Part shown: piece after piece, positions 1 through 64,000 of the stretch
Position numbering within the stretch: the first letter of the stretch is position 1
How the letters are laid out: each line of letters begins with the position of its first letter
Translations under genes and position numbers: made by a program
The notes under the pieces: generated by a model
The model's database searches: none
What the model was told of the DNA's origin: nothing
Seen by the model: the letters and a program-made list of their open reading frames with translations, nothing else
Assembly (NCBI RefSeq): GCF_029395355.1
Contig: NZ_CP113913.1
Coordinates: 186,001-250,000 of the forward strand
Length of the DNA: 64,000 nucleotides
Direction of reading: 5' to 3'
From: Bifidobacterium sp. ESL0800
GTDB lineage: Bacteria; Actinomycetota; Actinomycetes; Actinomycetales; Bifidobacteriaceae

Positions 1-488
1 AGGTATTCTGCGAACGAGAGCGGGTAGACGGGGATCTGCAGGTATCGTCCGGCCAGATACGTCGCCAGGTCGCCGGAAAGCAGTTGCGCGTTGGAGCCGG
101 TGATGAAGACGCGGGTGCGGCTTCTGGTGTGCAGACGGCGGACGATTCTCTCCCAGCCGGGCACGTCCTGTATCTCATCAAGGAAGACATAGAAAGGCTG
201 GGTTTCGTCGGCTTTGGCGAATGACTGCTCGAGGTCGCGGTAAAGGTCTTTCGCGCTGTAATCGAGAGGCGTGGTGAAATCGTCAAAGCGCTTGAAGAAG
301 ATGTTCGATTGCGGCATGCCGGCGTCGGTGAGTTTTTGACGGTATTGACACAGCAGAGTGGATTTGCCGCAGCGCCGCACGCCGATGAGCACCTTGATCT
401 CGTCGGTGGCGTCGTGCTTTTCCAGTTGGCGCAGCAATGCCGTGCGTGGCACCATAACGGGTAATTTTTCGGATCGCTTATCGTTCAT
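1..488 (-). CDS. AAA_14-type ATPase (ATP-binding protein, DUF4143 family), 3' end cut by window edge
   Basis: Not a complete ORF in the window; read from the minus strand. The 162 visible residues contain a Walker A motif GVRRCGKST at residues 36-44, a Walker B-like YVFLDEIQ near 97-104 and a sensor-like segment ITGSNAQLL. This is the N-terminal P-loop domain of the AAA_14/DUF4143 family; a C-terminal DUF4143 domain would lie beyond base 1. Family members are often found near mobile or variable regions and their function is not established. The start ATG (488-486) has no Shine-Dalgarno sequence; a TATAAT hexamer ends 7 nt upstream, so the mRNA is probably leaderless. The promoter lies inside a perfect inverted repeat (489-550), suggesting direct repression. 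Family call is firm; biological role is unknown. Confidence 0.85.
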   Translation of the reverse strand, partial: MNDKRSEKLPVMVPRTALLRQLEKHDATDEIKVLIGVRRCGKSTLLCQYRQKLTDAGMPQSNIFFKRFDDFTTPLDYSAKDLYRDLEQSFAKADETQPFYVFLDEIQDVPGWERIVRRLHTRSRTRVFITGSNAQLLSGDLATYLAGRYLQIPVYPLSFAEY

Positions 489-550
489 ATTGTTAATTAT
501 AATGCTCAATTCATTATTTCATTGCCAAGTTGGGCATTATAATTAACAAT
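489..550. promoter_or_regulatory. Perfect 17-bp inverted repeat over the ATPase promoter
   Basis: The arm ATTGTTAATTATAATGC at 489-505 is repeated in perfect inverted orientation at 534-550, with a 28-nt spacer. The arm next to the ATPase start carries the TATAAT (501-496, minus strand) that would serve as its -10. Occupying both arms would shut off the gene, so this looks like an autoregulatory operator. Role is inferred; the symmetry is directly visible. Confidence 0.7.
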
Positions 551-585
551 TTTGTTTTTTGGCGAGAAGTCAAGGCAAATAATCC

Positions 586-723
586 CTACTTACAGATTAT
601 GGTCTTTCCTACTTTAAGATTATGGGGACTTCTACTTTAAGATTATGGTTTTTTCTACTTGCAGATTATGGTAATCTCTACTTTAAGATTATGGTTTTTT
701 CTACTTGCAGATTATGGTAAGAC
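586..723. repeat. Six tandem 23-bp direct repeats
   Basis: The core CTACTTNNAGATTATGG begins at 586, 609, 632, 655, 678 and 701, an exact 23-bp period. The two variable bases are mostly TA or GC (AC in copy 1), and the last six bases of each unit vary (mainly T-rich). The array is AT-rich against a GC-rich background and lies between the ATPase operator and a decayed gene. It encodes no protein (23 is not a multiple of three). It could be an iteron-like protein-binding array, a variable-number tandem repeat, or the edge of an integrated element. Confidence 0.9.
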
Positions 724-792
724 CGGAGCTCTGCCGCATTGTGGCGAGGCGGGCCGGGCGCAAGCGCAATAAGACCGGTGCTATCCCAACCG

Positions 793-993
793 TCAGTTCT
801 GCTCGGTGAGCCATTTCGGCGCGTGAGAAATGCGAATGCCGTCGTCGGTGGAGACGAATCGGATGCGGCTGTCTTCTGCGTTTTTAGCGATTACCTATTT
901 GCCTGCGGGCCGGATGCCGGGAAGCGTTGCGTCGGGGTAGTCGAATCTGAGGCAGTCGTCGGCGTTGATGACCGCGTACTACTCGAGCTGCAT
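793..993 (-). pseudogene. Decayed small gene with two in-frame TAG stops
   Basis: Reading the minus strand from an ATG at 993, one frame gives a protein-like sequence of 66 codons ending at a TGA (795-793), interrupted by TAG after MQLE and again after IRPAGK. Segments such as YAVINADDCLRF and RFVSTDDGIRISH look like genuine coding sequence, and the frame may extend upstream past 993. I do not recognise the family. With the neighbouring repeats this marks 489-1100 as an eroding accessory stretch. Nothing convincing is encoded on the plus strand. Confidence 0.4.
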
Positions 994-1177
994 CGGCCCG
1001 GGTTTCGTCGATATGTCGCGTTTTTTCGCATTGTTTTCAGTTGACTGTCAATACCCGAATTCTATCGGTATATCGCGTTTCATTGCATTTGCGCGAAACG
1101 AGCGTAGACAATTATTTAGACATAGTGATACAATTAACGTATTGTGCTTTAGGAGACTGTGAGGGGAGGAGAGCCGG

Positions 1178-1708
1178 ATGAACGTTGATTTTCAGTCGGA
1201 TTCGGATTTGCGCAACGACCAGATCCGCGTGGTCGTCCATGCCGCCAAACCCACAGGAGAGGTGACTCGGCTTCTTCGCGGCATCGCGGCGTTGGAGCAG
1301 GAGGTTTCCTCGATCGTCTCGGTGCAATCCGGGGGCAGGCTGGAAGTCGTTCGTAAGAACGATATCGTTGCCATCGAAATCGATGGCGAGTTGCTGCTGT
1401 TGAAGATTTTTGATTCCGACGCCCAGCAGTATAGAGACAACGCGTCTGCGGAACCTGCGTCCGAAGAGCCGGTCAGCAGTCCCAGAATCCGCACGTTGGC
1501 GATAAAGGACGGGCTTGCGCATTTTGCGAAATGCCTTTCCAAGGCCGATTTCGTGCGGGTCTCGCGTCAGGTGATTATCAATCTGCGATATCTGCAGTCG
1601 TTGGAGATTTCTTATTCGGGAAACATGATGGCCAAGCTCTCGGGCGGGGTCACGGAAACGGTGAGCCGCCACTACGTCACCAATCTGCGTAAGCTGCTCG
1701 GGGCTTAG
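1178..1708 (+). CDS. LytTR-type DNA-binding regulator (stand-alone, no receiver domain)
   Basis: Predicted 176-residue cytoplasmic transcription factor. The C-terminal half (about 95-176) matches the LytTR fold: FAKCLSKADFVRVSRQVIINL followed by a beta-rich segment and SRHYVTNLRKLLG. The N-terminal 95 residues lack the phospho-acceptor pocket of a receiver, so this is the LytTR-only class. A strong GGGGAGGAG site lies just before the ATG. It ends about 160 bp before the pilin gene on the same strand and is the only regulator in the 1.8-8.1 kb surface island, so it probably controls pilus expression. No clear LytTR-site pair was found by eye. Confidence 0.8.
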   Translation: MNVDFQSDSDLRNDQIRVVVHAAKPTGEVTRLLRGIAALEQEVSSIVSVQSGGRLEVVRKNDIVAIEIDGELLLLKIFDSDAQQYRDNASAEPASEEPVSSPRIRTLAIKDGLAHFAKCLSKADFVRVSRQVIINLRYLQSLEISYSGNMMAKLSGGVTETVSRHYVTNLRKLLGA

Positions 1709-1870
1709 GGGGTTGCCGTTATGTTTATTGCTTTTTTGCACTTGTCGCCTTGGCAATTTTGCGTCGAGGTGAAGTTAGGGAATCGGAAAGGATGTGATTT
1801 CACGGCGCATAGGCAAACAAAACTGTCGATTACAAACAATCAATAGAAGTGAAGGAAGGTAATACAAATA

Positions 1871-3739
1871 ATGAAGATGGGAAATAAATGGCTGCGTAAT
1901 GCCGCGGCCGTGGCCGTGTCGGCCGCGACGCTGCTGGCGTTTGGCGCGGTAGGAGCAGGAACGGCTGTCGCCGATGATACCAATCTCGACTTGACGACCA
2001 TGTATAATACCGGCAAGATTACTATCACCAAGGGGACTCCAGGCCATACATACAAGGCGCTGCAGCTCGGCAAATATGCCTATGCGACGCATGATGTTCA
2101 TGACCCGGCCCAGCCCAGCGATACAACCAAGATGACGAGTCTTTCGGTCGACTCCCTGACCGCTGGTGGTGCGGGTGATGTCGACAAGGCTGTTTATAAA
2201 GCCGCGGATAAGGCCGAGCAAGATCGCGCTGCGGCCGTGACTCCTACGCCGGAGACGCCGAAGACGGTTCCTTCGGACAATGCCATCGGCTGGGTCGAGC
2301 AGAACTGGGTTGAGGACAGTAGCACGACGCATGCTGGTATGCTCCGTAATTTTGTGATGCAATTGGATAAGCAGACCGCTATCTCGGACGGTATGAGTAG
2401 TACCTCTACTCCTTCGCAGACAGTTGCTGACAACGGTGACGCGGTGTTTGAGAACCTTCCGATTGGCGTGTATCTGGTCGAGGATACCTCTTCTGTCTCC
2501 ATAGCGGATCCTTCCAAGCCGTCTAACAGCGACACGAAGACGATCCCGATCTTGGTCGGGACCACGGTTGGCACCTATGATCACCTCAACGCCGAAGAGC
2601 TCGGCAAGATTGAGGCGAAGAACAAGGTCCCGGATATCTCCAAGACCTATGACGGTGTTACCGGCGATCATACCAAGACCGCTGTTGTCGGCGACAAGCT
2701 CGACTTCACCATCAATACGAAGGTGCCGGTGTATACCAACTACGCGACGTACAAGTTCGAAATCCACGATCAGGCTGGCGACGGTCTGTCGAACATTTCT
2801 GATGAGGCGGCAACTCCAACCTATACCGTCGATAACCTTAAGGTCACGATTGGAGGAATAGAGATTACTGCCGGTCCTACCACTTACACAGTGGAAGTCA
2901 CGGAGCACGGCTTCGTCATCAAGTTCGTGAATATCATGAATTACACGATTGACGATGCCATCGTGGTGACTTACGATATGAAGCTCGTCGATACGGCCAA
3001 GGACACCGGCAACACGGCATGGCTCGTACATTCCGGCGATCCTGGCATCGACTGCAAGAAGCCGGAGAATGCCGCTCTGGCTGCATGCAAGATTCCTAGC
3101 CCGCATACCCCTCCGGCTGGTCCGAAGAACTGGGAAGTCACTATCTACAACGTGCTCAAGGACGATACGTCCCCCGCTTTCGGCGCGAAGTACACGGTCT
3201 ATAAGGTGGACGGTACCACCGAGACCCAGTTGAAGTTCGGCCCGGCCAGCGAAAAGACGCTTACCGGTTACACCGCTCCGGCCAAGGCCTATGCTTATGG
3301 CTACAACGCGAGCGGTTCCGTTGAGGAGCTGGGTGTTTCTGACGGCAGCGCGATCAGGGTTTCCGGTCTTCAGGAAGGCACCTACAAGTTCGTGCAGACC
3401 AACGCTGCGTCTGGCCAGCAGGGCACGGTGAAGCCGACGTTCACCGTCAAGATCGCGAAGGCGACCGCGCCCAACAACTCCAACTTCGACTTCACTGCTG
3501 ATCTTTGGAATCTGTCCAGCGTAAAGGGTGATGGCGAAGGACTCAGCGTGAACAAAGCGGATACCAAGAGCTATGACTTCGATGTGCAGGTCAAGAACGT
3601 CGATTCGCTTTCGAATCTGCCTATGACCGGTGGCGCAGGCATCCTGCTCGTGGTGCTGCTGGCCCTTGTCCTCAGTGGCGTCGCAGTGGGCACCACCGTG
3701 TTGCGTCGGCGTGATATGGCCGACGACATGGATGACTGA
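1871..3739 (+). CDS. LPXTG-anchored major pilin (SpaA/FimA-like isopeptide-forming fimbrial subunit)
   Basis: A 622-residue surface protein. An N-terminal signal peptide (about residues 5-35, cleavage near TAVADD) is followed by Ig-like pilin domains. A LPMTG sorting signal at about 583-587, a hydrophobic segment and an RRR tail complete the wall-anchoring apparatus. Segments such as YDGVTGDHTKTAVVGDKL resemble the isopeptide-bond domains of Gram-positive backbone pilins. The start is supported by GAAGGAAGG about 11 nt before the ATG at 1871. The class C sortase that would polymerise it follows 171 bp later. No homopolymeric phase-variation tract was seen in the coding start. Pilin identity is confident; backbone versus accessory role is inferred from its being the only pilin next to the sortase. 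Confidence 0.88.
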   Translation: MKMGNKWLRNAAAVAVSAATLLAFGAVGAGTAVADDTNLDLTTMYNTGKITITKGTPGHTYKALQLGKYAYATHDVHDPAQPSDTTKMTSLSVDSLTAGGAGDVDKAVYKAADKAEQDRAAAVTPTPETPKTVPSDNAIGWVEQNWVEDSSTTHAGMLRNFVMQLDKQTAISDGMSSTSTPSQTVADNGDAVFENLPIGVYLVEDTSSVSIADPSKPSNSDTKTIPILVGTTVGTYDHLNAEELGKIEAKNKVPDISKTYDGVTGDHTKTAVVGDKLDFTINTKVPVYTNYATYKFEIHDQAGDGLSNISDEAATPTYTVDNLKVTIGGIEITAGPTTYTVEVTEHGFVIKFVNIMNYTIDDAIVVTYDMKLVDTAKDTGNTAWLVHSGDPGIDCKKPENAALAACKIPSPHTPPAGPKNWEVTIYNVLKDDTSPAFGAKYTVYKVDGTTETQLKFGPASEKTLTGYTAPAKAYAYGYNASGSVEELGVSDGSAIRVSGLQEGTYKFVQTNAASGQQGTVKPTFTVKIAKATAPNNSNFDFTADLWNLSSVKGDGEGLSVNKADTKSYDFDVQVKNVDSLSNLPMTGGAGILLVVLLALVLSGVAVGTTVLRRRDMADDMDD

Positions 3740-3777
3740 TCATCCGGCCTATGCGGTCTGATCGCTGATGACTGCAA

Positions 3778-3820
3778 GGCGTGACGAATGGGGTTGTTGT
3801 GTTGCCTCACTCGTCACGCC
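3778..3820 (+). terminator. Stem-loop between pilin and sortase (attenuator candidate)
   Basis: GGCGTGACGA (3778-3787) and TCGTCACGCC (3811-3820) form a perfect 10-bp stem around a 23-nt loop. No T-run follows, so full termination is unlikely. It may stabilise pilin mRNA or reduce read-through, giving more pilin than sortase. Confidence 0.55.
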
Positions 3821-3910
3821 TGTCATCGGCATCGTCCGCAAAAGCGACAGAACGTACAGGGCACGGTGAGTGCGCCGGTGCCGTAGGTATCAATCAGTCA
3901 TGGGGTATCG

Positions 3911-4969
3911 ATGAAGAAAGAGCGTTTCAAAGGTTCACGGCGTACGGTCGTCGCCAAGCCTTTGGGGGCCTTGCCTTTCTGGGAGGTCGTGCGGAGGCGT
4001 CGCAGCAATGCTCGGTTCGTCCGCCGTCTCATTCTTCAATGTGTGCACAATTTCTGTGTCATCGCAGTCGTGATTGTGATACTGTGGGTACCCGTCAACA
4101 GGATGATCAGTGCGCGAAACGAAGCAATCGCCTCGGCGCAGGCGGCCGCTGAGATGGCGCGTTGGCCACGTGGCCATATCAAACAGGAGTACCACGACGC
4201 CCAGCGCTACAACGCCGACATCGCGCGATCCGGCCAGTTTTCGCTCGGCAAGACGTCCAATCCTTTCGCGCAGGACGCCGGCAATGACGAGCAATCGTTT
4301 GAGGACAAGCGTTACCAGTCGCTGCTGAAGACGAAAAACGGGGTGATGGGCACCATCAGGATTCCGAAGATATCCCTGCGTCTGCCCATTTACCACGGCA
4401 CCTCGAAGGACGTGCTGCAGGTCGGCGTCGGCCATCTGCACGGCACCAGTCTGCCGGTCGGCGGCAAGTCGACCAACAGCGTGCTCACCGGTCATCGAGG
4501 GCTGGTGGACGCGGAGCTCTTTACCCGGCTCGACGAGCTGAAGAAAGGCGACGTGATCTACATCCAGACGCTGAACCGCACCATGGGTTATCGTGTGAAG
4601 GCCATCAACGTGGTCTCGCCGACGGATGTGCACCTCTACAAAGTGGTGCCGGGGCGCGACTTGGTGACCTTGATGACCTGTACGCCCTATGGCGTCAATA
4701 CGGAACGCTTGGTCATCACCGCCGAACGGGGCAACATCCCCAAAGACATTCCGCGCTACGACGGTTCCAGAGACGCGGTGTTGGTGGCGGTGTTGGTGGC
4801 GATTGCCATCTTCCTGCCGGGGCTGCTTTGGCTGCTGGCCCGCAGCTACCGGCTGCTGTTGCCTCCGCCTCGCCATTACGACGGCACGCCTGATGCCGGG
4901 TGGACGCATATGGGGCATCCGCGGGTGCTGAGCTCGCTGTTGCCGCAAAGAATACTGAGAAAGCTATGA
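3911..4969 (+). CDS. Class C sortase (pilus-polymerising transpeptidase)
   Basis: A 352-residue membrane transpeptidase joining pilin subunits through their LPXTG signals. It has an N-terminal membrane segment (about 43-60), a lid-like region, and the catalytic triad: His in LTGHRG, Cys in TLMTCTPYG, Arg in ERLVIT. A second C-terminal membrane segment (VAVLVAIAIFLPGLLWLL) is typical of class C enzymes. A GGGG stretch lies 6 nt before the ATG at 3911; an ATG at 3900 is a less likely alternative. It sits between two LPMTG proteins, so both may be substrates, although the downstream protein could be anchored by a housekeeping sortase elsewhere. Confidence 0.92.
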   Translation: MKKERFKGSRRTVVAKPLGALPFWEVVRRRRSNARFVRRLILQCVHNFCVIAVVIVILWVPVNRMISARNEAIASAQAAAEMARWPRGHIKQEYHDAQRYNADIARSGQFSLGKTSNPFAQDAGNDEQSFEDKRYQSLLKTKNGVMGTIRIPKISLRLPIYHGTSKDVLQVGVGHLHGTSLPVGGKSTNSVLTGHRGLVDAELFTRLDELKKGDVIYIQTLNRTMGYRVKAINVVSPTDVHLYKVVPGRDLVTLMTCTPYGVNTERLVITAERGNIPKDIPRYDGSRDAVLVAVLVAIAIFLPGLLWLLARSYRLLLPPPRHYDGTPDAGWTHMGHPRVLSSLLPQRILRKL

Positions 4970-5128
4970 CGGCTACATAAATCTTGAGACTGCATATTAG
5001 TACGTTGGCAGAGTATTTGACTCGCTATATGTCTAATATGGAAGTAGAAATGTGACAGGAATCACTTTGGTCTGGCAACGCCAGTAGACGCAAGGTGTTT
5101 GACGGATCATAGAAAGAGAAGTGCAAGT

Positions 5129-8122
5129 ATGTTGGGTAGGAACGTGCGAGCAAAGCACAAGGATGTACGGCGCGGGAGGAAGACCCGCCACGCGGCGGTC
5201 TCCTTCGCGGCTGTCCTGGCCACCGTCGCCGCCCTGCTGTCGCCGTTGGCCGCGGGGGCTGCCGACGAGGTGCCTATCGCCGCGCACCACGACGACGCGT
5301 CAAAGGTCGCCAAGCCAAAAGCCGACGTGCCGAAAGCCGCATCCGCCGTATCGTCGCCGTCCGCTCCGCAACTGCCCGCATCCCAGCCGCCAGCGGCGAA
5401 ATCCACCGTGCCCCAGCCGAAAGGCGATAACACGGCCCAGCCGCAAGACGATCCTCTCATACCTGCCGCAACCAACTGCGATAGCGTTCAACAAAGCGTG
5501 CGCATCGATGGCAAGTTCTCTTGGAGCTTGGGTATGGAGTCTGGCCAATGCGTCCTGCGGATCACTAGCAATCTTGGCTCGCTGGCTAAACCTATTCTGC
5601 CGAATATGACCGTTCCTTGGGCCAGATATCCGGGGGGCACACCAAATGATGTAGACTACCGCAGCCTGATCACGAAAATTGTCATTGAGAAGCCCATCAT
5701 GCTTAAGCGCACATATGCCCCTTCATATGATCCTTCATATGACCCTTTAAACCAAGGCGGTTTCAACTTTGGTTATATGCCAAAGCTCATCGCCATCGAT
5801 GGCATCGATAAGGTTGACACCAGTCAAAACGCTAATCTTTCCTTCATGTTCGATGGTGATAGTGCGCTCACTAGCCTCGACGTGAGTGGCTGGGACACCA
5901 GTAATCTCAAAACAATGCGGTTCGGTTTTCGCAACTGTAAGAAATTGAATGGTCTCAGGCTGAGACACGTGGGAAACAAATGGGACACCAGCAGTGTCGA
6001 GGACATGGTCGAAGCGTTCTACGGCTGTGAGAAGCTGACAAGCCTCGATATAGCAGGCTGGGACACCAGCAGTGTAAAGAGCATGAAAAATATGTTCGAG
6101 GATTGTGTGAGTCTGACTGGTCTTGATGTAGGGGGCTTTAACACCAGCAAAGTCACCATTATGAGCGGTATGTTCGCGGAGTGCCATAATCTACATGGCC
6201 TCGACGTAAGCCACGTCGGAAACAAATGGGACACCAGCAAAGTCACCGACATAGCTTACATGTTCCACGAATGTTGGAGTCTGACTGGTCTTGATGTAGG
6301 GGGCTGGGACACCAGCAATGTAGAGAACATGGCCGGTGTGTTCGCCGGTTGTCGGGGTCTGACTAGTCTCGATGTGAGTGGCTGGGACACCAGCAAAGTC
6401 ACCAGCATGGTCTACATGTTCAGCGACTTCAAAGATGGTCCGACTAGTCTCGATGTGAGTGGCTGGGACACCAGCAAAGTCACCAACATGCTCTGCATGT
6501 TTAGTGGTTTCGATTTTTCGACCACTACACTTGTCGGTATCTCACACTGGAATACCAGCAGCGTCACAAACATGGAAGCTGTGTTCCAGTCGTGTTATGA
6601 TTTGAAAACCTTGGACTTGAGTGGCTGGGATACCAGCAGCGTCGAAGACGGAGGTTTCATAGGGTTTTTCAGTAGCGACCAAGCTTTGGAGCAGATCACG
6701 CTGGGGCCGAAAACACATATCATCAAATCGTCGTCTGCTCCCTCGTGGCAAACTTACCCGGGGGATTCTGCACAAGGCGACACGGGTCCGTGGAAGCAGA
6801 CAAGCCCGCTCGACTACACTCCGTTGTTCACTGAGACGCCGCAGGAGAGCCCTAGCAACACATACTGGCAGGATATGATGGACGATTCGCATCGGCTGAG
6901 TGGGGATAAGGCGGTCACGTACACGCGGCAGTATTACGCGTTCCTCCACTTCGATGCGAACCACTCCGGTACCTCGGGCTCGATGGACGACCTGCCGGTG
7001 CTTCTGGACTCGGACGACCATACAGCGACCACGAATCCCGTCACTCTGCCAGCCGTAGGGTACACATTGCCTGGCTTCAAGCTAGACAATTGGGACGTGG
7101 CTTCCGCCGGAGGCGGCATCCCGACCGCCACTGACAAGGGATCTTATCCCAACCAAGGAAAGCTCAAGGTCACAAACGCACAGAACCGGCAGATCATCAA
7201 TCTCTATGCGCAGTGGAAGCCTGCCAAGCTCACTGGCATCGAGGTCACGCAGCACGGGCATACGGTCAATGGTGTGCTGAACTACGTGTCTAACCACGGG
7301 ACTGCAAGAGCGGATACACCTTACCTCGAGGTCAAATTGAGCTATACGGTGATACCCGGTGCAAAAATCCAATTGTATGCGATACCTACCTATGCCGGCG
7401 TCGTTGACGAAGATATGGTCAATTTCCCCGTGCCTGCGTCCATGGTCAGAGCTGATGGACTGATTACCCAGATGGGGGACGGCATGGTGACCGAGTATGG
7501 CACTGCCGACAGTCAAGCCACCACGACTATGTACATCAACGGCAAGGACATCAAATGGCTTGACGAGTATCCCATCTATCGATGGCGGGTTTCTGCCAGA
7601 GTTACTGCGGACGGGAAATCCTCTGATTATAGTGACGCTTATTTCCGCATGGACTACGCACCGCCTTGTTTGGAAGGTATGCCTGAACATGCTCTCCCGG
7701 GCGACAATCTTTCTGGTACTCTATGGAACATGCCAGATGGCATTCCGCAAGTGTCGGCATCATCGGGCTGGCCCTCGACCGTTCCCATCCCGAATTCGCC
7801 TGTACGCAGGCCTGAGAGTACGACTACGACCCTGGCCGTTACTCCGAGCAGCGGGTCAAGCAGCTACTACAATCCCGGGTCTGCCGGGACATGGTCTTTC
7901 ACCATACCGGACGACATGCCCTTGGGCAACATGACTATACAGGCCACGGACGCGAAAGGTAACCAGTCGGCGCCTATAAAGATACGGATTATTGAGAAGC
8001 CTCAGCCCTCGCTGCCCATGACGGGCTCTATCCCGTGGATAGGTCTGGCCCTCATCGTGGTCATTGCGGCCTTCGGGATTGCCATCGCCCACAACAGCAG
8101 CTACCGCCACACCTTCCGCTGA
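5129..8122 (+). CDS. LPXTG surface protein with BspA-like/DUF285 leucine-rich repeats
   Basis: A 997-residue predicted adhesin. An Arg/Lys-rich signal peptide (cleavage near AAGAAD, about residue 44) is followed by an Ala/Pro/Lys-rich linker. Ten DUF285-type repeats of the form LDVSGWDTSKVTNM..MF span about residues 247-510, then an InlB/Flg_new-like segment (about 600-697, ending LYAQWKP), a beta-rich region, LPMTG at 962-966 and a C-terminal membrane segment. I place the start at ATG 5129, preceded by AAAGAGAAG; an in-frame TTG at 5099 lacks a site. Long near-identical DNA repeats (for example at 6371 and 6451) could change repeat number by recombination. It may be a minor pilin or an independently anchored adhesin. 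Confidence 0.87.
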   Translation: MLGRNVRAKHKDVRRGRKTRHAAVSFAAVLATVAALLSPLAAGAADEVPIAAHHDDASKVAKPKADVPKAASAVSSPSAPQLPASQPPAAKSTVPQPKGDNTAQPQDDPLIPAATNCDSVQQSVRIDGKFSWSLGMESGQCVLRITSNLGSLAKPILPNMTVPWARYPGGTPNDVDYRSLITKIVIEKPIMLKRTYAPSYDPSYDPLNQGGFNFGYMPKLIAIDGIDKVDTSQNANLSFMFDGDSALTSLDVSGWDTSNLKTMRFGFRNCKKLNGLRLRHVGNKWDTSSVEDMVEAFYGCEKLTSLDIAGWDTSSVKSMKNMFEDCVSLTGLDVGGFNTSKVTIMSGMFAECHNLHGLDVSHVGNKWDTSKVTDIAYMFHECWSLTGLDVGGWDTSNVENMAGVFAGCRGLTSLDVSGWDTSKVTSMVYMFSDFKDGPTSLDVSGWDTSKVTNMLCMFSGFDFSTTTLVGISHWNTSSVTNMEAVFQSCYDLKTLDLSGWDTSSVEDGGFIGFFSSDQALEQITLGPKTHIIKSSSAPSWQTYPGDSAQGDTGPWKQTSPLDYTPLFTETPQESPSNTYWQDMMDDSHRLSGDKAVTYTRQYYAFLHFDANHSGTSGSMDDLPVLLDSDDHTATTNPVTLPAVGYTLPGFKLDNWDVASAGGGIPTATDKGSYPNQGKLKVTNAQNRQIINLYAQWKPAKLTGIEVTQHGHTVNGVLNYVSNHGTARADTPYLEVKLSYTVIPGAKIQLYAIPTYAGVVDEDMVNFPVPASMVRADGLITQMGDGMVTEYGTADSQATTTMYINGKDIKWLDEYPIYRWRVSARVTADGKSSDYSDAYFRMDYAPPCLEGMPEHALPGDNLSGTLWNMPDGIPQVSASSGWPSTVPIPNSPVRRPESTTTTLAVTPSSGSSSYYNPGSAGTWSFTIPDDMPLGNMTIQATDAKGNQSAPIKIRIIEKPQPSLPMTGSIPWIGLALIVVIAAFGIAIAHNSSYRHTFR

Positions 8123-8159
8123 TTGCTGCACCATAAGTCTGTTGTTATGGTTCGATTGA

Positions 8160-8195
8160 AGCGGCCCTGCACTTGATGGTGCGAGGCCGCTTTTT
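8160..8195 (+). terminator. Rho-independent terminator after the surface-protein gene
   Basis: GCGGCC (8161-8166) pairs with GGCCGC (8185-8190), extended by TGCAC/GTGC inside the loop, and TTTTT follows at 8191-8195. Confidence 0.85.
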
Positions 8196-8324
8196 GGTTC
8201 TGGTCGCCTTGATCTGCCGGTTCTGCCGTTGTTTTACAGATGTATGTTCTTCCGCAACAAAAGATTCGCACTACTGAATGCAATAATCGGAAATCAGAGA
8301 TGTCGGATACTCGTCACAGCTGTG

Positions 8325-8350
8325 TTATACTTGTGCTACACATGTGGTAC
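8325..8350 (+). promoter_or_regulatory. Promoter/operator of the toxin-antitoxin-like pair
   Basis: TATACT at 8326-8331 is a good -10. It is followed by the imperfect palindrome GTGCTACACATGTGGTAC (8333-8350), six of nine pairs symmetric, which would overlap the transcription start. This fits autorepression by the downstream ribbon-helix-helix protein. No convincing -35 was seen. Confidence 0.45.
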
Positions 8351-8361
8351 GGGAGGTGGAA

Positions 8362-8616
8362 GTGGAAATTTTTGTTTTGGACAGGGTTCACGAACGCCAT
8401 CCGGAATTATCCGAAAAAGATGTGGTTACCGCGTTCCGTAGTGTGATGACAGATGTACAACGAGAAGACGGTACTTGGATGGCGATCGGGCTTGACGGGC
8501 GTGTACGAAATGTTGAGATCCTTTACCAAGTACTGAGTAGTAGGGTGCTGATTTATCATGCGTTTACCCCACCGACCAAGAAATGCGTCAATGAGATAGA
8601 AAGGCTGAGGAGATAG
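8362..8616 (+). CDS. Small BrnT-like putative toxin
   Basis: An 84-residue protein beginning MEIFVLDRVHERHPELS, with a conserved-looking core AIGLDGRVRNVEILYQ and ending HAFTPPTKKCVNEIERL. Size, fold pattern and position directly before a ribbon-helix-helix gene resemble BrnT-type RNase toxins of type II systems, where the toxin gene comes first. GGGAGG at 8351-8356 lies 5 nt before a GTG at 8362, which I prefer to the in-frame GTG at 8344. The next gene starts 2 nt after its stop, so the two are translationally coupled. No catalytic residues are assigned; the toxin function is an inference. Confidence 0.55.
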   Translation: MEIFVLDRVHERHPELSEKDVVTAFRSVMTDVQREDGTWMAIGLDGRVRNVEILYQVLSSRVLIYHAFTPPTKKCVNEIERLRR

Positions 8617-8618
8617 CC

Positions 8619-8894
8619 ATGACGATGAGCAAACGTGATAAGGAACTGCTGAAGCAGTTCGGTATGACCCAAAAGCAGGTTGAAACAAATGCGGAGCAGG
8701 CAGAATCGGAAATGCTTGACGATGGACTGAGGGGTCACGTCTATTATGGTCTGCATCTCGACCATGGTGACGAGCACATGGTGAACATCAGCCTGAGAAT
8801 TCCGAAATCCATTCTTGATATGGTGGATACAGAGGCAAAGAAGTACCACATCAGTCGTAGTGAATATATGCGTCGCCGGCTCTCCGCTGCGTAG
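8619..8894 (+). CDS. Ribbon-helix-helix (CopG-like) putative antitoxin
   Basis: A 91-residue protein. The C-terminal segment VNISLRIPKSILDMVD..AKKYHISRSEYMRRRL is a typical ribbon-helix-helix DNA-binding domain (about 54-89); the N-terminal 50 residues are acidic and could mask the partner protein. GAGGAG at 8607-8612 lies 6 nt before the ATG; an in-frame ATG at 8625 is possible. Having the DNA-binding antitoxin second fits a BrnT/BrnA-like arrangement and autoregulation at 8333-8350. Confidence 0.65.
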   Translation: MTMSKRDKELLKQFGMTQKQVETNAEQAESEMLDDGLRGHVYYGLHLDHGDEHMVNISLRIPKSILDMVDTEAKKYHISRSEYMRRRLSAA

Positions 8895-8952
8895 CGGAAA
8901 CTTGCTTCATTGTGCTGAAATGAAGTCTCTGGTTGTTTGAACCCATACACTC

Positions 8953-9687
8953 TCACACGATTCGGCGGTCGGCGGCCCAGCGGGTCAGCTCGGTGCGGTT
9001 CGAGAGCTGGAGCTTTTTCAGCACGGCGCTGACGTGGGTCTCCACCGTCTTGATGGAGATGAACAGTTCCGCCGCGATCTCCTTGTAGGTGTAGCCGCGC
9101 GCGATGAGGCGCATGACCTCCTGCTCGCGATGGGAGAGCTTGTCGAGCTCGTCGTCGTGCTCGGCCGCCCCCGCGCCTTGGAAGGTCGAGAGCACGAAAC
9201 CGGCCAGTTTTGGCGAGAAGACGGCATAACCTTCGTTCACCTGGATGATCGAGGAGATCAGGTCGCCGCCGCTGATGGTTTTGGTGACGTAGCCGCGTGC
9301 GCCCGCGCGGATGACCGCGCCGACATCTTTCGGCGAATCGGAGACGGAAAGCGCGAGAAACGCCGAATCGGGGGAGAGCGGGTGCGATTTGAGCAGGATT
9401 TCCGCGCCACCACCGCCCTCGCCGCCGGGCACGTGGACGTCGAGCAGTACCACGTCGGGTTTGGTGGCCGCGATCATCGCCACCGAACCCTCCACGTCCG
9501 GCGCCTGACCGACGATGGTGAAATGCGGGCTCAGCGTGGCGATGACCCCGGCGCGGAACATCTCGTGATCGTCGACCACGGCTATGCGGATGCCGTGATT
9601 GTCGCTTTCGGCCTTATTCCTGTTGGCGGAAGCTGGGTCCGTACCTGCGTTCTGCCTTGTCTGGATGTCATCGTTCATTGCGTTCAT
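8953..9687 (-). CDS. NarL/LuxR-family response regulator (PspC-kinase partner)
   Basis: A 244-residue two-component regulator. The receiver domain (about 32-155) shows VVDDHEMF, the phospho-accepting Asp in VVLLDVHVPG and the switch Lys in YVTKTI. The LuxR helix-turn-helix (about 180-244) shows LSHREQEVMRLIARG and KTVETHVSAVLKKL. A Gly-rich insertion (GGEGGGG) follows the phosphorylation site. It overlaps the stop codon of the upstream sensor kinase, so they form one operon. Family members with this kinase type answer cell-envelope stress. Confidence 0.93.
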   Translation of the reverse strand: MNAMNDDIQTRQNAGTDPASANRNKAESDNHGIRIAVVDDHEMFRAGVIATLSPHFTIVGQAPDVEGSVAMIAATKPDVVLLDVHVPGGEGGGGAEILLKSHPLSPDSAFLALSVSDSPKDVGAVIRAGARGYVTKTISGGDLISSIIQVNEGYAVFSPKLAGFVLSTFQGAGAAEHDDELDKLSHREQEVMRLIARGYTYKEIAAELFISIKTVETHVSAVLKKLQLSNRTELTRWAADRRIV

Positions 9688-11219
9688 TGCCGGTATGCCT
9701 CTGTATTCGTCTCTTCTGCCATTGTGCCATCAGCGCTGCCGTTTTCTTTCGGTATCGGCATGGTCATATGCACCTCCGTGCCCCAATGCGGCCGAGAGAC
9801 GATCTTGACACTGCCGCCGCGCCGTTCGATGCGGCCGATGATGGATTGGCGGATGCCGAGCCGGTCGGGCGGAATGGCGTCCTGATCGAACCCGTCGCCG
9901 TGATCGCGCACGAAGACCTCGGCCTGCGCTCCTCCGACCTCGCAGTAGACGGAAATCGGTTCCGCGCCGTGCTGCACGGCGTTGAGCATGGCCTGTTCGC
10001 TGGCGTTCAGCAACGCGTCGGTCTGGGCGCTGGGCCGTGTATCGCCGACGCTCACCACGTCGATCGGTTCGCCGAATTCGTCCTCGATATGCGCCGCGAT
10101 CTCTTTGAGGCCCGAACTCACTGAACGGTCGGAGGGGATGCGTTCCTGATAGAGCCACCGGCGCAGCTCGCGCTCCTGCTTGCGGGCCAGGGTGAAGACG
10201 GTTTTGGGCTCGTCGCTGTGCAGCTGGATGAGGGCGAGGGTCTGCAGCACGCCGTCGTGCAGGTGGGCGGTCATGTCGGCGCGTTCCTCCTCGCGCTCCT
10301 TCAGTGCGTGCTCGTGGCTCAGTTCGTGAATGAACCGGTTGGCCAGCGGGATGATGGCCAGCGCCACCCCGGCCAGCAGCGCCACTCCGGCGATTGCAGC
10401 GGAAAAGGGGAGATGATGGCTGAATGTCTCGGAATCGGCGCAAACGAAATAGCCCAGGGCCATCAGCGCCACGCCGATAAGCAGATAACGTATCTGCCCG
10501 TCCTCGGCGTTGAAACGGATCCAGGCCACGCCGATGCCGCAAAGGGCCATGAAGATGCCGAAGGTGAGGTCGCTGGGCAACGGGCTCAATTCCAGGATTA
10601 CGGCCAATGCGATCAACACGATTCCTGCAAGCGCGATAATCGAGGGTTTTGAAGCGTTCTTGAATGCCTGGGCGAGGTTTTCCGGGCCGTTGCCCGATTC
10701 GTCGCCTGGTTCGCTTTCGGTGCCGGCGTTGTCGTTGGTCGTGTCGGATGCGGCGGAAGGCGATGAGAAACGTTGGGCCGTCTGTCGCGAGATGTCGGCG
10801 GCGGCCGCATTGGATGTATTGAAACCATCGAAAGTTTCGTATTGACCGTTTGCCGTATGGTCGATATTCCCGTATGACAATGGCGCATGTTCGTTCTTCC
10901 ATGCTGCCTCGCGCTGTTGCTGTTCGGCGGTAAGCGGGTCTCCGGCGGGAACGAACGCCCACAAAAAGATATAGGCCGCGATGCCGGCGCCGAACAGAAA
11001 CGTTGCTGCTATAAACGCGAGGCGAATCCAGACCACCGGAACGCCAAGATGAAGGCTCAGCCCCCGGCATACCCCGCAGAAGATGCGTTTCTTTTTGGGC
11101 CTGAGCAGGGGCAGACGTCGCTTCGGAGTCACAGGGAATCCGCCGGACGGCGCATATCGATTCCACGCGTAGGTCTGCTGGCGTGGTCGGTTGTCCGGCT
11201 CGTGATTCGATGGCTTCAT
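9684..11219 (-). CDS. Sensor histidine kinase with N-terminal PspC domain
   Basis: About 511 residues. The N-terminal PspC domain (KKRIFCGVCRGLSLHLG...) is followed by several membrane segments, then a HisKA_3 dimerisation region with the phospho-acceptor His in TAHLHDGVLQTL, and an HATPase domain (LLNASEQAMLNAVQHG, RDHGDGF). This architecture belongs to the LiaS-like/PspC envelope-stress sensors of actinobacteria. The start is uncertain: ATG 11219 has GGAGG only 1 nt before it, an in-frame ATG lies at 11234, and an internal GTG (VTPKRRL) just before the PspC domain has a better-spaced GGCGGA. Divergent from the PspC membrane protein gene, with a shared palindrome between them. Confidence 0.9.
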   Translation of the reverse strand: MKPSNHEPDNRPRQQTYAWNRYAPSGGFPVTPKRRLPLLRPKKKRIFCGVCRGLSLHLGVPVVWIRLAFIAATFLFGAGIAAYIFLWAFVPAGDPLTAEQQQREAAWKNEHAPLSYGNIDHTANGQYETFDGFNTSNAAAADISRQTAQRFSSPSAASDTTNDNAGTESEPGDESGNGPENLAQAFKNASKPSIIALAGIVLIALAVILELSPLPSDLTFGIFMALCGIGVAWIRFNAEDGQIRYLLIGVALMALGYFVCADSETFSHHLPFSAAIAGVALLAGVALAIIPLANRFIHELSHEHALKEREEERADMTAHLHDGVLQTLALIQLHSDEPKTVFTLARKQERELRRWLYQERIPSDRSVSSGLKEIAAHIEDEFGEPIDVVSVGDTRPSAQTDALLNASEQAMLNAVQHGAEPISVYCEVGGAQAEVFVRDHGDGFDQDAIPPDRLGIRQSIIGRIERRGGSVKIVSRPHWGTEVHMTMPIPKENGSADGTMAEETNTEAYRQ

Positions 11220-11269
11220 ACCTCCATTGTGCATGGTTTTGCGGATTTCGGGGTGCGTTACGGAAAAAA

Positions 11270-11296
11270 TCAGGGTTAAATCAGGGTGTTCCCTGA
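11270..11296. promoter_or_regulatory. Candidate operator in the divergent PspC-kinase/PspC-protein promoter region
   Basis: TCAGGG (11281-11286) and CCCTGA (11291-11296) form a perfect palindrome around TGTT, with a further ATCAGGG immediately upstream (11270-11276). It lies between the two divergent genes and about 25 bp before a TGTAAT -10 (11320-11325), where a response regulator could act on both directions. Confidence 0.5.
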
Positions 11297-11331
11297 CCCT
11301 TTTGTGCGTTGCGGGATGCTGTAATGGAACC

Positions 11332-13278
11332 ATGAGCAACAACATGTACGGCGGCTACCAACAGCCTGCCAATATGAGCAATCCCGTGCCTCCTCGGCAC
11401 GACAAGGTCGACCGTTTCTTCGCCTGGATCCGCGGCAGCGGCCTGATGCGCGGCAACAACCGCTGGATCGCCGGGGTATGCGACGGCATCGCGGTGCGCT
11501 ACGGGCTGAGCCCCGTTTTCGTGCGTGCCGTCGTCGCCGCCTCCACGCTGGCCTTCGGCTTCGGCGCGGCCTTCTACGCGGCGGCGTGGGTGCTGCTGCC
11601 GGATTGCCGTGACGGCAGGATCTCCGGCGAGGAACTGGTGTACGGTCATTGGCAATGGTCATTGCTCGGCCCGATTATCTTCATCCTTATTGCGGTCGTC
11701 TCGCCTGGGGTCGGCGTGTTGCTCGCCCTCATCGCCGTAGCGGTGCTGTTGATCATGATCAACAGTCTTGCCAACAAGGCGCAGCGGCAGCGCGGAGCGA
11801 CGTTTGTTAACAACGGTCGGGAAACGCAATATCAAGGCCCGTGGCAGCAGCCTTCGCAGGGCCAATATCGTCAGCCGGGGCCGATGCCTTATAGTCCATC
11901 CGGCAACGTAAACCAGACTTTTTATGCGAATGCGCAGCCCTCTCCGTATGCGCCACAGCCTACCGACCAAAGCCAGAGCAACGCGCGAACCCAATCCCAA
12001 GGAACCAACGAGGCGACGTTTCGTGAATCGGAAGGCATGAAGTCGGGCGACCGTTTTGACGGTGCTGCTGGTGCCAATGCTGCTGATGCCAATGCGTATC
12101 AGAACGATTTCGGCGTGAATCTGGATACCTCGCGAGGCACGGCCGGTGATGCCGGTTCCTCGCGCCGGCCGACTTCGCCTTTTGCCAGCGGCCCGTCGCA
12201 GGCTTATGCCGCGCCGCCCACGTATATGGCCGAGTCGGCGAAATCCTATCGGGAAAACATCGCCCAGAACGCCGCGAAAACGTGGGGGTCGAGGCGGGCG
12301 AAACGCAAGCCGGCCGGTTTCGTGGTCGTTCTGCTCGCTCTTGGCGGCATCCTGCTCTCGGGTGCGCTGGTTGCAATACAATGCTTCAGCAACGGCGGAT
12401 ACATGGGCACGATTTTCCAATACGGAACGTTCTGGATCGGCGGGGTGCTGATAGCGCTCGGCGTGCTCATTGCCATACTCGGCTTGGCCGGGCATCGTGC
12501 CGGAGGTCTGCACCCGATGGTCTGGATTGCCGCGTTTGTGGCGGTGGTCTTCCTTATCGGCGATATCGGATATTCCGCGGTACTGACCGGTTCGGAGCAG
12601 CAAAGCCAGGGCTATCACCAGATTGATGTCAGCGGTTTCAAAGCCATCGATGCCAGTAACGACCGACAATTGAAAAAACTGGCGCAGGGGACTGCGGTTA
12701 AAGGCCGCCGGCTTGACGACGATGCGGTGAACATCGACTTCAGCGATTACGCCAAAACACATGGCAAGCACGAGGTCACGTTGAGAGACGGCAGCACCGT
12801 TCAGTCCGGTTGCCCGACCGGGACCATTCACCTGACCGACAGGCAGGCGACGGTTTTCGTCACCTTGCCTGCGGGGTGTTCCTACGAGCTCAGCCATGAA
12901 TCCGACGCAAGAGTCGATGGCAGCGTGATGGGTGTTGATGTGGATGACGGGGAAATCATCATCAACGGGGTGTATGCAGGCAGCGAAATCGGCACAAGAT
13001 CGCTGGGCAGTGGCTATGTCGCCATCGGCCGAAATATGCAGGTCGGCATCGGTGGGATGAGCTATCAGCGCATCGGTTACGGCAGCGGCTATGGCAACGA
13101 TCAGGACTACCAATGGTTCGCTCTCAACAAGAAGATGCCGAAGAACGGGCCGGAACTCACGATTGACGCCCCCTATATCATCGAGGGGCGCGTCACGGTG
13201 CAGTATCCCGCCGAAAGCACGGTGCCGAGTTATGCGCAGTTCGTCAAAGGCAAGACAACGGGAGCGTGGATGCGATGA
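11332..13278 (+). CDS. PspC-domain membrane protein
   Basis: A 648-residue membrane protein. Residues about 25-85 form a PspC domain (WIAGVCDGIAVRYGL, then a membrane helix ending WVLLPD). A hydrophobic pair at about 105-145, a Gln/Pro/Ser/Asn-rich linker, three more membrane helices (about 325-415) and an outward-facing C-terminal region of about 230 residues follow. The start is ATG 11332, preceded by TGTAAT 6 nt upstream with no ribosome-binding site, suggesting a leaderless mRNA; the longer upstream reading frame (from 11227) is unsupported. It probably works with the divergent kinase as an envelope-stress effector or modulator. Confidence 0.85.
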   Translation: MSNNMYGGYQQPANMSNPVPPRHDKVDRFFAWIRGSGLMRGNNRWIAGVCDGIAVRYGLSPVFVRAVVAASTLAFGFGAAFYAAAWVLLPDCRDGRISGEELVYGHWQWSLLGPIIFILIAVVSPGVGVLLALIAVAVLLIMINSLANKAQRQRGATFVNNGRETQYQGPWQQPSQGQYRQPGPMPYSPSGNVNQTFYANAQPSPYAPQPTDQSQSNARTQSQGTNEATFRESEGMKSGDRFDGAAGANAADANAYQNDFGVNLDTSRGTAGDAGSSRRPTSPFASGPSQAYAAPPTYMAESAKSYRENIAQNAAKTWGSRRAKRKPAGFVVVLLALGGILLSGALVAIQCFSNGGYMGTIFQYGTFWIGGVLIALGVLIAILGLAGHRAGGLHPMVWIAAFVAVVFLIGDIGYSAVLTGSEQQSQGYHQIDVSGFKAIDASNDRQLKKLAQGTAVKGRRLDDDAVNIDFSDYAKTHGKHEVTLRDGSTVQSGCPTGTIHLTDRQATVFVTLPAGCSYELSHESDARVDGSVMGVDVDDGEIIINGVYAGSEIGTRSLGSGYVAIGRNMQVGIGGMSYQRIGYGSGYGNDQDYQWFALNKKMPKNGPELTIDAPYIIEGRVTVQYPAESTVPSYAQFVKGKTTGAWMR

Positions 13279-14015
13279 CAATGAGCAGCGAATCGAATGC
13301 GAACAGGGAGAACGATATGACGGATTCTGCAACCGACAACGATATTACTGAGACTGTCGCTATGCCAGCCCAGAATGCCAGCGCTGACGTTGCTGCCGCC
13401 GATACCGAAGTCATGCCGAATCAGAGGGCTGATAATGACGTGACAGAGGCCATCCCGGCTTCGGTCAATAGTCTCGATATGGCTGAAGCTGAAGATGATA
13501 ATCACACAAACAGGGATAATCCTGCAAATGATGCGTCGACGGCGGCAGAGACTGAGACCGAAGACGAAACCGGGGCTGGCAGCGAGGCCGGAACGAAAAC
13601 ATGGACAGGAGCCGGGACGGAAGCTGGTGGCGCTACCGCGAAGATGCCGCGACAGGGCGGATACGTGCCGCCGTCGAACTTCGCCACCGGTGGTTCCGCT
13701 CCATCTGGCGCCTACGTGCGTGTGCCGCGCGACGTGCCGCCGCAGATGCCGAAGCCGCAGCCGCCGGCCGGGCCGAGCAAGGCGACCATTGTACTGAGCC
13801 TGCTGCCGCTGTTTTTGGGAGCGTTGATGCTGATTGTCGGCTCGGCGTTTCCGATGGTCTTCGCGCCGATACCCGGGGGCGTCGATGTGCGCTCGCTGAT
13901 CGCCATCGGCATCGTTGCGCTGGGCGGGTTGCTGATTGCGCTGGCGGTGCTGCTCGGCTTGGCGTCGCTGATTCATCAAGGCGCGGCAAAATGGAGGGCC
14001 AGAAGGCGGCGATAA
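13275..14015 (+). CDS. Small membrane protein with long disordered N-terminus
   Basis: A 246-residue protein. The first 165 residues are Ala/Thr/Glu/Asp-rich and then Pro-rich, without visible domains; two membrane helices follow (about 170-195 and 205-230) and the tail is Arg-rich (WRARRRR). The ATG overlaps the stop of the PspC gene (ATGA), so it is translationally coupled and belongs to the same operon. I do not recognise a family. An accessory role in PspC signalling is an inference from the coupling only. Confidence 0.75.
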   Translation: MTMSSESNANRENDMTDSATDNDITETVAMPAQNASADVAAADTEVMPNQRADNDVTEAIPASVNSLDMAEAEDDNHTNRDNPANDASTAAETETEDETGAGSEAGTKTWTGAGTEAGGATAKMPRQGGYVPPSNFATGGSAPSGAYVRVPRDVPPQMPKPQPPAGPSKATIVLSLLPLFLGALMLIVGSAFPMVFAPIPGGVDVRSLIAIGIVALGGLLIALAVLLGLASLIHQGAAKWRARRRR

Positions 14016-14043
14016 GTCGTGGTGAATCAAAGCCGATATATTG

Positions 14044-14083
14044 AATGCCGGTGCAGCGAGGGTGACGTTGCGCCGGCATTTTG
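14044..14083. terminator. Terminator between convergent genes
   Basis: AATGCCGG (14044-14051) pairs with CCGGCATT (14073-14080) and is followed by TTG on the plus strand. It lies between the PspC operon and the convergent hydrolase gene. Confidence 0.75.
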
Positions 14084-14087
14084 TGGG

Positions 14088-15845
14088 TTATAGGGCATAA
14101 AGCCCGAAGAACGCCATCAGTATCAGTGAAGCCGCCGATGCGATGACGCACAGAGCTGCGGCGACGAAGTGCGCGGGAGTCCAGAAACCTTGGGGCTGTT
14201 CGTCTCTTGGATCCTTGCTGCCGTGCGAACGCCACAGTTCCATGATCAGCCAGGTGACCAGGGCGACGTTGACCAAGGCGATGATTTGCAACAGCACCCA
14301 GCCCCAGCTGAGCAGCGTTCCGCGCGAAGTCAACGTCAAGGCCGATTTTGCCGCGATCATGACGTACGTGAAAAAGGCGGCGATTGACAACACCGCGCAG
14401 CAGTCATTCAAGGCCAACGCTGCTGTGAGCTGATGCGGGAAGCGGCTGCGGGCGGTATCGCCTTGAGAGGGTCGAGCCTCGGCGGTTTGCCTCGAAGATT
14501 GGTTGGTAATATTCCTGTCGGTCAGGCTCGAGGAATCTCGCTTGGCGCGTTTGTTTAAATTCCTCAATGCAATACAAATACCGATGATTCCTGTCATGGC
14601 AACGCACAACGCAATCACCGTCAACAGCGTCAATATCGTGCCCAGCGACCCGATAAGTCCTGGCTTGACGCTGGATGGAACGCCGAAGCGTTGTTGTGGT
14701 TGGCTTCCGGCGATCTGTGGCGTAGCCCAATCGCTCGCTTTGGTGCCGGCGGCGATGGCGTTGGTCCAATCCTCGAGGTCGTGTGTATAGTGCGTGTCGA
14801 GCGGCAGGCCAGGCACGGAAGTGTGCGCGCCGACGCGCATCTGGTGATTGGCGTGGTAATAGCGCACGAGCACGTTCTTGTTGCCGGCGGCGCCCGCGCC
14901 GTCGATGATGTCGGCGGCTCCCTGCTCGATGGGCATGGAAAGGTCGTCGGTGCCGAAGCTGATAAGCAAGGGCATCGTGAGGTCCTTCAAGTAGCGTTCG
15001 GCGGGAAAATCGGCATATTGCAGCCCGAGCGGGGCGAAATCGAGACTGACGAACTTGTCGACGTCGCGGTTGAGGCCCTTGGGTGCGCCGATATAGTCGA
15101 CGTAGGTGTTGGCGGCCATGGCCATCTGCCGGCGCCCCGAAACCGCCGGCGGCGAGGTCAGCATCATGAAGGGGATGGCGCCGGGGTGGCGGTGCGCCAT
15201 GGCCTCGGCGACCCACGTGCCTTCGGATTCCGCGTAGACGCCGGCGTGCGTAGGGTCCACGTCGGGTTGCGCGCGCAGAGTCTTGAGCGAGGTCATGTAG
15301 TCTTCGGCCATCGCATAATAGTCGCGGTGGAAGGTGGTGTAGGTGTCGAGGCGTTTGTCGGGCACAAGCGTGACGATGCCCGCCGAACTCATGGCCGAGG
15401 CGATGTCGCCGTAGACCTCGCTGGCTTTGCCGGTGCCTGCTCCATGGATGAACAATGTCGCTGGCCGTAAACCGGGTGCACCGATGGGGGAGCGCAGGAT
15501 GGCGTTGATGGTCACGTTCGGGGCGAGCCTGATGCGCAGGTTTTCGGCTTTTACCTGATAGGTGCCTTCCTGATCGGTGTTGAGAACGTTTTTGGGATCG
15601 GTGCCGATGCCGGTTTTCCCGGCTTGAATATCAGTATTGTGGGCGTTGCCGGTATCTTCTGCCAATGCGTTCGCTTCTGCCGTGTCGCGGGCCTGTATGG
15701 CGGAATCTGCCGAAGCCACCTTGATATGCTGCGTCAACGGTTTCACGCTCCACGGCGTCGTCATTGCGGTGCCCAGTGCCGTCAAAACGGCGACAAGGGC
15801 GACAAAGACGGCCAGAGAGGGCAGGAATCGTTTCAGCAATCGCAT
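14088..15845 (-). CDS. Membrane-anchored alpha/beta hydrolase with C-terminal membrane domain
   Basis: About 585 residues. An N-terminal membrane anchor is followed by an extracytoplasmic alpha/beta-hydrolase domain with LFIHGAGTGKAS (oxyanion region), nucleophile Ser in VYAESEGTW, acid in FGTDDLSMP and His in YHANHQM. Four hydrophobic segments in the last 170 residues make an additional membrane domain uncommon for this fold. The closest general resemblance is to dienelactone-hydrolase/prolyl-oligopeptidase-like esterases; the substrate is unknown. The preferred start is ATG 15845, with TAGAGT 7 nt upstream (leaderless); a GTG at 15854 is the alternative. Confidence 0.75.
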   Translation of the reverse strand: MRLLKRFLPSLAVFVALVAVLTALGTAMTTPWSVKPLTQHIKVASADSAIQARDTAEANALAEDTGNAHNTDIQAGKTGIGTDPKNVLNTDQEGTYQVKAENLRIRLAPNVTINAILRSPIGAPGLRPATLFIHGAGTGKASEVYGDIASAMSSAGIVTLVPDKRLDTYTTFHRDYYAMAEDYMTSLKTLRAQPDVDPTHAGVYAESEGTWVAEAMAHRHPGAIPFMMLTSPPAVSGRRQMAMAANTYVDYIGAPKGLNRDVDKFVSLDFAPLGLQYADFPAERYLKDLTMPLLISFGTDDLSMPIEQGAADIIDGAGAAGNKNVLVRYYHANHQMRVGAHTSVPGLPLDTHYTHDLEDWTNAIAAGTKASDWATPQIAGSQPQQRFGVPSSVKPGLIGSLGTILTLLTVIALCVAMTGIIGICIALRNLNKRAKRDSSSLTDRNITNQSSRQTAEARPSQGDTARSRFPHQLTAALALNDCCAVLSIAAFFTYVMIAAKSALTLTSRGTLLSWGWVLLQIIALVNVALVTWLIMELWRSHGSKDPRDEQPQGFWTPAHFVAAALCVIASAASLILMAFFGLYAL

Positions 15846-15920
15846 GCGTGCCACTCTAACGCACCGCTCATATCTTTACGCCTACTGTCGCAACCCGCTC
15901 CATGCGGCTCTGTGCCACGC

Positions 15921-16589
15921 TTACTGCTGCAACGCTTCGGCATCGTCGAGCGACTTGAATCCGCCGAGCAGCACGGTGTTGCGGATGGTCTCTTCGGTGA
16001 GGTTTCGCTTGGCCGTAGCGAGGCTGGTGATGAAGTCCTGATAGAGGCCGAACGTCTTGTCGGAATAGGTGCCGAGCTCACCGCGCAGGTAGGTCTCGAA
16101 CGACGTGTTTTCGTGGGTGTCTTCGGCCGTGCGCAGCACGCGCATCTCACGGCCGAGCTTGGGGTAGCGGCCGCGGAAATCGTCGGCCCACGCCACTTGC
16201 TGCGCGATGACCTTTTCCTGAGCCGCCTTGCGTTCGGCGGAACGCGCAGGAATGTACGGCTCGATGTTGGCGTGGTATTCCTCCGGCCAGGTCGAAATCA
16301 TCATGCGGCCATATTTTTCGGTGATGAGGTTGCGGCCGATGCGATCCGCTTCGTCGAGATCGTCGGCATAGCTTTCCAGCAGTGGCACCGGCCAGGTGGC
16401 GAACTGGCTGAGACGCATCTGGTGGAAGGTCGGCCAATTGCCTTGGCAGGCCGCGCGTCCGCCCTCGTTGTCGGTCTTCTGGAACTGGTTCCACTCGTGC
16501 TTCACCACGCGTTCCATCAACTCGATCCGAGCCTGATCCTCGGCGGAAGTGTCCGTCGGCGTCTCTGGCCTCGTTGCGTTTTCAGTCAT
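15921..16589 (-). CDS. DUF4125 family protein
   Basis: A 222-residue cytoplasmic protein, with features such as VKHEWNQFQKTDNEGGRAACQGNWPTF that I recognise as the DUF4125 family. The start at ATG 16589 is supported by GAAGAAAAGAG upstream; an upstream ATG at 16643 lacks a site. It lies about 115 bp downstream of a TPR-DUF4037 gene on the same strand, a pairing known across Gram-positive bacteria but functionally undescribed to my knowledge. No catalytic motif is evident. Confidence 0.8.
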   Translation of the reverse strand: MTENATRPETPTDTSAEDQARIELMERVVKHEWNQFQKTDNEGGRAACQGNWPTFHQMRLSQFATWPVPLLESYADDLDEADRIGRNLITEKYGRMMISTWPEEYHANIEPYIPARSAERKAAQEKVIAQQVAWADDFRGRYPKLGREMRVLRTAEDTHENTSFETYLRGELGTYSDKTFGLYQDFITSLATAKRNLTEETIRNTVLLGGFKSLDDAEALQQ

Positions 16590-16704
16590 CGTTGCTCTTT
16601 TCTTCGATATGTCCGTCTCACATATCGTTGTTGACTCATTCATTGATGTGCTGCCATCAACTCTAGTGGTTTTACAATGTATTGCGTTCAGCGCGTTTAT
16701 GGGT

Positions 16705-18996
16705 TTACAGGCTGTGCAGCACCGGATTGTCGCTGCCGATATGGGCCTCGACGTACGGTCGCTGCCATTCCAGGAACTCCTCGTCGCTGTTGGTCAAACC
16801 CTCGGCCTTGAGCTCCGCGACGATTTCGGTGCAGATGTGTTCGACAGTGCTCTGCACCTGCTCTTGCGCAGGAGCCGAGCCCTTGCCGCCTTCCCCGAAT
16901 CCGGCGCCACCGAAGCAGGCTGCCGACGAAAGCCGCAGGATGGTTTCAAGCTGTTCGCAGACGTCCGGCAGCACGGTCGACATACGCCCGGAAAGCCGGC
17001 GTAGCGCCGCGAACTGCCATTTGTAATACGGCATGTATCCGGCGCGGATTGGCTCGTTCAAAAGGAAGACGAACGAGCAGACGTTCGTCGTGAATTCACG
17101 GATGGAAAGCCATGCCGCCGCGCCGTCGCCGCGCCCCAGCATGCGGGGGAGGTTGTACTGCCCGGCTTGAGCGATCATGCCGAGGCGGCGCGAAATCAGC
17201 GAAAGCCGCACGTCGTCGGGCATCATCTTGAAGCCCTGCCGCGTCTTGGAGACGGCACCGAGCGGGTCGGCGAAGATCTCGCCGTTGGTCGCCGCAGCGA
17301 GCGTCGGCTCGTCGAGCAGCAGCCATTCGTGCGGTTTGCTTTCGCTGGGGGCTTGCGGATAGCCCGTGATGGACGCGAAGAAATCGCCGATGCGGAAGAC
17401 GCCGGTACGCCGTGAACCGCCCTGCGCGCGTGCCGTGGATTCACGCGGCCCGAAGCCCATGAACTCCTGCGGCAACGCCTCGTAGTCGGCCTGCAACTGT
17501 TCGCCGATCGCGTCGTAATCCTCGTCGGTGAGCCACAGGCAGAAGCCGGGGCCGAAATCGTGGTCCTGCGAATACTGGTCGTCGAATCCATAGCATTCCG
17601 AGCCGTGACCGACCAGTCCTGCGGCGATGCGTCCCTGATATTCCGGGTATTTCTGCGCGATCATCGGCTTGCCGCACTGCTCCCAGTAGGCACGTGCGAG
17701 CTTGAGCCCCGAGATGGCCGGCTTGGTTGCTGCGGTGGTGCCGCCAAGGGAGGTCGATTGGTTGTTGCTTGAAGTTGCCGGGGCTTCTTTTTCGGTCGGC
17801 GAGGTCGCTGTGGGAGGAATGGTGGCATTGGCATTATTGGCAGTACTGCCGGCCATATCAGAATCTCCCTGCCGACCGGCGTTGTTATCGGATTGTGATT
17901 CGTCGCTCTTTTCGGCCGTTTGCTGTGCCGCGCGCGCGGTTTCCTCCACCTGGGCGAGATTCCCCGCGGTGATGCGGTAATAATCGGTGTCGGTGCCGTA
18001 GCATTCTTCGATGACCCTGAGTGCCTGACGGTAGGAGTCGATGGACTTGTCGAACAGCCCTGCCGCGAAGCAGGTCTGCGCGTATCCAGCCAACGCCGAG
18101 GCGAAATGGGCGCTGTGTTCAAGATGTCCGTTGCGGTAGATTTCCAGCGTTTTCAAGGAGTGTTTCATTGCTTGGTCGAGGAGTGTTTCGACGGTTGTGG
18201 TCGAGGCTTTGTCGGTTTGTGATGAAGGCTCATCGGTTTGGGTCGAGGTCTTGTCGGATTCCGGCTGATTCTGCGTCTGCCCGTCCTGCGCCGCTTCACT
18301 CGCCCGTTGCAGCAGCACCAGCGCCAGATTGGTATGCGTGGAGGCCACGTCGATATCGGTTTCCGGATCGGTGCTTGAATCTTCGAGGATGGAAAGCGCC
18401 GTTTCCAGCTCGTGCTGCGCCGCCTCCAGCTTCCCGGTCTTGCTATAGAGCATGGAGATGTTGTTGTGCAGCGCCGCCATCCGCCGGTCGGTGGGTTTGA
18501 GCGTCTTCTGTGCCGATGCCAGCGCCTGTTTGTACAGGTCCTCGGCCTGGTCGTACTGCTTGGCCGCGCGCATCCCGGTCGCCGCGTTGATCAACGTGGT
18601 CGTCCAGGCCTCGGTACCCTCGATGCCCATCTTCAGCCCGAGTTCCAGCGCCCGCTGGATGACCCACTGGTTCTCCTTGTGCTTGCCGTGCGAACGGTAG
18701 AAGCCCATGGTCTCGTTCAAGACGGTCAGCAGCCCCGCATCATCCCCGGCGTTCTCGGCGTCCGCCATCGCCTGCTTCAGGTATGGTTCGGCCTTGTCAC
18801 GTGCCTCATGCGCGTCGAACAAGGCATCGAGCCCCTTGAGGAATTCGTCGGTATCGAATGTCGCGTTGGTTGCGGGCGCGGCGGCGTTGTTCAGGTCGCT
18901 TGCGTCGTTTTCCTGCTGGCCGGGAATCGAGGAATGTGCCTCACTGAAGGCCTTCAACAGGTCTTCTGGCGTCGTGCCTTGCGCGTTGTCGTCCAT
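16705..18996 (-). CDS. TPR-DUF4037 nucleotidyltransferase-like protein
   Basis: A 763-residue protein. The N-terminal half carries tetratricopeptide-like helices (for example YDQAEDLYKQALASAQK and LEAAQHELETALSILE, residues about 60-340), then a Ser/Thr/Asn-rich linker (about 370-430). The C-terminal half is a DUF4037 domain: LVGHGSECYGFDDQYSQDHD resembles the GS..x..D.D motif of polymerase-beta-type nucleotidyltransferases. AAAGGAG precedes the start. With the following DUF4125 gene it probably forms one system; TPRs would sense a partner while DUF4037 modifies a target. Enzyme activity is inferred from the motif only. Confidence 0.8.
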   Translation of the reverse strand: MDDNAQGTTPEDLLKAFSEAHSSIPGQQENDASDLNNAAAPATNATFDTDEFLKGLDALFDAHEARDKAEPYLKQAMADAENAGDDAGLLTVLNETMGFYRSHGKHKENQWVIQRALELGLKMGIEGTEAWTTTLINAATGMRAAKQYDQAEDLYKQALASAQKTLKPTDRRMAALHNNISMLYSKTGKLEAAQHELETALSILEDSSTDPETDIDVASTHTNLALVLLQRASEAAQDGQTQNQPESDKTSTQTDEPSSQTDKASTTTVETLLDQAMKHSLKTLEIYRNGHLEHSAHFASALAGYAQTCFAAGLFDKSIDSYRQALRVIEECYGTDTDYYRITAGNLAQVEETARAAQQTAEKSDESQSDNNAGRQGDSDMAGSTANNANATIPPTATSPTEKEAPATSSNNQSTSLGGTTAATKPAISGLKLARAYWEQCGKPMIAQKYPEYQGRIAAGLVGHGSECYGFDDQYSQDHDFGPGFCLWLTDEDYDAIGEQLQADYEALPQEFMGFGPRESTARAQGGSRRTGVFRIGDFFASITGYPQAPSESKPHEWLLLDEPTLAAATNGEIFADPLGAVSKTRQGFKMMPDDVRLSLISRRLGMIAQAGQYNLPRMLGRGDGAAAWLSIREFTTNVCSFVFLLNEPIRAGYMPYYKWQFAALRRLSGRMSTVLPDVCEQLETILRLSSAACFGGAGFGEGGKGSAPAQEQVQSTVEHICTEIVAELKAEGLTNSDEEFLEWQRPYVEAHIGSDNPVLHSL

Positions 18997-19248
18997 GACT
19001 GCTCCTTTGTCGTGTGCTGGTTCCCAGTCTATTGCCGGTTGCGATATCCACAGGCCTTGTTTTGATGTGAGCTATGTCACAGATATATCGGGTTTTCGTG
19101 TAGCCTCGCCAGGCGCTGCAATTTCCGGCCGGTCGAAAGCGCGGGTGAGGTGTCCGATGATATTTCGACAAACCGGCACGCTAGACTGACCATAGATATT
19201 CGATAGGTTTCGGAGTGGCAATAGCCGATACAGCGTAGGGGAGCAGCG

Positions 19249-21540
19249 GTGGAAGATAAGGTGATCGGTCGTTCAGTCGATACGTCGGCGATGCGAAAAG
19301 TGACCGCGGGCGCTGCAACCGGCTCATGTGCAGGTGGTCCGGATGATCGCGGTGCCTTGCAGCTCTCGTCGTACACGGCCGAATCAAAAGGCGGCGGCGT
19401 GTGGCCAAAGCTGCGAGTCTTCCTGCGTCCTTCGAAAACCGGATTGCTGATTCCCGCTGTTCTGGGATTTATGGTTGCCTGCTCAAGTCAGGCCGCACAG
19501 TTCGGCTGGGTTCCTTTCGACCACGTTTACCTCTATCTGGAGGCGATCGGCTATGCCGTGCTTTTTGCATTGCTCTATATGATCGCGTTCCGTGGTGTTC
19601 AATTCGCGAGAACCCGCGTATTCGATGGTTCCAAGGTCAATGTTGCTGGCGATGAAGCGGGTTCGACAGACCTTTCGAATGTCGATGATGGCAGCGATGA
19701 TTCCGTAACTGCGATGACTCGAAAGCCTGCGCTTGCCCGCAAAATTACTTCTTGCGAAGGAAGACTTCGTGGGAATCCCGAGAATCCAGGTAATGCGGAT
19801 GTGGCATCGACCTCCTCTGCGAACATGTCGCACAGACGTTTCGCCGCTGTCCGTCGTTATTTCCATTTCCGCTACGTCGAACGTCCCTCCGCCATCGCCG
19901 CCGACGCCTCGATACTGTTGTGCTGCTGGCTGCCGTATATCGTTCTGCTGTTTCCGGGCGTCATCCATTTCGACACCGGCGACCAGATCGCCGAATATTA
20001 CGGTATGCCGCTCTATGGCATGAACGCCGGCAAGATCTGGGACCATCACCCCTTCCTCGATACCTACCTTTACGGCTGGTTCGCGGCGCTGGGCAAAGCG
20101 CTGTTCGATAATTACAACATCGGCATGTATATATACGCTTTGCTGCAGGCCATAGGCTTTGCGTTCGGCATAGCCTGGCTGCTCGCGTATCTCGGCCGGA
20201 CCGACCTCAACCGCAAGATGCTGCATGGTTTTGCCGCGTTCTTCTGCTTCTTCCCGGTGGTGCCGATGTGCGTCATGTCGGTCGCTAAAGACACGACCAG
20301 CGCGATGTTCTTCGTTCTATGGGCGGTAATGTATTGCAAATTGGTCGATACCAGACTCGACCTCCTGCGCAACCCTTGGTTCGTCACCGCGTTCGCGCTG
20401 GACGGGCTGCTCGTGGCGCTGACGCGCAAACTCGGGCTTTATATCATCGTGCTCTGCCTGCTGGCGCTGGTCATCGGCAGGTTTGCAGCGAAATTCAAGG
20501 CGGCTGCCGTGGCGTTTGCGGTGGTGCTGTTCGTCATCGTGGACATGGCGATACCGAAATTCGCCTACCAATATATCAACGTGGTGCCGGGCACGCCGGA
20601 AGCTGCGCTGGCGCTGCCCATCCAGATGATGGCACGGGCCGCGCATGACCATCCCGACGATATCGGCGATGCTGATCGTGCCGCCGTCGACAACTACCTT
20701 GAATATTCGTGGGATCGGATCGGTCGGGACTACGACCCGTGGCTTGCGGTACCGGCCATCGGCTGGACGGTGAAGGGCAAGGTCCCGGTTTCGCGCCTTG
20801 CCAAGGCCTGGCTCGACGTCGGTCTGCGCCATCCCGATTCCTATTTGCAGGGTTTCTTCTGCCTTGAGGCGGGATGGATGACCTTCGATGCGTTCAGCGT
20901 CAAATACCAGCCGATTCCCAAGCCGGTTTCCGTGGTGATGCTGCCGATGACCACTTCGGACACGGCTGCCTACACCTACGGCGTGCTCCAGCCGCACACC
21001 CCGCCCACCGAGGCCAGCGAGACGGTCAAGCAGCTCTACCGCACGCTCGTCGATACGCCGGGCGTCAATATTCCGTTCTTCATGGCGCTGTGGACGTCGG
21101 TTTTGCCCGGATTCATATTGTATTACCTGTGGCGACGCAGGAAAGAACGCCGGCAGACGATTCTGATGATGAACCGGAATCGTCGTACTGACAGTGACGC
21201 TCGCCTTGGCCAGGCTGTGCAAACCGACCGGACCGTCGGAACCGATGGAGAGACGAGCCGGTTCAACGCAATCGACACAGATGACCTTGCTGATAGGCCG
21301 GCCGCTGATCTCATGGCTCGTGCTTCCGCCGCCGGTCGGAACCTGTTGCTCAAATGCCTACCCTGGCTGCTGAGTGCCGCCAGCCTCTATGTGTGTGCCG
21401 AAAGCCTGTCGCGCCCGGGCCGCCCTTCGCCCACGCGATTCGTCTTCCAGCTGATGCTCTTGACCCCGATGGTGATCGGTTTCCTGTGCTCTTCTCGAGG
21501 GCCTCAGACGTCAATTGACGAAGATCCGGCTGAGGTATAG
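19249..21540 (+). CDS. DUF6020-like polytopic membrane protein
   Basis: A 763-residue protein starting at GTG 19249 with GGGGAG 7 nt upstream. After a hydrophilic N-terminus it has about a dozen hydrophobic segments. A large loop contains FDTGDQIAEYYG and WDHHPFLDTYLYGW, features I associate with the DUF6020 family and with membrane glycosyltransferases of the GT-C type (acidic residues in the first external loop). The C-terminal part carries a long polar loop and two more helices. It may transfer sugars from a lipid carrier, but no activity is shown by the sequence. Monocistronic; flanked by a divergent DUF4037 gene. Confidence 0.65.
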   Translation: MEDKVIGRSVDTSAMRKVTAGAATGSCAGGPDDRGALQLSSYTAESKGGGVWPKLRVFLRPSKTGLLIPAVLGFMVACSSQAAQFGWVPFDHVYLYLEAIGYAVLFALLYMIAFRGVQFARTRVFDGSKVNVAGDEAGSTDLSNVDDGSDDSVTAMTRKPALARKITSCEGRLRGNPENPGNADVASTSSANMSHRRFAAVRRYFHFRYVERPSAIAADASILLCCWLPYIVLLFPGVIHFDTGDQIAEYYGMPLYGMNAGKIWDHHPFLDTYLYGWFAALGKALFDNYNIGMYIYALLQAIGFAFGIAWLLAYLGRTDLNRKMLHGFAAFFCFFPVVPMCVMSVAKDTTSAMFFVLWAVMYCKLVDTRLDLLRNPWFVTAFALDGLLVALTRKLGLYIIVLCLLALVIGRFAAKFKAAAVAFAVVLFVIVDMAIPKFAYQYINVVPGTPEAALALPIQMMARAAHDHPDDIGDADRAAVDNYLEYSWDRIGRDYDPWLAVPAIGWTVKGKVPVSRLAKAWLDVGLRHPDSYLQGFFCLEAGWMTFDAFSVKYQPIPKPVSVVMLPMTTSDTAAYTYGVLQPHTPPTEASETVKQLYRTLVDTPGVNIPFFMALWTSVLPGFILYYLWRRRKERRQTILMMNRNRRTDSDARLGQAVQTDRTVGTDGETSRFNAIDTDDLADRPAADLMARASAAGRNLLLKCLPWLLSAASLYVCAESLSRPGRPSPTRFVFQLMLLTPMVIGFLCSSRGPQTSIDEDPAEV

Positions 21541-21779
21541 CGCTGATTTTTTGACGGAAACAAGCCGGTAGATTTTTGATGCTGCTGATGCGACCTTATG
21601 ACCTTAAACATTATGCGATGCTCGGCTCGTTGATCTGGCCTGAGATATGACGATATATACTCCGATATTTTCCTTGAGCAATTAGGGAATGCTGTTGATA
21701 TCCTCACGCGAAGTTGTTATCCGGTTTGTTCCAACGGCCGGCTATCGACCGGTTTCAAGAGGATTGATGCCGGCGAATC

Positions 21780-22967
21780 TCAGACGTCGACCGGCTGCAG
21801 ACGCTCGAAAGCCGAGGTGCGGGTTTCGTAACGCAGCGAATACACGGCAAGCAGGATGGTGGCCGCCAACGCGAAGGGGATGCCGCCCAACGCGGGGAAG
21901 TGGTAGTTCATGTGCGAGATGGTGAGCATGCCGCCGCCCACCGCCGAACCGACTGCGTTGCCGAGGTTGAACGCGACCTGCACCGCCGCCCCGCCGATCA
22001 GTTCTCCGCCGCCTTGGCCGGCTTCGGCCATCAGCAGCTGCTGCGGGGTGTTGATGAAGAACAGGGCGAAGGCGATGATAAAGGTGAAGACTGCCGTGTC
22101 AAGCTTGTTTCCGGGCACGAAAAACACCAGAACCAAGCCGATGACGCTGAAGCATTGGCCAAGAGAGGCCGTTCCTGCGGCACGCCAGTGATCGGTCAAG
22201 TGCCCGCCAAGAAGTCCTCCGATCACCATCGCATAGCCCGCGAGCATCATCAGCAGCGGCACCGTGCCGGAGGCGTAGCCGCCGACTTTCTGCAGCCACG
22301 GCGACACATAGCTCCACCAGGTGAAGATGCCGGCGTTACCGGTGAACACCGCGATGAGGATGAACCAGGGCCCAAGCTTGGTCAGGAACCTGAACTGTCC
22401 GAGAATGCCGGCGTCCTTGACTGGCGCGATGTGCGGTATCCATGCCGCCACCAGCACCACCGTCAGGGCGGCGATTCCTGCAAGGATCAGGAAGGCGAAA
22501 CGCCAGGAAAAGTGCTCGGCGATGAAGGTGGCGGCCGGCACGCCCAGCATGTTGGCCACGGTCTGCCCGGTCATGCTCAGCGAGACCGTTTTGGCTTCTT
22601 TTCCCGGTTGCGCCAACGTTTTGGCCACCAATGCCGCCGTGCCGAAGAACGCGCCGTGGGGAAGCCCGGAGATGAAACGGCCGATGGTGAGCAATGTGGC
22701 GGTCGGCGCGAGCGAGCTGAAAAGATCGCCGGCGAAGGCGATGACCATGAACATGACGATAAGCTTTTTAGGGCCGGCCTTGCGCCCGAAAATCAGCATC
22801 AGGGTCCCGACGCACACGCCGATGGCATAGGCCGAAATGAAGTTGCCGGCTGACGGGATGCTCACACGCATGTCCCGCGCCGCCTGGGGCAGGACGCCCA
22901 TCATCATGAATTCCGCGGCTCCGTATGCGAATGCGCCGCAGGCCAGGGCAATGATGCTTTTCTTCAA
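21780..22967 (-). CDS. MFS transporter, AraJ/DHA1-type efflux permease
   Basis: About 395 residues with 12 hydrophobic segments and the typical motif IFGRKAGPKK between helices 2 and 3. This is the DHA1/arabinose-efflux subgroup, exporting sugars or drugs; the substrate is not determinable. The reading frame opens with TTG codons only: AAGGA 6 nt before TTG 22967 supports LKKSIIALACGAF as the N-terminus, while TTG 22982 lacks a site. Convergent with the DUF6020 gene; the 240 bp between them show no clear terminator. Confidence 0.85.
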   Translation of the reverse strand: MKKSIIALACGAFAYGAAEFMMMGVLPQAARDMRVSIPSAGNFISAYAIGVCVGTLMLIFGRKAGPKKLIVMFMVIAFAGDLFSSLAPTATLLTIGRFISGLPHGAFFGTAALVAKTLAQPGKEAKTVSLSMTGQTVANMLGVPAATFIAEHFSWRFAFLILAGIAALTVVLVAAWIPHIAPVKDAGILGQFRFLTKLGPWFILIAVFTGNAGIFTWWSYVSPWLQKVGGYASGTVPLLMMLAGYAMVIGGLLGGHLTDHWRAAGTASLGQCFSVIGLVLVFFVPGNKLDTAVFTFIIAFALFFINTPQQLLMAEAGQGGGELIGGAAVQVAFNLGNAVGSAVGGGMLTISHMNYHFPALGGIPFALAATILLAVYSLRYETRTSAFERLQPVDV

Positions 22968-23116
22968 CTTGGTTCCTTGCAAGTCGGTTCCGTTTCTTTC
23001 GTGATGTCGTATCGTGTTTTCGGCGTCCGGTGAAGACGCGCGTTCTGAGACTCCCGCTTCTGCTTAATACCATGGTAATAACATAAAAATGCTTTTTCAG
23101 TGTCTCAGACATGACG

Positions 23117-23141
23117 AAACCCCTTGCAAAACAAGGGGTTT
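23117..23141 (-). terminator. Terminator of tRNA-Pro
   Basis: AAACCCCTTG (23117-23126) and CAAGGGGTTT (23132-23141) form a perfect 10-bp hairpin six bases downstream of the tRNA 3' CCA on the minus strand. Confidence 0.8.
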
Positions 23142-23146
23142 CTAGT

Positions 23147-23223
<77 letters not shown>

Positions 23224-23530
23224 ATGAACAACAGAGATATGATACAACGAACCCGGGGACGAGTCCAGCGTGCGTGTCGAATGTGAATATCGCCCGTCGC
23301 TGTTGTCGAGTTCTCACGGAGAATACTGCAGATGGTTACGATGTCGGCTGATTGGTCTCATTTTGCGTTGTTTCCAGCACTAGGCAGTGTATATGTGCTG
23401 GAAACAACGTATTCAGCGCTGCAGGATGCGTTCTTTTTAGCATAAATGTGTGTGGAGTGCTGGAAACAACGCAAAAAATTCCGTAAGAATGCGTAACGTG
23501 TGTATCGGCTGCTCGGTACACTCATTAACT
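23224..23530. repeat. Intergenic region with three copies of a GTGCTGGAAACAACG motif
   Basis: No gene is seen. GTGCTGGAAACAACG occurs at 23395-23409 and 23457-23471 on the plus strand and inverted at 23366-23380. The first two form a perfect 15-bp inverted repeat with a 14-nt spacer; copies 1 and 3 extend by a further CAAAA. The motif lies 50-170 bp before lysS. It may be an operator or an extragenic palindromic repeat. Confidence 0.85.
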
Positions 23531-25195
23531 ATGAGCGAAACCAATGAGACCGGCGAAAACCGGAATGAAGAAGAGGCCGAGGCCCCGGTAATGTCCACCG
23601 TCGAGCGTGCGGAGCTGCGGCTTAAGCAGGACGAGGCCATCGCAGAGAATATCAATGAAGGCAAATCCTTCGATGAGGCCATCGATCCGACCAACAAGCA
23701 GTTCGGCCCGGAAGGCCAGCCCGAGCAGGTGCAGATGCGCGTGGCCAAGCGCGCCCAGATGTTGAAGGACGGCGTTAACCCGTATCCGGTCGTCGTCCGC
23801 CCGAGCGATACCATCCCCGCCGTCCGCGCCAAGTACGACGGCAAGCTCGAGGCCGGTCAGGAGACTGAAGACGTGGTCTCCATCGCCGGGCGCGTGCTGT
23901 TCCTGCGCAACGGTGGCGGCCTGTGCTTCGTGCAGCTTTCCGCCGGCGACGGCACCAAGATCCAGGGCATGATCTCGAAGAAGGAGATCGGCGCCGATTC
24001 GCTCAAGAGCTTCAAGCAGTTCGTCGATCTGGGTGACCACCTCTATCTCAAGGGGCGCGTGATTGCCTCCAAGACCGGCGAGCTCTCCATCTTCGCCAGC
24101 GAGTGGAAGATCGCGTCCAAGGCGCTGCAGCCTCTGCCGGCCCTGCACAAGGAGCTGACCGAGGATACCCGCACGCGCAAACCGTATATCGGCATGATCG
24201 CCGACGAGAAGATCCGAGACATGGTACGCAAGCGCTCCAAGGTCGTCTCCTCGCTGCGCAACACCTTCGCCCAGGATGACTTCCTCGAGGTCGAGACCCC
24301 GATGCTGCAGACCGTGCACGGGGGAGCGGCGGCCCGTCCGTTCACCACCCACATGAACGCCTTCGACATCGACCTCTACCTGCGCATCGCGCCGGAACTG
24401 TTCTTGAAGCGCTGCCTGGTCGGTGGCATCGAGCGCGTCTTCGAGATCAATCGCGACTTCCGCAACGAGGGCGTCGACGGCACGCACGCCCCGGAGTTCA
24501 CCATGCTCGAGGCCTACCAGTCCTACGGTAACTACGACACCATCGCGGACCTGACCAAGAAGCTCATCCAGCGCGCGGCCATCGACGCCTTCGGCTCCAC
24601 CAAGGTCACCCTGCTCGACGGCAGCGAATACGACTTCGGCGGTGAATGGAAGAAGATCTCCATGTACGACTCGCTCTCCGAATCGCTGGGCGAGGAGATC
24701 ACCCCGGAGACCAGCGTCGAGCACCTGGGCGCCATCGCCGACAAGCTCGGTGTGGAACGCGACGAGGTCGAGAACCACGGCAAGCTGGTCGAGCATCTTT
24801 GGGAGCACTTCTACGAGGCCGATCTGGGAGCCACGGTGCCGACCTTCGTGCGCGACTTCCCGGTGGAGACCAGCCCGCTGGTCAAGGCCCACCGCTCCAA
24901 GCCCGGCATGGTCGAGAAGTGGGACCTCTACGTGCGCGGCTTCGAGCTGGCGACCGGCTATTCCGAGCTCAACGACCCGGTGGTGCAGCGCCAGCGCCTG
25001 GTCGACCAGGCCAAGGACGCGCTCGCGGGCGACGTCGAGGCGATGGACATCGACGAGGACTTCCTCGAGGCCCTCGGCGTGGGCATGCCCCCGACCGGCG
25101 GCATGGGCATGGGCATCGACCGTCTGCTGATCGCCCTGACCGGCGCGACGATCCGCGAGACCATCACCTTCCCGTTGGTCAAGCCGCTCAACTGA
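23531..25195 (+). CDS. lysS: Lysyl-tRNA synthetase, class II
   Basis: A 554-residue enzyme charging tRNA-Lys. An OB-fold anticodon-binding domain (VSIAGRVLFLRNGGGLCFVQL) precedes the class II catalytic core with motif 2 (FEINRDFRNEGVDGTHAPEF) and motif 3 (GMGMGIDRLLIALTG). The N-terminus carries an acidic extension of about 50 residues compared with the E. coli enzyme. The ATG at 23531 has TACACT ending 8 nt upstream and no ribosome-binding site, so it looks leaderless; the reading frame upstream to 23450 is unsupported. Confidence 0.95.
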   Translation: MSETNETGENRNEEEAEAPVMSTVERAELRLKQDEAIAENINEGKSFDEAIDPTNKQFGPEGQPEQVQMRVAKRAQMLKDGVNPYPVVVRPSDTIPAVRAKYDGKLEAGQETEDVVSIAGRVLFLRNGGGLCFVQLSAGDGTKIQGMISKKEIGADSLKSFKQFVDLGDHLYLKGRVIASKTGELSIFASEWKIASKALQPLPALHKELTEDTRTRKPYIGMIADEKIRDMVRKRSKVVSSLRNTFAQDDFLEVETPMLQTVHGGAAARPFTTHMNAFDIDLYLRIAPELFLKRCLVGGIERVFEINRDFRNEGVDGTHAPEFTMLEAYQSYGNYDTIADLTKKLIQRAAIDAFGSTKVTLLDGSEYDFGGEWKKISMYDSLSESLGEEITPETSVEHLGAIADKLGVERDEVENHGKLVEHLWEHFYEADLGATVPTFVRDFPVETSPLVKAHRSKPGMVEKWDLYVRGFELATGYSELNDPVVQRQRLVDQAKDALAGDVEAMDIDEDFLEALGVGMPPTGGMGMGIDRLLIALTGATIRETITFPLVKPLN

Positions 25196-25210
25196 TAGGT
25201 CGTTGATTTG

Positions 25211-25251
25211 AGAAGAGGCATCAGGTCGGTCATCTAACCTGATGCTTCTTT
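25211..25251 (+). terminator. Terminator after lysS
   Basis: AGAAGAGGCATCAGGT (25211-25226) pairs with ACCTGATGCTTCTT (25237-25250), one bulge, followed by a short T stretch. Confidence 0.85.
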
Positions 25252-25306
25252 GTATGGACGCTGCATTCGCGGGAACCGAAAAGACAAGGAAGCAGGAGTA
25301 CAGGGA

Positions 25307-26362
25307 ATGAAGAACATGTCGTTGTGGGTTAACGGGCTGCGGCCCAAGACGTTGCCGGCGTCTATCGCGCCTGTGCTGGTCGGCATCGCCGCAGGTTATC
25401 CTCTGCTGGAAGCGCAGGCAGCCAGTTGCAGCACCGGAGCAAAAGAGCTGGTCGGCTGTGTGGCGGAGCCCAGCGGTTTGAGCGCTTCGCCCGCAGGTGT
25501 GTCATGGGGGAAGTTCGTGTTGCTCGCGGTGCTCTGTGTGGTCGTCGCGCTGTTCATCCAAATCGCCGCCAATTTCGCCAACGATTATTCTGATGGTATT
25601 CGTGGCACGGATGCCGGGCGTGGGGACGCGGAAGTGAAGACGGCCAAACCGCAACGTCTCACCGTCTCCGGCCTTGTCAAGCCCGGGCAGGTGCTCGCTG
25701 CCGCCGGCGTCAACGCCTTCATCGCCTGCGTGGCGGGCCTTGCCATCACCATCATTACCGGTCACTGGTGGCTTATCGCGCTCGGTGTGCTGTGCCTGCT
25801 TGCCGGATGGTTCTATGTCGGCGGCAAACATCCGTATGGCTATGCCGGTTTCGGCGAGGTCGGCGTCTTCATCTTCTTCGGTCTGGTGGCCGTTTTGGGC
25901 AGCGAATATGTGTTGGCCGGCCGCCTCGATATCTGGGGTGTCTATGGTGCGGTCATCTGCGGGCTTTATTCCTGCGCCATTCTCATGGTCAACAATCTGC
26001 GTGACGTCGACGAAGACAAGGTCAGCGGCAAGATGACCCTCGGCGTGCGGCTTGGCAAACGCGGGGCCAGAAGTGTGCTGCTGTTCGTCTATTTCGTGTG
26101 CTTGGCGGCGACGGTCGTGCTCGGCTTCGTGGGGTTGATCGATCTGTTCATCGCCACTCAAAGCGTTCATTTTGCCGGCATCATACTGGCTGTTTTGGCG
26201 CTTGTTCTTGCGGTTCTGGCGGCAATGGTCGGCTTTGGCATGATCAACGGCGTGCTCGCCGGCAACTTCGTCAAGGCATTGCCGATGTGCAGCATGACCT
26301 TGCTGGTATTCGCCGTCCTGTTCGTCATCGTCAAAATTGAGCAGGTCCTGCTCGGCGTTTGA
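25307..26362 (+). CDS. menA: MenA-like prenyltransferase (UbiA superfamily; 1,4-dihydroxy-2-naphthoate polyprenyltransferase)
   Basis: A 351-residue integral membrane enzyme that would attach a polyprenyl chain to 1,4-dihydroxy-2-naphthoate in menaquinone synthesis. It begins LWVNGLRPKTLPASIAP, typical of MenA, and shows the first prenyl-diphosphate-binding motif NFANDYSDGIRGTD and the second region NNLRDVDEDKVSGK. A polar insertion of about 35 residues separates helices 1 and 2. AGGAAGCAGGAG lies about 9 nt before ATG 25307. No other men gene is in the window, so whether it completes a pathway or remodels an imported quinone is open; cytochrome bd and NDH-2 downstream give it a context. Confidence 0.82.
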   Translation: MKNMSLWVNGLRPKTLPASIAPVLVGIAAGYPLLEAQAASCSTGAKELVGCVAEPSGLSASPAGVSWGKFVLLAVLCVVVALFIQIAANFANDYSDGIRGTDAGRGDAEVKTAKPQRLTVSGLVKPGQVLAAAGVNAFIACVAGLAITIITGHWWLIALGVLCLLAGWFYVGGKHPYGYAGFGEVGVFIFFGLVAVLGSEYVLAGRLDIWGVYGAVICGLYSCAILMVNNLRDVDEDKVSGKMTLGVRLGKRGARSVLLFVYFVCLAATVVLGFVGLIDLFIATQSVHFAGIILAVLALVLAVLAAMVGFGMINGVLAGNFVKALPMCSMTLLVFAVLFVIVKIEQVLLGV

Positions 26363-26516
26363 GCGACGAAAGGGAATACGCCGCAATCTGCCGCAATGCA
26401 AGCGGTTGCCGGTAGCCATGATCGTTGAAGAACGTTTCTTGGCCTCTAGCCGGTGTCTGGTGATAGCCGCGATCGACGATCCGTTGCCACGGAGGGTGAG
26501 ACAATTGGCAAATGGT

Positions 26517-26538
26517 ATATTGTGAGCGTTCACAATAT
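26517..26538. promoter_or_regulatory. LacI-family (AraQ-like) operator upstream of gpmA
   Basis: ATATTGTGA (26517-26525) and TCACAATAT (26530-26538) are perfect inverted arms around GCGT. TGTGAGCG-NTCACA is the kind of site bound by LacI-family regulators, and AraQ is proposed in the literature as a global regulator of central carbohydrate genes in bifidobacteria. It lies 39 bp before gpmA. Assignment to AraQ is inferred. Confidence 0.7.
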
Positions 26539-26577
26539 TACCGTCCGCCCGTCTTATTTATCGCCTATCATTGAATT

Positions 26578-27324
26578 ATGTCTTATAGATTAGTATTGCT
26601 CCGGCACGGCCAGAGCGCATGGAATAAAACAAACCAGTTCACCGGCTGGGTGGATGTTCCGCTCACCGATAAGGGCGTCGAGGAAGCCAAGCACGGCGGC
26701 CAGCTGCTGAAGGAGAAGAACGTCCTTCCCGACATCGTCTTCACCTCGCTGCTGCGTCGCGCAATCAACACCGCCAACTACGCGTTGGACGAGGCCGATC
26801 GCCTCTGGATTCCCGTCAAGCGCAGCTGGCGCTTGAACGAGCGTCACTACGGTGCGCTGCAAGGCAAGAACAAGTCCGAGATCCGCGAGAAGTACGGCGA
26901 CGAGAAGTTCATGATCTGGCGTCGTTCCTACGGCACCCCGCCGCCGGACATCGATCCCAACGACGAGTTCGCGCAGAACAACGACCCTCGTTACGCCGGC
27001 GATCCGGTGCCCGAGGCCGAGGCTCTGTCCAACGTCGTCAAGCGCGTCACCCCGTACTGGAACTCCGACATCGTCCCTGAGCTTCGTAGCGGCAAGACCG
27101 TTCTGATCGCCGCGCACGGCAATTCCCTGCGCGCCATCGTCAAGATGCTCGACGGCTTGAGCGAGGAAGAGATCTCCAAGGTCAATATTCCGACGGGCAT
27201 CCCGCTGGTCTATGAGCTTGACGAGGATATGAAGCCGATCAAGCCTCGTGGCGAGTACCTCGATCCCGAAGCCGCGAAGGCGGGCGCTGCCGCTGTGGCT
27301 GCGCAGGGTCAGGCCAAGAAGTAA
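26578..27324 (+). CDS. gpmA: 2,3-bisphosphoglycerate-dependent phosphoglycerate mutase
   Basis: A 248-residue glycolytic enzyme interconverting 3- and 2-phosphoglycerate. Catalytic LRHGQSAWN at 8-16, RRAINTAN and the second His in [12 protein letters not shown] are all present; the length matches the family, with an Ala-rich C-terminal tail. No Shine-Dalgarno precedes the ATG; TATCAT ends 6 nt upstream, so a leaderless mRNA is possible. The palindrome at 26517-26538 probably controls it with carbon supply. Confidence 0.96.
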
Positions 27325-27347
27325 GTCTCGACTTTACTGTTAACGGC

Positions 27348-27385
27348 AAAAGGCGAACCGCGTGATGTTGCGGTTCGCCTTTTCG
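27348..27385 (+). terminator. Terminator after gpmA
   Basis: AAAAGGCGAACCGC (27348-27361) and GCGGTTCGCCTTTT (27370-27383) form a perfect 14-bp stem with an 8-nt loop, ending in TTTT. Confidence 0.92.
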
Positions 27386-27509
27386 TATCTTCATAGCTGA
27401 TATGTCAGTCGCGGAATGCTGTATCTTGTGATGACATATCTTGGTATGACCTATTTTGCAATGGCGGTTTATGCGGGCCGGTTTATATGAACCGGCAAAT
27501 ATTCGAGGC

Positions 27510-28187
27510 TCAGTCCTCGTCCAGGTCCCGGGGCTCCTTGCTCGGGTCGAAGCCGGAAACGATATAGACCACCTGACGGGCCGTGGAAACGGCATGGTCG
27601 CCGAGACGCTCCATGAACCGTGCGGTCAGCACCACGTCGATAAGCTGCTGTTTCGTGCCTTCCCATGAGTCGTCGAGCACCAGTTCGAAGCTTTCCTGGT
27701 GCAGCTCGTCGAGTTTGTTGTCGTCGGCGATAATCTGCTGGGCCAGCGTCGTGTCGCGGTCGGCGAGCATTTCCGGCAATCTGTCGGCGGTGACGTCGAG
27801 CAGGGCGCGCATGCACCAGAAAATGTGACGCGTCTTCTCGTCTTCCGGCAGCGCCGAGGCGGGGTAGGCCCGGTACGCTGTTTGCGCGATGTGCTGGGCC
27901 AAATCGCCCATGCGCTCGATGGTGGAGGCCAGGCGCAGCGTGGCGACGACCACGCGCAGGTCCGTGGCCACGGGGCTTTGCTGGGCCAACAGCTTGACGC
28001 ACTGGTCGAGAACCTGCTTTTCCAGCGCATCGATGGCTGCGTCGCCGTCGATCACGGATTTGGCCGCGTCCGCGTTGCGGTCCATCAGGGCTTTTCCGGC
28101 ACCGTGAATCGCGGCGCAGACACCGTTGGCCATGCGCTCCAGATCGTCGGCGACCGCTTTGAGTTCCTCGTTGTAGATGACGCGCAT
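27510..28187 (-). CDS. phoU: Phosphate-specific transport system accessory protein PhoU
   Basis: A 225-residue cytoplasmic helical protein made of two three-helix repeats with the acidic E/DxxxD metal-binding pattern (ERMGDLAQHIAQTAYR and ERLGDHAVSTARQVVY). PhoU couples the Pst phosphate transporter to PhoR signalling. GAAAGAAG precedes the start. No pst gene is adjacent; the gene stands alone between gpmA (convergent) and a small membrane protein, which is usual in bifidobacteria. Confidence 0.92.
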   Translation of the reverse strand: MRVIYNEELKAVADDLERMANGVCAAIHGAGKALMDRNADAAKSVIDGDAAIDALEKQVLDQCVKLLAQQSPVATDLRVVVATLRLASTIERMGDLAQHIAQTAYRAYPASALPEDEKTRHIFWCMRALLDVTADRLPEMLADRDTTLAQQIIADDNKLDELHQESFELVLDDSWEGTKQQLIDVVLTARFMERLGDHAVSTARQVVYIVSGFDPSKEPRDLDED

Positions 28188-28355
28188 ATGAGCTTCTTTC
28201 GTAGTGGTTGGATATGCCGGGTATGCGTTGGTGTTCTTAAGGCTATTGGTAAGTGTTGATTATTGGTAATTATTGATTATTGCCAGTCGATTGAACGCCG
28301 AATCAGTGTCTAATTTCCGGGATCCAAAAACAGTCCAATTGATCGTATGGTGGCT

Positions 28356-28613
28356 TCAGTTGGCTCCGAGCCTGCGATAATCCCAGCGGTCAAAATGCTC
28401 CCAAATCAGCATCAGTACACCGATGATGACGCCTGATGAACACAGGATGATCGCCTCGACGACGTGGAATCCGCAGACGAGCAATACGGCGCTGACCGCA
28501 AGGGCGATGAGCCACCAGCTGGTGATGATCAGAAACGTCTTGCGCAAATCGACCTGAACGGGCTTCGGCGCGGGCTTACAGACATCCGGGTTGATGATCG
28601 GTGCGAACTTCAT
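28356..28613 (-). CDS. Small two-helix membrane protein (DUF2530-like)
   Basis: An 85-residue protein with two hydrophobic helices (about 28-47 and 52-70) and a charged C-terminus WEHFDRWDYRRLG. Short actinobacterial proteins of this layout include DUF2530, the best guess. TAAAAT (28626-28621) ends 7 nt before the ATG and no ribosome-binding site is visible, so the mRNA appears leaderless. Function unknown. Confidence 0.65.
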   Translation of the reverse strand: MKFAPIINPDVCKPAPKPVQVDLRKTFLIITSWWLIALAVSAVLLVCGFHVVEAIILCSSGVIIGVLMLIWEHFDRWDYRRLGAN

Positions 28614-28731
28614 GCGTCCGATTTTAGTATCCGGGGTTAACCTTAAGTTGGCTATACGCTGATTCTGTTCGCGAATCGGTATGAGAGCCGTGAGAGCATG
28701 GAGTCAACGTTACCTACAAGGAGTTTTGCAA

Positions 28732-30393
28732 GTGTATTCGATCCACCCGGTTGTCAAGCGGTATGCCTGGGGTTCCTATACCCATTTGCAGACGATGTTC
28801 GCCTCCCAGCTCTCGTCTCAGGACGCGCCTTCGTCTTCGGAAAGCGAGAATCCCGCGTCTCGGGGCGGCGAGGGGCAATCATTCGTCGGCGAAAGCCGGC
28901 TGCCTGCAGCGGGAGCCCGGCGGCCCTGGTCTGATGCCGGTGCGATCAACGATGATGGCCCGCTTGCGGAGATGTGGTTCAGCGGTCACGTCCAGTGGCC
29001 TTCGCGGGTGGATCTGAATCCGGAACAGGCCTTGGAAAATTGTTCTGAAGGTAAGAAGCATAAACGGGACAAGGCGTTGGCGAGGTTGCGCAATTCGTGT
29101 GTCGTCGGCACGCAAGCGACCGGGGAGCACCATGATTGGATGACGTTGACCGATCTCATCCGTGCCGACCCGGAAGACATGCTTGGCGCTCGCTGCTCCG
29201 ATACATTCGGTCCGGTTTTGCCGTATCTTCTGAAAGTCATTTCCGCACGTATCCCGCTTTCCCTGCAGGTCCATCCCGTCGATTTCCAGGCGCGTGCGGG
29301 TTTCAACGCCGAGAACGCGGGGCGCGTGCCGGTTCAAGCGCCGGAACGCTCTTTCAAGGACCCGGTGGCGAAGAACGAGATGGTCGTCGCTCTGGAGCCC
29401 TTCGAAGCGTCCGTCGGTTTCGCGACGCCGACGTTCATGCTTTCCAATCTGACGTTGGTGGACCATCCCGTCGCCCGGCGCATGGTGGAGGCGCTGACCC
29501 CGCAGCCGCACCACGGCATGCATGTCATGGGAGGCATGCACGGCATACATGCAATGTTCAACACGTCCCAGCGTTCGCCGGAATCCGAAAACGACGATTT
29601 CGGACAGGCCGATGCGTTGATGCCCATAGCCTCCAGGGTCTGGCAGCCGACCCATAAACGCATTTTCCGCGCCTTCCATGCGGCCGTTTCGGCCGGTCCC
29701 GTCACCGGTTTGCGCGAGGCCTTGGCGAATGCGGCTTCCCAGGTTTCCAGTGAACACTCCAGGCTGGCCTTCCACCACGCTCTTGTCGCCGAAGAAGCTT
29801 TTGGGGGCGATCCCAGTGTATTGGCGCTGTTGATGATGAATCCTCTTGCTTTGCAGGAAGGCGAGTCCGTCTTTATCCCGGCCGGAACCCCACATGCCTA
29901 TATCCATGGCACCGGAGTGGAAATCATGACCAATTCCGATAATGTATTACGTGCTGGCATGACGGTGAAGCACAAGGACATCCCCGACTTCCTGCAAAGC
30001 CTTGATTGCAATTCGTCGCTGCCTGTCGACCCGAGCGTCAGCTGGATGGCCGATTGGGGGGCGGTGTTCGGCAACCGGGTCATCTACCGGCCGAAAATCG
30101 ACGAATTCATGTTGAGCTATGGCAGGGTCGGCACCGGCCAGCGTCCTTGGCCGATGATGGAGAGGCTGTCTCGCCGATACGGCAGGCTCATGACCGGGGT
30201 GACGCTCACCAACAGGCATGTTGGTCCAAGAATCGTGGTGTGTATAGAAGGTGCGGTAAAGGTCGTCACCTCGTACGAGTCCAAGGTCCTTCATCAGGGC
30301 GAGGCGGTTTTCGTTCCGGCTGCCGACGGCCGTGTGCGTCTGGAGGCGGATGGCGAGGCAGGCACGTTCATCATGGCTTCCACACAGGTATGA
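28732..30393 (+). CDS. manA: Mannose-6-phosphate isomerase, class I
   Basis: A 553-residue cupin enzyme interconverting mannose-6-phosphate and fructose-6-phosphate. The N-terminus VYSIHPVVKRYAWGS is characteristic; zinc-binding residues lie in SLQVHPVD, KNEMVVAL and the later TPHAYIHGTGVE. AAGGAG at 28718-28723 lies 8 nt before GTG 28732, making that the likely start rather than upstream in-frame codons. It is longer than the E. coli enzyme (391) because of polar insertions around residues 25-60 and 255-290. Confidence 0.92.
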   Translation: MYSIHPVVKRYAWGSYTHLQTMFASQLSSQDAPSSSESENPASRGGEGQSFVGESRLPAAGARRPWSDAGAINDDGPLAEMWFSGHVQWPSRVDLNPEQALENCSEGKKHKRDKALARLRNSCVVGTQATGEHHDWMTLTDLIRADPEDMLGARCSDTFGPVLPYLLKVISARIPLSLQVHPVDFQARAGFNAENAGRVPVQAPERSFKDPVAKNEMVVALEPFEASVGFATPTFMLSNLTLVDHPVARRMVEALTPQPHHGMHVMGGMHGIHAMFNTSQRSPESENDDFGQADALMPIASRVWQPTHKRIFRAFHAAVSAGPVTGLREALANAASQVSSEHSRLAFHHALVAEEAFGGDPSVLALLMMNPLALQEGESVFIPAGTPHAYIHGTGVEIMTNSDNVLRAGMTVKHKDIPDFLQSLDCNSSLPVDPSVSWMADWGAVFGNRVIYRPKIDEFMLSYGRVGTGQRPWPMMERLSRRYGRLMTGVTLTNRHVGPRIVVCIEGAVKVVTSYESKVLHQGEAVFVPAADGRVRLEADGEAGTFIMASTQV

Positions 30394-30714
30394 GCCTTGC
30401 CGTTTCGTTGATTTTGCAGGGGTTTGCGGCGGATGCTACGGCTTGGCCGGCGTGTGGCGCCGCCTTGGAATCCGGCCTGTTTCGTTGGTATGTTTTTGTG
30501 AAGGAAATGTGACACGCCGACAAACCGATAGGATTCTGCGGTTTTTATACAGTATCTGTTTGATTGTGTTTAAAAAAATCAGGGCTTGAAGTATTCTTGT
30601 AGCAGAAATTAAGAAATGGTAGATGCGTTTTGCGATGTCTTATTGATACGGTGTTGTACCTGTAAAGTTCGTTAAGGCATTTCTGCTGGAATGTTGTCCG
30701 CAAGGAGTTGGTTT
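30394..30714. other. Intergenic region, no gene recognised
   Basis: About 320 bp between manA and the CHAP gene. The second half is AT-rich (poly-A near 30575) and probably holds the CHAP promoter and a long 5' leader. No stem-loop terminator, tRNA or convincing small ORF was found, and I saw no match to a known riboswitch. Confidence 0.5.
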
Positions 30715-31638
30715 ATGGTTCGCGCTGCGCACAAGGCACGGAGAGGTATGAAGCGGTCTGTCGCCGTTTCGTCCCTTTTCGCTCCCGCAAAGGGGACGCA
30801 CTCGTTGAAAGCGGTGCGGCAGGCGCAGGCTGTGGCAACCAATGGCGCCATGGTCGGATTGACCCCGGAGGTCGTCGACAAGCTCAACGAGATCGCACCT
30901 GAAACGCGTCGTTCCATTCGTCTGGCCCGTGAATCAGAAAACCGTCGGCACGCCGCCGTCGTTTCGGCTTCTCTGGCGGCATTGGTCGGTGCCACCGCCA
31001 CGGCTGTAATGGCCGGCAATCCCAGCAGGCCGAGCTTGGGCGCGAGCGAGGAAACCACTACTACCTCTACGTTGAAGCCTGTTCATGCCGCTTCGCGTTC
31101 CGAAGACCGCGTTCCCTTGCGGTCTGCCGGTTCGCAGGGCACTTGGAACCTTGGGGAATCGAATACCTCGCTTGACGTTTCGGCGATGTCGAAATCCATC
31201 GCCAACAACCCGCAGATCGCCAATCTGATGGATCAGGATTACAAGGCATTGCCTGCCGGTTTCAACCCGAACCATGCGACGGGGGACGCCGGCAATGCCT
31301 ATGAGTTCAGCCAATGCACCTGGTGGGTCTATGTGCGCCGGCATCAGCTTGGGCTTCCTGCAGGTTCGCAGATGGGTAACGGTGCCCAGTGGGCGGATTC
31401 GGCTCGCGCTTTGGGTTACTGGGTGGATAATTCGGCCCGTCACGTAGGCGATATCATGGTCTTCGCACCCGGCCAGGATGGCACCGACCCGAGCTATGGC
31501 CATGTCGCCGTCATCGAGCAGATCAATACGGACGGTTCCGTCGTCACTTCCGAATGCGGTTCCGTAATGCAAGGCAAGACCTATTCAAAGACCTATTCGG
31601 CCAGCCAGGTCGCCGCGCACCAGATTATTCATTACTGA
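30715..31638 (+). CDS. Secreted CHAP-domain peptidoglycan hydrolase
   Basis: A 307-residue protein. A basic N-terminus precedes a hydrophobic segment at about 80-100 (AAVVSASLAALVGATATAVMA), an internal signal/anchor unusually far from the start. The CHAP domain follows (about 195-307), with catalytic Cys in EFSQCTWWVYVRR and His in YGHVAVIEQI. AAGGAG lies 8 nt before ATG 30715. It would cleave peptidoglycan cross-bridges or stem peptides in growth or cell separation. The next gene is another wall hydrolase. Confidence 0.88.
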   Translation: MVRAAHKARRGMKRSVAVSSLFAPAKGTHSLKAVRQAQAVATNGAMVGLTPEVVDKLNEIAPETRRSIRLARESENRRHAAVVSASLAALVGATATAVMAGNPSRPSLGASEETTTTSTLKPVHAASRSEDRVPLRSAGSQGTWNLGESNTSLDVSAMSKSIANNPQIANLMDQDYKALPAGFNPNHATGDAGNAYEFSQCTWWVYVRRHQLGLPAGSQMGNGAQWADSARALGYWVDNSARHVGDIMVFAPGQDGTDPSYGHVAVIEQINTDGSVVTSECGSVMQGKTYSKTYSASQVAAHQIIHY

Positions 31639-31839
31639 GGCTGCGGTCTCTTTTTCGGTTTTGCTTTCATAGAAATTTGTGAAGATTACACAGGCGATGA
31701 CTACGTTACGATTTCCTGCGATTCGTGCTGTAATCGAGGAAATCGGTTCATTCACTCAGGCTGGGATTCGGTCGGTTTCATTGTTCCGACAGGTTGTCGC
31801 CGATTCATAATGTAGAAGTTTCATGGTAATCTGATAGAC

Positions 31840-32553
31840 ATGATAAAAGCTTCGAAGATCTGTGCATCATTGGCTGCGTTCGCATTGAGCGCCTCGGCCC
31901 TCGCTGCATTCTCTCCATCCGCCTTCGCTGCCAATGAAGGCAACGATCCGGTCACTTCTTCTCGTTCGTTCCGCAAGGTCAATACCGTTCGCAAAGACCT
32001 GCTGAAGGAATCCACCTCCACCAGTGTCGACGCCAAGTCGGATTGGGGAGGCATCGAATCGTTGGATGTTCCTCAGACTCAATCGCAGGCCGAGAAGGAT
32101 GCCGCTGCCGCCAAGGCACGTGCGGATCAGGCTGCGGCCGCTTCCCGTTCCGCTGCGAGGGATTCTTTGTCGGCACCCCAGAATTTCACCGTCACGCCTC
32201 CTAACGGGCAGTCGGTTTCCAGCCTGCTCACCTTTGCCAATCAGTTTATCGGCAAGGTTCCGTATGTGAGCGGCGGCACCTCTCCGGCAGGTTGGGATTG
32301 CTCGGGGTTTGTGCAGTATGTGTTTGCCCAGATAGGCGTAGCATTGCCGCGCACCTCCGGCGCCCAGGCGACCGCCGGCAGGCCTGTGGCCGACTTGAGC
32401 CAGGCAATGCCGGGCGATATCATCGCCAATGCTGGTCACGCGGCCATATACGTTGGCAACGGCATGGTGGTGAACGCCCAGCTGAACGGAACGCAGTATG
32501 ATTCGGTGCCGGTCGTGTTCAGCGGTGGTTACTCCATCCGCAGGGTTCTCTGA
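31840..32553 (+). CDS. Secreted NlpC/P60 endopeptidase
   Basis: A 237-residue protein with a clear signal peptide (cleavage near AFAAN, about residue 30), an Ala/Lys-rich probably coiled region (about 75-110) and an NlpC/P60 domain (about 125-237). Catalytic Cys lies in GWDCSGFVQYV and His in NAGHAAIYVGN. Cleaves D-gamma-glutamyl-diaminopimelate/lysine bonds in peptidoglycan stems. TAATCT (31827-31832) ends 7 nt before the ATG with no ribosome-binding site, indicating a leaderless message. Confidence 0.92.
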   Translation: MIKASKICASLAAFALSASALAAFSPSAFAANEGNDPVTSSRSFRKVNTVRKDLLKESTSTSVDAKSDWGGIESLDVPQTQSQAEKDAAAAKARADQAAAASRSAARDSLSAPQNFTVTPPNGQSVSSLLTFANQFIGKVPYVSGGTSPAGWDCSGFVQYVFAQIGVALPRTSGAQATAGRPVADLSQAMPGDIIANAGHAAIYVGNGMVVNAQLNGTQYDSVPVVFSGGYSIRRVL

Positions 32554-32709
32554 TACCGCTTAAGGCAGGGTCAAAGAAAGCCGTGTTCAAGATGCGCTCC
32601 TTCGGGGGCGTTTTCTTATATAACGAAGAATTCGGCAGCTGGCTCTTAAAGCTGGTATTCTTGAGGTAGAGCCGTTATCAACGGTGTCACGTATGTCAAG
32701 GAGGTAGTC

Positions 32710-33717
32710 ATGGTAAACGACAAGGCTATTCTGGTAGGTGTGGATGGTTCGCAAGCCAGCTACAAGGCGACCTGGTGGGCCGCAAACTATGCCAAGCATG
32801 CAGGGCTGATGTTGCAGATTGTCTGCGCCTATTCGCTGCCAAGCTATGCGGCGGTCTCGTTCGATTCCACGTATACTTCCATGGGCGATGACAACGCGGC
32901 CCATATCGACGCGCAGGAGATTCTTTCCAAGGCCAAGGCCATCGCCGACGAGCAGGGCGTCGAGGCGCAGACCTTGATCGTCACCGGCGATCCCTCTTCG
33001 GTATTCGTCGAGCTTTCCCGTAACTACAATCTGATCGTCATCGGCAACCGTGGCAAGGGCGGCCTCGCCGAGCGCCTTCTGGGAACCACCAGCTCGTCGC
33101 TGCCGGCCTACGCCTATTGCCCGATCATCGTGGTGCCCTATACCGACGACGACGGCAAGACCATGCATCTGAACAACACCATCAAGCGCGTGGCCGTCGG
33201 CATCGACGCCAGCGCGTGGGGGCTGAAGGCGCTGCAGATCGCCGCGGATCTTTCCGCGGACCGCGGTGCCGAGCTCGATGTCATCGACGCGGTGGCAGGC
33301 TTGCAGGGCGTCAGCGATGAGGACGGCGTTTACGATTCCTATATGGAAGACCTCGAAACGCAGATCGCCCCTGTTCGCGAGGCTCACCCGGATCTCAAGA
33401 TCACCAAGACCATCGTTCCGGAATCCGCTGTCAGCGCCTTGACCAAGGCCAGCTACGATCACGACATCGTGGTGGTCGGTTCCCGCGGCAAGGGAGGGTT
33501 CACCGGTCTCTTGGTCGGTTCCACCAGCCAGGGGCTTATCCAGCACGCGGCCGGCCCGGTCTATGTGGTTCCGCGCAAGTATGTCGAAGCCGAGAAGTCC
33601 CGCTCCGACGGTGCCATCGAAGGCATCGAAGGCGTCGAGCAGATTTCCGTGAAGACCGCCGACAGCTCTGCGGCCGAAGCCATCGAGTCCTCCATCGATC
33701 CGGAGCACGAGGCCTGA
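32710..33717 (+). CDS. Tandem-domain universal stress protein
   Basis: A 335-residue cytoplasmic protein with two UspA domains (about 5-148 and 155-300). Each has the ATP-binding G-2x-G-9x-G-(S/T) motif: GNRGKGGLAERLLGTTSSS and GSRGKGGFTGLLVGSTSQG. A polar C-terminal tail of about 35 residues follows. AAGGAGGT lies just before the ATG. ATP-binding Usp proteins typically respond to growth arrest, acid or redox stress. Confidence 0.92.
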   Translation: MVNDKAILVGVDGSQASYKATWWAANYAKHAGLMLQIVCAYSLPSYAAVSFDSTYTSMGDDNAAHIDAQEILSKAKAIADEQGVEAQTLIVTGDPSSVFVELSRNYNLIVIGNRGKGGLAERLLGTTSSSLPAYAYCPIIVVPYTDDDGKTMHLNNTIKRVAVGIDASAWGLKALQIAADLSADRGAELDVIDAVAGLQGVSDEDGVYDSYMEDLETQIAPVREAHPDLKITKTIVPESAVSALTKASYDHDIVVVGSRGKGGFTGLLVGSTSQGLIQHAAGPVYVVPRKYVEAEKSRSDGAIEGIEGVEQISVKTADSSAAEAIESSIDPEHEA

Positions 33718-33729
33718 AAGTTTTTATGT

Positions 33730-33774
33730 AAAATGCGGGTGTGAATCCCATTCAAGGGTTCACCCCGCATTTTT
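33730..33774 (+). terminator. Terminator after the universal stress gene
   Basis: AAAATGCGGG (33730-33739) pairs with CCCGCATTTTT at 33764-33774, with further pairing of GAATCCC and GGGTTC inside. Confidence 0.9.
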
Positions 33775-33910
33775 CGTATCCGTGCCAGCGCGTCTGAATT
33801 CGTTGATTTGTGCGGTATTGTATTACACGCATGATGGATTACTATAGACATCAGATTTTGAGTGTTGTAGATGTGCGGTTGTCGCTGCCGTTGAAGCGTG
33901 CGGATATGAA

Positions 33911-33943
33911 AATGTGGTGCATTCCTTGGGGAGCGCACCACAT
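33911..33943 (-). terminator. Terminator downstream of the OsmC-family gene
   Basis: AATGTGGTGC (33911-33920) and GCACCACATT (33934-33943) form a perfect 10-bp stem, followed on the minus strand by TT. Confidence 0.8.
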
Positions 33944-33967
33944 TGTTTATTTGTAATGGAATCACCT

Positions 33968-34384
33968 TTACTTGGTGAGTACCTTGATTTCCATCGTCAC
34001 CGGCGTGGCGCGCTCATAGGTGTGCATCACCGTGCAGGACTTCTCGATGTGCTTTTCCACACGGTCCTTGAGCTTCTCGACGTCCTCGCCGTGGATGCCG
34101 GCGCTTTGTGCGTCAACGACCACCTGCTCGTGGAAAGCGGTGTAGACGTTGGCGTTCGGGTCGGAGTCGCCGTCGACGACGATCTTCGCGCCCTTGCCCT
34201 CGCCGAGCGAATTCTCGATGGTCATCTGGCTGGAAAGCGCGCCGCAGGCCGCCAGCGCCACTTTCATCAGGTCGCCAGGGTTGAACTGGCCCTTGCCATG
34301 ACCGAACTTCAAGTGCGCGCCCTCGTCGCTGAACGCGTCCCAGGAACCGTCCTTGTTGCGCTCCACCCACAGTTTCTTTGCCAT
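33968..34384 (-). CDS. OsmC/Ohr-family peroxiredoxin
   Basis: A 138-residue thiol peroxidase. The two reactive cysteines are present: VALAACGALSSQM (peroxidatic) and IEKSCTVMHTYER (resolving). Reduces organic or hydrogen peroxides. The start is ATG 34384, with AAGGAGGT 6 nt upstream; the frame extends 14 codons further without support. In an organism with cytochrome bd, peroxide defence of this kind fits exposure to oxygen. Confidence 0.9.
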   Translation of the reverse strand: MAKKLWVERNKDGSWDAFSDEGAHLKFGHGKGQFNPGDLMKVALAACGALSSQMTIENSLGEGKGAKIVVDGDSDPNANVYTAFHEQVVVDAQSAGIHGEDVEKLKDRVEKHIEKSCTVMHTYERATPVTMEIKVLTK

Positions 34385-34852
34385 TGTGTACCTCCTTGCG
34401 TACGGCCTTGCGATAATCCAAGGCATATCCCTACCAATCTATCCCAGAGTCCCGCCGAACGTATGAAACATTGCAGTCCGTATCCTCTGATTCTAGAAAA
34501 AGTACCTTCAAATTGGTGTTTTTGGCCCTACTTGGTGCACCAAGTCCTCGTTTTATCTTCAAATTGATGGTAATTCTGTATTTTTTGGCGGTCTTGGTGC
34601 ACCAAGTACCCCCTTTTTTAAAGAATGAGGAAGAATTTTATCAATTTTGCCTCACTTGGTGCCACCAAGACCGCCGAAATCCGAACATTATCTCGTGGAT
34701 GAGTGGAGAGCAGCCATGAATATTACGGAAAGTGGTTCGAAGGTTTAATGGATATCGGGATTCGACCCGTTATCGCGTTGTGCCGTGCAGAAGAAGATTG
34801 GGTTTTACGGTATTTCCCCTCTATGAAGAAATCGCTGAGGTTGCTAGAATGA
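34385..34852. repeat. Intergenic region with three regularly spaced palindromes
   Basis: CTTGGTGCACCAAG occurs at 34531-34544 and 34593-34606, and CTTGGTGCCACCAAG at 34655-34669: 62-bp steps. The second and third lie in inverted 20-21-bp copies (34587-34606 and 34655-34675, both flanked by GGCGGT or ACCGCC), so they can pair into one large hairpin. No gene is seen. They lie between the OsmC gene and thyA. Confidence 0.85.
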
Positions 34853-34858
34853 ATGATT

Positions 34859-35728
34859 ATGCTGAACCAAGAACAACTTGAAGACATTCGCCGTAAGATT
34901 CCCGCGCGTCCGAACACCGACATCCCTATGCCTTACGAGGATTTGGTACGTGACATCCTCACCAACGGAACGCTCAAAACCGACCGTACCGGCACGGGCA
35001 CGATTTCGTTGTTCGGCCGACAGATGCGATTTGACCTTTCCAAGGGTTTTCCGCTGCTGACCACCAAGACGGTCTATTTCAAGGGCATTGCCTACGAGCT
35101 GCTGTGGTTCCTCAAAGGCTCCAGCAACGTGCGTTGGCTGCAGGAGCATAACGTGCATATCTGGGACGAATGGGCCGATGAGAACGGGGACTTGGGCCCG
35201 GTTTACGGCGTGCAGTGGCGTAGCTGGCCGGCACCGACCAAGGACAACCCGAACCGCACCATTGACCAGATCTCCAATGTGCTGGGCCTCATCAAGACGC
35301 ATCCGGATTCTCGTCGGATGATCGTCACCGCATGGAATCCCGCGGAGGTCGAAGAAATGGCCCTGCCGCCCTGCCATGCGCTCTTCCAGTTCTATGTGGC
35401 CGACGGCAAGCTTTCCTGCCAGCTCTACCAGCGTTCCTGCGACATGTTCCTGGGGGTGCCGTTCAACATCGCCTCGTATTCTCTGCTCACGTTGATGATG
35501 GCTCAGCAGACCGGCCTTGAGCCGGGGGAGTTCGTCTGGACCGGCGGCGACTGCCACGTCTACGACAACCACATCGAACAGGTCCTGACCCAGCTTTCGC
35601 GAGATCCGTACCCCTATCCGCAAATCGAGATTAACAAGGCCGCCTCGATTTTCGACTACCGGTACGAGGATTTCAAAATCGTCGATTATCAGCACCATCC
35701 GGCCATCAAGGCGCCGGTTGCAGTCTGA
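34859..35728 (+). CDS. thyA: Thymidylate synthase
   Basis: A 289-residue enzyme converting dUMP to dTMP with methylene-tetrahydrofolate. The catalytic Cys lies in [24 protein letters not shown] and HVYDNH bind substrate. An in-frame ATG at 34853 adds two residues, but TAGAAT at 34845-34850 ends 8 nt before ATG 34859 and no ribosome-binding site is visible, favouring a leaderless start at 34859. The folA gene follows about 220 bp later, the usual pairing. Confidence 0.96.
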
Positions 35729-35948
35729 GGCGGACTTCTGGTAAAAGTGCGGATAAGCGATGGATTCGGCACGGATGTCTGTCTGGTCAAGGCTTGCATG
35801 TCCGTGTTAGACCTGTATTCGTAGACATTCCCGTTCGCGTTCTTATGGTTGCGTATACCTTTGGATTTGTTCTGTTTCAATCGGCGCGAAATCGCGTCTG
35901 AGGCGTTCGTTAGACTAAAAATATTGCCTAATTCAAGGAGTACATGAA

Positions 35949-36608
35949 ATGGAGCATGACAGTAGCCGAACCGGCTATCACGAACCCGAGCCCGGACCTG
36001 CCGGGCAAAAAGTCACCGAGGACTGGGGAGACGATGTCGTCAAGACGTTCTCGGTCAATCTCATCTGGGCGTGTGCGCAGGATATGCAAGGCCGTCCTGA
36101 TGCGATGGGGTTCAAAGGCGGGATGCCATGGCATTTGGCCGAGGATATGAAGCGTTTCAAGGAACTGACTGTTTCGCACCCGGTCATTATGGGGCGCAAG
36201 ACATGGGATTCGCTGAATCCGAAATATCGTCCTCTTCCCAACCGCGACAATATCGTCGTCTCGCATGACCCGAACTGGCATGCTGCCGGGGCGACCACGG
36301 CCAACGACATCGACGCGGCGCTTGATTTCGCGCGTCAGGAGGCCATTCCCGACGACGGTCTCGACCGCAGCGAGATCTGGGTGATCGGGGGAGCGCAGCT
36401 GTTCCGCTCCATCATGCCTTTTGCCAACAAGGCCTATGTCACCTATATCCGCGGTCGTTTCGACGCGGACACGTATGGGCCCGATATGGATGAGCTGGTG
36501 CGTGCCGGGGCTTGGAACGTGCAGGACGACGGGCCGTGGATGTCGCCGCGTAAGCGCGAAGGCGCCGTCGAGGCCTATCGCTTCGTCACCTATCAGAAGA
36601 ATCGGTGA
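35949..36608 (+). CDS. folA: Dihydrofolate reductase
   Basis: A 219-residue enzyme reducing dihydrofolate with NADPH. Characteristic segments are INLIWACAQD-like start (about 30), GGMPWHLAEDMKRFKELT, HPVIMGRKTWDSL and EIWVIGGAQLF. It has an N-terminal extension of about 28 residues and a mid insertion compared with the 160-residue enzymes. AAGGAG lies 8 nt before ATG 35949. Works with thyA to recycle folate; it is needed even if folate is imported. Confidence 0.95.
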   Translation: MEHDSSRTGYHEPEPGPAGQKVTEDWGDDVVKTFSVNLIWACAQDMQGRPDAMGFKGGMPWHLAEDMKRFKELTVSHPVIMGRKTWDSLNPKYRPLPNRDNIVVSHDPNWHAAGATTANDIDAALDFARQEAIPDDGLDRSEIWVIGGAQLFRSIMPFANKAYVTYIRGRFDADTYGPDMDELVRAGAWNVQDDGPWMSPRKREGAVEAYRFVTYQKNR

Positions 36609-36873
36609 AGTCAGGTAAACGCAATCGTCGACGCAGATACAGTTATACAGTTGTTTTAGCTGTGTCTGCGTTATTTTTTAAGTTGCGGCGATACCTGATA
36701 CCCGTTTGAAATCTATCCGATTGGTTATGGACGATCGCCGTGCCGGTTTCGTTTGCTTTGTTTGCATTGCCGGCAATGTCGCTATTTGGTTGTCGGATCC
36801 GGGCCAGTTACGGCCGAGTCGTTATGATGGCTGTATCGATAGTTCCATTGTTATAGAGGAAGATACTGCAACC

Positions 36874-37383
36874 ATGTCCAACCACCTGTACACCGTCATG
36901 ACCGTCTGCACCGGCAACATCTGCCGTTCCCCGATGGCCGAGATCATTCTGCGTGCCAACTTCGAAGAGCGCGGGTTGGGCGACCGGGTGCGCGTGATGT
37001 CCAGCGGCGTCAGCGACGAGGAACACAGCCACCCGATCGACCCCCGCGCCGTGCGCGTGCTGCGCCAGCGTGGCTACGAGATTCCCGAGCATCATTTCGC
37101 GCATCGCATCACCGCCGAGGAGATCGATGAAAGCGACCTGTTCCTGCCGATGACCGCATCGCACGAAAGGGGACTGCTGCGCCTGTTGCCGGCCGATAAG
37201 AAGCCCGAGGTCCATCTCTACCGCAGCTTCGACCCGAACCTGCCCAAGCCCGCGCCAGGGCACGAGTCCGACATCGACCTGGTTGACCCGTGGTACGGCG
37301 GCCCAAGAGATTTCGACATCGCCATCGACCAGATCGACGGCGTCGCCCCGTATATCGTCGATTGGGTAGCCCAGCAGCTTTAA
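36874..37383 (+). CDS. Low-molecular-weight protein-tyrosine phosphatase
   Basis: A 169-residue cytoplasmic phosphatase. The P-loop CTGNICRS (C-x5-R-S) lies at residues 9-16 and the general-acid Asp in VDPWYGG near the C-terminus. AGAGGAAGA precedes ATG 36874; the upstream frame from 36706 is not supported. Family members dephosphorylate bacterial tyrosine kinases controlling polysaccharide export; no such kinase is adjacent, so the substrate is unknown. Confidence 0.9.
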   Translation: MSNHLYTVMTVCTGNICRSPMAEIILRANFEERGLGDRVRVMSSGVSDEEHSHPIDPRAVRVLRQRGYEIPEHHFAHRITAEEIDESDLFLPMTASHERGLLRLLPADKKPEVHLYRSFDPNLPKPAPGHESDIDLVDPWYGGPRDFDIAIDQIDGVAPYIVDWVAQQL

Positions 37384-37498
37384 GTGCCGATAATAGTTGA
37401 AGCAGGCTTGGCGCGGAGCCAACCAGGCCAAGCCCGCTTCCTGCCAAATCCGCTGGGTAAACGCTGGGTTTGGACGATATCCACTTGCCAGCGTGAAA

Positions 37499-37538
37499 TG
37501 AAAAAGCCTCGAAACCATTACAATTACTTGGTTTCGAG
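37499..37538 (-). terminator. Terminator of tRNA-Phe
   Basis: CTCGAAACCA (37508-37517) pairs with TGGTTTCGAG (37529-37538); on the minus strand the stem is followed by TTTTT. Confidence 0.88.
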
Positions 37539-37545
37539 ACCTGAG

Positions 37546-37621
37546 TGGTGGCTCCGAGCGGCATCGATCCGCTGACCTAACGATTTTCAGTCGTTCGCTC
37601 TACCAACTGAGCTACAGAGCC
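37546..37621 (-). tRNA. tRNA-Phe (anticodon GAA)
   Basis: Minus-strand cloverleaf with acceptor GGCTCTG/CGGAGCC (one G-U pair), anticodon arm AACGA-CTGAAAA-TCGTT, and an encoded CCA at 37548-37546. Confidence 0.97.
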
Positions 37622-37632
37622 ATGAATAAATC

Positions 37633-37652
37633 AAAAACCCGGCGAACCGGGC
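37633..37652 (-). terminator. Terminator of tRNA-Asp
   Basis: CCCGG-CGAA-CCGGG hairpin between the two tRNA genes; on the minus strand it ends in TTTTT, so the tRNAs are separate transcripts. Confidence 0.8.
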
Positions 37653-37667
37653 TTAAGACCATTCGAG

Positions 37668-37741
37668 CGACTCCGGCCAGACTTGAACTGGTGACCTCCG
37701 CCGTGACAGGGCGGCGCTCTAACCAACTGAGCTACGGAGCC
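37668..37741 (-). tRNA. tRNA-Asp (anticodon GTC)
   Basis: Minus-strand cloverleaf with acceptor GGCTCCG/CGGAGTC (one G-U pair), anticodon arm CCGCC-CTGTCAC-GGCGG and discriminator G. No CCA is encoded (CTC follows), unlike the neighbouring tRNA-Phe. Confidence 0.97.
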
Positions 37742-37958
37742 GTGGCTTGCTTTCATCAAGCAGCCGAGTGTTAATATTACTCAGAATCAGGCAGAGCGCA
37801 ACCCTGCTGCCGTTTCAGCGTGTCGCCACGAAAACAGTGCACCTGATGGAAGCCATCGTAGCGCCGAAATACCAACGCTTGCATATACATCCTAGCCATG
37901 GTGAAAAGGACAATCCGAAACGAAAAGACGGTTGAGTTTGTTGTCTGAGTTTCAGGAT

Positions 37959-38681
37959 TTATTCGCACATGTGATCGGCAGAAGGCCTATGCTGCGGGCC
38001 ATGATAATGGTCCATCATCCTCCATCCCTGGCGAGAGTGATCGTGGCCTTCACTTCCGAAATCGTCACAACGGTAATAGGTGTCATTGTGGTCCTTGTTT
38101 TGATAGGACGCGTTATCATTATCGTCGTCGAAGGGATTGCCGTACTCGCCTTCCGGATTGTCTTCGTCATCCGGATCGTCCGGGTCATCGCCGTCGTTAT
38201 CGAATGGATCGGAATAGCAGTCCGAGCCGTGGCATTCCGGATAATCCGAATCCATATGGTTGAACGCGTAACCGAATGCCGAAACGATGGCGACGGCGAC
38301 GATGATGTCCAATACCGTCAACACCGCGCCGATGGCGATTCCGGCAATGGACATGCCCTTGCTTTTTTCGCCGCTTCGATTGATCTGTACCAGCGCGATC
38401 ACGGAAAGTATGAGCCCGATGAACGGCATAAAGAAGGAAAGCGCGAAACCGACGATGCACAGGGTGTTCCATTTCTGGTTCGGAGCCGGCGCGTAGTAGC
38501 CCTGAGGGCCCATGGGCGGCATTGGACCTGGGCCCGAAGGAGGCATTGGACCTGGGCCTGAGGGCGGCACCGAACCGGGACCTGCGAAGCCGTATGGTTG
38601 GTAATTCGGCGTCTGTGGGTTTGCGCCGCTGTATTGGTAGGGTGCCTGATTCGGGCTTGCATTGAAATCGTTGTCGTTCAT
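37959..38681 (-). CDS. DUF4190 membrane protein with Pro-rich and His/Asp-rich ends
   Basis: A 240-residue protein. A Pro/Gly/Tyr/Gln-rich N-terminus (repeats of [10 protein letters not shown]) precedes two membrane helices typical of DUF4190 ([20 protein letters not shown] and a second ending [12 protein letters not shown]). A very acidic tail ([15 protein letters not shown]) and a His-rich end follow ([19 protein letters not shown]). The tail could bind metal ions. The start at ATG 38681 has TAGACT (38694-38689) 7 nt upstream and no ribosome-binding site. Function unknown. Confidence 0.8.
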
Positions 38682-38745
38682 AGCCAACAGTCTACGCGGG
38701 CCGGGTGAAGGTTCCGGGGTTTGCCTTCCGTTAGACTTGGGGTTC
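38682..38745. promoter_or_regulatory. Divergent leaderless promoter region (DUF4190 gene / trmB)
   Basis: Identical -10 hexamers TAGACT lie on each strand: 38694-38689 (7 nt before the minus-strand ATG) and 38732-38737 (8 nt before the plus-strand GTG at 38746). The two transcripts would each begin at their start codon. The starts are only 64 bp apart, so the promoters are interlocked. Confidence 0.6.
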
Positions 38746-39543
38746 GTGCAGGAAAACGACAAAAGAATCCATCATGTGCTCTCATACGTCCGGAGAAAGG
38801 GGCGTCTCGATGATCGCTACAAGCGGGCCTGGCAGCGGTATTCGCCGGATTTCCTGCTTGACGTCAACGCGGGGGAGGGCTCGCTTGATTTGAGGCAGGG
38901 ATTTGTGTTCGACCGTGATTTCGTGCGCAAGACCTGGGGTAACGACCATCCGTTGGTCATGGAAATCGGCACGGGGCAGGGCGAAAACATCATCGCCGCT
39001 GCGGGCGAACACCCAGAGGTCAATTTCCTCGCGGTTGAGGTCTACGACCCTGGTGTGGCCCATACCATGCTGCGTGCCGGCAAACTCAACCTCGCCAATC
39101 TGCGCGTCGCCCAGATCAATGCCCCGGAGCTTTTCGGCGCGTGCGAACCGGGTGTGGCCGCCGAAGTGTGGACGTTCTTTCCCGACCCGTGGCCCAAGAT
39201 GCGCCATCACAAGCGGCGTATCGTCCAGCCCGCGCTCGCGTCCGACATCCGCAAGGCGTTGGGCGAGGGGAAGGTGTGGAGGTTGGCCACCGATATCGAG
39301 GATTATGCGCTTCACGTTCATGAGGTGATGGATAGTCGCGCTGATTTCGCCAATATCGGTACCTTGACCGTTTCGTTGCCCACTGAGCATGTCGGCAAGG
39401 GTACGGCGGATGAGGCCGAGTCATTGCCCCACGCCGATTTCAGGGAATCGGAACGTTTCGAAGGCCGTGTGCTCACCAATTTCGAGAAAAAGGGCTTGGC
39501 CGCGGGTCGCGTGATTCACGATTTCACTTACCAAGCTGTTTGA
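38746..39543 (+). CDS. trmB: tRNA (guanine-N7-)-methyltransferase
   Basis: A 265-residue SAM-dependent enzyme methylating G46 of tRNAs. The SAM-binding motif [26 protein letters not shown] and the catalytic [15 protein letters not shown] are present. The start is a GTG ([10 protein letters not shown]) with TAGACT 8 nt upstream and no Shine-Dalgarno; the frame further upstream to 38662 would overlap the divergent gene and is not supported. Confidence 0.93.
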
Positions 39544-39817
39544 AGTTCCTGCTGTTTGAGGCTGCGGGAAGCGAAGCCGAGGCGGGATGCCTCTGATTCG
39601 CTGTGTCTTTTCGATGTTCGGCCTATGTCGCTGCCCGCCTGTCTCTGCTTTTCAACGGTTGAGCCGCATGGGATGGCCCTGCGTGACTTGCCGTTCAGTT
39701 TAAGGCATTACAGTTTTGTGGATTCGCAAATGTTTGCGTATTGCAATTTATTGAAGTTTGCCAACACGCCGAGGCTTGCTCGAGTCGAGTTCGTATTTTA
39801 TGATGAATAGGTTGTTA

Positions 39818-39889
39818 GCCCCCCTCGTCTAACGGTTAGGACACCAGACTTTCAATCTGACAACAAGAGTTCGACTCTCTTGGGGGGTA
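39818..39889 (+). tRNA. tRNA-Glu (anticodon TTC)
   Basis: Cloverleaf with acceptor GCCCCCC/GGGGGGT (terminal G-U), anticodon arm CCAGA-CTTTCAA-TCTGA and T-arm AGAG-TTCGACT-CTCT. No CCA is encoded. TTTTTC follows and may end transcription. Confidence 0.96.
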
Positions 39890-39911
39890 CTTTTTCAAGG
39901 TTTCTCAAACA

Positions 39912-40248
39912 TCAATCAACAGTAGGCTCAGGCTTATTCCCAATTGACGTTTCGGGGTGTTCGGCACCGTTGCTGTCTTCATCGTAATCACGCCAAATCA
40001 TCATGAATAATCTCAAGTCGAACTCAAAATGAACCCGCAGTGACTCACCGTGAAACGCAATGATGTCGAGCTTTTAGGGAGGATATGAAACGACGAGCTT
40101 TCAGCAAATTGTCATCACGATAGTTGTTGACGGAGCCGCGTTCAGCATACTGTGTGCGCTGAAGAGAAGTGAACGATTGCCGGTATGACTGCTGCTCCGA
40201 TATGCCCCGGTTCCGTCCCTGTGCCGTAAACCGCTCTTGAACATCTTA
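39912..40248 (-). pseudogene. Frameshifted gene remnant, family unknown
   Basis: The minus strand reads as protein-like sequence in two frames. From about 40246, one frame runs DVQERFTAQGRN...NNYRDDNLLKARRFISSLK. After a short A-run near 40071 the other frame continues LDIIAFHGESLRVHFEFD...MMIWRDYDEDSNGAEH to a TGA at 39914-39912. A single frameshift would join them. An in-frame TAA lies at the upstream end. I do not recognise the family. Of the intergenic region 39890-40514 this is the only protein-like content. Confidence 0.4.
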
Positions 40249-40337
40249 TAGGGAGGATTGCCGGCCGGTGCCGGGTGAACGCTGTCTGTCTGATCGAACG
40301 AAGGCAGTCGCTTTCCCGGTTTTTATTTCGTCACACT

Positions 40338-40356
40338 TTGTGAAATATGTCATATT
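40338..40356. promoter_or_regulatory. Rex-like site upstream of the first NDH-2 gene
   Basis: TTGTGAAATATGTCATA (40338-40354) matches the left half of a Rex box (TTGTG..A) well and the right half partly. An overlapping symmetric TCACA-CTT-TGTGA is at 40331-40343. It lies about 160 bp before the NADH dehydrogenase, whose NADH-responsive control would make sense. Weak by-eye match only. Confidence 0.3.
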
Positions 40357-40514
40357 GGGTAGTCGCTTCGTGCAGAAATGTATCTGATTCTGCAATTTAA
40401 ATCGTTTTTCATTTTTTAAAAGGATAGTTTTAATTTTGTAAGTATTGGACGAGGGCTGATACGCAATGTATGCGTATTTGCCCTTACTATGATTCCCAAC
40501 GAAGGGGGTTTACG

Positions 40515-41687
40515 ATGACTGCAATCGTTATTATTGGCGCAGGTTACGGCGGAATGCGTACGGCGAAGCAACTTGCCAAGTCCAACGTCGACGCCGACAT
40601 CATTCTGGTCAACAAGAATCCGTATCACTATCAGTCCACCGAACTGCACGAGGTCGCCGCAGGTACCAAGGAACCGGACCAGATTTCGTTTGACGTGCGC
40701 AAGGCCGTTGATCCCAAGGTCAAGGTGATCATCGATGAGGTCACCAAGGTCGATCAGGACGAAAAGAAGGTCGAGCTGAAGAATTCCAACCCGCTTTCCT
40801 ACGATTACTTGGTCAACGCGTTGGGCTTCGAGTCCGAGACGTTCGGCATCAAGGGTGCGGACGAGAACGGCTGGCCGATCATCGACATCGATACCGCGCT
40901 CGCGGCGCGCAAGCATCTTGAGGACACCCTGAAGAACTACAAGACCAGCCACGACGAAAACGACCTGCATATTGTGGTCTGCGGCGCCGGCTTCACATCC
41001 ATCGAATATTTGGGCGAGCTGGTCTATCGTCTGCCTGAGCTGGCCAAGGAATACGATTTTCCGCTTGATTTGGTCAAGATCGACTGCATCGAGGCGACAC
41101 CGAAGATTCTGCCGATGTTCGATCCGAAACTGGCGGATTGGGGCGTCAAGTACCTCGAGGACCACGGCGTCACCTTCCATGCCGGCACCCCGATCACCGA
41201 GGTCAAGCCCAACGCCGTGATGAGCAATGACACCGCCTTCCCGGCCAACACCATCATCTGGACGACCGGCGTGCGTGGCAGCCACGTCATCGCCGATTCC
41301 GGATACGACCAGAAGCGCAACCGCGTGGTCGTAGAGGACGATCTGTCGGTCAAAGGCCATCCGGAGGAGTTCCTCGTAGGCGACGTTTCCGCCGTCCCTA
41401 ACCCGGACAACGGGCGTCTCTATCCGACCACCGCCCAGATCTCCATCGCCCAGGCCGATACGGCCGCCGATAACATCGTGGCGCGTATTGCGGGCAAGGA
41501 GCCGAAGAAGTTTGTCTACAAGTCACTTGGTACGTTGTGCTCGCTCGGGCCCAAGACCGGCATCGCCGAAGTCGACATGGGCGGCCATTGGAAGCTCAAG
41601 GGCGCCAAGGCGTCCGTCGCCAAGAAGGCCGTCGCCGATCGTTCCGTCACCGAACTGACGGATGTCTCCGGCATCATGAAGGAGTAG
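40515..41687 (+). CDS. ndh: Type II NADH dehydrogenase (NDH-2), first paralogue
   Basis: A 390-residue single-subunit flavoprotein that oxidises NADH and reduces quinone without pumping protons. FAD-binding IGAGYGGMR lies at the N-terminus, the NADH-binding Rossmann motif VCGAGFTSIEYLGEL near residue 155, and LVGDVSAVPN closes the FAD site. GAAGGGGG precedes ATG 40515. It has its own terminator (41819-41866), so it is not in the cyd operon. A second copy follows at 42193 with closely similar sequence throughout. Confidence 0.88.
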   Translation: MTAIVIIGAGYGGMRTAKQLAKSNVDADIILVNKNPYHYQSTELHEVAAGTKEPDQISFDVRKAVDPKVKVIIDEVTKVDQDEKKVELKNSNPLSYDYLVNALGFESETFGIKGADENGWPIIDIDTALAARKHLEDTLKNYKTSHDENDLHIVVCGAGFTSIEYLGELVYRLPELAKEYDFPLDLVKIDCIEATPKILPMFDPKLADWGVKYLEDHGVTFHAGTPITEVKPNAVMSNDTAFPANTIIWTTGVRGSHVIADSGYDQKRNRVVVEDDLSVKGHPEEFLVGDVSAVPNPDNGRLYPTTAQISIAQADTAADNIVARIAGKEPKKFVYKSLGTLCSLGPKTGIAEVDMGGHWKLKGAKASVAKKAVADRSVTELTDVSGIMKE

Positions 41688-42192
41688 TCGTCTCTAGTGT
41701 CGATGCCTGCTTTTTGCTAGGCGTCGGCACCAGACTGGCCTGTGGCGTTGGCAGGCGGCAATATCGAAAAGGATATGAGCAGGCGCTGGCCATGTGCAAA
41801 AGGCCAATCGGAAATCTTGAGGGTGTATCGGGAGTGCCAATCTTGCGATACGCCCTCGTTTTGTTTCAAGGTACGCGTATCGAACGATATTTCGGACCAT
41901 AGGCCATGCCCCGGTCGTAACGAACTCTTTTTGGCTTATAGGCCTGTTTTAACATTTTATGCGACAAAATAATTGCTCTGCGTCGCGAAAAATGCTGTTC
42001 CATAACAAAAAGCGTCTTGAGAAGTGACATATGCCATAAAAGAGCGGGAAAATGCTTGTTTAGCCTATTATTTGCAAGGTTTTAATCGTTTTTTGTTCAG
42101 CTTTTCATATATTGTTGAAGTGTGTTGGCAATGATGAAGTCCGATAAGACTTCATCTTTTCTGTGATTAAGCTATAAGGAAAAGTGATTGGA
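41688..42192. other. Intergenic region between the two NDH-2 genes
   Basis: About 500 bp without a recognised gene. It holds the first gene's terminator (41819-41866). The downstream 300 bp are AT-rich and probably carry the promoter of the ndh2-cydAB operon; no specific operator was identified. Confidence 0.5.
41819..41866 (+). terminator. Terminator after the first NDH-2 gene
   Basis: GAGGGTGTATCG (41819-41830) pairs with CGATACGCCCTC (41846-41857), with one G-U-type mismatch, followed by GTTTTGTTT. Confidence 0.85.
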
Positions 42193-43374
42193 ATGAAGAG
42201 AATCGTCGTTCTTGGAGCAGGATACGCCGGGATGCGTATCGTCAAGAAATTAGCTGGTTCAGGCGTGGATGCACAAATCGTGCTGGTCAACAAAAACCCG
42301 TACCATTACCAGTCAACCCAGCTCCACGAAGTCGCCGCAGGGACCAAAGAACCTGCGGATATTACCTTTGACGTCAGTCAGGCCTTCGCCGGTAAGAACA
42401 ATGTTCAGGTGATCATCGATGAAGTGGTCCGCATCGACCAGGACGCCAAGAGCGTCGAGCTCAAGGACAATGCGCCGCTCCAATATGATTATCTGGTCAA
42501 TAGTCTGGGCTTCGAGTCCGAGACGTTCGGCATCGCTGGTGCCAACGAGAACGGGTGGCCTATCATCGATATCGATACCGCACTGGCGGCCCGCAAGCAT
42601 CTTGAAGACACGTTGAAGCGCTACAAGGCCAGCCACGACCCCAACGACCTGCGCATCATCGTCTGCGGCGCCGGCTTCACCAGTATCGAATATCTCGGCG
42701 AGCTCGTCCACCGCCTTCCCCGTCTCGCCAAGGAATACGGTTTCCCTCTCGGCGAAGTCAAGATCGACTGCATCGAGGCCGGGCCGAAGATCCTCGGTAT
42801 GTTCGACCAGAATCTGGCCCAATGGGGGGTCAAGTATCTTGAGAAGAAGGGCGTCACCTTCCACGTCTCCACTCCCATCACCGAAGTCAAGCCCAATGCC
42901 GTGATGAGCAACGACCAGGAGTTCCCGGCCAACACCATCATCTGGACCACCGGTGTTCACGGCAGCCATGTCGTTGCGGATTCCGGCTATGACCAGAAGC
43001 GCAATCGTGTGATCGTCGCCGATGACCTGCGCGTCAATGGCCAGCCCGATCAATTCCTTATCGGCGATGTCTCCGGGGTCATGAATCCGAGCAACGGGCG
43101 TCTGTACCCGACCACCGCCCAGATCTCCATCGCCCAGGCCGATTGCGCGGCCGACAATCTCATCGCGTTGATGAACGGGCAGCCCACCAAGAAATTCGTT
43201 TTCAAGGCTCTTGGCACGGTTTGCTCGTTGGGACCGACTGCAGGGATTGCATCGATTGACATGTTTGGTCACTGGAACCTCAAGGGTTGGATTGCCAGTG
43301 TCGCCAAAAAGATGATTTCCGATCGTGCCGTCTTGGAGTTGACCAATATTGGTACTATGCTGGAAAGTGATTGA
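42193..43374 (+). CDS. ndh: Type II NADH dehydrogenase (NDH-2), second paralogue
   Basis: A 393-residue paralogue of the preceding NDH-2, with VLGAGYAGMR, VCGAGFTSIEYLGEL and LIGDVSGVMN. Long runs are identical between the copies (for example NKNPYHYQST and NGWPIIDIDTALAARKHLEDTL), pointing to a lineage-specific duplication. AAGGAAAAG is 12 nt before ATG 42193; a GTG at 42184 is too close to it. cydA starts 46 bp downstream, so this copy is in the oxidase operon. Confidence 0.88.
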   Translation: MKRIVVLGAGYAGMRIVKKLAGSGVDAQIVLVNKNPYHYQSTQLHEVAAGTKEPADITFDVSQAFAGKNNVQVIIDEVVRIDQDAKSVELKDNAPLQYDYLVNSLGFESETFGIAGANENGWPIIDIDTALAARKHLEDTLKRYKASHDPNDLRIIVCGAGFTSIEYLGELVHRLPRLAKEYGFPLGEVKIDCIEAGPKILGMFDQNLAQWGVKYLEKKGVTFHVSTPITEVKPNAVMSNDQEFPANTIIWTTGVHGSHVVADSGYDQKRNRVIVADDLRVNGQPDQFLIGDVSGVMNPSNGRLYPTTAQISIAQADCAADNLIALMNGQPTKKFVFKALGTVCSLGPTAGIASIDMFGHWNLKGWIASVAKKMISDRAVLELTNIGTMLESD

Positions 43375-43420
43375 TTCCGTGCTTTTATGAGTAGGGAATA
43401 CTTGGGAAGAAAGGATTAAA

Positions 43421-44887
43421 ATGACTGTTTTAGGGTTATCGCGATTCCAGTTCGCGATGACGACGGTCTTCCACTTCTTCTTCGTACCGTTATCCATAGG
43501 CTTGGCATTTACAGTGACTGTAATGGAAACGTTATACGTAGCGAAGCGGAAATACATTTATAAGCGTATGGCACAGTTCTGGGGGAAGATTTTCCTCTTG
43601 AGCTTTGCTGTTGGTGTAGTGACCGGCATCATCCAGGAATTCCAGTTCGGTATGAACTGGTCGAACTATTCGCGTTTCATGGGCGATATCTTCGGAGCTC
43701 CTCTGGCCATCGAGGCCCTGCTGGCGTTCTTCATGGAGTCCACGTTCATCGGTGTCTGGATGTTCACCTGGAACCGCTTCAAGCCGGGTGTGCATGTGAT
43801 CTTCATCTGGCTGACCTGGTTGGGCTCCACGGTTTCCGCCATCTGGATTCTCGCGGCGAACAGCTTCATGCAGAACCCTGTGGGCTTCGGCATCAACAAG
43901 AAGACGGGCCATGCCGAGATGACGAATTTCGCTGCTGTCATCAGCAACCCCCAGCTTTGGCGTGAGTTCCCGCACATCGCTACGGGCGCGTTGATGCTCG
44001 GCGGCATGGTCGTGGTCGGCATGAGCGCCTTCGGCTTCATGCACAAGAACGCCGACCGCGCCTTCTTCACCCGTTCGATCCGCGTCGGCGCCATCATCGC
44101 GCTGATCGGCTCCATCCTCGTCATCATCACCGGCGACCTGCAGACCCTTGAGATCATCAAGGATCAGCCGATGAAGTTCGCCGCCACCGAAGGCATTTAT
44201 GAGGACCTCAAGAGCCCGGCGCCTTGGATGGTCGTCGGCTTCATGAACGAAGGCAGCCACACGGCCGCTGGTCTCGAGATCCCCGGCATGCTCTCCCTGC
44301 TTGCTTTCCACAAGCTCTACGGCGGAACCATTCAAGGCATGAACACCTTGAACCAGCAGTTCCTCGGTGAGCGCGGCAAGATCATCAAGAACGGCATCGA
44401 GCATCCTGAGATTTCGAACTACTACGTGCCTGCCAACGTGCTGTTCTGGAGCTTCCGCTTCATGGCCGCCGTCGGTTTCGCCGTGCTGATTCTCGCCATC
44501 TGCGTGCTGTGGTTCACCCGCGCCTCCAAGAACACTCTGGCGGACAGCCGCTGGAAGCTCTGGGTCCTGGGCGTGTGCACCTATCTGCCGTTCATCGGCA
44601 CCACCGGTGGCTGGCTCATCACCGAGCTCGGCCGCTATCCGTGGATCGTCTATGGCCTGCAGACCATCGCCGACGCTGTCTCGCCGACGGCTACCGTGAC
44701 GAGCCTGCTGATCACCAATATCGTCTACTTCCTGCTCTTCTGCCTCATGGGCGGCGTGATGATCTTCTACTCCCGCCGCGTGCTTCATCAGGGACCGGAG
44801 CCGGATGTTGAAGGTTCTGCACAAACGGCTACCGCGGGTGCACATGTTGGCGCCCATGCGGCCAATAGAAAGGTGGCGTTGGCATGA
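43421..44887 (+). CDS. cydA: Cytochrome bd quinol oxidase subunit I
   Basis: A 488-residue membrane protein carrying hemes b558, b595 and d. It has the N-terminal heme-ligand region RFQFAMTTVFHFFFVPLS, the second His in EFPHIATGALM and the Met-bearing SFRFM segment. The quinol loop (around NQQFLGERGKIIKNGIEH) is short, as in Gram-positive oxidases. It reduces oxygen to water with menaquinol and contributes to proton-motive force. GAAAGGA precedes the ATG, and the gene directly follows an NDH-2. Confidence 0.95.
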   Translation: MTVLGLSRFQFAMTTVFHFFFVPLSIGLAFTVTVMETLYVAKRKYIYKRMAQFWGKIFLLSFAVGVVTGIIQEFQFGMNWSNYSRFMGDIFGAPLAIEALLAFFMESTFIGVWMFTWNRFKPGVHVIFIWLTWLGSTVSAIWILAANSFMQNPVGFGINKKTGHAEMTNFAAVISNPQLWREFPHIATGALMLGGMVVVGMSAFGFMHKNADRAFFTRSIRVGAIIALIGSILVIITGDLQTLEIIKDQPMKFAATEGIYEDLKSPAPWMVVGFMNEGSHTAAGLEIPGMLSLLAFHKLYGGTIQGMNTLNQQFLGERGKIIKNGIEHPEISNYYVPANVLFWSFRFMAAVGFAVLILAICVLWFTRASKNTLADSRWKLWVLGVCTYLPFIGTTGGWLITELGRYPWIVYGLQTIADAVSPTATVTSLLITNIVYFLLFCLMGGVMIFYSRRVLHQGPEPDVEGSAQTATAGAHVGAHAANRKVALA

Positions 44888-45954
44888 CTGAATTTCTCGC
44901 TAAGCCATTGATCGATGGCAACAATTTCCTGCAATTGCTGTGGTTCTTTGTGATTGCTTTGGTATTCGCCATCTTCCTTTTCCTTGACGGCATTGATTTC
45001 GGTGTCGGCATGGCCACCCGCGTGCTGGCCCATAACGGCGATGAGCGTGCGCTGTACATGCGTGCGGTCGGCCCGCACTGGGACGGCAACGAGGTCTGGC
45101 TCATCACCGGCGGCGGCGCCATGTTCGCTTCCTTCCCGCTGTGGTATGCGAGCCTCTTCTCCGGTTACTACCTGCTGCTCTTCATCGTGTTGGTCGGCCT
45201 GATTCTGCGTGGCGTCTCCTTCGAGTTCGCCGCACACGCCATCACCGATCGTGAGCGCAACGTGTGGCAGTGGGCCAACTTCGCCGGCAGCGTCATCGCG
45301 CCGTTCGGCCTGGGTATGATGCTCACCAGCGTCATCCAGGGCGTTCCGATGGATGCTCAGGGCAACGTTCACGCCGGTTTCTTCGACGTGGTCAACCTGC
45401 TCTCCATCGTCGGTGGTGTGGCTGTGGTGTTCTTCAGCTTCCTGCACGGTCTGCACTTCCTGAGCCTCAAGCTCGACGAAGCGACGTCCGAGAGGATGCT
45501 CAACACCTCCAAGAAGACCTACTGGATCGCCTACCCGGCGCTCGTGATCTTCGTCATCCTGGCGTTCATCTTCACTGATTTCTATCAGCGTCGCACCAAG
45601 TCCACACTGCTGATCACCGTGGTCATCCTGGCCGCGACGATCTGTGGACATCTTGCAGCCTACAAGAAGCGCGGAGGTTTCGCCTTCCTCGCTTCCGGCG
45701 TCACCCTTGCCGGTATCATCGCCTTCATCTTCAACGGGCTTTTCCCGAACGTGATGATCGCGACCGATCCGTCCAAGAGCCTGGCTGTGTCCACCGCCTC
45801 GTCTTCGCAGTACACGCTGGAAATCATGACCATCGTGCTTTGCTGCCTCCTGCCGATTGTCCTGATCTACTTCAGCTGGTCGTATTTCATCCAGCGCAAG
45901 CGTTTGCTCACGGACAACTCGCCAGAAGCCATCAAGGCGGCTTTGGCCGAGTGA
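44884..45954 (+). CDS. cydB: Cytochrome bd quinol oxidase subunit II
   Basis: A 356-residue membrane protein with eight or nine helices. The N-terminal FLFLDGIDFGVGM and DGNEVWLITGGGAMFA are signatures of the CydB family. It starts inside the cydA stop (ATGA overlap), so the subunits are co-translated. Confidence 0.95.
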   Translation: MTEFLAKPLIDGNNFLQLLWFFVIALVFAIFLFLDGIDFGVGMATRVLAHNGDERALYMRAVGPHWDGNEVWLITGGGAMFASFPLWYASLFSGYYLLLFIVLVGLILRGVSFEFAAHAITDRERNVWQWANFAGSVIAPFGLGMMLTSVIQGVPMDAQGNVHAGFFDVVNLLSIVGGVAVVFFSFLHGLHFLSLKLDEATSERMLNTSKKTYWIAYPALVIFVILAFIFTDFYQRRTKSTLLITVVILAATICGHLAAYKKRGGFAFLASGVTLAGIIAFIFNGLFPNVMIATDPSKSLAVSTASSSQYTLEIMTIVLCCLLPIVLIYFSWSYFIQRKRLLTDNSPEAIKAALAE

Positions 45955-45994
45955 CGGACTGATGTTCGTTCTTTCGCCTGAAAGTTAGATCAAT

Positions 45995-46066
45995 GCCCGA
46001 TGCTCTTATCCCGCAGCGATGAATGTGCAATAATGTTCATTGATGCGGGGGAGTATCGGGCTTTCT
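45995..46066 (+). terminator. Hairpin between cydB and cydD
   Basis: GCCCGATGCTC and GAGTATCGGGC form a long interrupted stem (45995-46061, with inner CCCGC/GCGGG) followed by TTTCTTT. It may end the cydAB message or attenuate read-through into cydDC. Confidence 0.75.
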
Positions 46067-46104
46067 TTGTCTTAAAAAATATCCGTTAGTAGTTGGGACT
46101 GGTC

Positions 46105-47997
46105 GTGATCGATAAAAGTCTATTCAGGTTCGACGGGGTGCGGCAGCGTATGGGGCTTTTGGCCTTGCTTTCGCTTCTGCAGGCGCTGTCCATCGTCGGC
46201 CAGGCCCATGGCTTGGCGCGGGGACTGGTAGAGATATGGAAGCTTCATGCGGTTTCCGCGCTCATAGGCCCGTCTCTGGAATTTCTCGCTTTCTATGCCG
46301 TGCGTCATTTGTGCGATGTGGCCAAGCAGCATATTTCCAGCAAATACGGCAAATACGTGGCAGGGCAGATACGACCTCAGCTCCAGCACAAGATCTTCCG
46401 GCTTGGTCCGCAGGCGCTGGCTTCACGCGGCACCGGTTCGACGGTGACGATGCTCATCGACGGCCTCGACCAGGTCGAGCACTATATCGAGATCCTCCTG
46501 CCGAAGATGACCGACATGATGTTGATCTCGTTGGTCATCCTGATCGCCGTATGGTGGCAGGACTGGGTGAGCGGCCTGGTGCTGCTGCTGATGTACCCGC
46601 TGATCATTTTCTTCATGGTCATTCTGGGACTTGCCGCACGTGACCGCTCCAACAAGCAATATGCCCAGTTCAATATCCTCAACACCAAATTCGTCGACAG
46701 CATCCTCGGCCTGCCGACCCTGAAGATGCTCGGCGTCGACAAGGAATACGAAGGCGAGATCTACAGCGTCAGCGAACGGTTCCGCAAACGCACCATCGAC
46801 GTGCTCAAGGTCGCGATGACCTCGACCTTCGCCCTCGACTGGTTCACCACGCTCGGCATCGCCATCATGGCCGTCTTTCTCGGCCTGCGCTTGGTCAACG
46901 GCACCATGCCGCTCTTCCCGGCCATGTTCGCGCTGATCATGGCCCCCGATTACTTCCTGCCCGTGCGTCAGTTCGGCGACAACTACCACGCCACCCTCGA
47001 CGGCAAGAACGCTCTGCACGATATCATGAGCTTCATCGACGGCCCGGAGACCCCGCAGGACACCGAAACCAAGTGGGACGGCTGGAAGGCCGACAGCGAG
47101 CTCAAACTCGAAGACGTCGACTTCGCCTATCCTGCCGGTAGCAAGCCGGAAGGTGAAGACGAAAGCCAGAGTGTGGCAAGTCACAGCGTCGCGATGAACG
47201 CTGTGGAACAGCAGCGCGAAGGTCAAGGCGATCAAGACACAAAGCAGGCTCAAGCTGAAACCGGCATTTCTGGAATCCAGGCGGCCGCCCAGCCGGATGC
47301 CTTGCATCATGTCTCCATGAGTTTCAGAGGCTACGGCAAAATCGCCGTCATCGGCAAGTCCGGTGCCGGCAAGTCGACGCTGATCAATCTGCTCGCAGGA
47401 TTCAATATTCCCCATGCTGGTTTCATCGAGCTGGATGGCAAGCCGTTGAAGAATTTCAACGTCGAGGCATGGCAGCGCCATATCAGCTACATTCCTCAGA
47501 CTCCATACATTTTCAGCGGCTCCATTGCCGACAACATCCGTTTCTATGTCAACGATGCCAGCGAACAGGACGTCAAGGCGGCCGCCCATGAAGCCGGACT
47601 CGACGAGTGGCTGGACGAACTTGCCGAGGGGCTCGGCACCTTGATCGGGGAGGGCAACCGCGGCATCAGCGGCGGGCAGGCCCAGCGCATCGCGCTTGCA
47701 CGAGTCCTTCTCGACCAGTCGCGCGAGGTACTGCTCTTCGACGAGCCCACCGCCCACTTGGACATCGAAACCGAATACGACTTGAAGAAGACCCTGCTTC
47801 CGATTATGGACAACCACTTGGTCATCCTGGCCACGCATCGACTGCACTGGCTTGCCAACGTCGACCAGGTGCTCGTCCTCGACGAAGGAAAGATAGTCGA
47901 ATCCGGCACGCCCAAGGAATTGATCGGTGCCGGTGGTCCCCTCGACCACCTCATCAGCGAGATGGGAGGCAACCAGATTGACCAGTACCTCGACTGA
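46105..47997 (+). CDS. cydD: ABC transporter CydD (thiol exporter for cytochrome bd assembly)
   Basis: A 630-residue membrane-ATPase fusion. Six membrane helices come first (about 10-305), then the nucleotide-binding domain with VIGKSGAGKST, signature GISGGQAQRIALARV and Walker B VLLFDEPT. The middle has a polar stretch (about 350-395). With CydC it exports cysteine/glutathione and is needed for cytochrome bd assembly. The start is probably GTG 46105 (GGGA 6 nt upstream); an in-frame TTG at 46093 lacks a site. Confidence 0.88.
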   Translation: MIDKSLFRFDGVRQRMGLLALLSLLQALSIVGQAHGLARGLVEIWKLHAVSALIGPSLEFLAFYAVRHLCDVAKQHISSKYGKYVAGQIRPQLQHKIFRLGPQALASRGTGSTVTMLIDGLDQVEHYIEILLPKMTDMMLISLVILIAVWWQDWVSGLVLLLMYPLIIFFMVILGLAARDRSNKQYAQFNILNTKFVDSILGLPTLKMLGVDKEYEGEIYSVSERFRKRTIDVLKVAMTSTFALDWFTTLGIAIMAVFLGLRLVNGTMPLFPAMFALIMAPDYFLPVRQFGDNYHATLDGKNALHDIMSFIDGPETPQDTETKWDGWKADSELKLEDVDFAYPAGSKPEGEDESQSVASHSVAMNAVEQQREGQGDQDTKQAQAETGISGIQAAAQPDALHHVSMSFRGYGKIAVIGKSGAGKSTLINLLAGFNIPHAGFIELDGKPLKNFNVEAWQRHISYIPQTPYIFSGSIADNIRFYVNDASEQDVKAAAHEAGLDEWLDELAEGLGTLIGEGNRGISGGQAQRIALARVLLDQSREVLLFDEPTAHLDIETEYDLKKTLLPIMDNHLVILATHRLHWLANVDQVLVLDEGKIVESGTPKELIGAGGPLDHLISEMGGNQIDQYLD

Positions 47998-49912
47998 AAC
48001 GGCAAGTAAAGCAAGTATCGACACAACCGAAACCAAGAATATGAACGGTTTGAGTGGCACGACAATGAGTGAAACCGACACAACCAGCAAAGCCCCCGTT
48101 TCCGCCTCCGATGTTCCAAGTTCGCAGCCGGGCGGAAAGAAAAGCCTGCGCGACTACCTCAAGATATGGGACAACGACCATTGGTTCTGGCCGTACCTGA
48201 AGGAGAACAAGCGCACGCTCGCCCTGATCTTCTTCCTGGGGTCCATGACCTTCGTCTGCGCCGCCGCCCTGATGTTCACCGCCGGTTACCTCATCAACCG
48301 CTCGGCGCGTATGCCCTATAACATTCTCATGGTCTACGTTCCGATCGTCCTGACGCGTGCTTTCGGCATCGGCAGACCGGTCTTCAAATACGTCGAACAG
48401 CTCAAAAGCCACGACTGGGTGCTCCATGTCATCTCCAAGTTGCGCGTGCAGCTTTACCGCACCCTCTCCAAGGACGCCGCGTTCCTCAATGAACACGAAC
48501 GCACGGGCAGCGTGTTGAGCCTGCTGGCGGACGATCTCGATCACCTCGAGAACTTCTACCTGCGCACCATTTTCCCCACGGTGGTGGCCTATATCCTCTG
48601 GATCGTGGTCACCATCGCCATGGGCATCTTCTCCTGGACCTCCTCGCTGCTGCTGTTCCTGATGCTCGCGCTGGTGCTGATTCTGATTCCGTTGGTCTCG
48701 TTGAGCTTCTCAACCGGCCATTTCGAGCTGGAAAAGCAGCAGCAGGCACAGGAATACACCAAGGTCACCGAAAGCTACCTCGGCCTGAGCGACTGGGTGA
48801 TCACCCACAAAGACAAGGACTTCGTGGCCATCGGAGCGGACGAATACCGACGCATCCAGGAGAGCAAGGACCAGCAGAAGGCCTTCGAACGCTGGCGCAA
48901 CTTCGCCATCCAGATTGTCTTCGGTGTCATCGCCATCGGCCTGATGGTCGGGGCCGGGCTGACCATGACCGGGTCCAAGTCCATCGCCGACTGGTCCGCT
49001 TCCATCGTGCTGGCGGTCTTCCCGCTGGTCGACTGTTTCATCAACGTGGCTCAGGCCACTGCCGAGATACCGCTGTACAGCGATTCCCTCGAGCACCTGA
49101 ACGACCTCACCAACCGCGTCGAAGCGCGTCAACAGGCCCCGGTGGCGCAGCAAAAGCTCGACGGCCTTATCAAATCCATCGATTTCGACCATGTCACCTT
49201 CGCCTACGGTCCCGGCCAGCCGACGCTGCTCGATGACTTCACCCTGCATATCAAAGTGGGGGAGAAGGTCGCGCTGCTCGGGCCCAGCGGGGAAGGCAAG
49301 ACGACAATTCTCCAGCTGTTGCTGGGCGATCTGGTTCCGCAGCAGGGCAGCATCACCATCAACGGCATTCCCGTCGCGGCGCTGCAGGACGAACGTGCCC
49401 GCGTCTTCGGCTACCTGAACCAGCAGGCCTTCCTCTTCAACTCCACCATCGCCGAAAATGTGCGTCTGGGCGCTCCCGACGCCACCGATGACGACGTGTG
49501 GGCGGCGCTCAAGGCCGTGCAGCTCGACGAGACGGTCGCCGCTCTTCCCGACGGCATCGACACTTCAGTGGACGAGGCCGGCCAGCGCTTCTCCGGCGGC
49601 CAGCGCCAACGCATCGCCCTGGCGCGCATCGTTCTGAAAGACACTCCGGTGATCCTGCTGGACGAACCGACCATCGGCCTTGACCCGATCACCGAGCGCG
49701 AGCTGATGTCGATGATCTTCTCCGCCGCCGGCGAGCGGACGATGCTCTGGGTCACCCACCATCTGCAAGGGCTCGAACAGTCCGACAAGGTCATTTTCCT
49801 CGACAACGGCAAGATCGCCATGCAAGGCGCTCCCACCGAACTTTACCGCACCAATGAGCGATTCCGTGAGCTCTACCGCCTGGACGTCGGCGAGCTGGAA
49901 ACGGCGCGCTGA
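47978..49912 (+). CDS. cydC: ABC transporter CydC
   Basis: A 644-residue partner of CydD, also a membrane-ATPase fusion with LGPSGEGKTT, FSGGQRQRIALARI and VILLDEPTIGLD. I place the start at TTG 47978, where GGGAGG lies 8 nt upstream inside the cydD coding sequence; it overlaps the cydD stop by 20 nt, indicating coupling. ATGs at 48041 and 48065 have no convincing site. A Ser/Thr-rich N-terminal extension of about 60 residues precedes the first helix. Confidence 0.85.
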   Translation: MTSTSTETASKASIDTTETKNMNGLSGTTMSETDTTSKAPVSASDVPSSQPGGKKSLRDYLKIWDNDHWFWPYLKENKRTLALIFFLGSMTFVCAAALMFTAGYLINRSARMPYNILMVYVPIVLTRAFGIGRPVFKYVEQLKSHDWVLHVISKLRVQLYRTLSKDAAFLNEHERTGSVLSLLADDLDHLENFYLRTIFPTVVAYILWIVVTIAMGIFSWTSSLLLFLMLALVLILIPLVSLSFSTGHFELEKQQQAQEYTKVTESYLGLSDWVITHKDKDFVAIGADEYRRIQESKDQQKAFERWRNFAIQIVFGVIAIGLMVGAGLTMTGSKSIADWSASIVLAVFPLVDCFINVAQATAEIPLYSDSLEHLNDLTNRVEARQQAPVAQQKLDGLIKSIDFDHVTFAYGPGQPTLLDDFTLHIKVGEKVALLGPSGEGKTTILQLLLGDLVPQQGSITINGIPVAALQDERARVFGYLNQQAFLFNSTIAENVRLGAPDATDDDVWAALKAVQLDETVAALPDGIDTSVDEAGQRFSGGQRQRIALARIVLKDTPVILLDEPTIGLDPITERELMSMIFSAAGERTMLWVTHHLQGLEQSDKVIFLDNGKIAMQGAPTELYRTNERFRELYRLDVGELETAR

Positions 49913-49982
49913 ACGACAGCAAATAACAGCAACAGGTCGGAGGAGAAACGTCCGGCAATATGGGGCTCGAATATAAGCCTCT

Positions 49983-50031
49983 ATGCATTTGACGGGCGGA
50001 TGCTTACCAAGCATCCGCCCGTCAAATGCAT
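49983..50031. terminator. Perfect 23-bp hairpin between convergent cydC and polyprenyl synthase genes
   Basis: A 23-nt arm (49983-50005) is exactly repeated in inverted orientation at 50009-50031, with a 3-nt ACC loop. The stem is unusually long and perfect for a bacterial terminator, and there is no T-run on either side. Confidence 0.85.
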
Positions 50032-50067
50032 TGCCATATGTTGTATGCGAAATCGCTGATTCGGAAT

Positions 50068-51039
50068 TCAGATGGTCTTGATGAACCTGTCGATGACGTC
50101 GGTCAGCGCCTTGGCGGTGCCTGCGTTGATCGGCGGGTAGGCATTGTCCGTGATGGCGGCCTTTGCGGCCTGTAGGTGATTGCGTGCCTCGTCTTTGGCA
50201 CCCTTGATGAACTGCGGATGGGCCTTGAAGTAATCGAGCACTTGCAGCGGGTCGTCGCGTTTGACGATATCCGTGAACGCCGGGTCGGCCGCAATCGCCA
50301 GAATGACGGGCAGCGTGTAGATGCCGTCGCGAATGTCCTCGAGCTTCGGCTTGCCGGTGTCGTGGGCGACGTTGAAATCCTCCACGTCGTCGAGAATCTG
50401 GAAGGCCATGCCCAAGTGCAGTCCGAATGTCTTGGCTTGCTCCAGAGCCTGCGCTGTAGGCTCGCTGACGCTGAGTTTGATGCCGGTGATGGCCGCCAGG
50501 CGGAACAGAGCCGCTGTTTTGCCCGCGATGGCCTTCTCATAGTATTCCTTGGTGGTGCTGGTATCGTGTCGCGCGCATTCCTGCAGCAAGTCGCCGCAAA
50601 CGATCTCGTTGACGGTGTGGGCCTGCTCGGCGATGAAGGCCTTGTCCGGAGAGATGATGGACATGATTTCCATGTAGCGCGAAAGGATGAGGTCGCCCAG
50701 ATAAATCGCGGCCTTGTTGCCACGTACCGTTTGCACCGTCGGCTGATTGCGTCGTACCGAGGCGTTGTCGAGCACGTCGTCGTGCACCAAGGTGGCCAGA
50801 TGCAGCATCTCGATGGCGGCCGCCCCCGTGACCACGTCCTTGGCTGCGGGTTGCGGGCTGTCCGATTGCGTGGCGTAGGAAAACAGCAGGACCACAGAAG
50901 CCCGGATCATCTTGCCGTGGTTATCGAGCAAGTGACGGTAATCCTCGCGATACGGGGTGACGTTGTCCTCTTCGGAGTGCAACGTTTCCACTACGCGTTT
51001 CAGATCATCGCGCAACAGGAGCCCCTGTTGATTTGGCAT
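50068..51039 (-). CDS. Polyprenyl diphosphate synthase (long-chain, trans)
   Basis: A 323-residue enzyme extending farnesyl or geranylgeranyl diphosphate with isopentenyl units. The first Asp-rich motif is VHDDVLDNASVRR and the second ILDDVEDFN; GKMIRA and GDLILSRY are typical of the IspB/HepT group. A long-chain product is needed as the menaquinone side chain, which fits its position by the oxidase genes and the MenA-like protein. GAGAGG lies upstream of a TTG (51045) and this ATG (51039); the exact start is uncertain. Confidence 0.88.
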   Translation of the reverse strand: MPNQQGLLLRDDLKRVVETLHSEEDNVTPYREDYRHLLDNHGKMIRASVVLLFSYATQSDSPQPAAKDVVTGAAAIEMLHLATLVHDDVLDNASVRRNQPTVQTVRGNKAAIYLGDLILSRYMEIMSIISPDKAFIAEQAHTVNEIVCGDLLQECARHDTSTTKEYYEKAIAGKTAALFRLAAITGIKLSVSEPTAQALEQAKTFGLHLGMAFQILDDVEDFNVAHDTGKPKLEDIRDGIYTLPVILAIAADPAFTDIVKRDDPLQVLDYFKAHPQFIKGAKDEARNHLQAAKAAITDNAYPPINAGTAKALTDVIDRFIKTI

Positions 51040-51172
51040 ACCCAACCTGGCCTCTCGAAAATTTAGTAATCAGACGAACGTACCCAATATAGCATCTGTC
51101 CGATATTAACCCATCACGGTAATTGCCGATAGTGCCAGATGAAACGATCAGGAAGGGACTATCGGCAGAACG

Positions 51173-51892
51173 TCAATCGTTATTATTGATTCTTGTGACG
51201 GAAATCACTCCGTCGATATTGCTCAGGTCGCCGATCAGCTCCTTGCTGTCACGTCCACGCACCTCGAGGTCGGCTGAAACCACATGACCGCGGCTGCCAG
51301 GCTCTTCGTCATCGTCGTCCTTTGATTTTCTGGTGGAAAAGCCTTCGACGGAGACACTGTGCTGGGCGCACACCGAAAGAATCGAACGCAATATGCCGTG
51401 TCCGTCGCGATACCTCAAACGTAGGATGTCATCGTTGCCGATTCCGGGCGCGATCAGCCTGGTGAGGAAAGGCAGCAGCGTCACCGCCAGGAAGTAAAGG
51501 GCCGTGCAGGTCAGTGCCGGCACGAACTGGCCGGCACCGCAGGCCGAGCCGATGGCCGCGGTCATCCAGATCGAGGCGGCCGTGGTCAGCCCCCGGACGT
51601 GCGAACGCTGGGTGAAGACGACGCCCGCGCCGATGAAGCCGATGCCGGAGACGATCTGAGCGGCCACACGTGCCGCATCCACTCGGATGTTGGGTGAGGC
51701 CGTGAGCACGTCCAGGAAGCCGTACTTGCTGATGATGACGAACAGCGCCGAGCCGACGCCCACCAAGGCGTGGGTGCGCGTACCGGCGTCTTTGTGCTTG
51801 GCCTGGCGCTCGAGACCTATGGAGGTCGAGAGGACCAACGCCTCAAAAAGATAAAGGGCCTGCCAGCCCCACGCCACCAGTTGCGTTTCCAT
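51173..51892 (-). CDS. MgtC/SapB family membrane protein
   Basis: A 239-residue protein with four membrane helices (ALVLSTSIGLERQAKHK, then GIGFIGAGVVFTQRSHVRGLTTAASIW) and a cytoplasmic ACT-like C-terminal domain (about 155-239). Proteins of this family modulate ATP synthase and Mg2+ homeostasis. GGGGAG lies 5 nt before ATG 51892. A stem at 51124-51133/51158-51167 (TGCCGATAGT/ACTATCGGCA) just past the stop may be its terminator. Confidence 0.85.
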   Translation of the reverse strand: METQLVAWGWQALYLFEALVLSTSIGLERQAKHKDAGTRTHALVGVGSALFVIISKYGFLDVLTASPNIRVDAARVAAQIVSGIGFIGAGVVFTQRSHVRGLTTAASIWMTAAIGSACGAGQFVPALTCTALYFLAVTLLPFLTRLIAPGIGNDDILRLRYRDGHGILRSILSVCAQHSVSVEGFSTRKSKDDDDEEPGSRGHVVSADLEVRGRDSKELIGDLSNIDGVISVTRINNND

Positions 51893-52075
51893 TTGCACTC
51901 CCCATCTTTGGTATACGATCCATGGCTATCTGCAATGCAGCATCTGCAGTAATCGCCGTTGTCGTGAGGCCAAGGGTATATTTCGCGACCATGCTACTGA
52001 GCTACTGAAGATGCAAGCCATACAGCTTACACCCTGACGGCGAACTTTTTGATTGCTCGGCGAAATACATTCAAT

Positions 52076-52945
52076 TCAGCGGTGGTTGCTTATTTCGTGC
52101 TGTTCCTTGCTCCAGATGCGCCGTGCCGGATTGACGTTCCTGTGATTGAGGTATTTCTGATAGACCGGGTAGAAGGCCCGCAGCGCCGGATAGAGCGCGT
52201 ACAGCGTCCGTTCGGTGTCGTGCGCACGCGTATGGTTCGGGTGGGCGTCGAAGGTGTTCTGAAAGCGCTGCATATACTTGCGAAATGAAGAGAACGAGGT
52301 GTCCATGCGACGTGCGCTGACCCCGGTGATCATTGCCTCGCAGTAGACGGTTTTCAGCCCTTGGTCAAGCAGATGCAGGGAGATGTCGATGTCCTCGTGC
52401 ATGATGTCCGCCTTGTCACGGCACACGTTGTCTTTGATTTTCTCCCACGCGCTGGCCCGCACCGCCATATTCGAGCCGAACAGCAGCACCTTGTCGTCGT
52501 CCGCGCGATAGGTGACCTTGCGTACTTTGTTGTCGCCTTCCAATCCGAGTCGTTCCGCGGGCATGTCGTAATAGACCGCAGGGCCGGTGGCGCCCATGGC
52601 GCTCGGGTCACGCTCGAAGATATCGGAGACGACCTCCACCCAGTCCGGTTTGAGCATGCAGTCCGCATCGATACGGCCGTACACATCGCCAAGCGCCGCG
52701 GAAAAACCGAAATCGCGCGTGGGAATAAGCCCTTGTTCCTTGTCCTGGTGGACTAATTTGACCGGCGAAGGGCTGGGCTGATGGTCAATGAAGCGTTGCA
52801 CCAGTTCACAGGTTTTATCGCTTGACTTGTTGTCGACGACGATGACCTCGTAGGGTGCAACGGACTGGCAGACGGCATTGCTCAGACAGCTGACGATGCG
52901 CTCCTGCTCGTTGTACGCGGGTATCACGATGGAAACTTTGACCAT
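52076..52945 (-). CDS. Glycosyltransferase family 2
   Basis: A 289-residue cytoplasmic GT-A enzyme: VSIVIPAYNEQERIV at the N-terminus, VVDNKSSDKT, the metal-binding DxD in GRIDADCM and a later HEDIDISLHL. The acceptor is unknown; it lies divergently from an AI-2E family transporter. The start is ATG 52945, with TATCCT 8 nt upstream (leaderless-type); the frame continues upstream to 53131 but overlaps the divergent gene and has no support. Confidence 0.85.
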   Translation of the reverse strand: MVKVSIVIPAYNEQERIVSCLSNAVCQSVAPYEVIVVDNKSSDKTCELVQRFIDHQPSPSPVKLVHQDKEQGLIPTRDFGFSAALGDVYGRIDADCMLKPDWVEVVSDIFERDPSAMGATGPAVYYDMPAERLGLEGDNKVRKVTYRADDDKVLLFGSNMAVRASAWEKIKDNVCRDKADIMHEDIDISLHLLDQGLKTVYCEAMITGVSARRMDTSFSSFRKYMQRFQNTFDAHPNHTRAHDTERTLYALYPALRAFYPVYQKYLNHRNVNPARRIWSKEQHEISNHR

Positions 52946-53001
52946 GATATATGAGGATATTCCAAGTCGTCTACACATGGGGCGGGGTAGGATTGAAAAC
53001 C

Positions 53002-54606
53002 ATGAAGAAACGTGGACAAGAAACTGGTGGCAGCGAAAGCCAAAAGATAGATTTCGCCTCGGTTTTCCCGCAGAAGGGCGATTCCCGCAGGCCGCCGGAC
53101 TGGTGGGGCCGCGCCTTGCTCTATACCGCAATAGCCGTGTTCGTCTGCATCTTCATCTTCAGGTCGTGGGGCAAGGTCGCGTTCATCGTCCTCGACATCG
53201 TCATCTCGATTTTTGTGGCACTCGCCATGGAACCCCTGGTCGTTCGTCTCGTGCGTCACGGATGGAAACGCGGGGCCGCGGCAGCCGTGTGCCTCATAGG
53301 ACTTATCGTCATCGTGATCGCATTGTTGGGTCTGTTCGGCAACATGTTCGTCGTCCAGATGATTTCGATGATCAAAGGCATCCCCGATCTCTACGCGCAG
53401 GCGCAGCATCTGGTGGCCCAATACACGGATTTCAAGCTCCCGGAGATATCCAATCTGGGAAGCGAGATCGCCAAGAACGTGCAGACCTCCTGGGTCACCG
53501 ATTTCGCCGGACAGGCGTTGAGCACCACGATGGGCGTGTTCAGCGCACTGCTCAACGTACTGACCATTGTCATGGTGACCTACTACGTCTCCGCCGCCGG
53601 CCCCAAGATGCGCAGAAGCCTGTGCCAGTGGCTCGGGCCGGTCACCCAGCGCCGCTTCCTGCTGGCCTGGACCATCGTGCAGGACCAGATCTCCGGTTTC
53701 CTCTTCTCGCGCACCATCCTCGCGGCGTTCAACGCCTTCTTCACCTCGATATTCCTGATGGCCATCAAGGTGCCCAACTGGCTGCCTCTGGCTCTCTTCT
53801 GCGGCATCGTCTCGCAGTTCGTGCCGACCATCGGCACCTATATCGGCGGCGCGCTTCCGGTCATCTTCGCCTGGAGCTCGCGCGGGTTCGTCTACGGGGT
53901 GGCCGTGGTCGTCTTCATCGTCATCTACCAGCAGATCGAGAATCTGATCATCTCGCCGAAGGTCTCGCAGCGCACCATGGACCTGAACCCGGCCATCGCC
54001 TTCCTTTCGGTGCTGGTCCTGGGGGCGGTGTTCGGCGCGCTCGGCGCCTTCCTCGCTCTGCCCATCACCGCCAGCCTGCAGGCCCTGTTCAAGGTGTATA
54101 CCAAGCGATACGAACTGGTGGAGTCGCCGTTGATGAGCGACCCGGAGCCGGTCAAGAAATCCAAGGTCGTCGCCGGGGCCGAGGCGTTCAACGAGCATGT
54201 GGTTCAGCCGGTCGCCGAACATATGCCGCGTGCCGCCAAAGGCACGAGCGCACGTGTCCCCGTCGACGACAACCTGCGCAACCTGCGCGACGAGATGTAT
54301 CGCATCTCAGTCGAGTCCAATGCCAAAGCCACCAGCCACGACCTCGACGAATCCGAGACCATCGCCATCCCCAAGGGAGTGCTTGCCGGATCCGAAAAGA
54401 CCAAGCGTAAACCGCTTAAGGGCAGCGACTCGGATGGTGCCGACGACCTTGACACCCAGGAGCTGCACCAAGACAAGCCCAAGGGTGCGCGCGATGCGAA
54501 GGGCGGGAACCGTGTGCCGAAAGGCAAGGGCGCGACCTCGGGTAAAGTGGTCAACGATACGGTAGATGACACAAAAACGGATAACCCGAGGGTCAGGTGG
54601 CGCTGA
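53002..54606 (+). CDS. AI-2E family transporter (PerM/TqsA-like)
   Basis: A 534-residue membrane protein with eight or so helices and the family segments FVPTIGTYIGGALPVI and LIISPKVSQRTMDLNPAIAFLSV. The last 130 residues form a long Lys/Asp-rich cytoplasmic tail not typical of the family. Members export autoinducer-2 or act in Na+/H+ exchange; which applies here is unknown. The ATG at 53002 has TAGGAT 8 nt upstream and no ribosome-binding site. Confidence 0.88.
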   Translation: MKKRGQETGGSESQKIDFASVFPQKGDSRRPPDWWGRALLYTAIAVFVCIFIFRSWGKVAFIVLDIVISIFVALAMEPLVVRLVRHGWKRGAAAAVCLIGLIVIVIALLGLFGNMFVVQMISMIKGIPDLYAQAQHLVAQYTDFKLPEISNLGSEIAKNVQTSWVTDFAGQALSTTMGVFSALLNVLTIVMVTYYVSAAGPKMRRSLCQWLGPVTQRRFLLAWTIVQDQISGFLFSRTILAAFNAFFTSIFLMAIKVPNWLPLALFCGIVSQFVPTIGTYIGGALPVIFAWSSRGFVYGVAVVVFIVIYQQIENLIISPKVSQRTMDLNPAIAFLSVLVLGAVFGALGAFLALPITASLQALFKVYTKRYELVESPLMSDPEPVKKSKVVAGAEAFNEHVVQPVAEHMPRAAKGTSARVPVDDNLRNLRDEMYRISVESNAKATSHDLDESETIAIPKGVLAGSEKTKRKPLKGSDSDGADDLDTQELHQDKPKGARDAKGGNRVPKGKGATSGKVVNDTVDDTKTDNPRVRWR

Positions 54607-54607
54607 A

Positions 54608-55831
54608 ATGGTATTGCTCAATATCCTGGACATCCTGATGTTCATTCTGGGTGCGGCGAGCCTCGGTTATCAGGCGGTCTGCATCGTCGCGTCGTTGTTC
54701 CATCACCGTATTACATTTCCTGAAGCTCCGATGGACAAACGCTATGCCGTGTTGATTTCGGCGCGCAATGAGGAAAATGTCGTGCCTCATCTCATCGATT
54801 CCATCAGAGCCCAGACCTACCCCTCGCGTCTTGTCGACATCTGGCTGGTGGCCGACAACTGCACCGATAAAACCGCCGAAGTGGTACGGGCGATGGACTG
54901 CCACGTCGTCGAACGCCACAATCTGCAACAGGTCGGCAAAGGCTACGCGTTGACCTACCTGCTCGATGCGATGATCGAGCAGGGCGTCGCCGGCGACTAC
55001 GACGCCTTCTTCGTCTTCGACGCCGACAACCGGCTTGACCGGCACTATATAGAGGAGATGAACAAGGCCTTCCAATCGGGTTTCAAGATTTTGACCAGCT
55101 ACCGTAACTCCACCAACCTTTCCGACAACTGGGTCTCCTCCGGTTCGGCGCTCTGGTTCATCCGCGAGTCGCGCTTCCTCAACAACTCGCGCATGCTCTT
55201 CGGCTCCAGCTGCCACGTCGGCGGCACCGGATTCATGTTCTCGCGCGAGGTGATGCAGCGCAACAACGGCTGGAAATTCCATCTGTTGACCGAAGACCTC
55301 GAGTTCACCATGGACTCTGTGCTGCACGGCGACCGCATCGGCTACTGCGGCACCGCCATCCTCTACGACGAGCAGCCCGATTCCTTCGGCCAAAGCTGGA
55401 GGCAGAGGCTGCGTTGGAGCAAGGGCTTCCTGCAGGTATTCCGCTATTACGGCCCCCAGCTGATCCGCCGCGCAGTGCGCGAACGCGATTTCTCCGCCGT
55501 CGATTTCACCATGTTGATCTGCCCGTTCACGGTGCTCGGGGTTTTGCGTGTGCTGCTCGGGCTGCTGTTCGCCGCGTTCGGTTTCGTCTCATGGCCAAGC
55601 CAGCTCAATTCGCTGTCCAGTTGGCTGGTCGGCGGCGGTCTGGGTCTCTTGGGCATGATGTTCCTGGCGGCGCTCACGGTCTTTGCCGAGCGTGGCCAGA
55701 TCGGCGCTTCCAACAAGGAGCTTCTGGCTTATGTGCTGAGCTTCCCCATCTACATGGCCAGTTACGTGCCGATCTCCTTCCAGGCCATCTTCTCGAAGGC
55801 GCAGTGGAAGCCCATCGAGCACAAAGGCTAG
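54608..55831 (+). CDS. Membrane-bound glycosyltransferase family 2
   Basis: A 407-residue protein with an N-terminal helix, a GT-A domain (SARNEENVVPHLIDS, DxD in FVFDADNR, TEDLEFT, and QRLRWSKGF as the Q/RxxRW motif) and three or four C-terminal helices. The layout resembles processive polysaccharide synthases such as poly-N-acetylglucosamine or hyaluronan synthase. AGGTGG lies about 7 nt before ATG 54608, starting 1 nt after the preceding stop, so it is coupled with the AI-2E gene. The product polymer is unknown. Confidence 0.82.
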   Translation: MVLLNILDILMFILGAASLGYQAVCIVASLFHHRITFPEAPMDKRYAVLISARNEENVVPHLIDSIRAQTYPSRLVDIWLVADNCTDKTAEVVRAMDCHVVERHNLQQVGKGYALTYLLDAMIEQGVAGDYDAFFVFDADNRLDRHYIEEMNKAFQSGFKILTSYRNSTNLSDNWVSSGSALWFIRESRFLNNSRMLFGSSCHVGGTGFMFSREVMQRNNGWKFHLLTEDLEFTMDSVLHGDRIGYCGTAILYDEQPDSFGQSWRQRLRWSKGFLQVFRYYGPQLIRRAVRERDFSAVDFTMLICPFTVLGVLRVLLGLLFAAFGFVSWPSQLNSLSSWLVGGGLGLLGMMFLAALTVFAERGQIGASNKELLAYVLSFPIYMASYVPISFQAIFSKAQWKPIEHKG

Positions 55832-55861
55832 ATTGGCTTTTGGAGCATAGGGGAGTAGCAA

Positions 55862-57349
55862 GTGGATACTGCGCAATCATCTCATCTTAGACACGGGGCG
55901 CACGCGCGCAAGATGGTTCATGTGCAACGCAACCGTGCGTGGCGCATCGTCGTTTCCGTATTGGTGACGTTGCTGGTCGCGGCGGGCTATTTCGCCGCTG
56001 ACATCAACGGGGTGATGCCCGGTCCGCTTACGATACTTCCCGCAGGCAAAACGTCTCCTGCCTTTTCCGGATCCATCATTGACGCCAAATCCATCGCAGG
56101 CCCGGCGGATTTGGACAAGCCGATCGACAAAAACGCGACGGAGGCGGTGATCAACGCCTTTGCTTCAACCGCCGGTCTGGGAAATGATTTTTCGCTTGCC
56201 GTCGCCGACGCCGACGGCAAGATCGTCGATTCACGCGCCCCGGATACGCCCCGTGAACCGGCTTCGACCATGAAAACCCTGACGGCTTTGGCTGCTTCTT
56301 CGAGCCTCGATATGGGTTCGGTCTTTCATACGGACGCCCTGCTTGAACCGGTATCCGCCGGCGCGGGCGATGCCCGACAGACGACGTTGACGCTCAAATC
56401 GGACGGGGATATGCTGCTGGGCGCAGGGGCAAGCGACCCCAACCACATCAACGGCAGAGCCGGTCTCGCCACCCTTGCCGACCAAACCGTGGCCCAGCTC
56501 AACAAGCGAGACATCAGCCGGATTCATCTGCAATACGACGATACGCTTTTCGGCGCTGTTCGTTCCCCGGCTGCCATCGCCTCCAACAATGTGGGCAACA
56601 CCAATTTCACCGGCATCTCCTCGATGGCCGTCGATGGAGGGCGGCAATGGCAAGGCGCAGAGCACGACCCTGACCTGTACACTGCCTATCCGGAAATGTC
56701 GACCACGCCGGCCCACGATGCGGCAACAGTGTTCGCCTCCCTGCTCGGCCAACGCGGCATCGGGGTAGAAGACGATATAACAGCCGGGAAAACGGCGAAG
56801 ACCGCCAGACGCGTCGCCACGGTTGCTTCGGCGAGCCTGGCCGAGGTGATGGCCTTCACGCTGCGTCATTCCGACAACACCCTGATCGAGGAGTTCGGCA
56901 GGCTTCTGGCCCTCAAAAACGGCGAGGCCAACAGCCCGGTTGGTGCGACGCAGGCCGTCAAGGCCAGACTCGGCAAGCTCGGCGTCGATACGACGAACCT
57001 CACTATGGCCGATTGCTCAGGTCTCTCCGAAGGCTCTTCGCTTGAGGTCAAGACCCTGGTCGAAGTGCAGACCCACAATCTCAAAGCCGGACCTGGGGCG
57101 GCCGCCGCCGAAGGGCTGTCCGTTCCCGGCTTGGTGGGTACTGCCAAAAACCGTCTTGAAGACCCGGACGCGGCAGGTCTGCTGCGCGTCAAAACCGGTT
57201 CCCTGGATCAGGTCACGTCAATCGCCGGCAATGTTTCGCGTAGGAACGGCGGTGTGCTCGCCTTCGCGGTCATCGTCAACAACCCGCAGGACTATCTGGC
57301 CGCCAAAAACGCGGTGGATGCCTTCATCTCGGCGCTGGCCGGGCTCTAA
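55862..57349 (+). CDS. dacB: D-alanyl-D-alanine carboxypeptidase / PBP4 (peptidase S13)
   Basis: A 495-residue membrane-anchored enzyme trimming peptidoglycan stem peptides. A helix at about 25-45 anchors it; the active-site Ser lies in ASTMKTL (SxxK), SDN in RHSDNTLIEEF and KTG in VKTGSLD. GGGGAG lies 7 nt before GTG 55862. It opens a run dacB-tilS-hpt-ftsH. Confidence 0.9.
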   Translation: MDTAQSSHLRHGAHARKMVHVQRNRAWRIVVSVLVTLLVAAGYFAADINGVMPGPLTILPAGKTSPAFSGSIIDAKSIAGPADLDKPIDKNATEAVINAFASTAGLGNDFSLAVADADGKIVDSRAPDTPREPASTMKTLTALAASSSLDMGSVFHTDALLEPVSAGAGDARQTTLTLKSDGDMLLGAGASDPNHINGRAGLATLADQTVAQLNKRDISRIHLQYDDTLFGAVRSPAAIASNNVGNTNFTGISSMAVDGGRQWQGAEHDPDLYTAYPEMSTTPAHDAATVFASLLGQRGIGVEDDITAGKTAKTARRVATVASASLAEVMAFTLRHSDNTLIEEFGRLLALKNGEANSPVGATQAVKARLGKLGVDTTNLTMADCSGLSEGSSLEVKTLVEVQTHNLKAGPGAAAAEGLSVPGLVGTAKNRLEDPDAAGLLRVKTGSLDQVTSIAGNVSRRNGGVLAFAVIVNNPQDYLAAKNAVDAFISALAGL

Positions 57350-57363
57350 GAGAGGGGAAGAGG

Positions 57364-58485
57364 ATGGCATATTCGGCGATGATGAAAAAAGCCGTCGGTC
57401 AGGTTCGCGGCGCCCTTGCAGAGGCGGGAATCCGGCGTCAGGATTCCCGTTTCGCCGAACACGGCGAACACGCTCCCGCCGCCGACGCTCCGACGGTCCT
57501 GGTGGCGTGCTCGGGCGGACGGGACTCGATGGCGCTCGCGGCCGTAAGCCATATCGTTTGCGCGATGTTGGGCGTGCATTGTGGGGCCGTCATCGTCGAC
57601 CACCGGCTTCAGCCCGGTTCAGGAGAGGTCGCCCGGCTCGCGGCAGCGCGTTGCAAAGGCCTGGGACTCGACCCCGTCATCGTGCGGGTCATCGACGTCA
57701 AGGCAATCGAAAGCGGCAGAAGTGTCGAGGATGCCGCGCGGCAGGCGCGCTATGAGGCCATCGTAGAGGCCGCAAGTGATCTGCACGCTTCCGCGGTTCT
57801 GCTGGCGCACACCCGTGACGACCAGGCGGAAACGGTGTTGATGGATGTATTGACCCGTTCGGCCGGTATCGACGCGCTGGCCGGTATGCCTTCCGCATTC
57901 GTGCGCGGCGACATCCGTTTTATCCGTCCGTTCCTTGACGTCACACGTGCCCAGACCACTGCTATCTGCAGGGAACTGGGAATCGAATGGTGGGATGACC
58001 CGACCAATGGTGATGCCTTCGAAACGGATGAGCCGTTGCCGCAGCATTACCCGTTGCGCTCCCGCGTGCGACACACCCTGATGCCCTACCTGTCCGGATT
58101 CTTCAACGGCGACGTCCCGGCCCATTTGGCGCAGGCGGCGCGCGTGGCAAGCGCAGACAGGGATTTCCTTGAGCTTGAGACCGACGATTTGTATCGTCAG
58201 GCCGTTCGTTTTAAGGTCGATGGGGCGGCAGCCGTGATGCGGGTCGATGCGTTGTTTGAGGCCCATTCGGCGATTCGTCGTCGCACCATCGCCCGAGTGC
58301 TTGCGCGGCTCGATGTACCGTTTTCCTTGCGGCACGTATTATCGATCGAGGCGTTGGTGACCGACTGGCACGGGCAAGGTGCTGTTTCACTTCCCAGCGG
58401 ATATTCAGTCAATAGGCAGAAACACGTCATTCGCGTGTGTAAAAATGGTTTTTATGCAAATTGCGGATGTACAGGACAAGATTGA
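57364..58485 (+). CDS. tilS: tRNA(Ile)-lysidine synthase
   Basis: A 373-residue ATP-dependent enzyme converting C34 of tRNA-Ile(CAU) to lysidine. The N-type ATP pyrophosphatase P-loop VACSGGRDSMALA is near residue 45, followed by VDHRLQPGS and ARYEAI. The N-terminus is slightly longer than usual. GAGGGGAAGAGG precedes the ATG. The gene overlaps hpt. Confidence 0.92.
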   Translation: MAYSAMMKKAVGQVRGALAEAGIRRQDSRFAEHGEHAPAADAPTVLVACSGGRDSMALAAVSHIVCAMLGVHCGAVIVDHRLQPGSGEVARLAAARCKGLGLDPVIVRVIDVKAIESGRSVEDAARQARYEAIVEAASDLHASAVLLAHTRDDQAETVLMDVLTRSAGIDALAGMPSAFVRGDIRFIRPFLDVTRAQTTAICRELGIEWWDDPTNGDAFETDEPLPQHYPLRSRVRHTLMPYLSGFFNGDVPAHLAQAARVASADRDFLELETDDLYRQAVRFKVDGAAAVMRVDALFEAHSAIRRRTIARVLARLDVPFSLRHVLSIEALVTDWHGQGAVSLPSGYSVNRQKHVIRVCKNGFYANCGCTGQD

Positions 58486-59017
58486 TCATGAACTGGTGTC
58501 AAAAGCACAGATCGAGCGCAAGATCAAAGAAGTGGCAGCGCAAGTGAGCAAAGATTACGCAGGCAAGGATCTCTTGCTTGTGGCCGTGCTCAAGGGGGCT
58601 GTCAACACGCTGGCAGCGTTCTCACAGGCTTTGAGCATCGATGCGCAGATGGACTTCATGAGCCTTTCCACCTATGGGGAGGGGACTGAAAGCAGCGGGA
58701 AGATCACCGTCCGTCAGGATTTGTCCTGTGACGTCAAAGGGCGCAACATCCTGATCGTCGAAGACATCATCGATTCAGGCTTCACGCTGCACTGGCTGAC
58801 CAATGAACTCAGGGAACGTGGGGCGGCGAGCGTCGAGGTGTTTGCGCTGCTGGAGAAACCATCCCGCCGAGAGGTCGAGGTGCCGCTGAAATATAAGGGT
58901 TACGAAGTACCAGATGAGTTCGTGGTCGGTTTCGGGCTTGACTATAACGAGCATTTCCGCAATCTTGATTCCATCGCGGTTTTGAAGCCGTCAGTCTATG
59001 AAGGAGCAGCAGTATGA
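58454..59017 (+). CDS. hpt: Hypoxanthine phosphoribosyltransferase
   Basis: A 187-residue purine-salvage enzyme. The PRPP motif [11 protein letters not shown] is near residue 100, preceded by [10 protein letters not shown] and followed by a [18 protein letters not shown] segment. It overlaps the end of tilS by about 32 nt; ATG 58454 ([11 protein letters not shown]) or ATG 58445 may be the start, neither with a clear ribosome-binding site. Confidence 0.93.
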
Positions 59018-61149
59018 GCTATCCTCAGAATCCCCGTAATCCCTTGGGGCCGATGGGCAACCCAAATGGGCCGAACAACAATAACAACAATCCTTTCAAC
59101 CCCTTCAACAGGGGCAACAATCCCAATAACGGCAACAAGAACAACAACCGCAACAACAAAGGCGACCGGAACCCCAACGAGAAGCGGCCGTTCTGGCAGT
59201 CACCTGTGCTCTGGATCGTGGTTTTGGTCATTCTGGTGTTCGCGGGTTTCGAGCTGTTCAACTCCAACAGCACGCAGACCATCGATACCAAGGACGGTAT
59301 GGAGCTCATCCAACAGGGCAGCACCAACCGCATCCAGATCATCGACAACAAACAGATGGTCAAGTTGAAACTCGACCAGAACTTCACCAAGACCGACCCG
59401 AACACCAAGTCCAACCACGATTACGGCCGTGACGTCCAGTTCTATTACACCTTGGCCGAAGGGCCCGAGGTACTGAAAACCGTCAAGAAGGCCGATCCGA
59501 AGAACGGCTGGAGCGCGGACATGCAGTCCGATTCGATGATGGCCTATCTCATTTCCACGTTGCTGCCCTTCGTGATTCTGCTGCTGCTGTGCTGGTGGCT
59601 GTTCAGCCGGATGAGCGGCGGCATGAACGGCATATTCGGCATGGGCGGCAAGAAAGACAACGGCAAGCTGCTGGACGGCAAGACCCCGACCACCAAGTTC
59701 TCCGACGTGGCCGGTGAGGAAGCGGCCGTGGCCGAAGTCGAGGAAATCAAGGACTTTTTGAAGGATCCCTCGAAGTACAAGGCGCTCGGCGCGCGCATTC
59801 CGCGTGGCGTGCTGCTCTACGGCCCTCCTGGAACCGGCAAGACCCTGCTCGCACGAGCCGTTGCCGGTGAGGCGGGCGTGCCCTTCTATTCCATGGCTGG
59901 TTCCGACTTCGTCGAGATGTTCGTCGGCCTTGGTGCCTCGCGTGTGCGCGACCTCTTCGAAGAGGCCAAGAAGAACGCCCCGGCCATCATCTTCATCGAT
60001 GAGATCGATGCGGTGGGCCGCAAGCGTGGCTCCGGCATGAGCGGCGGTCACGACGAACGCGAGCAGACCCTGAACCAGCTGCTCGTCGAGATGGATGGTT
60101 TCGACAACGACACCAACCTCATCATCATCGCCGCCACCAACCGTCCGGATGTCTTGGACGAGGCGCTGCTGCGCCCCGGCCGTTTCGACCGTCAGGTGGC
60201 CGTCGAGGCCCCCGATTTGGAAGGCCGCGAGGAGATCTTGAAGGTGCACGCCAAGGGCAAGCCGTTCGTCCCGGACGTCGATCTGCACACCGTCGCGGTC
60301 CGCACCCCCGGCTTCACCGGTGCCGATCTGGCCAACGTGCTGAACGAGGCGGCGTTGCTCTGCGCCCGTGTGGGAGCGCAGCTGATCGACAACCGTGCCA
60401 TCGACGAGGCCATCGACCGCGTCCAGTCCGGCCCGAAGCGCCAGTCGCGTGGCATGGCTCTGGACGAGATGCGCAACACCGCCTATCACGAAGGTGGCCA
60501 TGCGCTGGTCGCCGCCGCACTTCACCACACCGACCCGGTGACCAAGGTGACGATTCTGCCGCGAGGCCGTGCCCTGGGCTATACCGCCGTCATGCCCACC
60601 CAGGACCGCTACTCCCAGTCGCGCAACGAGCTGTTGGACCAGATGGCCTACGCCATGGGCGGGCGCACCGCTGAGGAGATCGTCTTCCACGATCCGACCA
60701 CCGGCGCCTCCAACGACATCGAGAAGGCGACGCAGATCGCCCGCAAGATGGTCATCGAATTCGGCCTGTCTTCCAAACTGGGAGCCGTCAAGTGGGGCGA
60801 TTCCGAGCACGGCGAGGATTCCGCCAACAACTTCATCCACGATTATTCCGAGCGTACGCAGGACATCATCGATGAAGAGGTGCACGGCATGCTCGAGACC
60901 GCGCACACCGAGGCGTGGAAGATCATCACGGCCAACCGTGACGTGCTCGATGAGCTGGTACGTCAGCTGCTCGTCAAGGAGACCTTGAACGAGAAGGAAC
61001 TGAAGGTCATCTTCGCCAATCTGAAGATGTCTCCGGAACGCGGGCTCTGGCTTTCCGACGCGTCGCGTCCCGATTCCGATATCCCGCCGGTGCCGATTCC
61101 CGACTCGCTCAAGCGTTCCGTGGGTATGAAGACGGAAGAATCCGAGTGA
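59014..61149 (+). CDS. ftsH: ATP-dependent zinc metalloprotease FtsH
   Basis: A 711-residue membrane protease degrading misfolded and regulatory proteins. An unusual Asn/Pro-rich N-terminus (residues 10-55) precedes the first helix; a second helix ends near 200. The AAA domain has [21 protein letters not shown] and the SRH arginines; the zinc site is HEGGHALV. The ATG overlaps the hpt stop (ATGA) and AAGGAG lies about 9 nt upstream. Confidence 0.96.
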
Positions 61150-61152
61150 GCT

Positions 61153-62163
61153 ATGTCGGATTCGTTGATTGATGATTCGCAAGGGTCGAGGGGCGTGACA
61201 GCTGATGGCACGCCCCTCGGCGTAGGAGCGCGGCTTTCGCTTTCGTTCGACGAGACAAGAAGCGAGGATGTCGCGGCCGGCGCCGAGGTATGGCAACGCT
61301 TGCTTGAAGCCGTCGCCCAAGGCACGGTACATGCCGAAGTCACGCTGAAACTCGAGGATTCGGCCGATACACAGGATAATGAGGTCGAAAACGAGGACGA
61401 TAAAGCCATAACAAGGCTTACCATCGCCGATGTGCCCGTGACGGTTGGTACGGGCGGGACTTCCGAGGGCAATGATACCGCGGTGACGGGTTTGCTCGGC
61501 GGTGCCGCTCCTACCAAGGCCTCGTTGGCGGGCGCGACGATAGGTGAGCAGCAGCGCCAGGATGAAGCCCAAAAGTCACAGGCTCTCCAGCGAGACCAAG
61601 CCGAGGACGTCTACGCGGTCCCGCGACGTGCCATCATCGCCATGCGCAGCAAAACCAGCGATGCAGCCAAGCGGTTCCGCGCTGTTATCGTCTCGCTTGA
61701 CGCGGTGCCGGGCAATCAGATCGAAGGGATCTCACCGCTCTACCATGTCATGGGCGTCGACAGCTCCGACGCCAGTGCAGCGGTCATCCAACTGACCACC
61801 AAATTGAAGCCGCAGGCCATCGTGTCGTTGCTCGATTCTCTTTCGGCAGCCCACGAAGGGGCCGTCGCGTTGCGTTTGGTCGATGTCGAGGGCGAGACCA
61901 TGAGCCTCAAGGACGTAACCGGATCAGACGGCGGCGGTGCGACTGAAAGCGCCGCCGAAGACACTGCCGAAGCCATCGCACATGCCATCGAACTGCCGTT
62001 GGCGGCGGCGAAAAAGCAGGCCGAGATCCTCGCCCCCTGGCTTGATATGGATCCAGACGCGAGGCTCGACGGCGACCCGGTCTCCTTCCTGCTGGCCATG
62101 GCACCCGATGCAGCGCGCGTCGGCAAGGTGGACGACCGCTGGATCTTGGAGGAGACGCAATGA
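61153..62163 (+). CDS. Degenerate FolK-like (HPPK-related) protein
   Basis: A 336-residue protein at the position where related genomes carry folE-folP-folK. From about residue 155 it aligns by eye to 6-hydroxymethyl-dihydropterin pyrophosphokinase: AIIAMRSKTSDAAKRF.. where FolK has a GSN motif, NQIEGISPLYHVMG, and a C-terminal ILAPWLDMDPDARL and FLLAMAPDAA. The GSN has become RSK, the Arg-rich loop and PHP are missing, and the metal-binding D-x-D reads DVE. The first 150 residues are acidic and unrecognised. The reading frame is intact, so this is a diverged protein rather than a broken gene; catalysis is doubtful. Confidence 0.6.
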   Translation: MSDSLIDDSQGSRGVTADGTPLGVGARLSLSFDETRSEDVAAGAEVWQRLLEAVAQGTVHAEVTLKLEDSADTQDNEVENEDDKAITRLTIADVPVTVGTGGTSEGNDTAVTGLLGGAAPTKASLAGATIGEQQRQDEAQKSQALQRDQAEDVYAVPRRAIIAMRSKTSDAAKRFRAVIVSLDAVPGNQIEGISPLYHVMGVDSSDASAAVIQLTTKLKPQAIVSLLDSLSAAHEGAVALRLVDVEGETMSLKDVTGSDGGGATESAAEDTAEAIAHAIELPLAAAKKQAEILAPWLDMDPDARLDGDPVSFLLAMAPDAARVGKVDDRWILEETQ

Positions 62164-62717
62164 GTGCGCGACGAACCCCATGGTGGTATTACGTAATAGC
62201 AGCGTTGATCGGTCTGCTTTTCGGTGCGATGCTGGTCAAATCCGATGAAGTGAGCGGGCTTTCGCTGATTGGCGCGCCTTGGTTCGTCGCCTTCATCCTG
62301 GTATTGCTCGGTGCGGTGGTTCTGATACTGGCCCTGCAGGTTCACCAATATGCCATCACCGACCCGGCCAGGCGCAAAAGCTGGATCGACCCCACCAAAG
62401 CCGTCTACACGCTGGTGCTGTGCAAGGCGCTCGGCATTGCCGGAGCCGGGCTGGCCGGCTGGTATTTTGCACAGTTTCTGTTGTGTCTTGGTCATTGGGG
62501 CATCCCGTATTTCCAAAACGTGATCATCCAATGCTCGGTGACCACGATCATCTGCCTCGCCGACATGGTGGTTGGCATCATCGGAGAATGGCTCTGCCAG
62601 CTGCCGCCGAGCGAAGGCGCGGAGAACCCGAAGATCAAGGCCGCCAAGCGCCGTGAACGCCAGCGCAAGCTCGCCGCCGGAAGCTCCATGAGCAAAGACG
62701 ATATTTCCAAGCAATAA
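62160..62717 (+). CDS. DUF3180 membrane protein
   Basis: A 185-residue protein with four helices and a Lys/Arg-rich C-terminal tail (AAKRRERQRKLAA). The PWWYYVIAALIGLLFG start and the position directly after the folate-locus gene mark the actinobacterial DUF3180 family. The ATG overlaps the stop of the previous gene. Function unknown. Confidence 0.85.
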   Translation: MSARRTPWWYYVIAALIGLLFGAMLVKSDEVSGLSLIGAPWFVAFILVLLGAVVLILALQVHQYAITDPARRKSWIDPTKAVYTLVLCKALGIAGAGLAGWYFAQFLLCLGHWGIPYFQNVIIQCSVTTIICLADMVVGIIGEWLCQLPPSEGAENPKIKAAKRRERQRKLAAGSSMSKDDISKQ

Positions 62718-62816
62718 TTATTCTTCGGTAATTCGAACATTTCTCGTTGTTTCCTGTTTTCTGGCAGTACTATGTCTTGTGTCAGAGCTGTTAGATCTAC
62801 TCCAAAGGTGGGGCAT

Positions 62817-64000
62817 ATGGCAGGAAATAAGGGAATGGAGCAAACTCGCGCTCAAAAGCTGGAAGCGGGTTCAAAGACCGGCGGGGTCATGCTCATCGCG
62901 GCCTTGATGACAGGTTATTCCGTGATCTACATGGACAAGAACATGATCTCGACCGCGATTATCCCGATTTCGTCGCAGTTCCATTTGGACACCGGCCAGA
63001 CCGGGCTCATCATGTCGATGTTCTTCCTGGCATACTCGATTATGCAGGTTCCCTGCGGCTGGCTGGCCGACAAGTTCGGTGCCAGGCGGGTGCTGATGGC
63101 CTCCATGGTGTTCATAGCCATTTTCTCCTACCTTTTCGGGGCCGTCAGCGGTCTTGCGCTGTTCATCGTCATCCGTTTCGGCGCCGGCCTCGGCCACGGC
63201 GGCTATCCGCCTAGCTGCTCGAAGGCAATAGCCGAGAACTTCCCGCGCAAAAAACGCACGTTCGTCCAGTCGCTGATTCTGTCGACAAACGGTATCGGAG
63301 CCATCCTCGCTTTCACGCTGGGAGCCCATCTGGTGGTCCGCAACTGGCGTGTGGCCTATGCCGTTCTGGGCAGCCTTTACCTCGTCGCGTTCCTGATGAT
63401 ATGGATATTCGTCACGGACGGCAAGAGAGAGGACGCAACCGAAGTCGAGAAAGCCGATGCGGTCGATGAAGTCGAACAGGTCGAGCCGGGCAAACAGACT
63501 GCGCAAGTTGCTATCGCGGAGCCGGAAGAGAAGCCGAAATTCACTCAGGTCATCAAAAACCGCAACGTCATCGTGTTGTTCATCGCCATGTTCCTGGTCA
63601 ACGTCATTTCCTACGGCAATATCTCCTGGCTGCCTTCCTACATCACCAAGACGTACGGCATGTCTATGGGCAAGATGGGCTACATTCTGGCCTTCAATGC
63701 GATTTTCACCACCGTGGCCACGATTTTCTCGGGTACGCTGCTTTCCAAGTTCTTCCTGCACAAGGAACGCCAGGCGACCGTCGTTTCGGCTCTCCTTGTG
63801 GCCGTGCTGATCGTGGCGTTCGTGCTCTCGAAGAATCTTGTGGTTTCCATCATCATGCTCATTCTGCTGAGCATGATCTGCGCTTTGGTGTTCACGAGCA
63901 TCTTCACCTGGCCTCATAAGATCATGGACGCACGCGTCATCGGCTCCGTCATCGGCATCGTCAACACCGGCGGCACGCTCGGAGGATTCGTGGCGCCGGC
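62817..64000 (+). CDS. MFS transporter (ACS-like), 3' end cut by window edge
   Basis: 394 residues are visible without a stop. After a short hydrophilic start, about ten helices are seen, with GWLADKFGARRVLMA (MFS motif A) between helices 2 and 3 and RFGAGLGHGGYPP. A charged loop (about 200-245) separates the halves. Features fit the anion:cation symporter group; the substrate is unknown. AAAGGTGGGG lies 6 nt before ATG 62817. It begins about 100 bp after DUF3180 and is probably a separate transcript. Confidence 0.85.
   Translation, partial: MAGNKGMEQTRAQKLEAGSKTGGVMLIAALMTGYSVIYMDKNMISTAIIPISSQFHLDTGQTGLIMSMFFLAYSIMQVPCGWLADKFGARRVLMASMVFIAIFSYLFGAVSGLALFIVIRFGAGLGHGGYPPSCSKAIAENFPRKKRTFVQSLILSTNGIGAILAFTLGAHLVVRNWRVAYAVLGSLYLVAFLMIWIFVTDGKREDATEVEKADAVDEVEQVEPGKQTAQVAIAEPEEKPKFTQVIKNRNVIVLFIAMFLVNVISYGNISWLPSYITKTYGMSMGKMGYILAFNAIFTTVATIFSGTLLSKFFLHKERQATVVSALLVAVLIVAFVLSKNLVVSIIMLILLSMICALVFTSIFTWPHKIMDARVIGSVIGIVNTGGTLGGFVAP

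Follow-up and report, generated by a model that had tools for sequence, protein, structure and literature searches.

What might explain the presence of a compact set of genes for respiration with oxygen in Bifidobacterium sp. ESL0800, and could the cell make the heme and quinone that such a chain would use? The window analysed here, a stretch of 64,000 nucleotides from the chromosome, carries this set as a single block. Comparison of its genes with those of other genomes makes it likely, in our assessment, that the block is a respiration cassette derived from Lactobacillaceae and dependent on heme and a quinone precursor from outside the cell.

Gene content and integrity of the respiration block

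The block (40515-51045) comprises two type II NADH:quinone oxidoreductase (NDH-2) genes, cydA, cydB, cydD, cydC and a convergent polyprenyl diphosphate synthase gene. A sequence-only reading of this DNA had described this cluster, with a long-chain synthase, and menA at 25307-26362, and open reading frames and profile matches confirm it: all eight genes (the seven of the block and menA) have open frames whose coordinates agree with the proposed ones exactly or to within a few codons. NDH-2a (40515..41687, plus strand) and NDH-2b (42184..43374, plus strand) are 74% identical, and belong to the two-dinucleotide-binding fold family PF07992 (138.6 and 128.7 bits); the top match of NDH-2b among solved structures is the NDH-2 5na1 (E 5e-88). 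At the position of the quinone-site motif, AQxAxQ in NDH-2 enzymes, NDH-2b has AQISIAQ and 5na1 has AQIAMQQ. The cytochrome bd subunits are encoded by cydA (subunit I; 43421..44887, plus strand; PF01654, 499 bits) and cydB (subunit II; 44884..45954, plus strand; PF02322, 300 bits; TIGR00203, 270 bits against a cut-off of 117), and the two halves of the assembly ABC exporter by cydD (46093..47997, plus strand; TIGR02857, 540 bits against 435) and cydC (47927..49912, plus strand; TIGR02868, 475 bits against 329). The CydC match starts at residue 86, and cydC as annotated overlaps cydD; its start is uncertain and the real one is probably further downstream. The synthase (50068..51045, minus strand; PF00348, 180 bits) has two DDxxD motifs, DDVLD and DDVED, and lies in the same place and on the same strand in Lactobacillaceae, and MenA (plus strand; TIGR00751, 179 bits against 102) has NDxxD and DxxxD motifs. 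In the NCBIfam profile comparison, a cut-off was passed by CydB, CydD, CydC and MenA, and none was reached by CydA, either NDH-2 or the synthase. Promoter and terminator scans gave no excess over shuffled sequences, and an Rfam scan returned tRNAs only.

Inactivated catalytic residues in CydA, which the sequence-only reading had named as evidence that would count against a working chain, were not found. Alignment with solved bd oxidases shows that CydA retains H18, E98, E106, H185, K252, E257, R346, M348, W398 and E402, which we take to be the counterparts of E. coli residues with heme-ligand, acidic or Q-loop roles. The heme-ligand positions H18, H185 and M348 are all present together with E98, E106, W398 and E402, as are the Q-loop lysine and glutamate, K252 and E257, so that both heme and quinone residues are intact.

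Relatives of the block and its genomic site

The order NDH2>cydABDC<PPS, strands included, is identical in three Lactobacillaceae genomes (G538, G569 and G502; loci L228-L230). Their proteins are 65-68% (CydA), 71-72% (CydB), 55-56% (CydD), 62-64% (CydC) and 62-63% (NDH-2) identical to those of ESL0800, but they have a single NDH-2 copy and their synthase is just 41-44% identical. The same order occurs in Apilactobacillus quenuiae (L022) and Streptococcus didelphis (L074), and the remaining lactic acid bacteria compared have different cyd gene orders. The list of named relatives holds the best 80 of 598 stretches, and 26 of 28 named genomes were searched in one comparison. The top CydA match among 344 other genomes of the same class scored 385 bits (43%), and that among 388 genomes of Lactobacillaceae, the family of Liquorilactobacillus uvarum, 724 bits (69%).

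Phylogenetic analysis began from 164 extracted CydA matches, excluding L105 (28% identity), L106 (a fragment), L119 (the window itself), L126, L128 and L080; actinobacterial, other Bacilli and remaining rows were thinned to 116, and removal of 10 long branches (including L022, L012 and L013) and 16 near-copies left 90. The final tree of 90 rows contains 24 from Bifidobacterium, which make up a single clade (100/96; support 84 in a quick 116-row tree) that is sister to three Lactobacillaceae (100/100), and the whole is nested within clades otherwise composed entirely of Lactobacillaceae (100/98, 100/97). The branch that connects the Bifidobacterium group with its next relatives among Lactobacillaceae is weak (85/57). 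Grouping of Bifidobacterium CydA with actinobacterial CydA is rejected by the AU test (p-AU 1.6e-71, log-likelihood 137.9 lower). In the CydD tree the support for Bifidobacterium is 93 and a long-branch warning was raised; the CydC tree was built without actinobacterial rows. By the CydA tree and its AU test, descent of the Bifidobacterium CydA from actinobacterial CydA is rejected, and the cassette appears to have come to Bifidobacterium from Lactobacillaceae. The sequence-only reading had spoken of bee-associated lineages that keep cytochrome bd, implying an old inheritance; that is contradicted for the actinobacterial line, and an early gain within the genus is still compatible with the tree. 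Galliscardovia ingluviei (L019), likewise a member of the Bifidobacteriaceae with a cyd block, has a CydA that is sister to that of Streptococcus didelphis (100/99) and an NDH-2 gene beyond the synthase. A common origin of the Bifidobacterium and Galliscardovia cydA is rejected by the AU test (p 2.3e-78), and the Galliscardovia block is, judged from its position in the tree, a separate acquisition.

The left border of the block is a tRNA-Glu(TTC) gene (39818..39890, plus strand), 625 bases upstream of NDH-2a. It adjoins a gene that we take to be a trmB-like tRNA methyltransferase (38662..39543, plus strand), and in all eight cyd-less genomes examined the trmB-like gene, inverted in some, has the tRNA beside it and the block is missing from the site. 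To the right, a presumed MgtC-like gene (51173..51898, minus strand) adjoins the synthase and occupies the same place in L214, L215, L219, L221, L218 and L002; beyond it, a gene that we call glycosyltransferase-like (52076..52942, minus strand) is conserved, with an AI-2E-like gene next, in six of the eight cyd-less genomes. The cassette, which probably arrived from Lactobacillaceae, sits here at a tRNA-Glu gene. The neighbourhood of the block varies between Bifidobacterium lineages, and in some it does not lie at a tRNA (the tRNA search covered 11 of 14 Bifidobacterium cyd stretches, with L217, L220 and L224 left out). No flanking direct repeats of at least 12 bases were found around the block.

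Supply of quinone and heme

Although menA had been listed with the block, synteny places it in an old lysS-menA-gpm locus outside the acquired block, and it is present in 112 of 112 Bifidobacterium genomes. Because every one of these genomes carries it, MenA is no sign of respiration and is ruled out as a marker.

No relative of the menB-F, ferrochelatase or ChdC query proteins was found in the window at E 1e-4, in agreement with the sequence-only reading, which saw no other men or hem genes there and suggested a search of the rest of the genome. Elsewhere in the genome, menB and menE each exceed a cut-off at another locus, and MenD does not (best match 68 bits against 244). Neither ferrochelatase nor ChdC has a match over its cut-off in this 99.3% complete, single-contig genome; in the same searches control genomes exceeded the cut-offs for MenD (7/14), ferrochelatase (8/14) and ChdC (7/14). 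The sites at which relatives carry the corresponding cassettes are empty in ESL0800. In relatives G083 and G090, menF-D-H-C lies between glnE and pyrB; here the glnE and pyrB matches are approximately 225 bases apart, and a search limited to that locus found no MenF, MenH or MenC at the site or in the 120 kb around it. The site that holds chdC-MFS-cpfC in relatives is empty in ESL0800 and broken in G082, and MenB persists only as a fragment in relative G092. A plasmid collection searched for a menD donor gave a best match of only 41%.

Because menA, menB and menE are present, the genome could start quinone synthesis from o-succinylbenzoate. Heme probably comes from outside, as had been proposed, and the quinone precursor, o-succinylbenzoate or dihydroxynaphthoate, most likely does too; the cell would rely on neighbours for both heme and part of the quinone because the heme genes and part of the quinone genes were not found. 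The suggestion of an imported naphthoquinone is right only in part: MenD stays below its cut-off, but menA, menB and menE would permit an earlier start. To call the chain complete-looking was too strong, because its cofactor supply looks incomplete.

Proposed working of the chain and alternative readings

The predicted NADH-quinone-bd chain is still the best reading of the genes. The block would be a respiration cassette of the lactic acid bacterium type, in which NDH-2 would oxidize NADH and reduce a membrane naphthoquinone, and cytochrome bd (CydAB, assembled via CydDC) would oxidize the quinol with oxygen, generating a proton-motive force. The convergent synthase would provide the prenyl tail that the genus-wide MenA couples to dihydroxynaphthoate, and MenE and MenB, from their other locus, would convert o-succinylbenzoate to the naphthoate. 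A convincing MenG did not emerge (PF01209, 20.7 bits, barely above the cut-off of 20.1), and the product is therefore probably demethylmenaquinone. Respiration would be on only when neighbours provide heme together with o-succinylbenzoate, dihydroxynaphthoate or quinone, since the searches recovered neither MenD nor the heme-making steps.

One alternative concerns the use of the chain. NDH-2 pumps no protons and cytochrome bd couples modestly, and B. asteroides is reported to have low oxygen uptake, which fits a chain that mainly removes oxygen and shields the fermenting cell, with little energy gain. We consider this somewhat unlikely: relatives with quinone- and heme-making cassettes fit a real electron chain, although they fit oxygen removal too. 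That all cofactors are made by the cell, through enzymes missed in our searches, is very doubtful; MenB and MenE are present and MenF, MenH and MenC were searched at one locus, but MenD, ferrochelatase and ChdC fall short in a nearly complete genome by searches that succeed in about half of the controls, and the empty sites were seen directly. The decay of cofactor genes in relatives (the MenB fragment and the broken heme cassette) might suggest that the block itself is a decaying, unused relic, but seven of seven open genes, conserved CydA residues and a retained second NDH-2 make this scarcely credible.

The origin of the block invites a further alternative. Two earlier papers, which used a GC argument, considered the genes ancestral in the genus and lost in most lineages (Bottacini 2012; Ellegaard 2015), whether by inheritance or, as could be added, by an early gain from Lactobacillaceae. 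The GC content of the block matches that of the genome (57.3% against 57.8% for the window), and because the two are equal, composition gives no sign of transfer and is uninformative as an argument either way. The single CydA clade for the genus fits one early gain, but inheritance from actinobacteria is rejected by tree and AU test, the eight block-free tRNA-Glu/trmB sites speak against an early gain, and the lineage-specific neighbourhoods would require losses and moves, with which an early gain still fits. We regard an ancestral presence as unlikely. With acquisition from Lactobacillaceae, a whole electron-transport cassette would have passed out of Bacillota and into Actinomycetota, in a case in which earlier papers recognized just an ancient set of genes, and inheritance of bifidobacterial cydABCD from actinobacteria is contradicted.

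The kind of system is known, because respiration genes of bee bifidobacteria are already published; what is new is the apparent Lactobacillaceae origin, the genus-wide menA and the partial cofactor supply. We infer a bee association of ESL0800 solely from literature on relatives, and a literature search found no paper joining bifidobacteria, menaquinone, bee gut and heme. The accessible text on the bee-gut bifidobacterium B. asteroides PRL2011 (PMC3447821) describes cydABCD, an NADH dehydrogenase, menA and menE, as in ESL0800, with cydA after cydC, as in L004 and L005, rather than in the cydABDC order seen here. That strain is also reported there to have menF, menC and the final three steps of heme synthesis, and its genes are considered old in origin; in ESL0800, by contrast, CydA falls with Lactobacillaceae and no MenD, ferrochelatase or ChdC exceeds its cut-off. 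A further comparable system is the respiration that heme and quinone switch on in lactic acid bacteria, such as Lentilactobacillus buchneri with menA, menB, menE and menG in the consulted portion of PMC8303990: the enzymes are the same, the order is that of some Lactobacillaceae, and the partial menA-menB-menE pathway is similar, but the host here is an actinobacterium and lacks a convincing MenG. Gene order, a CydA inside Lactobacillaceae and the lack of a ferrochelatase or ChdC match are all traits of the lactic acid bacterium module found here. The excerpt of PMC9004370 suggests that other bee strains which do not respire may lack a heme synthase, and this partly anticipates a cofactor explanation; such an explanation may also account for the zero oxygen uptake of B. 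bohemicum in a published assay.

We tentatively suggest, at somewhat less than even confidence, that bifidobacterial aerobic respiration as a whole could be modular and derived from lactic acid bacteria. A core NDH2-cydABDC-PPS would plug into the genus-wide MenA, and the optional menB-menE, menF-D-H-C and chdC-MFS-cpfC modules would be gained and lost. Neighbouring species would then span a range, some of them self-sufficient and others wholly reliant on heme and quinone precursors that are shared. This would predict which species respire alone and which need a shared precursor. MenA in every species would allow the genus as a whole to convert scavenged dihydroxynaphthoate into membrane quinone. 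Dihydroxynaphthoate is a known bifidogenic factor, and genus-wide MenA offers a testable reason for its growth-promoting effect on bifidobacteria.

Origin of the cytochrome bd genes

Where does the respiratory chain of Bifidobacterium sp. ESL0800 come from? The clustered respiration block claimed in the sequence-only reading is real: the window runs from base 186001 to base 250000 of one 2,250,646-base contig (genome 99.3% complete), and NDH-2a, NDH-2b, cydA, cydB, cydD and cydC, all on the forward strand, lie within 40515-51045 with a convergent polyprenyl diphosphate synthase at the right end, all seven frames being open. Residues 1-470 of CydA align with the solved structure 7nkz and, in two stretches, CydA aligns with 7ose (respectively a mycobacterial bd oxidase and bd-II). 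The residues of CydA that serve heme and quinone are kept.

CydA family matches occur in 25 of 112 Bifidobacterium genomes, one being a fragment (G095) and another, in the fragmented genome G096 (locus L105), a divergent CydA of 28% identity that is possibly contamination. The closest named relative by CydA is B. bohemicum (77%, among the best 80 of 598 stretches). Within its own class, 260 of 345 genomes have a CydA match, the best among the 344 others reaching 385 bits and 43% identity; in the Lactobacillaceae (388 genomes, the family of G464, home of Liquorilactobacillus uvarum locus L014) 277 have one, the best at 724 bits and 69%. A maximum likelihood CydA tree of 90 rows, 24 from Bifidobacterium and 14 actinobacterial, places the Bifidobacterium rows in one clade (support 100/96), whose sister group is made up of three Lactobacillaceae (100/100). 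One branch further out, support is weak (85/57), but the enclosing clades of 42 and 48 rows, whose remainder is all Lactobacillaceae, have support of 100/98 and 100/97. The three sister Lactobacillaceae carry the block in the same gene order and on the same strands as the window. A quick CydC tree that contained no actinobacterial rows recovers a single Bifidobacterium clade (95), as does the CydD tree (93, with a long-branch warning). GC content is uninformative about origin, the block having 57.3% and the window 57.8%. Tree and gene order together argue that the cyd chain is of Lactobacillaceae origin.

Galliscardovia CydA pairs with Streptococcus didelphis (100/99). In grouping tests set up after a first tree was known, uniting Bifidobacterium with the 14 actinobacterial rows was 137.9 log units worse (p-AU 1.6e-71), and uniting it with Galliscardovia 272.9 log units worse (p 2.3e-78).

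The respiration chain itself is of a known kind. In the earlier papers, respiration genes are described in B. asteroides, with oxygen uptake detected there but not in B. bohemicum and others, and are deemed lost in mammal lineages with no sign of recent transfer (Bottacini 2012, PMC3447821); cydABCD is reported from bifidobacteria of bees as well as from Firm-4 lactobacilli, its GC content being taken to show that it is ancestral (Ellegaard 2015, PMC4449606); the four cyd genes are listed in 11 Bifidobacteriaceae genomes (Lugli 2017, PMC5540593); and Cyd homologs are noted in bee isolates and in sewage B. subtile, a missing heme synthase being proposed to explain non-respiring bee strains (PMC9004370). 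In the literature searched, a targeted query listed Bottacini 2012 and Ellegaard 2015 only, the listing of a wider one contained no tree of the bifidobacterial cyd genes, and neither yielded a prior report of a Lactobacillaceae origin for them. What is new is this origin, the presence of MenA across the genus and the patchy cofactor cassettes.

Insertion site and history of the block

The block begins 625 bases after tRNA-Glu(TTC) (39818-39890). In eight genomes chosen from the 87 without CydA, 40 kb was examined: this tRNA adjoins a trmB-like gene in all eight, inverted in some, cydA, NDH-2 and the synthase have no match in any, and the right flank (a glycosyltransferase and an AI-2E-like gene) is present in six. 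Among close relatives, tRNA-Glu precedes NDH-2 by ~280-610 bases in L214, L215, L216, L219 and L222 and by 3.7 kb in L221 and L223. In B. aemilianum the block lies 258 bases downstream of tRNA-Leu(TAG), and in Bifidobacterium sp. 7101 it lies 315 bases downstream of tRNA-Glu(CTC) and tRNA-Gln. No close upstream tRNA was found in B. bohemicum (L002/L218), L225 or L227, the nearest in L226 is 5.5 kb from the block, and none lies near the sister Lactobacillaceae blocks (L228-L230). Since tRNA genes are close in some lineages and distant or absent in others, they border the block often but not always. The block's history could be either one early gain followed by moves and losses, or repeated gains.

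NDH-2a and NDH-2b are 74% identical, and both occur in six of 14 relatives with a fetched block (G083, G084, G087, G088, G090, G093), the other eight having one, which marks the pair as a local duplication. Against locus L215 of G090, NDH-2a, CydA and CydB are 98-99% identical, whereas identity is 78-89% for NDH-2b, CydD, CydC and the synthase, a contrast that suggests interspecies recombination inside the block.

Quinone and heme supply

The menA gene (25307-26362, forward strand) is independent of the block, because MenA exceeds its cut-off in all 112 genomes, including the 87 without CydA, and has the same neighbours in cyd-less genomes: gpm adjoins it in all eight examined, with lysS opposite in the six where it was seen. 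MenB exceeds its cut-off in 12 of 112 genomes, all CydA-positive; the MenB of G092 is a fragment, and the weak match in cyd-less G009 falls short of the cut-off. In the ESL0800 genome menB lies at C1:1982788-1983633 and menE comes next, at C1:1983803-1985893, each above an NCBIfam cut-off (MenE by TIGR01923, 343 against 330). MenD reaches 68 bits, under the cut-off of 244, and neither ferrochelatase nor ChdC was found in the family search. For MenB and MenE, PRK07396 and PRK03640 outscore PRK08321 and PRK07824, the actinobacterial types.

Strong MenD matches (420 bits) occur among the 112 genomes in G083 and G090 only, within Lactobacillus-like menF-D-H-C cassettes (L108:6997-11902 and L115:7583-12490) between glnE and pyrB, with 48.4% GC against 54.7-56.1% alongside; the same order occurs in the Lactobacillaceae genome G657 at 52-64% identity. 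In ESL0800, glnE and pyrB matches are ~225 bases apart. With menB, menE (checked in G083 only) and menA, the cassette would complete a pathway to demethylmenaquinone, the likely product in ESL0800 given that MenG has only a single partial match of 20.7 bits. MenD matches of 267-275 bits, above cut-off, in cyd-less G054, G063, G067 and G071, all without MenB, are possibly another thiamine-diphosphate enzyme. Two adjacent menA matches lie at G093:C2:331626-333616.

Ferrochelatase and ChdC exceed their cut-offs in eight and nine of 112 genomes, all CydA-positive. Chance co-occurrence with CydA is 1e-9 for MenB, 2e-6 for ferrochelatase and 4e-7 for ChdC, figures that are overstated because kinship is ignored. 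In the relatives examined the heme genes form a chdC-MFS-cpfC cassette, adjoining an EF-G-like gene in G083, G087 and G090 and located elsewhere in G002. Both flanks of this site are found in ESL0800 with the cassette absent, either lost or never gained; in G082 (L163:10342-12917) it is decaying, cpfC being a fragment and the ChdC frame holding one stop.

Electrons would pass from NADH through NDH-2 and (demethyl)menaquinone to cytochrome bd and oxygen. Heme would be taken from outside the cell, as would either o-succinylbenzoate or dihydroxynaphthoate. The proposed chain is similar to the menA-B-E-G set described in Lentilactobacillus buchneri (PMC8303990), and PMC10746273 describes lactic acid bacteria that cross-feed quinones and a growth-factor role of dihydroxynaphthoate in Bifidobacterium. 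In the 90-row tree B. bohemicum shares an identical CydA with G012, which has MenB and neither ferrochelatase nor ChdC, a gene set that would fit the oxygen uptake missing from B. bohemicum without heme. Three ferrochelatase matches each occur in G083, G085, G089 and G091, and locus L109:8416-13908 holds chdC, an MFS transporter, whose substrate may be coproporphyrin or heme, and three tandem ferrochelatase-like genes.
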